Part shown: positions 1 through 14,165 of the stretch, piece by piece
Layout of the letters: every line of letters begins with the position of its first letter
Numbering within the stretch: the first letter of the stretch is position 1
Source of the DNA: JAWOFN01 sp046497505 [NCBI: bacterium]
Lineage (GTDB): Bacteria > Blakebacterota > Blakebacteria > Blakebacterales
Assembly (NCBI GenBank): GCA_046497505.1
Contig: JAWOFN010000005.1
Location: 1 to 14,165, forward strand
Reading direction: 5' to 3'
Length of the DNA: 14,165 bases
Made by a program: the position numbers and the translations under genes
The notes under the pieces: model-generated
Databases searched by the model: none
What the model was told of the DNA's origin: nothing
The model's input: only the letters and a program-made list of their open reading frames with translations

Positions 1-15
1 CGAGGAACGAGCGGG
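1..15 (+). repeat. Left arm of 15-bp inverted repeat
   Basis: CGAGGAACGAGCGGG is the exact reverse complement of bases 60-74. The arm begins at the first base of the window, so it may be longer. It encodes EERAG on the plus strand in the same frame as the displaced sigma helix. Confidence 0.9.
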
Positions 16-241
16 ACGGCTCACCCAGGACGCTTTCGTGCAGGCCTGGGAGAAGCTGACCCGCTCGTTCCTCGTCACCGCACATCCGCAGGCAGAGGGC
101 GAAGACCCGGTCCGCGTACAAACGATAGAGGGCCTCGAAGGCCTCCACGCTGCCGCGCTGTGCATCTTCCACCAGAGCGGAGGGATCGGGCTCCTCCCCT
201 CCCTGCGGAGGGTGCGATGGCTGTCTTGACGCGATACCCAC
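1..241 (-). CDS. ECF-type RNA polymerase sigma factor, N-terminal part, with an inverted internal segment; runs off the left edge
   Basis: The minus strand encodes a sigma-70 region 2 start: after a Pro/Gly-rich leader come ALVEDAQRGSVEAFEALYR and LYADRVFALCLRMCGDEER, typical of region 2.1 of extracytoplasmic-function sigma factors. The expected next helix is absent from this strand. Bases 59-16 instead read GQLLPGLHESVLGEP, while the plus strand of the same bases reads RLTQDAFVQAWEKL, the canonical region 2.2 core-RNAP-binding helix. Flipping bases 16-59 restores a continuous sigma sequence in frame. As written the frame stays open but would lack the helix. The start is uncertain: GTG at 241 gives the shortest leader, GTG at 247 or 280 are alternatives, and no strong ribosome binding site decides. 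An in-frame TAA lies upstream of 325. Family assignment is firm; whether this copy is functional is unknown. Confidence 0.75.
   Translation of the reverse strand, partial: MGIASRQPSHPPQGGEEPDPSALVEDAQRGSVEAFEALYRLYADRVFALCLRMCGDEERAGQLLPGLHESVLGEPSRSFL
16..59. other. 44-bp segment in flipped orientation inside the sigma factor gene
   Basis: On the plus strand, in the frame starting at base 2, this segment with its arms reads EERAGRLTQDAFVQAWEKL, which is sigma region 2.2. The rest of the sigma gene is on the minus strand. An inversion does not change length, so both orientations stay in frame and neither contains a stop. It is either a real small inversion between the flanking repeats or a fold-back chimera at an assembly end; the window edge favours the latter. 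Confidence 0.8.
60..74 (-). repeat. Right arm of 15-bp inverted repeat
   Basis: CCCGCTCGTTCCTCG is the exact reverse complement of bases 1-15. The bases just inside the arms (16 and 59, both A) do not pair, so the repeat ends there. On the minus strand it encodes the end of the intact part of the sigma factor (EERAG). Confidence 0.9.
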
Positions 242-409
242 CTTCACCCACTCTCGCCGCTTCTCGGATCGCGCATCCACTACATGGGATGCCGTCGAAC
301 ACCGAAGGGTTTGAATGGATATACGTTCCGGAGGGAGCGAGGGTTACAGAGGGTCTCCGCTACTGGACCCCGCTATCGGGTGGGCATGGAGGCCGTCGGA
401 TCCCTCCCA

Positions 410-2466
410 TCATCCTTTCTCCCGGTCGAGGACTTCCCGGACCTTTCGGAGGAGGGTAGCGGGGGTGAAGGGCTTGCCCACGAAGTCCACTTCCTCGTTC
501 ATCACGCCGTGGCGCAGCATGGCGTCGTCCGTGTAGCCGCTCATGAAGATGATCTTCATCTCCGGAAGGGTCTCCTGGATACGCTCCGCCAGTTCCCCAC
601 CGCCGCTGTCCGGCATGACCACGTCGGTGAGGAGCAGATCGAAGCGGAGTCCGGCGTCCTCCACCGCCTTCACCGCCTCCTCCGGCCCGGTGCAGACCTC
701 CACCCGGTAGCCCGCGGAGGTGAGGATCTCGTTCACCAGTTCCCGGACCGAGTTCTCGTCCTCGACCAGGAGGACGCGTTCCTCTCCTCCCTGTGGTCGG
801 TCGACCATGGTCTCACCCTCCTCCGGTTCGGTCTTCTCCTCCCCGGCCTCGGGGAGCAGGACCCGGAAGGTCGCTCCCTCTCCCGGGGTGCTCTCCACCT
901 CCACGTGTCCGTCATGCTGATCCACCACCCCATAGACCGTGGAGAGCCCCAGCCCGGTACCGCACTCCTTGGTGGTGAAGAAGGGCTCGAAGACCCGCTG
1001 CCGGGTTGCTTCGTCCATACCCGGTCCGTGGTCCTCCACCTCCAGGAAGACGTAGGCCGGGGCGGTGCACCACGGATGGGTCCTCCGGTACTCCGCGGCG
1101 GGTCGGAAGTGCCCGGTACGGACCCGGATGCGGCCGCCGGCGGGCTGAGCGTCCCGGGCGTTGACGGCCAGGTTCAGCACCACCTGGTGGATCTGGGAGG
1201 GGTCGGCCTTCACCCGGCAGCCATCGGGGCAGGTGTCGATCTCCAGCAGGATATCCTCCCCGATGATGCGACCCAGCATGCGCTCGGTGTCCTCCACCAC
1301 GTCGTTCAGATCCAGCCTGCGCAGCTCAGTGACGGACTTGCGGCTGAAGGTCAGCAGCTGGTTGGTGAGGTCCGCGGCGTTGGTGGCCGCCCGGTTGATG
1401 GCCTCCAGCTTGCTGGTGAGCGGGTGGTCCTCTTCCAGGCTCCGGGCGGCCATCTCCGCGTTCCCCTTGATGACCGTGATCAGGTTGTTGAAGTCGTGGG
1501 CGATCCCGCCGGCCAGGCGCCCCACGGCCTCCATCTTCTGGGACTGGCTGAGCTGGTCCTTTAGTTCCCGGCGCTCCTCCTCGGCCTGCTTCCGCTCAGA
1601 GATGTCCCGGACCACACTCACCACCTGCATCCGCCCATCGTCGGTGGTCCGTACCACGCTGATCGTCTGCTCGGCGGGGAAGACCTCCCCGGCCTTCCGT
1701 CTCAGCACGTATTCGGCGTGCCAGAGCCCCTCCTCTTTCAGGGTGGGATTCTCCTTCTCCACCCACCGCTCGAAGTGTTCGGCATCGGCGTACAGGCGTT
1801 CGGCGGTACGCCCGATGAGTTCCTCGGGGGTGTACCCGAAGATCCGTTCCACCGCCGGATTGGCGTACAGGATCTCCCGGCTCTTTGATTCCACCAGGAG
1901 CACGGTATCAGGGAGCCCTTCCAAGATGGCTTCCAGGAGCTGGTGGGACTGCTTCACCTCCAACAGGGCCGTCCGCAGGTCGCTCAGGTCCTGGAGCGTC
2001 ACCACGACCCGGGTCACGTTCCCCTGGGCATCGGTGAGGGGCGCCGCGTTGATCAGCATGTACCGGAGTTCGTCCTCGTCCCTCCCTATGGCCATCGGGA
2101 AGTTCCGGACGACTTCACCGGTCCGGATGGCCTCCAGCATGGGCCACTCCTCGTGGGGGATGGGATCCCCCTCCCAGTCCCTGGTGACCCACCGGGAGAG
2201 ATCGCCCCCCGAGGCGCGCATCTCGGACCGATCCACCCCGAAGGGCTGCCCGGCCTGTTCGTTGACCCAGATCACGTTCCCCTCGGTGTCCAGGACCTTG
2301 ATCCCCACCGGGGAGGTCTGCATGACCCGGTTGAGGAGGTCCCGCTCCCGGCGCAGGTCCTCCTCGGCCCGCTTCCGGCTGATGGCGTACTGTATGGAGC
2401 GGTGGAGGAGTTCCGGCTCGATATGTACCTGGTTCAGGTAATCCTGGGCCCCCGCGGCGATGAGCT
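410..2466 (-). CDS. Hybrid sensor histidine kinase, main segment (PAS-PAS-HisKA-HATPase-REC), downstream of a frameshift
   Basis: This is the large 3' segment of a hybrid kinase that begins at 2762. In frame it reads AAGAQDYL (end of receiver 1), a linker helix, PAS 1 (from [19 protein letters not shown]), PAS 2 (from [13 protein letters not shown] to [14 protein letters not shown]), HisKA with [14 protein letters not shown] (phospho-acceptor His codon at 1498-1496), and HATPase with an N box (NLAVNARDA), [15 protein letters not shown] and [10 protein letters not shown] complete C-terminal receiver follows: acidic pair VEDE, phospho-acceptor Asp in LLLTDVVMP (codon 625-623), a switch Ser in FMSGYT, and Lys in FVGKPF. 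No transmembrane segment is seen, so it is probably cytoplasmic. As written it is out of frame with the N-terminal receiver; the first ATG is at 2323 and has no good ribosome binding site. The likely role is autophosphorylation and intramolecular phosphorelay; the signal and output are unknown. Confidence 0.88.
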
Positions 2467-2475
2467 GGGGGGGGG
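2467..2475 (-). repeat. C9 homopolymer that breaks the hybrid kinase frame
   Basis: Nine G on the plus strand (nine C in the coding sense) lie between GAGCT and AGCTC. Eight would keep the receiver and kinase in one frame. Tracts of this kind slip during replication and are also a frequent sequencing-error site. Confidence 0.9.
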
Positions 2476-2762
2476 AGCTCGGTGTCCTCCTGACCGGTGA
2501 GGAGGATGATCGGGACGTCGGGGTGGGTCTCGTGGACCCGCTGGAAGGTGTCGATGCCCGAGGAATCAGGCAGGTTCAGGTCCAGGAGCACCACGTCGAA
2601 CCCCCCGGCGGCGAGGCCCTCGAGTCCCTCAGCCAGGGTCTCCACCGACGTCAAAGCGAAGGTGAGGTCCTCGGCCTCCCTGAGGGCCTCCCGGGTCAGG
2701 ACCCGGTCCGCCTCGTTGCCCTCGATCAGGAGGATGCGATATCGGACAGGATCGGAATTCAT
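2467..2762 (-). CDS. N-terminal receiver domain of the hybrid kinase, cut off from the rest by a C9 tract
   Basis: The ATG at 2762 is preceded by TAGGAG with a spacing of about 10 nt. The product starts MNSDPVRYRILLIEGNEAD, has the phospho-acceptor Asp61 in VVLLDLNLPDS and the switch Thr in IILLTGQED, then meets a run of nine C. In the written frame it continues into nonsense (PPPAHRRGG) and stops near 2115, giving a 215-residue product with only about 96 real residues. With eight C it would read [16 protein letters not shown] and join the kinase, matching the length of the canonical receiver helix; the intact protein would be 783 residues. The second acidic-pocket residue is Gly15 and the conserved Lys position after QDYL is Gln, so this receiver may be degenerate. 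It is best treated as one gene with the kinase segment. Confidence 0.8.
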
Positions 2763-2861
2763 GGCCTGATCGCTCCTACCTTCCCTGTTCCCTCGGTGCT
2801 GCCGGCAATCCCCCCATCGGGCTCCTGTGCGGAAGATGCCGAAGGTCTCACACCTGTCGGG

Positions 2862-2890
2862 ATGATATCCGTTTTCCGAGGCCCACAGAA
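2862..2890 (-). promoter_or_regulatory. Possible sigma-70 promoter of the hybrid kinase
   Basis: On the minus strand a TATCAT -10 (2867-2862, 5 of 6 consensus bases) sits 17 bp after a weak TTCTGT -35 (2890-2885), about 100 bp upstream of the ATG at 2762. The -35 is poor, so this is a tentative call. Confidence 0.3.
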
Positions 2891-2899
2891 AGCGGAAAA
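2872..2899. repeat. Inverted repeat TTTTCCG-N14-CGGAAAA in the divergent intergenic region
   Basis: Perfect 7-bp arms (2872-2878 and 2893-2899) are separated by 14 bp. The repeat lies between the divergent kinase and lipoprotein genes and covers the -35 and spacer of the tentative kinase promoter. It could be an operator for a dimeric regulator. There is no T-run typical of a terminator. Confidence 0.45.
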
Positions 2900-2975
2900 G
2901 ACCCCGAAGGGTGCCCGCTCCGGCTCCCGACGGGCTCCGGGATGCGCCGCGACCCGGTGAGCGAAGGATGTGACG

Positions 2976-3430
2976 ATGAACCTGCGTTCGATCCCAGCCG
3001 TCCTCCTCCTGCCCCTGGCAGCGGTCCTCGTCACCGCATGCAGCGGGGAGAGGGAGGATGCGACCTAGACGGTGGAGCCGCTCCCCCCAGGGGGCGAGCG
3101 CATCGACTACGACCGGCTGCCGGCACCTCCGACACCCGGGCCAGCATGGAGGACCACCCCTTCGCCGAGCGGAAGGCCGCGGTGTCCGACCTCGAGGTGG
3201 ACCCGATGGGGCGGGTCTGGGTGCTGGCCCGACGGACCCACCCCGGGCCCGACCGCCTGGATGTCTACTCCCCCCGGGGCCGCTACCTGGGCAGCCTCGA
3301 GGACGTGCCCATACCCATGGCCTTCGCTCTCGACGGTTCTGCGCTGTTGCGCCGCTCATCCGATGATAGTATGGACCAGTTCACGGTGGTCTCCCTCAGG
3401 ATGCCGGACGATGAGGGGGGCCCGGAGTGA
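2976..3430 (+). pseudogene. Decayed lipoprotein of the 6-bladed beta-propeller type
   Basis: The ATG at 2976 has AAGGA 8 nt upstream. It opens a 30-residue lipoprotein signal sequence: an Arg, a Leu/Val/Ala-rich stretch, the lipobox VTAC, then SGEREDAT. An in-frame TAG follows at 3066-3068. The same frame continues after the stop with VEPLPPGGERIDYDRLP. Around 3120-3145 the coding signal moves to another frame, which reads MEDHPFAERKAAVSDLEV (ATG at 3146), DPMGRVWVLARR, LDVYSPRGRYLGSL and so on to TGA at 3430. The DPxGRVWV and VYSPRGRYLG pattern resembles the last blade of 6-bladed beta-propeller lipoproteins of Gemmatimonadota, usually about 350 residues; here under 150 remain. I infer a premature stop, a frameshift and probably an internal deletion. 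An alternative is a genuine 30-residue lipopeptide plus a separate 94-residue protein, which I think is less likely. Confidence 0.6.
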
Positions 3431-3452
3431 GAACCCGGATGGAAAGGGCGGC

Positions 3453-3977
3453 ATGGCCGAGCGGAACGTGGTCTTCCTCTGTGGAGGGTATACCCCCTCA
3501 TCCCGGACCCATGTGACCCTCCAGGCAGTGGCCGAACCCCTGGAGGAGGCCGGGGTGTCCATCCGCTTCGTCTGCCTGGACGAGCTGCCCCTCCCCCTGC
3601 TGGACCCCTCCAGGCCCTTCCATCCCGACTCGGACCGCCTGAAGGAGTGGGTGACGGAGGCGGACGCTGTGGCGGTGGGGAGCCCCGAATACCACGGTGC
3701 CATGTCCGGGTCGGTGAAGAACCTCCTGGACTATCTCAGCAAGGAGGAGCTCTCGGGCAAGCCGGCGGGGCTGGTGGCCACCTCCGGCGGTGTGAAGGGC
3801 GGGACGAACACCCTCAACATGCTCCGTCTCATCTTCCGGGCCTTCCACGCCCATGCCCTGCCGCAGCAGGTCGCGGTGAGCGAGGAGGACTTCGACGAAA
3901 TCGGGGACCTCGCCGACCCCCGGGCCCGGGCTTACGCTCACCGGCTGGGTAAGGCGATCCTGGAGGCCATCTCATGA
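3453..3977 (+). CDS. NAD(P)H-dependent FMN reductase (flavodoxin-like fold)
   Basis: The 174-residue product matches the NADPH-dependent FMN reductase / SsuE-like family in length and layout. Strand 1 leads into the phosphate-binding loop GGYTPSSRTHVTLQAVAEPL. The second flavin loop, SPEYHGAMSGSVKNLLDYLS, corresponds to the usual PEYN...PGxLKN motif. TSGGVKGGTNTLNMLRL fits the third loop. The predicted reaction is reduction of FMN (possibly quinones or azo compounds) by NAD(P)H in the cytosol; the physiological acceptor cannot be read from the sequence. The ATG at 3453 follows GGAAAGGG with a spacing of about 4 nt. The stop overlaps the start of menC (ATGA at 3974), indicating translational coupling. 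It begins 22 bp after the end of the lipoprotein remnant. Confidence 0.85.
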   Translation: MAERNVVFLCGGYTPSSRTHVTLQAVAEPLEEAGVSIRFVCLDELPLPLLDPSRPFHPDSDRLKEWVTEADAVAVGSPEYHGAMSGSVKNLLDYLSKEELSGKPAGLVATSGGVKGGTNTLNMLRLIFRAFHAHALPQQVAVSEEDFDEIGDLADPRARAYAHRLGKAILEAIS

Positions 3978-5098
3978 TCGAGCTCACCTCCCTCACCCTC
4001 CGTGAGATCGCCCTCCCGCTGCGGGAGCCCTTCCGGATCTCCTCCGGGGTGACCACCGGCCGCCGGATCCTCCTTTTGGAGCTCACCTCGGCGGATGGGA
4101 CCACCGCCTGGTCGGAGTGTGTTGCGGGGGAGCGGCCGAACTACTCTCCCGAGACCATCGAGACCGCGTGGACGGTGATCCGGGAATATGCGGCACCCCG
4201 CCTGCTGGGGGTGGAGGTGGCCTCTGCCCCCGACGTCCATCCCCTCCTGGAAGAGGATTTCCGGGGACACAACATGGCGAAGGCGGCCCTGGAGATGGGG
4301 ATGTGGGAGCTGGCCGCTCGGCAGAAAAGGGTCCCCCTCTCCCGGTTGCTGGGCGGGGAGCGGGAGCGCATCGAGGTGGGCATCTCCATCGGGATCCAGG
4401 AGGACCCCCAGGCCCTGGCCGTGAAGGCGGCCGACCGTCTGGCCGAGGGGTACCGGAAGATCAAGCTGAAGGTCGAGCCCGGAGCAGACGTTCCCTGCGT
4501 GGCCGCGGTCCGGGATGCCCTTGGACCCGACGCCCCCCTCATGGTGGATGCCAACAACGCCTACACGCTGGACGACCTGCCGCTCCTGAAGGAGCTGGAC
4601 GCCTTCGGTCTGATCATGATCGAGCAGCCCCTGGCGTGGGACGACGTGGTCCAGCATGCGAAGCTGCAGCGGGAGCTGGACACCCCCATCTGCCTGGACG
4701 AGAGCATCACCTCGCCGCAGAAGGCCCGGGACATGATCGAGCTGGAGGCGGGCCGCATCGTGAACATCAAGCCGGGGCGGGTGGGGGGCCTGACCCCGTC
4801 GGTGAACATCCACGACATCTGTCGCCGGGCCGGGGTGCCGGTCTGGTGCGGCGGCATGCTGGAGAGCGGGGTGGGACGGGGGTACAATGTGGCCCTTGCC
4901 TCCCTGCCGGGGTTCACCATCCCCGGTGACGTCTCCCCGAGCCGCCGCTACTGGGAGCGGGATATCGTCGAGCCCGAGTGGACCATGGAGGAGGGCACGA
5001 TCGCCGTGCCGTCCGGCCGCTCGGGGATCGGTGTCGAGGTGGACATCGGACGGGTGGAGGACCTGACGGTCCGGGCCGAGACGCTGAGTGTGGGCTGA
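3974..5098 (+). CDS. menC: o-Succinylbenzoate synthase / N-acylamino acid racemase (enolase superfamily)
   Basis: This 374-residue protein has the muconate-lactonizing subgroup architecture: an N-terminal capping domain (to about 125) and a TIM barrel with complete catalytic residues. These are the KxK motif Lys164/Lys166 (YRKIKLKVEPG), metal ligands Asp192 (MVDANNAY), Glu217 (MIEQPLAWDD) and Asp242 (CLDESI), and the second catalytic Lys266 (NIKPGRVGG). Overall similarity is to the MenC type 2 (OSBS/NSAR) family, which dehydrates SHCHC to o-succinylbenzoate in menaquinone synthesis; some members racemise N-acylamino acids instead. No other men gene is in the window, so the biosynthetic role is likely but not proven by context. 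It overlaps the FMN reductase stop by 4 nt (ATGA) and is followed after 59 bp by the BtuF-like receptor. Confidence 0.88.
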   Translation: MIELTSLTLREIALPLREPFRISSGVTTGRRILLLELTSADGTTAWSECVAGERPNYSPETIETAWTVIREYAAPRLLGVEVASAPDVHPLLEEDFRGHNMAKAALEMGMWELAARQKRVPLSRLLGGERERIEVGISIGIQEDPQALAVKAADRLAEGYRKIKLKVEPGADVPCVAAVRDALGPDAPLMVDANNAYTLDDLPLLKELDAFGLIMIEQPLAWDDVVQHAKLQRELDTPICLDESITSPQKARDMIELEAGRIVNIKPGRVGGLTPSVNIHDICRRAGVPVWCGGMLESGVGRGYNVALASLPGFTIPGDVSPSRRYWERDIVEPEWTMEEGTIAVPSGRSGIGVEVDIGRVEDLTVRAETLSVG

Positions 5099-5157
5099 GG
5101 ACATCGCGGACAGCCGGCGGGGCCCCCGGCGGCGCAGGGTGAGGAAGTGATCGTATC

Positions 5158-6015
5158 GTGGCAGAGCGGGTGACCGATGTGCGCGGCGTGGTGTTCGAGC
5201 CTTTCGAACCCCCGGTCCGGGTGGTCTCCCTGGTGCCCTCCATCACCGAACTCCTCTTCGACCTGGGCCTGGAGCCGGGTGAGGAGATCGTCGGGCGGAC
5301 CCGCTTCTGCGTGCGCCCTCCGGGGCGGGTGGAGCAGGTTCCCGCCGTAGGAGGCACGAAGACGGTGGAGACGGGACAGGTCCTGGGCCTGGACCCCGAC
5401 CTGGTCGTGGCGAACCGGGACGAGAATCCCCGCGAGATCGTGGGGGAGCTGGAGCGGACTCCCGACGGGCCGGGTGTGTTCGTCACCGACCCGGCCTCCT
5501 TCGATGAGGCCGTGCGCATGATCCGGGAACTCGGGCGTCTGGTGGGCCGGACCAGGCAGGGGGCCTCGATGGCCGAGCAGGTCGAGGTCCTCCGGTCGGA
5601 GCTCCCCGACCGCGATCGGGGCACCGCCCTCTACCTCATCTGGACCGAGCCGTACATGAGCGTGAGCCCGGAGACCTTCGTCCACGACATGCTCCGTCTT
5701 GCCGGCTACGAGAACGTGATCGGCCCCTCCTTCCTCCATGTGCACGACTACCGCGCCCCCGGGGCGGCCCGCTATCCCGAGGTCACGGTCAAGGAGATCA
5801 TGGCCCTGCGTCCCGACCACATCCTGCTGGCCAGCGAGCCCTTCCCCTTCGAAGAGAAGCACGCCCAGCGCCTGCGCCTGCGCCTGGCCGAACAGGATCC
5901 CGACTATGCGGAAGAGGTGGAGGTCCGGTTGGTGGACGGGGAGTGCTACAGCTGGTACGGCTCCCGGCTGCTGGAGGCTCTCCGTACCTTCCGGAGGGAA
6001 CTGAAGTCGGTCTGA
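5158..6015 (+). CDS. Helical-backbone metal receptor, BtuF-like cobalamin/metal-chelate binding protein without a signal peptide
   Basis: The 285-residue product carries the TroA/BtuF-type fold signature: RVVSLVPSITELLFDLGL, then EEIVGRTRFCV, VGGTKTVE, LDPDLVVANRDENPREIV, YLIWTEPYMSV, TFVHDMLRLAGYENVIG, YPEVTVKEIMALRPDHILLASEPFPF. This pattern is that of COG0614-type cobalamin-binding proteins, in the subset that lacks a secretion signal. The N-terminus here (MAERVTDVRGV) shows no signal or lipobox, so the protein should be cytoplasmic. The start is GTG at 5158, with GAGGAAG about 10 nt upstream. No ABC permease, ATPase or TonB receptor adjoins it, so transport by this protein is not supported locally; ligand sensing or carriage of a corrinoid is possible. 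Orientation and the 59-bp gap suggest it may be cotranscribed with menC. Confidence 0.8.
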   Translation: MAERVTDVRGVVFEPFEPPVRVVSLVPSITELLFDLGLEPGEEIVGRTRFCVRPPGRVEQVPAVGGTKTVETGQVLGLDPDLVVANRDENPREIVGELERTPDGPGVFVTDPASFDEAVRMIRELGRLVGRTRQGASMAEQVEVLRSELPDRDRGTALYLIWTEPYMSVSPETFVHDMLRLAGYENVIGPSFLHVHDYRAPGAARYPEVTVKEIMALRPDHILLASEPFPFEEKHAQRLRLRLAEQDPDYAEEVEVRLVDGECYSWYGSRLLEALRTFRRELKSV

Positions 6016-6039
6016 GCGGCCCCTCTCCCGCCCGGCTGT

Positions 6040-8112
6040 TCAGGCCTCCTGCTGGTCGGGCATCTTCAGCAGCCGTGCGTTGATGGCCACGATGACCGTG
6101 GAGAGGCTCATGAGCACCGCCCCCGCGGCAGGGGAGAGCATGATGCCCAGGGGGAGGGCGGCACCTGCCGCCATGGGGATGGCCACCGCATTGTAGCCGG
6201 TGGCCCACCAGAGGTTCTGGACCATCTTGCGGTAGGTGGCCCGGGAGAGGCGGACGATGCCCCTCACGTCCCGGGGGTCGGACTGGACGAGCACGATGTC
6301 CGCCGACTCGATGGCCACGTCGGTGCCGGCGCCGATGGCGATCCCCACGTCGGCGCTGACCAGGGCGGGGGCGTCGTTCACCCCGTCCCCGGTCATGGCG
6401 GTCCGGAGCCCCCGCCCCTTCACCTCGTTGACCTTCTCGGCCTTCTCGTCCGGGAGCACATCGGCGAAGTAGTCGTCGAGACCCAGCTCGGAGGCCACCC
6501 AGGCCGCCACCTTCTCCGCATCGCCGGTGAGCATCATGACCTGCAGCCCCATCTCCTTGAGTCCGGAGATGGCCTCCCGGCTCTCCTCCCGGATGATGTC
6601 CGAGAGGGCCAGGGCCCCGGCCGGCTCGCCGTCGACCAGGAGCCAGACCACGGTCCGTCCCTCGGAGGCCAGTTCGGAGGCCCGCTCCCGGCCCTCGCCC
6701 GAGGGCACCTCGATCCCCTCCTGGTCCAGGTAGCCGGGGCTGACCACCTTGATGTCGCGTTCCTCCTGCTCATCTCCGGTCCTCGTCCGGCCCCGGGCCC
6801 CCTTGCCGGGGATGGCGGAGAATCCGGAGACGCCGGGCAGGTCGAGGCCCCGCTGCTCGGCGGCCTCCACGATACCCCGGGCGATGGGATGCTCGCTCTG
6901 GCGTTCCAGGGCGGCGGCCAGGCGGAGCACCTCCTCCTCGTCCCGACCCGCCAGAGGGACCACTTCGTCGAGGCCGAAGCGTCCCTCGGTGAGGGTTCCG
7001 GTCTTGTCGAAGATCACCGCCTCCAGGTCCCGGGCCCGCTCGAAGGCACTCCGGTCCCGGATCAGCAGGCCCGACTTCGCAGAGAGGGCGGTGGACACGG
7101 CCACCACCAGGGGGATGGCCAGGCCCAGGGCGTGGGGGCAGGTGATGACCATCACGGTCACCATGCGTTCCAGGGCGAAGTCGAAGGGACGGCCGCCCGG
7201 GACCAGCCAGCCCGCCAGGGTGAGCAGACCGGCCGTGATGGCGATGAGGGTGAGCCAGAGGGCGGCCCGGTCCGCCAGGTCCTGGGTCTTCGAGCGGCTC
7301 TCCTGGGCGGTCCGCACCATGTCGATGACCTGGCTCAGGTAGGTCTCTTCCCCGGTCTTGCTCACCTCCACGACCAGGGAGGCCTCCCCGTTCACCGCCC
7401 CCCCGATGACCTCCTCCCCCTCCCCCTTCTCTACCGGGGTGCTCTCCCCGGTGAGCATCGCCTCGTTCATGCTGGTGCGGCCCTCGAGGATCTCACCGTC
7501 GGTGGGCACCTTCTCGCCGGGCTTGATGAGGATCCGGTCCCCGGGCTCCAGTTCCTCCACCGGCACGTCCTCGGTGTCCCCCTCCCCCTCGCCGGTGAGG
7601 CGGTGGGCGGTGGCGGGGAGAAGTTCCACCAGCTCCTCCAGGGCCCTCGAGGCCCCCAGGACACTGCGCATCTCGATCCAGTGGCCGAGGAGCATGATGT
7701 CCACCAGGGTGGCCAGTTCCCAGAAGAAGACCGTCCCCTCCAGCCCGAAGACCACCAGGCTGCTGTATCCGAAAGCGACGGTGATGGCCATCCCGATGAG
7801 GGTCATCATCCCCGGCTGCCGCTCGCCGAGTTCGGAGACGAGGCCGGTCAGGAACGGCCATCCGCCGTAGAAGAAGACGACGGCGGCGAAGAGGAACTGG
7901 ACGTAGGCATCGCCGGGGAAGGCCAGCAGACCCTCGATCCCCAGGAAGGACTGGATGAGGGGGGCCAGGGCCAGGACGGGCAGGGTCAGGGCCAGGGAGA
8001 CCCAGAAGCGGCGCTTGAAGTCCCGCGCCATCCTGCGATGATGATCCTGGTGGCCGCCGTGTCCGTCGTCTCGGGCCTCTCCGGCGCCCTGCGGGGAACT
8101 GTCGGTGGGCAT
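6040..8112 (-). CDS. copB: Copper-exporting P-type ATPase, CopB / P1B-3 type
   Basis: The 690-residue product has all P1B-ATPase landmarks. The N-terminus is short and His-rich (HGGHQDHHRR, residues 18-27) instead of carrying CxxC metal-binding domains. About eight hydrophobic segments are visible. The actuator motif is LTGES (TGES 221-224), the intramembrane metal site is C325-P326-H327 in MVITCPHALGL, the phosphorylated Asp369 is in FDKTGTLTEG, the nucleotide-domain His408-Pro409 is in SEHPIARG, and the hinge is TGDGVNDAP. CPH rather than CPC marks the CopB subgroup (Cu+, Cu2+ or Ag+ efflux across the inner membrane). I chose ATG at 8112 because GGAGGT lies 7 nt upstream; the same frame is open further up to 8244 without coding character. 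The gene converges on the BtuF-like gene, leaving 24 bp, and diverges from the beta-barrel gene. No copper regulator or chaperone is adjacent. Confidence 0.93.
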   Translation of the reverse strand: MPTDSSPQGAGEARDDGHGGHQDHHRRMARDFKRRFWVSLALTLPVLALAPLIQSFLGIEGLLAFPGDAYVQFLFAAVVFFYGGWPFLTGLVSELGERQPGMMTLIGMAITVAFGYSSLVVFGLEGTVFFWELATLVDIMLLGHWIEMRSVLGASRALEELVELLPATAHRLTGEGEGDTEDVPVEELEPGDRILIKPGEKVPTDGEILEGRTSMNEAMLTGESTPVEKGEGEEVIGGAVNGEASLVVEVSKTGEETYLSQVIDMVRTAQESRSKTQDLADRAALWLTLIAITAGLLTLAGWLVPGGRPFDFALERMVTVMVITCPHALGLAIPLVVAVSTALSAKSGLLIRDRSAFERARDLEAVIFDKTGTLTEGRFGLDEVVPLAGRDEEEVLRLAAALERQSEHPIARGIVEAAEQRGLDLPGVSGFSAIPGKGARGRTRTGDEQEERDIKVVSPGYLDQEGIEVPSGEGRERASELASEGRTVVWLLVDGEPAGALALSDIIREESREAISGLKEMGLQVMMLTGDAEKVAAWVASELGLDDYFADVLPDEKAEKVNEVKGRGLRTAMTGDGVNDAPALVSADVGIAIGAGTDVAIESADIVLVQSDPRDVRGIVRLSRATYRKMVQNLWWATGYNAVAIPMAAGAALPLGIMLSPAAGAVLMSLSTVIVAINARLLKMPDQQEA

Positions 8113-8165
8113 GGAGCGTACCTCCGCGTGCGGGCGGGAAGCGGGTGAGGGGTGTGCTGGGAGCA

Positions 8166-8194
8166 AGTTAAGAGGGCGGGAGTGCCGGCCACAA
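8166..8194 (-). promoter_or_regulatory. Possible promoter of the copper ATPase gene
   Basis: On the minus strand TTGTGG (8194-8189) and TTAACT (8171-8166) are spaced by exactly 17 bp, some 55 bp upstream of the ATG at 8112. Each hexamer matches only 3 of 6 consensus bases. A short dyad CTCCC-GT-GGGAG at 8196-8207 lies just upstream of the -35 and could be an operator half or chance. Confidence 0.28.
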
Positions 8195-8318
8195 GCTCCC
8201 GTGGGAGGGGGGCCTGCCGTGGGGATATCGTATACTCCCTCCATCCTGCAGGGGGATGCGCGCGACCGGAGAGGGCGCGCTGCGAACGCGGACCGAGGAC
8301 GAATCGGAGGAAGAGGCC

Positions 8319-9170
8319 ATGGAACCCATCCGGAACCGTCATCTTCAGGCGACCGCCCGGCGGCTGGCCGCGGCCGTGCTGTGTCTCACGCTGCTGGGTG
8401 CCCCGCCCGCCTCCGCTCAGGACACGCCCCCGCCGCCCCCCGCCAGCGCGGGGCTGGAGTTCACCAGCCTGGTGAACCTGCCCATCGCCGGCATGCTCGA
8501 GCGGGGATCATACGAGATCGACCTGCGGATGTATCCCCGCGGCGGTCTCTATTCCTTCGTCTCCATCGGTCTGTTCAGCTCGGTGGACATGGGCTTCTCC
8601 TTCGGTGCGGGGAACGTCATCGGCCGGGGTCCGGTGGACTGGAACCCGAGCGCCGAGTTCCTCTTCAAGGCCCGGCTCCTGAGGGAGTCCTTCCTGCTCC
8701 CGGCCCTGGCCCTGGGATTCGCCAGCCAGGGCTACGGTCCCTACCTGGAGGATCTGGAGCGCTACACGGTCAAGTCCCCCGGCTTCTTCGCCGTGGCCAG
8801 CAAGAACTATCGTTTCCTGGGTGAACTGGGGTTCCACCTCGGGGCGAACAAGAGCCGTGAGGACGCCGATGACGATGACCTGAACTTCTATCTGGGTGTG
8901 GACAAGTCGGTGGGGACCGACCTCTACCTGGTGACCGAATACGACCTGGCCCTCAACGACAACGGCGATCAGGCGGTGGGCTACGGCAGCGGCTATCTCA
9001 ACCTCGGAGTGAAGTGGGTGCCCACATCCCGGCTCCGCCTGGAGCTCTTCTTCACCAACCTCCTGGACAACGTCCGGGCAGAGGGGAAGCCCGCCACCAT
9101 CGCCAACATCACCGAGACCCTGGGGGGTGCGGGCAGGGAGATACGGATCGTGTACGTCGACTGGTTCTGA
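8319..9170 (+). CDS. Secreted, probably outer-membrane beta-barrel protein of unknown function
   Basis: The 283-residue product starts with a clear Sec signal peptide: Arg-containing n-region, hydrophobic AAAVLCLTLLG, and the likely cleavage site ASAQ|DTPPPP, followed by a Pro-rich linker. The mature part alternates polar and hydrophobic residues in strand-like stretches rich in Tyr, Phe and Gly (GLYSFVSIGLFSSVDMGFSF; FAVASKNYRFLGELGFHLG; YLVTEYDLALND; YLNLGVKWVPTSRLRLELFF). It ends in YVDWF, and a C-terminal aromatic residue is the usual beta-barrel assembly signal. I do not recognise a named family. ATG 8319 is chosen for the GGAGG 8 nt upstream and because the signal peptide starts there; the frame is open back to 8256 without coding character. 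A TATACT at 8231-8236 could be a -10 element, but no -35 is visible. It is divergent from the copper ATPase; a shared stimulus is possible but unproven. Confidence 0.8.
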   Translation: MEPIRNRHLQATARRLAAAVLCLTLLGAPPASAQDTPPPPPASAGLEFTSLVNLPIAGMLERGSYEIDLRMYPRGGLYSFVSIGLFSSVDMGFSFGAGNVIGRGPVDWNPSAEFLFKARLLRESFLLPALALGFASQGYGPYLEDLERYTVKSPGFFAVASKNYRFLGELGFHLGANKSREDADDDDLNFYLGVDKSVGTDLYLVTEYDLALNDNGDQAVGYGSGYLNLGVKWVPTSRLRLELFFTNLLDNVRAEGKPATIANITETLGGAGREIRIVYVDWF

Positions 9171-9254
9171 TCCCGCGCCCGGCAGTACCGGTTCTTTGCT
9201 GGCGGGGCCGGGGCAACTCTCCTAACCTGTATACCCACGCCTTCGCTCGTACCA

Positions 9255-9271
9255 CCGGCCCCTCGGGCCGG
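9255..9271 (+). repeat. Perfect GC hairpin between the beta-barrel gene and the heptose cluster
   Basis: CCGGCCC-CTC-GGGCCGG forms a 7-bp stem with a 3-nt loop. No U-tract follows, so it is not a classical intrinsic terminator. It sits in the 154-bp gap before the Minf_1886 gene and may be a leader hairpin or a transcript-end stabiliser. Confidence 0.5.
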
Positions 9272-9324
9272 CATGGTCATCCAATCGGAAGGAACATCAG
9301 CCGGAAGGTATGGAAGATTACTCC

Positions 9325-9735
9325 ATGGAGCAGACGATCAACCATGTGGCGCGGGAACGGGGAGAGTTCCGTCCCGAGGCCTATTTCTTCACACTCGACG
9401 CCCTGCAGGAGACGGTGGAGGGGCTGAACATCCGCCGGCATGTCTCGGGTCCCGAGGTGCTCCGGGGGGTGGTGCGTCTGGCCCATGAGCGGTTCGGCGA
9501 GACGGCACACCGGGTCCTGGACGGCTGGGGGATCCAGCAGACCCGGGACTTCGGGGTCATCGTGTACGACCTCATCGAGGCGGGGATCCTCTCCCACACC
9601 GAACAGGACAGCCTGGAGGACTTCGAGGACGTCTTCGACCTGGAGGAGGCCCTCTCCGAGGAGGCGTGGCGGCAGCGCTGGCGCATCTCGGAGGAGGGAT
9701 CACGGCCGCTCACGGGGGGAGGTCTGACGGATTGA
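9325..9735 (+). CDS. Minf_1886 family protein of unknown function
   Basis: The 136-residue product resembles the uncharacterised Minf_1886 family: an N-terminal segment with Arg, Glu and the motif YFFTLDALQETVE, then HVSGPEVLRGVVRLAHERFG, VLDGWGIQQTRDFGVIVYDLIEAGIL and an acidic tail DFEDVFDLEEAL. No transmembrane segment or signal is seen, so it is probably cytosolic. ATG 9325 is preferred because GGAAG ends 8 nt before it; ATG 9310 (five residues longer) has its purine-rich site only 1-2 nt away. The TGA at 9733-9735 overlaps the likely TTG start of the heptose kinase (TTGA), so the two are probably cotranslated. The family has no established biochemical role known to me; context ties it to ADP-heptose synthesis. 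Confidence 0.78.
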   Translation: MEQTINHVARERGEFRPEAYFFTLDALQETVEGLNIRRHVSGPEVLRGVVRLAHERFGETAHRVLDGWGIQQTRDFGVIVYDLIEAGILSHTEQDSLEDFEDVFDLEEALSEEAWRQRWRISEEGSRPLTGGGLTD

Positions 9736-10733
9736 CCCGCATGGAACCGGATCGGGTCTCCCGGCTCCTGGAGGAGCTGTCCTCCCGGCGCGTCCTGGTG
9801 ATCGGGGACGTGATGCTCGACCGGTATGTCTGGGGACGGGTCTCCCGGGTGAGCCCGGAGGCGCCGGTACCGGTGGTGGAGGTGGAGGACGAGGCGGTGC
9901 GGCTGGGAGGCGCCGCCAACGTGGCGGCCAACGTCCGTTCGCTGGGCGGCCGGCCGCTCCTGGCAGGCCTCATCGGTCCGGAGGAGAGCGCCGATACCAT
10001 CGAACTGACCTCCATCATGGAGCAGGAGGGCCTGGACCGGGGGGGGCTCATCGAGGACACGGGGCGACGGACCACGGTGAAGACCCGCATCCTGGCCCAC
10101 CACCAGCACGTGGTCCGCGCGGACCGGGAGAGCCGCGTCCCCGCCGGGGGGGATGTGGCGGAGCGGCTGGTCGGCCGCATCCTGGACCTGCTCCCCGGCG
10201 TGGACGCGGTGGTGCTGGAGGACTACAACAAGGGCGTCTTCTCCCGTCCGGTACTCGAGGGCATCCTCGGTCCCCTCAAGGACTCGGGCCTCCCGGTCAC
10301 GGTGGACCCGAAGTTCGAGCGCTTCTTCGACTTCAAGGGCGTGACGGTCTTCAAGCCGAACCTCAAGGAGGCGGAGGCCGCCCTGGGTGTGAGCCTGGGT
10401 GACCAGGAGTCGGTGACCGAGGCGGCGCGGCATCTCCAGCGGAGGCTGGAGGCCCGGAACGTGCTCATCACGCGGGGCGAGCGGGGCATGACCCTCCTGG
10501 AGGAGGGGGGGGAGGTCACCCACGTGGCCACACGCGCCCGGCATGTCTACGACGTCTCGGGAGCCGGAGACACGGTCATCGCCACCCTCACCGCCATGCT
10601 GGCCGCGGGCGCGGGGATCCGCGAGGCGGCCTCCCTGGCCAACTTCGCCGCAGGGGTCGTGGTGGCCGAGGTGGGCGTGGTGCCCATCCGGCCCGGGACG
10701 CTCCTGCAGGCGGTGTCGGAAGACGATGTCTGA
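9732..10733 (+). CDS. rfaE1: D-glycero-beta-D-manno-heptose-7-phosphate kinase (kinase half of HldE)
   Basis: This PfkB/ribokinase-family protein matches the RfaE domain I signature: [75 protein letters not shown], and the C-terminal PfkB motif DVSGAGDTV with catalytic Asp280 (from the TTG start). It phosphorylates D-glycero-beta-D-manno-heptose 7-phosphate at C1 on the path to ADP-heptose for LPS core. I prefer TTG at 9732: GGAGGT lies exactly 8 nt upstream, and TTGA overlaps the preceding stop. The ATG at 9741 (three residues shorter) would place that site 17 nt away. In E. coli this domain is fused to the nucleotidyltransferase; here the two are separate genes overlapping by 8 nt. Confidence 0.92.
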
Positions 10734-11214
10734 GACCTCGGCACGTGTGGTGGACCGGGATGCGGCCGCCGACCGCTGCCGAACATGGCGTGACGAGGGG
10801 CTCACCGTGGTGTTCACCAACGGCGTGTTCGACATCCTCCATCCGGGCCACGCCGGCTACCTGGAAGAGGCCGGGGCCCTGGGCGACCGCCTGGTCGTGG
10901 GTGTGAACGACGATCTTTCCGCACAGCGGCTGGAGAAGGGACCCGCTCGCCCGGTCAATCCGCTGAGGGACCGGGCCTGGATGCTGGCCTCTCTGAGGAG
11001 CGTGGACCTGGTGGTCCCCTTCTCCGAGGATACCCCCCTCCAGCTCATCGAGGCCCTCCGTCCGGACGTTCTGGTGAAGGGGGGCGACTACCGGCGGGAA
11101 GAGGTGGTGGGGGGCGACGAGGTGGAGAGCTGGGGAGGCCGCACCGTCCTGATCCCCCTGCGTGAAGGATATTCGACCACCCGACTGGTTGAACGTATCC
11201 GGGACGGCGGCTAG
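10726..11214 (+). CDS. rfaE2: D-glycero-beta-D-manno-heptose-1-phosphate adenylyltransferase (transferase half of HldE)
   Basis: The 162-residue protein has the cytidylyltransferase-like fold of RfaE domain [21 protein letters not shown] with the nucleotide-binding HPGH (residues 39-42), [51 protein letters not shown], and a C-terminal [11 protein letters not shown] that fits the STT-type adenylate loop. It would transfer AMP from ATP to heptose 1-phosphate, giving ADP-heptose. The start overlaps the kinase gene by 8 nt (ATGTCTGA at 10726-10733), consistent with tight translational coupling and one-to-one production of what is a single polypeptide elsewhere. The epimerase (HldD), phosphatase (GmhB) and isomerase (GmhA) are not in the window. 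Confidence 0.92.
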
Positions 11215-11217
11215 ACT
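11189..11217 (+). promoter_or_regulatory. Likely sigma-70 promoter of the acidic TPR gene
   Basis: TTGAAC (11189-11194) and TAGACT (11212-11217) are separated by exactly 17 bp; each matches 4 of 6 consensus bases. Transcription would begin near 11224, leaving a leader of about 34 nt that contains AGGAG before the TTG start at 11258. The promoter overlaps the end of the adenylyltransferase gene. Confidence 0.5.
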
Positions 11218-11257
11218 CATAGTCAGGACCCCGGACCGACCAGACAGGAGATCGATC

Positions 11258-13183
11258 TTGGACCAGCCGATGCTCCATCCCCCCCTGCCCGAGGACTACA
11301 CCGACGAATGGGGTCGGATAACCGCCGAGGACCTGGGATTCGCCCCGGCCGCGGAGGCTCTGCTCAGGAACGGCCGTATCGAGGACGCCCGCCGTCTCTG
11401 CGAGGAGGGGGTCCGGTGTCATCCCTGGTATGCCACGGGGCACCTCCTCCTGGGCAAGACCTACATGCGCGGGGAGAACTGGTCGGACGCACGGGCCGAA
11501 CTGGAACGGGCGCTCCAGCTGGACGGGGCGTATCCTGCCCTGCTGAGCGACCTCGCCGGCTGCTACGAGCAGCTGGGCCTGGCGGACCTGGCCGTCGAGT
11601 GCCGCGCACTGGGGTACGACCTGGATCCCCGGCCCCTGAGGGACCAGGAGGCGGAGGGGCCCGAGCCGATCGGGGAGGATGGGATCGAAGAAGAGGAAGA
11701 GGATGTCCCCCCGGTGCAGGTACCGGAGGAAGGGGATGTCCCCGAGCTGGTGGGAGAAGAGGAAGAAGAGGAGATCGAGGAGGCGGCCGCCGCGCTGGAA
11801 GGCATGGGAGAGGCAGAGGAGCTCTCCGAGGAGGACTCACTCAGGGAGCTGGAGGCCCTCTTCGAGGGTGCCAGTGCCGGTCTCGAAGGCTTCGAGGAAG
11901 ACCGAGGGCAGGAGGACCTTACCGAGGGGGGACCCGACGTGGCAGAGGATCATGAACCGGAGGAGCTGGCGCCTGAGGAGGAGTCCCCGGAGCAGCGGGA
12001 AGAAGGAGACCTGGCCGCCGCAGCGGAAGCCGCCGCGGCCGCCTACGGTCTGGGGGACCTGGAGGGGGAAGAGGAGGAAGGGGGTGCGGAGGCCGGAGCC
12101 GAGGAGGATGAGAAGGCGGAGCTCTGGAAGAAGATCATGGAACAGGCGGAGCAGGCGGAGGCGGGACGCGCTCCCGATCTCTCGGAACTGGAGTCGCTGG
12201 CGGCTCCCGGAGAGGCCGGGGAAGAGGGGGAGGAAAGTGACGAGGAGGAGCCGGCCATCCGCGGTACCGACTTCGAGGGGATGGGAGAAGGGCCTTCCGA
12301 GGAAGTGAGCGAAGAGGTCCAGCCCATCGAGGGGCTGGAGATCAGCCAGCCCGGGGGGGGGCTCACCGATGCCGGGCCGGAGCATTTCGAGGAGGAAGGA
12401 GCGGAGGGAGAGGAAGAAGCCGGGGAAGCGGGCGGGGAGGACGAAGAGCGGCTCGTCCGGGGTCCCTCCGAGGTCTCGGAGGAGGCCATGGAGGCCGCCT
12501 CGGAAGGATTGGACTTCGAGAGCACCATGGAGGTGGCCGGGACAGCGGGGGAGGAGGAAGGGGAGGGACCGATGGTGGAAGGGCTGGAAGGTCTGGAGAC
12601 CACGTCCTTCGAGGAGGAAGAGGTCCCGGAGGCGGGGGCCGAGGAGGAGGAACTCGAGGCGATGGCCGACCTGGACGACCTGATCGGTGAGGAGGAGGAA
12701 GGAGCCGAAGAGGAGCAGCCGGAGGTGGCGGAAGCGGCCGACGAGGCCCTCCGAGCCCTGGAGGCGGAACTGGCTGGCGCCCGGCCCGCCGGGGAGGAGG
12801 AGCCCGAACTCGACCGGGAGGAGGCGGCTGCCGGGCCGGCCGATGCGGAACCCGCGCCCGAGGAACCGGGATCCGTTCCCGAGGAGGAAGAGGAGGAGGA
12901 GGAGATCGGTCTCGACCGGGCGGAAGACCTGGAGACCACCGCGGTCCAGGACCCCGCAAAGGTGGAGGAGACCGGCGAGGAGGGCGAGCCCGCCCCCACC
13001 GCCGGGGGGATGTCCATCGACAACACCGAGGACTCGGTGCGGGCGGCCATCCGGGCCGAGATCCTGGCCGCCCAGGGCAAGTACAAGGAGGCGCTGCGCT
13101 ACTTCGAGGCCCTCCAGCTCTGGGACCCGGAACGGACCACCTTCAAGGAGCGCGTGGAGCAGCTCCGCCGCATCAGTCAGTAG
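11258..13183 (+). CDS. TPR protein with a 450-residue Glu-rich acidic middle region
   Basis: The 641-residue product has three parts. Residues 22-125 form about three TPR-like helix pairs (AAEALLRNGRIEDARRLCEEG; ATGHLLLGKTYMRGENWSDARAELERAL; AYPALLSDLAGCYEQLGLADLAVE). Residues 131-580 are low complexity: by hand count 148 Glu and 26 Asp against about 15 Lys/Arg, with runs up to EEEEEEEE (542-549). Residues 590-641 form a C-terminal helical domain with a last TPR-like unit (EILAAQGKYKEALRYFEALQLWDP). Short motifs recur in the acidic part (EGMGE at 181 and 340; GLE/GLD at 209, 359, 417, 442 and 445; LETT at 446 and 558). There is no signal peptide or membrane segment. TTG at 11258 is chosen because AGGAG lies 7 nt upstream; ATG 11270 is the alternative. 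The layout recalls FimV-like scaffolds only loosely. Function unknown; a scaffold or cation- or protein-binding role is inference. Confidence 0.8.
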   Translation: MDQPMLHPPLPEDYTDEWGRITAEDLGFAPAAEALLRNGRIEDARRLCEEGVRCHPWYATGHLLLGKTYMRGENWSDARAELERALQLDGAYPALLSDLAGCYEQLGLADLAVECRALGYDLDPRPLRDQEAEGPEPIGEDGIEEEEEDVPPVQVPEEGDVPELVGEEEEEEIEEAAAALEGMGEAEELSEEDSLRELEALFEGASAGLEGFEEDRGQEDLTEGGPDVAEDHEPEELAPEEESPEQREEGDLAAAAEAAAAAYGLGDLEGEEEEGGAEAGAEEDEKAELWKKIMEQAEQAEAGRAPDLSELESLAAPGEAGEEGEESDEEEPAIRGTDFEGMGEGPSEEVSEEVQPIEGLEISQPGGGLTDAGPEHFEEEGAEGEEEAGEAGGEDEERLVRGPSEVSEEAMEAASEGLDFESTMEVAGTAGEEEGEGPMVEGLEGLETTSFEEEEVPEAGAEEEELEAMADLDDLIGEEEEGAEEEQPEVAEAADEALRALEAELAGARPAGEEEPELDREEAAAGPADAEPAPEEPGSVPEEEEEEEEIGLDRAEDLETTAVQDPAKVEETGEEGEPAPTAGGMSIDNTEDSVRAAIRAEILAAQGKYKEALRYFEALQLWDPERTTFKERVEQLRRISQ

Positions 13184-13205
13184 CGGGACGGCCCGGCTCC
13201 GTCCC

Positions 13206-14165
13206 ATGGAAAGCGTCGAGCGACCTGACCACCCGGGCCGCCTGCAGGCCCTCTGGGCCCGTCCCGAGATGGAGGGGCTCGACGTGGTCCTCATCACCGA
13301 ACCCATCCATCTCCGCTACCTGACCGGCTTCACCGGTACCCGCGGCGCCCTCCTGGCCGCCCGCGGAGAGAGCACCCTCTTCATCGACGCACGCTACGAG
13401 AACCAGGCCGCCGAAGAGGTGGCGGGACCGGAGGTGGTGGTGGTCCGGGGGCCGCCCTGGGCGGCCGCCGCCGACCGCATCACCGCGGACCAGCGCGCCG
13501 GTTTCGAGGCCCGCAGGATGTGTGCGGCCGACGCGGACCGGCTGCGCCGTCACTCCTCGGCCCGGGCCTGGGAGGGGGTGGACGCAGGGCTGGAGGCCCT
13601 GCGCAGGACCAAGGACGGCTGGGAGGTGGTTGCGCTCCGGGAGGCCGCCGGCATCGCGGATGCCGTATGGGAGGAACTCCGGGAGCGCCTGGTACCCGGC
13701 CTGACCGAATGGGGGGTGGCGGGGATGGTGGAGGAGAGCCTGCGGCGTCACGGCAGCCGGGGGAGCGCTTTCGAACCGATCGTGGCTTCCGGTGTCCGGG
13801 GTGCCCTTCCCCACGGCAGGGCCTCAGGGAAGGTCCTGGAGGAGGGGGAGTGCGTCACCGTGGACTTCGGCGCGGTGGTGGAGGGGTACCACTCCGACAT
13901 CGCCCGGAGCTGGCGGCTGGGGGATGCGGACCCGGAGGAACAGGCCTGGTTCGAGGTCCTGGATGAGGCGCTCACCGCCGCGGTCCAGGCCCTGGAGCCG
14001 GGCCTCAGCGGGGCCGAGGTGGACGGTGTGGCGCGGGGAATCATCGACGAAGCGGGGTACGGCGCCTATTTTGTGCACAACCTGGGTCACGGGATCGGGT
14101 TGGAGGTCCACGAAGGCCCCAGGCTCGCCCGCGGGTCGTCCGACCGCCTCGAGGCGGGGATGACC
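13206..14165 (+). CDS. Xaa-Pro aminopeptidase (M24 family), N-terminal 320 residues; runs off the right edge
   Basis: From ATG 13206 the frame is open to the last base. Residues 1-135 form a creatinase-type N-terminal domain (GLDVVLITEPIHLRYLTGFTG; ALLAARGESTLFIDARYENQA). The M24 pita-bread domain follows: His203 in LPHGRAS, metal ligands Asp220 (VTVDFGAVV) and Asp231 (GYHSDIARSW), His295 (VHNLGHGIG) and His302 (EVHEGP). The two remaining Glu ligands would lie beyond the window. The family removes N-terminal residues before proline using two divalent metals (often Mn2+) in the cytosol. The gap from the TPR gene stop is 22 bp, so cotranscription is likely. No strong ribosome binding site precedes the ATG. 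Prolidase (PepQ-like) is the main alternative. Confidence 0.88.
   Translation, partial: MESVERPDHPGRLQALWARPEMEGLDVVLITEPIHLRYLTGFTGTRGALLAARGESTLFIDARYENQAAEEVAGPEVVVVRGPPWAAAADRITADQRAGFEARRMCAADADRLRRHSSARAWEGVDAGLEALRRTKDGWEVVALREAAGIADAVWEELRERLVPGLTEWGVAGMVEESLRRHGSRGSAFEPIVASGVRGALPHGRASGKVLEEGECVTVDFGAVVEGYHSDIARSWRLGDADPEEQAWFEVLDEALTAAVQALEPGLSGAEVDGVARGIIDEAGYGAYFVHNLGHGIGLEVHEGPRLARGSSDRLEAGMT

Follow-up and report, generated by a model that had tools for sequence, protein, structure and literature searches.

The window analysed here, a stretch of 14,165 nucleotides, begins with two inverted arms and a loop that adjoin the N-terminal part of a putative ECF sigma factor gene, which lies on the minus strand at positions 75–280 and runs off the window edge. 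The first arm (1–15, plus strand) reads as sense sigma sequence with the codons E-E-R-A-G, the last of which ends at position 16, and its residues are identical to those that the minus-strand gene encodes at 60–74. The loop (16–59, plus strand) encodes R-L-T-Q-D-A-F-V-Q-A-W-E-K-L at 17–58, the stretch of an ECF sigma factor that we take to be region 2.2. The second arm (60–74), which we assign to neither strand, reads T-R-S-F-L in the plus direction. Farther into the window, a run of nine G residues (2467–2475) lies within a minus-strand region extending from about position 2762 down to 410. At this run a minus-strand receiver domain (Response_reg, 49.4 bits, profile positions 1–79 of 111) shifts frame into the reading frame 410–2323, which has the order PAS-HisKA-HATPase-receiver, and a one-base homopolymer indel, whether an error or real, seems to split a single REC-PAS-histidine kinase-REC gene. 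Positions 3974–5098 encode a protein of the enolase/mandelate racemase family, the reading frames 8256–9170 and 9310–9735 matched no Pfam family, and the plus-strand frame 11162–13183 encodes 673 residues with TPR matches and, in its middle, a very long low-complexity stretch rich in glutamate.

Could the inverted repeat at the start of the window have arisen by chance? Positions 1–15 (CGAGGAACGAGCGGG) and 60–74 are exact reverse complements around a loop of 44 bases, which confirms the arms described by an earlier reading of the same DNA (hereafter the sequence-only reading). Nowhere else does the window contain an exact inverted repeat of 15 bases whose loop is 100 bases or shorter. Such repeats occurred at 3 positions in 200 simulated second-order Markov windows, or about 0.015 per window when placement at base 1 is not demanded, and the 74 bases folded as single-stranded DNA give −32.1 kcal/mol, with a z score of −8.43 against shuffles. 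Thus, the hairpin at 1–74 is real and not a product of chance. Its arm begins at window base 1, which we infer to be the end of the contig. We considered that the hairpin might be the telomere of a linear replicon and rejected this idea, as the 44 loop bases code for part of an ordinary gene.

Which strand encodes the sigma factor? Read as written, the minus strand gives ...CGDEERAGQLLPGLHESVLGEPSRSFL. Substituting the plus-strand sequence of the loop gives ...CGDEERAGRLTQDAFVQAWEKLTRSFL, and both versions are open. The form with the plus-strand loop matches the Pfam family Sigma70_r2 at 25.2 bits (cut-off 24), and the form as written gives no match; the match covers profile positions 1–39 of 71 in a scan of the reconstituted N-terminal part of the protein. 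The proposal of the sequence-only reading that region 2.2 is read from the plus strand and the rest of the gene (75–280) from the minus strand is therefore upheld, since the family is recognized only with the plus-strand loop. By this sigma-70 region 2 match, the gene would qualify as an ECF sigma factor. A natural inverted repeat within an uninterrupted plus-strand gene was also considered and rejected, as the plus strand beyond the second arm is antisense to the start of the same gene.

Relatives of the sigma factor were drawn from 3 loci found in a scan of the genome_contigs set and from the best 30 loci of 138 matching genomes, giving 33 aligned sequences, of which 32 are distinct. The 3 genome_contigs relatives, one from Acidobacteria and two from Nitrospirae, share 44–50% identity with the query, and that scan found no close relative with an intact sigma gene; consequently, the natural codons following E-K-L are known from distant relatives only. 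Of 149 genomes in the phylum to which one of these 3 relatives belongs, 138 had a match to the joined sigma query at E ≤ 0.001. The protein encoded at 3974–5098 has matches in two of the three sigma-relative genomes (27–30% identity). In the viral_contigs set, no relatives of the sigma factor or of the window's P-type ATPase were found, and a 40-base piece taken from the window had no exact match. Scored over its 16 residues against the 33 aligned relatives, two of which are identical, the segment has a mean BLOSUM62 score of 43.7 in the sense form versus −7.4 as written. Together, the Sigma70_r2 match and this contrast argue that plus-strand positions 1–59 are ordinary sense sigma sequence.

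Does the second arm belong to the same gene? After the L of K-L, the 32 distinct relatives carry two variable residues and then F (27), Y (4) or C (1), with R following in 25 of 32 and G in 24 of 32. In the T-R-S-F-L of the window, T and R fall in the two variable places and agree with 0 and 1 of 32 relatives, and S, F and L each agree with 0 of 32. Its S stands where 31 of 32 relatives carry F or Y, and the [F/Y]-R-G motif is broken by the second arm. A one-residue insertion would rescue the F of T-R-S-F-L and would not rescue the L. We also note, as weak evidence, that among the genome matches listed the alignments end at residues 82–90 of the 92-residue query, and the T of T-R-S-F is residue 89. 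The second arm does not seem to code for the sigma factor. We conclude from the misfit of T-R-S-F-L to the 32 relatives that sigma coding stops near position 60, where the second arm begins, and that this arm copies the complement of arm 1–15. In the comparison with related genomes that the sequence-only reading had advised, the rather distant relatives fit the sense loop and do not fit the second arm.

These observations bear on the possibility that the locus is an intragenic invertible element. Chanin et al. are said to have described, in 2024, intragenic invertons as short segments between inverted repeats within a coding sequence. At this locus, a recombinase would flip the 44 bp between the 15-bp repeats and so turn region 2.2, and with it RNA polymerase binding, on and off in frame. 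The window does hold a short segment between inverted repeats in coding sequence, and the segment is open both ways. Invertons are flipped by invertases and carry inverted repeats of 10–40 nt on their flanks, according to the portion of PMC11892184 on which we draw, and the exact 15-bp repeats fall inside this range. That both orientations remain open had been pointed out in the sequence-only reading and is true, but it counts for little because an open frame is the usual outcome of such an inversion: of 2058 trials in which 44-base pieces were inverted where they lay, within nine further reading frames of the window, 1666 kept the frame open. Furthermore, both repeats of an intragenic inverton should be part of the gene, whereas here the ON state would yield K-L-T-R-S-F-L and the right arm would replace the family's F/Y-R-G. 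A further difference from intragenic invertons is that the repeat occupies the extreme end of the sequence, its first base being exactly base 1. No recombinase was found among 13 reading frames of the window scanned with Pfam, although 14 kb is a small neighbourhood and such a gene could lie elsewhere. We reject an invertible element on the misfit of the right arm to the sigma family, and consider it extremely improbable. The picture drawn in the sequence-only reading, of 44 bp flipped between inverted repeats of 15 bp, is accordingly not supported. One change of strand near base 60 accounts for the layout, with no inversion needed.

We propose instead, on strong but indirect evidence, that the first 74 bases are very probably a chimera produced by fold-back at the end of the contig, an artefact of sequencing or assembly and not a real feature of the genome. 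As expected of a fold-back, the sequence passes through a short loop into its own reverse complement and, as far as rather distant relatives can show, only one arm is part of the normal gene. First, one strand of the sigma gene would end just past the W-E-K-L codons and fold back on itself. Second, its 3′ end, approximately CCCGCT at 60–65, would pair with the upstream AGCGGG at 10–15, which places the turn at about 60–65, and would then be extended with its own upstream strand as the template. The resulting molecule would carry the sense gene, the loop and the antisense gene in that order, and the second arm would be a fold-back copy of the complement of 1–15. Third, the assembler would run the contig into the chimera and halt 15 bases beyond the loop, so that the opposite strand appears as a 15-base arm starting at base 1. 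The originating step would have been library preparation, amplification or assembly. Judging from the spacing within the sigma family, the natural priming match was probably about six bases long, AGCGGG with CCCGCT. When a contig ends inside a fold-back arm, that arm must start at the contig's first base, and we see no such reason for an invertible element. The sequence-only reading had likewise rated an artefact as likelier than biology, and both the arm that starts at base 1 and the second arm that does not read as sigma sequence support that ranking.

How common are inverted repeats at other contig ends? Each end was scored by the longest stretch from the contig end that has an exact reverse complement across a loop of at most 200 bases. 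The sample comprised 189 ends of 100 genome contigs, of which 20 held matches to the sigma factor or to the protein 3974–5098 and 80 were chosen by number in genomes that comprise many contigs. Arms of at least 14 bases from base 1 were present at 4 of 189 genome-contig ends versus 16 of the 72,373 internal positions that were sampled (odds ratio 98, Fisher p 2e-7); with viral contigs added, the counts were 4 of 501 ends versus 19 of 180,964 internal positions. Across all internal positions, arms of at least 14 bases occurred at 175 of 795,555, falling in 23 bins of 200 bp, and arms of at least 30 bases at 14 of 795,555, in 2 places. In the contig L460, positions 1–186 form a long inverted repeat with 84-base arms and a loop of 18, and in L426, positions 1–122 form one with 37-base arms and a loop of 48. 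These two ends are likely fold-back artefacts of the same kind as the window start. The remaining two of the four ends are both ends of one contig, L455, with arms of 17 and 14 bases; because one frame at each of these ends is open straight through the arms and the loop, the L455 repeats may be natural. Arms of at least 9 bases were present at 0 of 312 ends of 156 whole viral contigs (0 of 54 in the first sample), so inverted repeats are not a general property of contig ends.

Sequences of this form could also arise in the cell. Inverted duplication would leave the start of the gene present twice, head to head, as would a hairpin template switch that happened once, and the structure would be the same as that of the artefact, such that the window alone does not separate the two. 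A real genomic fold-back, however, requires that a rearrangement destroying the sigma gene became fixed, and it requires that the contig or window ended, by chance, 15 bases past the loop; moreover, fold-back chimeras are frequent in sequencing data, as the part of PMC12870357 used here indicates. We therefore regard a fold-back in the genome itself as very unlikely.

For the artefact, the excerpts of the published work on which we draw offer several precedents. For short-read library preparation, hairpin-primed chimeras are described in two papers: as hairpin-type microhomology-induced chimeric reads from formalin-fixed samples (PMC8674242), and as chimeric inverted-repeat reads, explained by the PDSM model, from sonicated and enzymatically cut hybrid-capture libraries (PMC10908179). 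Whole-genome amplification yields artificial palindromes (PMC6218980), and fold-backs are described in long reads (PMC12870357), where another study is quoted to the effect that fold-back chimeras typically make up 1–4% of genomic reads from tumour samples. As in the chimeras of PMC8674242 and PMC10908179, the start of the window links one sequence with the strand opposite to it through a short inverted match, and the turn falls at that match. Unlike those chimeras, which in the excerpts used here are human sequencing reads, the chimera proposed for the window would sit in the end of an assembled contig.

Finally, the locus carries a caution for searches of draft assemblies, in which fold-back ends could be taken for intragenic invertible DNA. 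Such ends could pass as invertons, given that a short GC-rich stretch of coding DNA usually keeps its reading frame open when it is inverted. Two cheap filters would help to tell them apart: whether the repeat starts at the contig end, and whether both of its arms code for the protein family.
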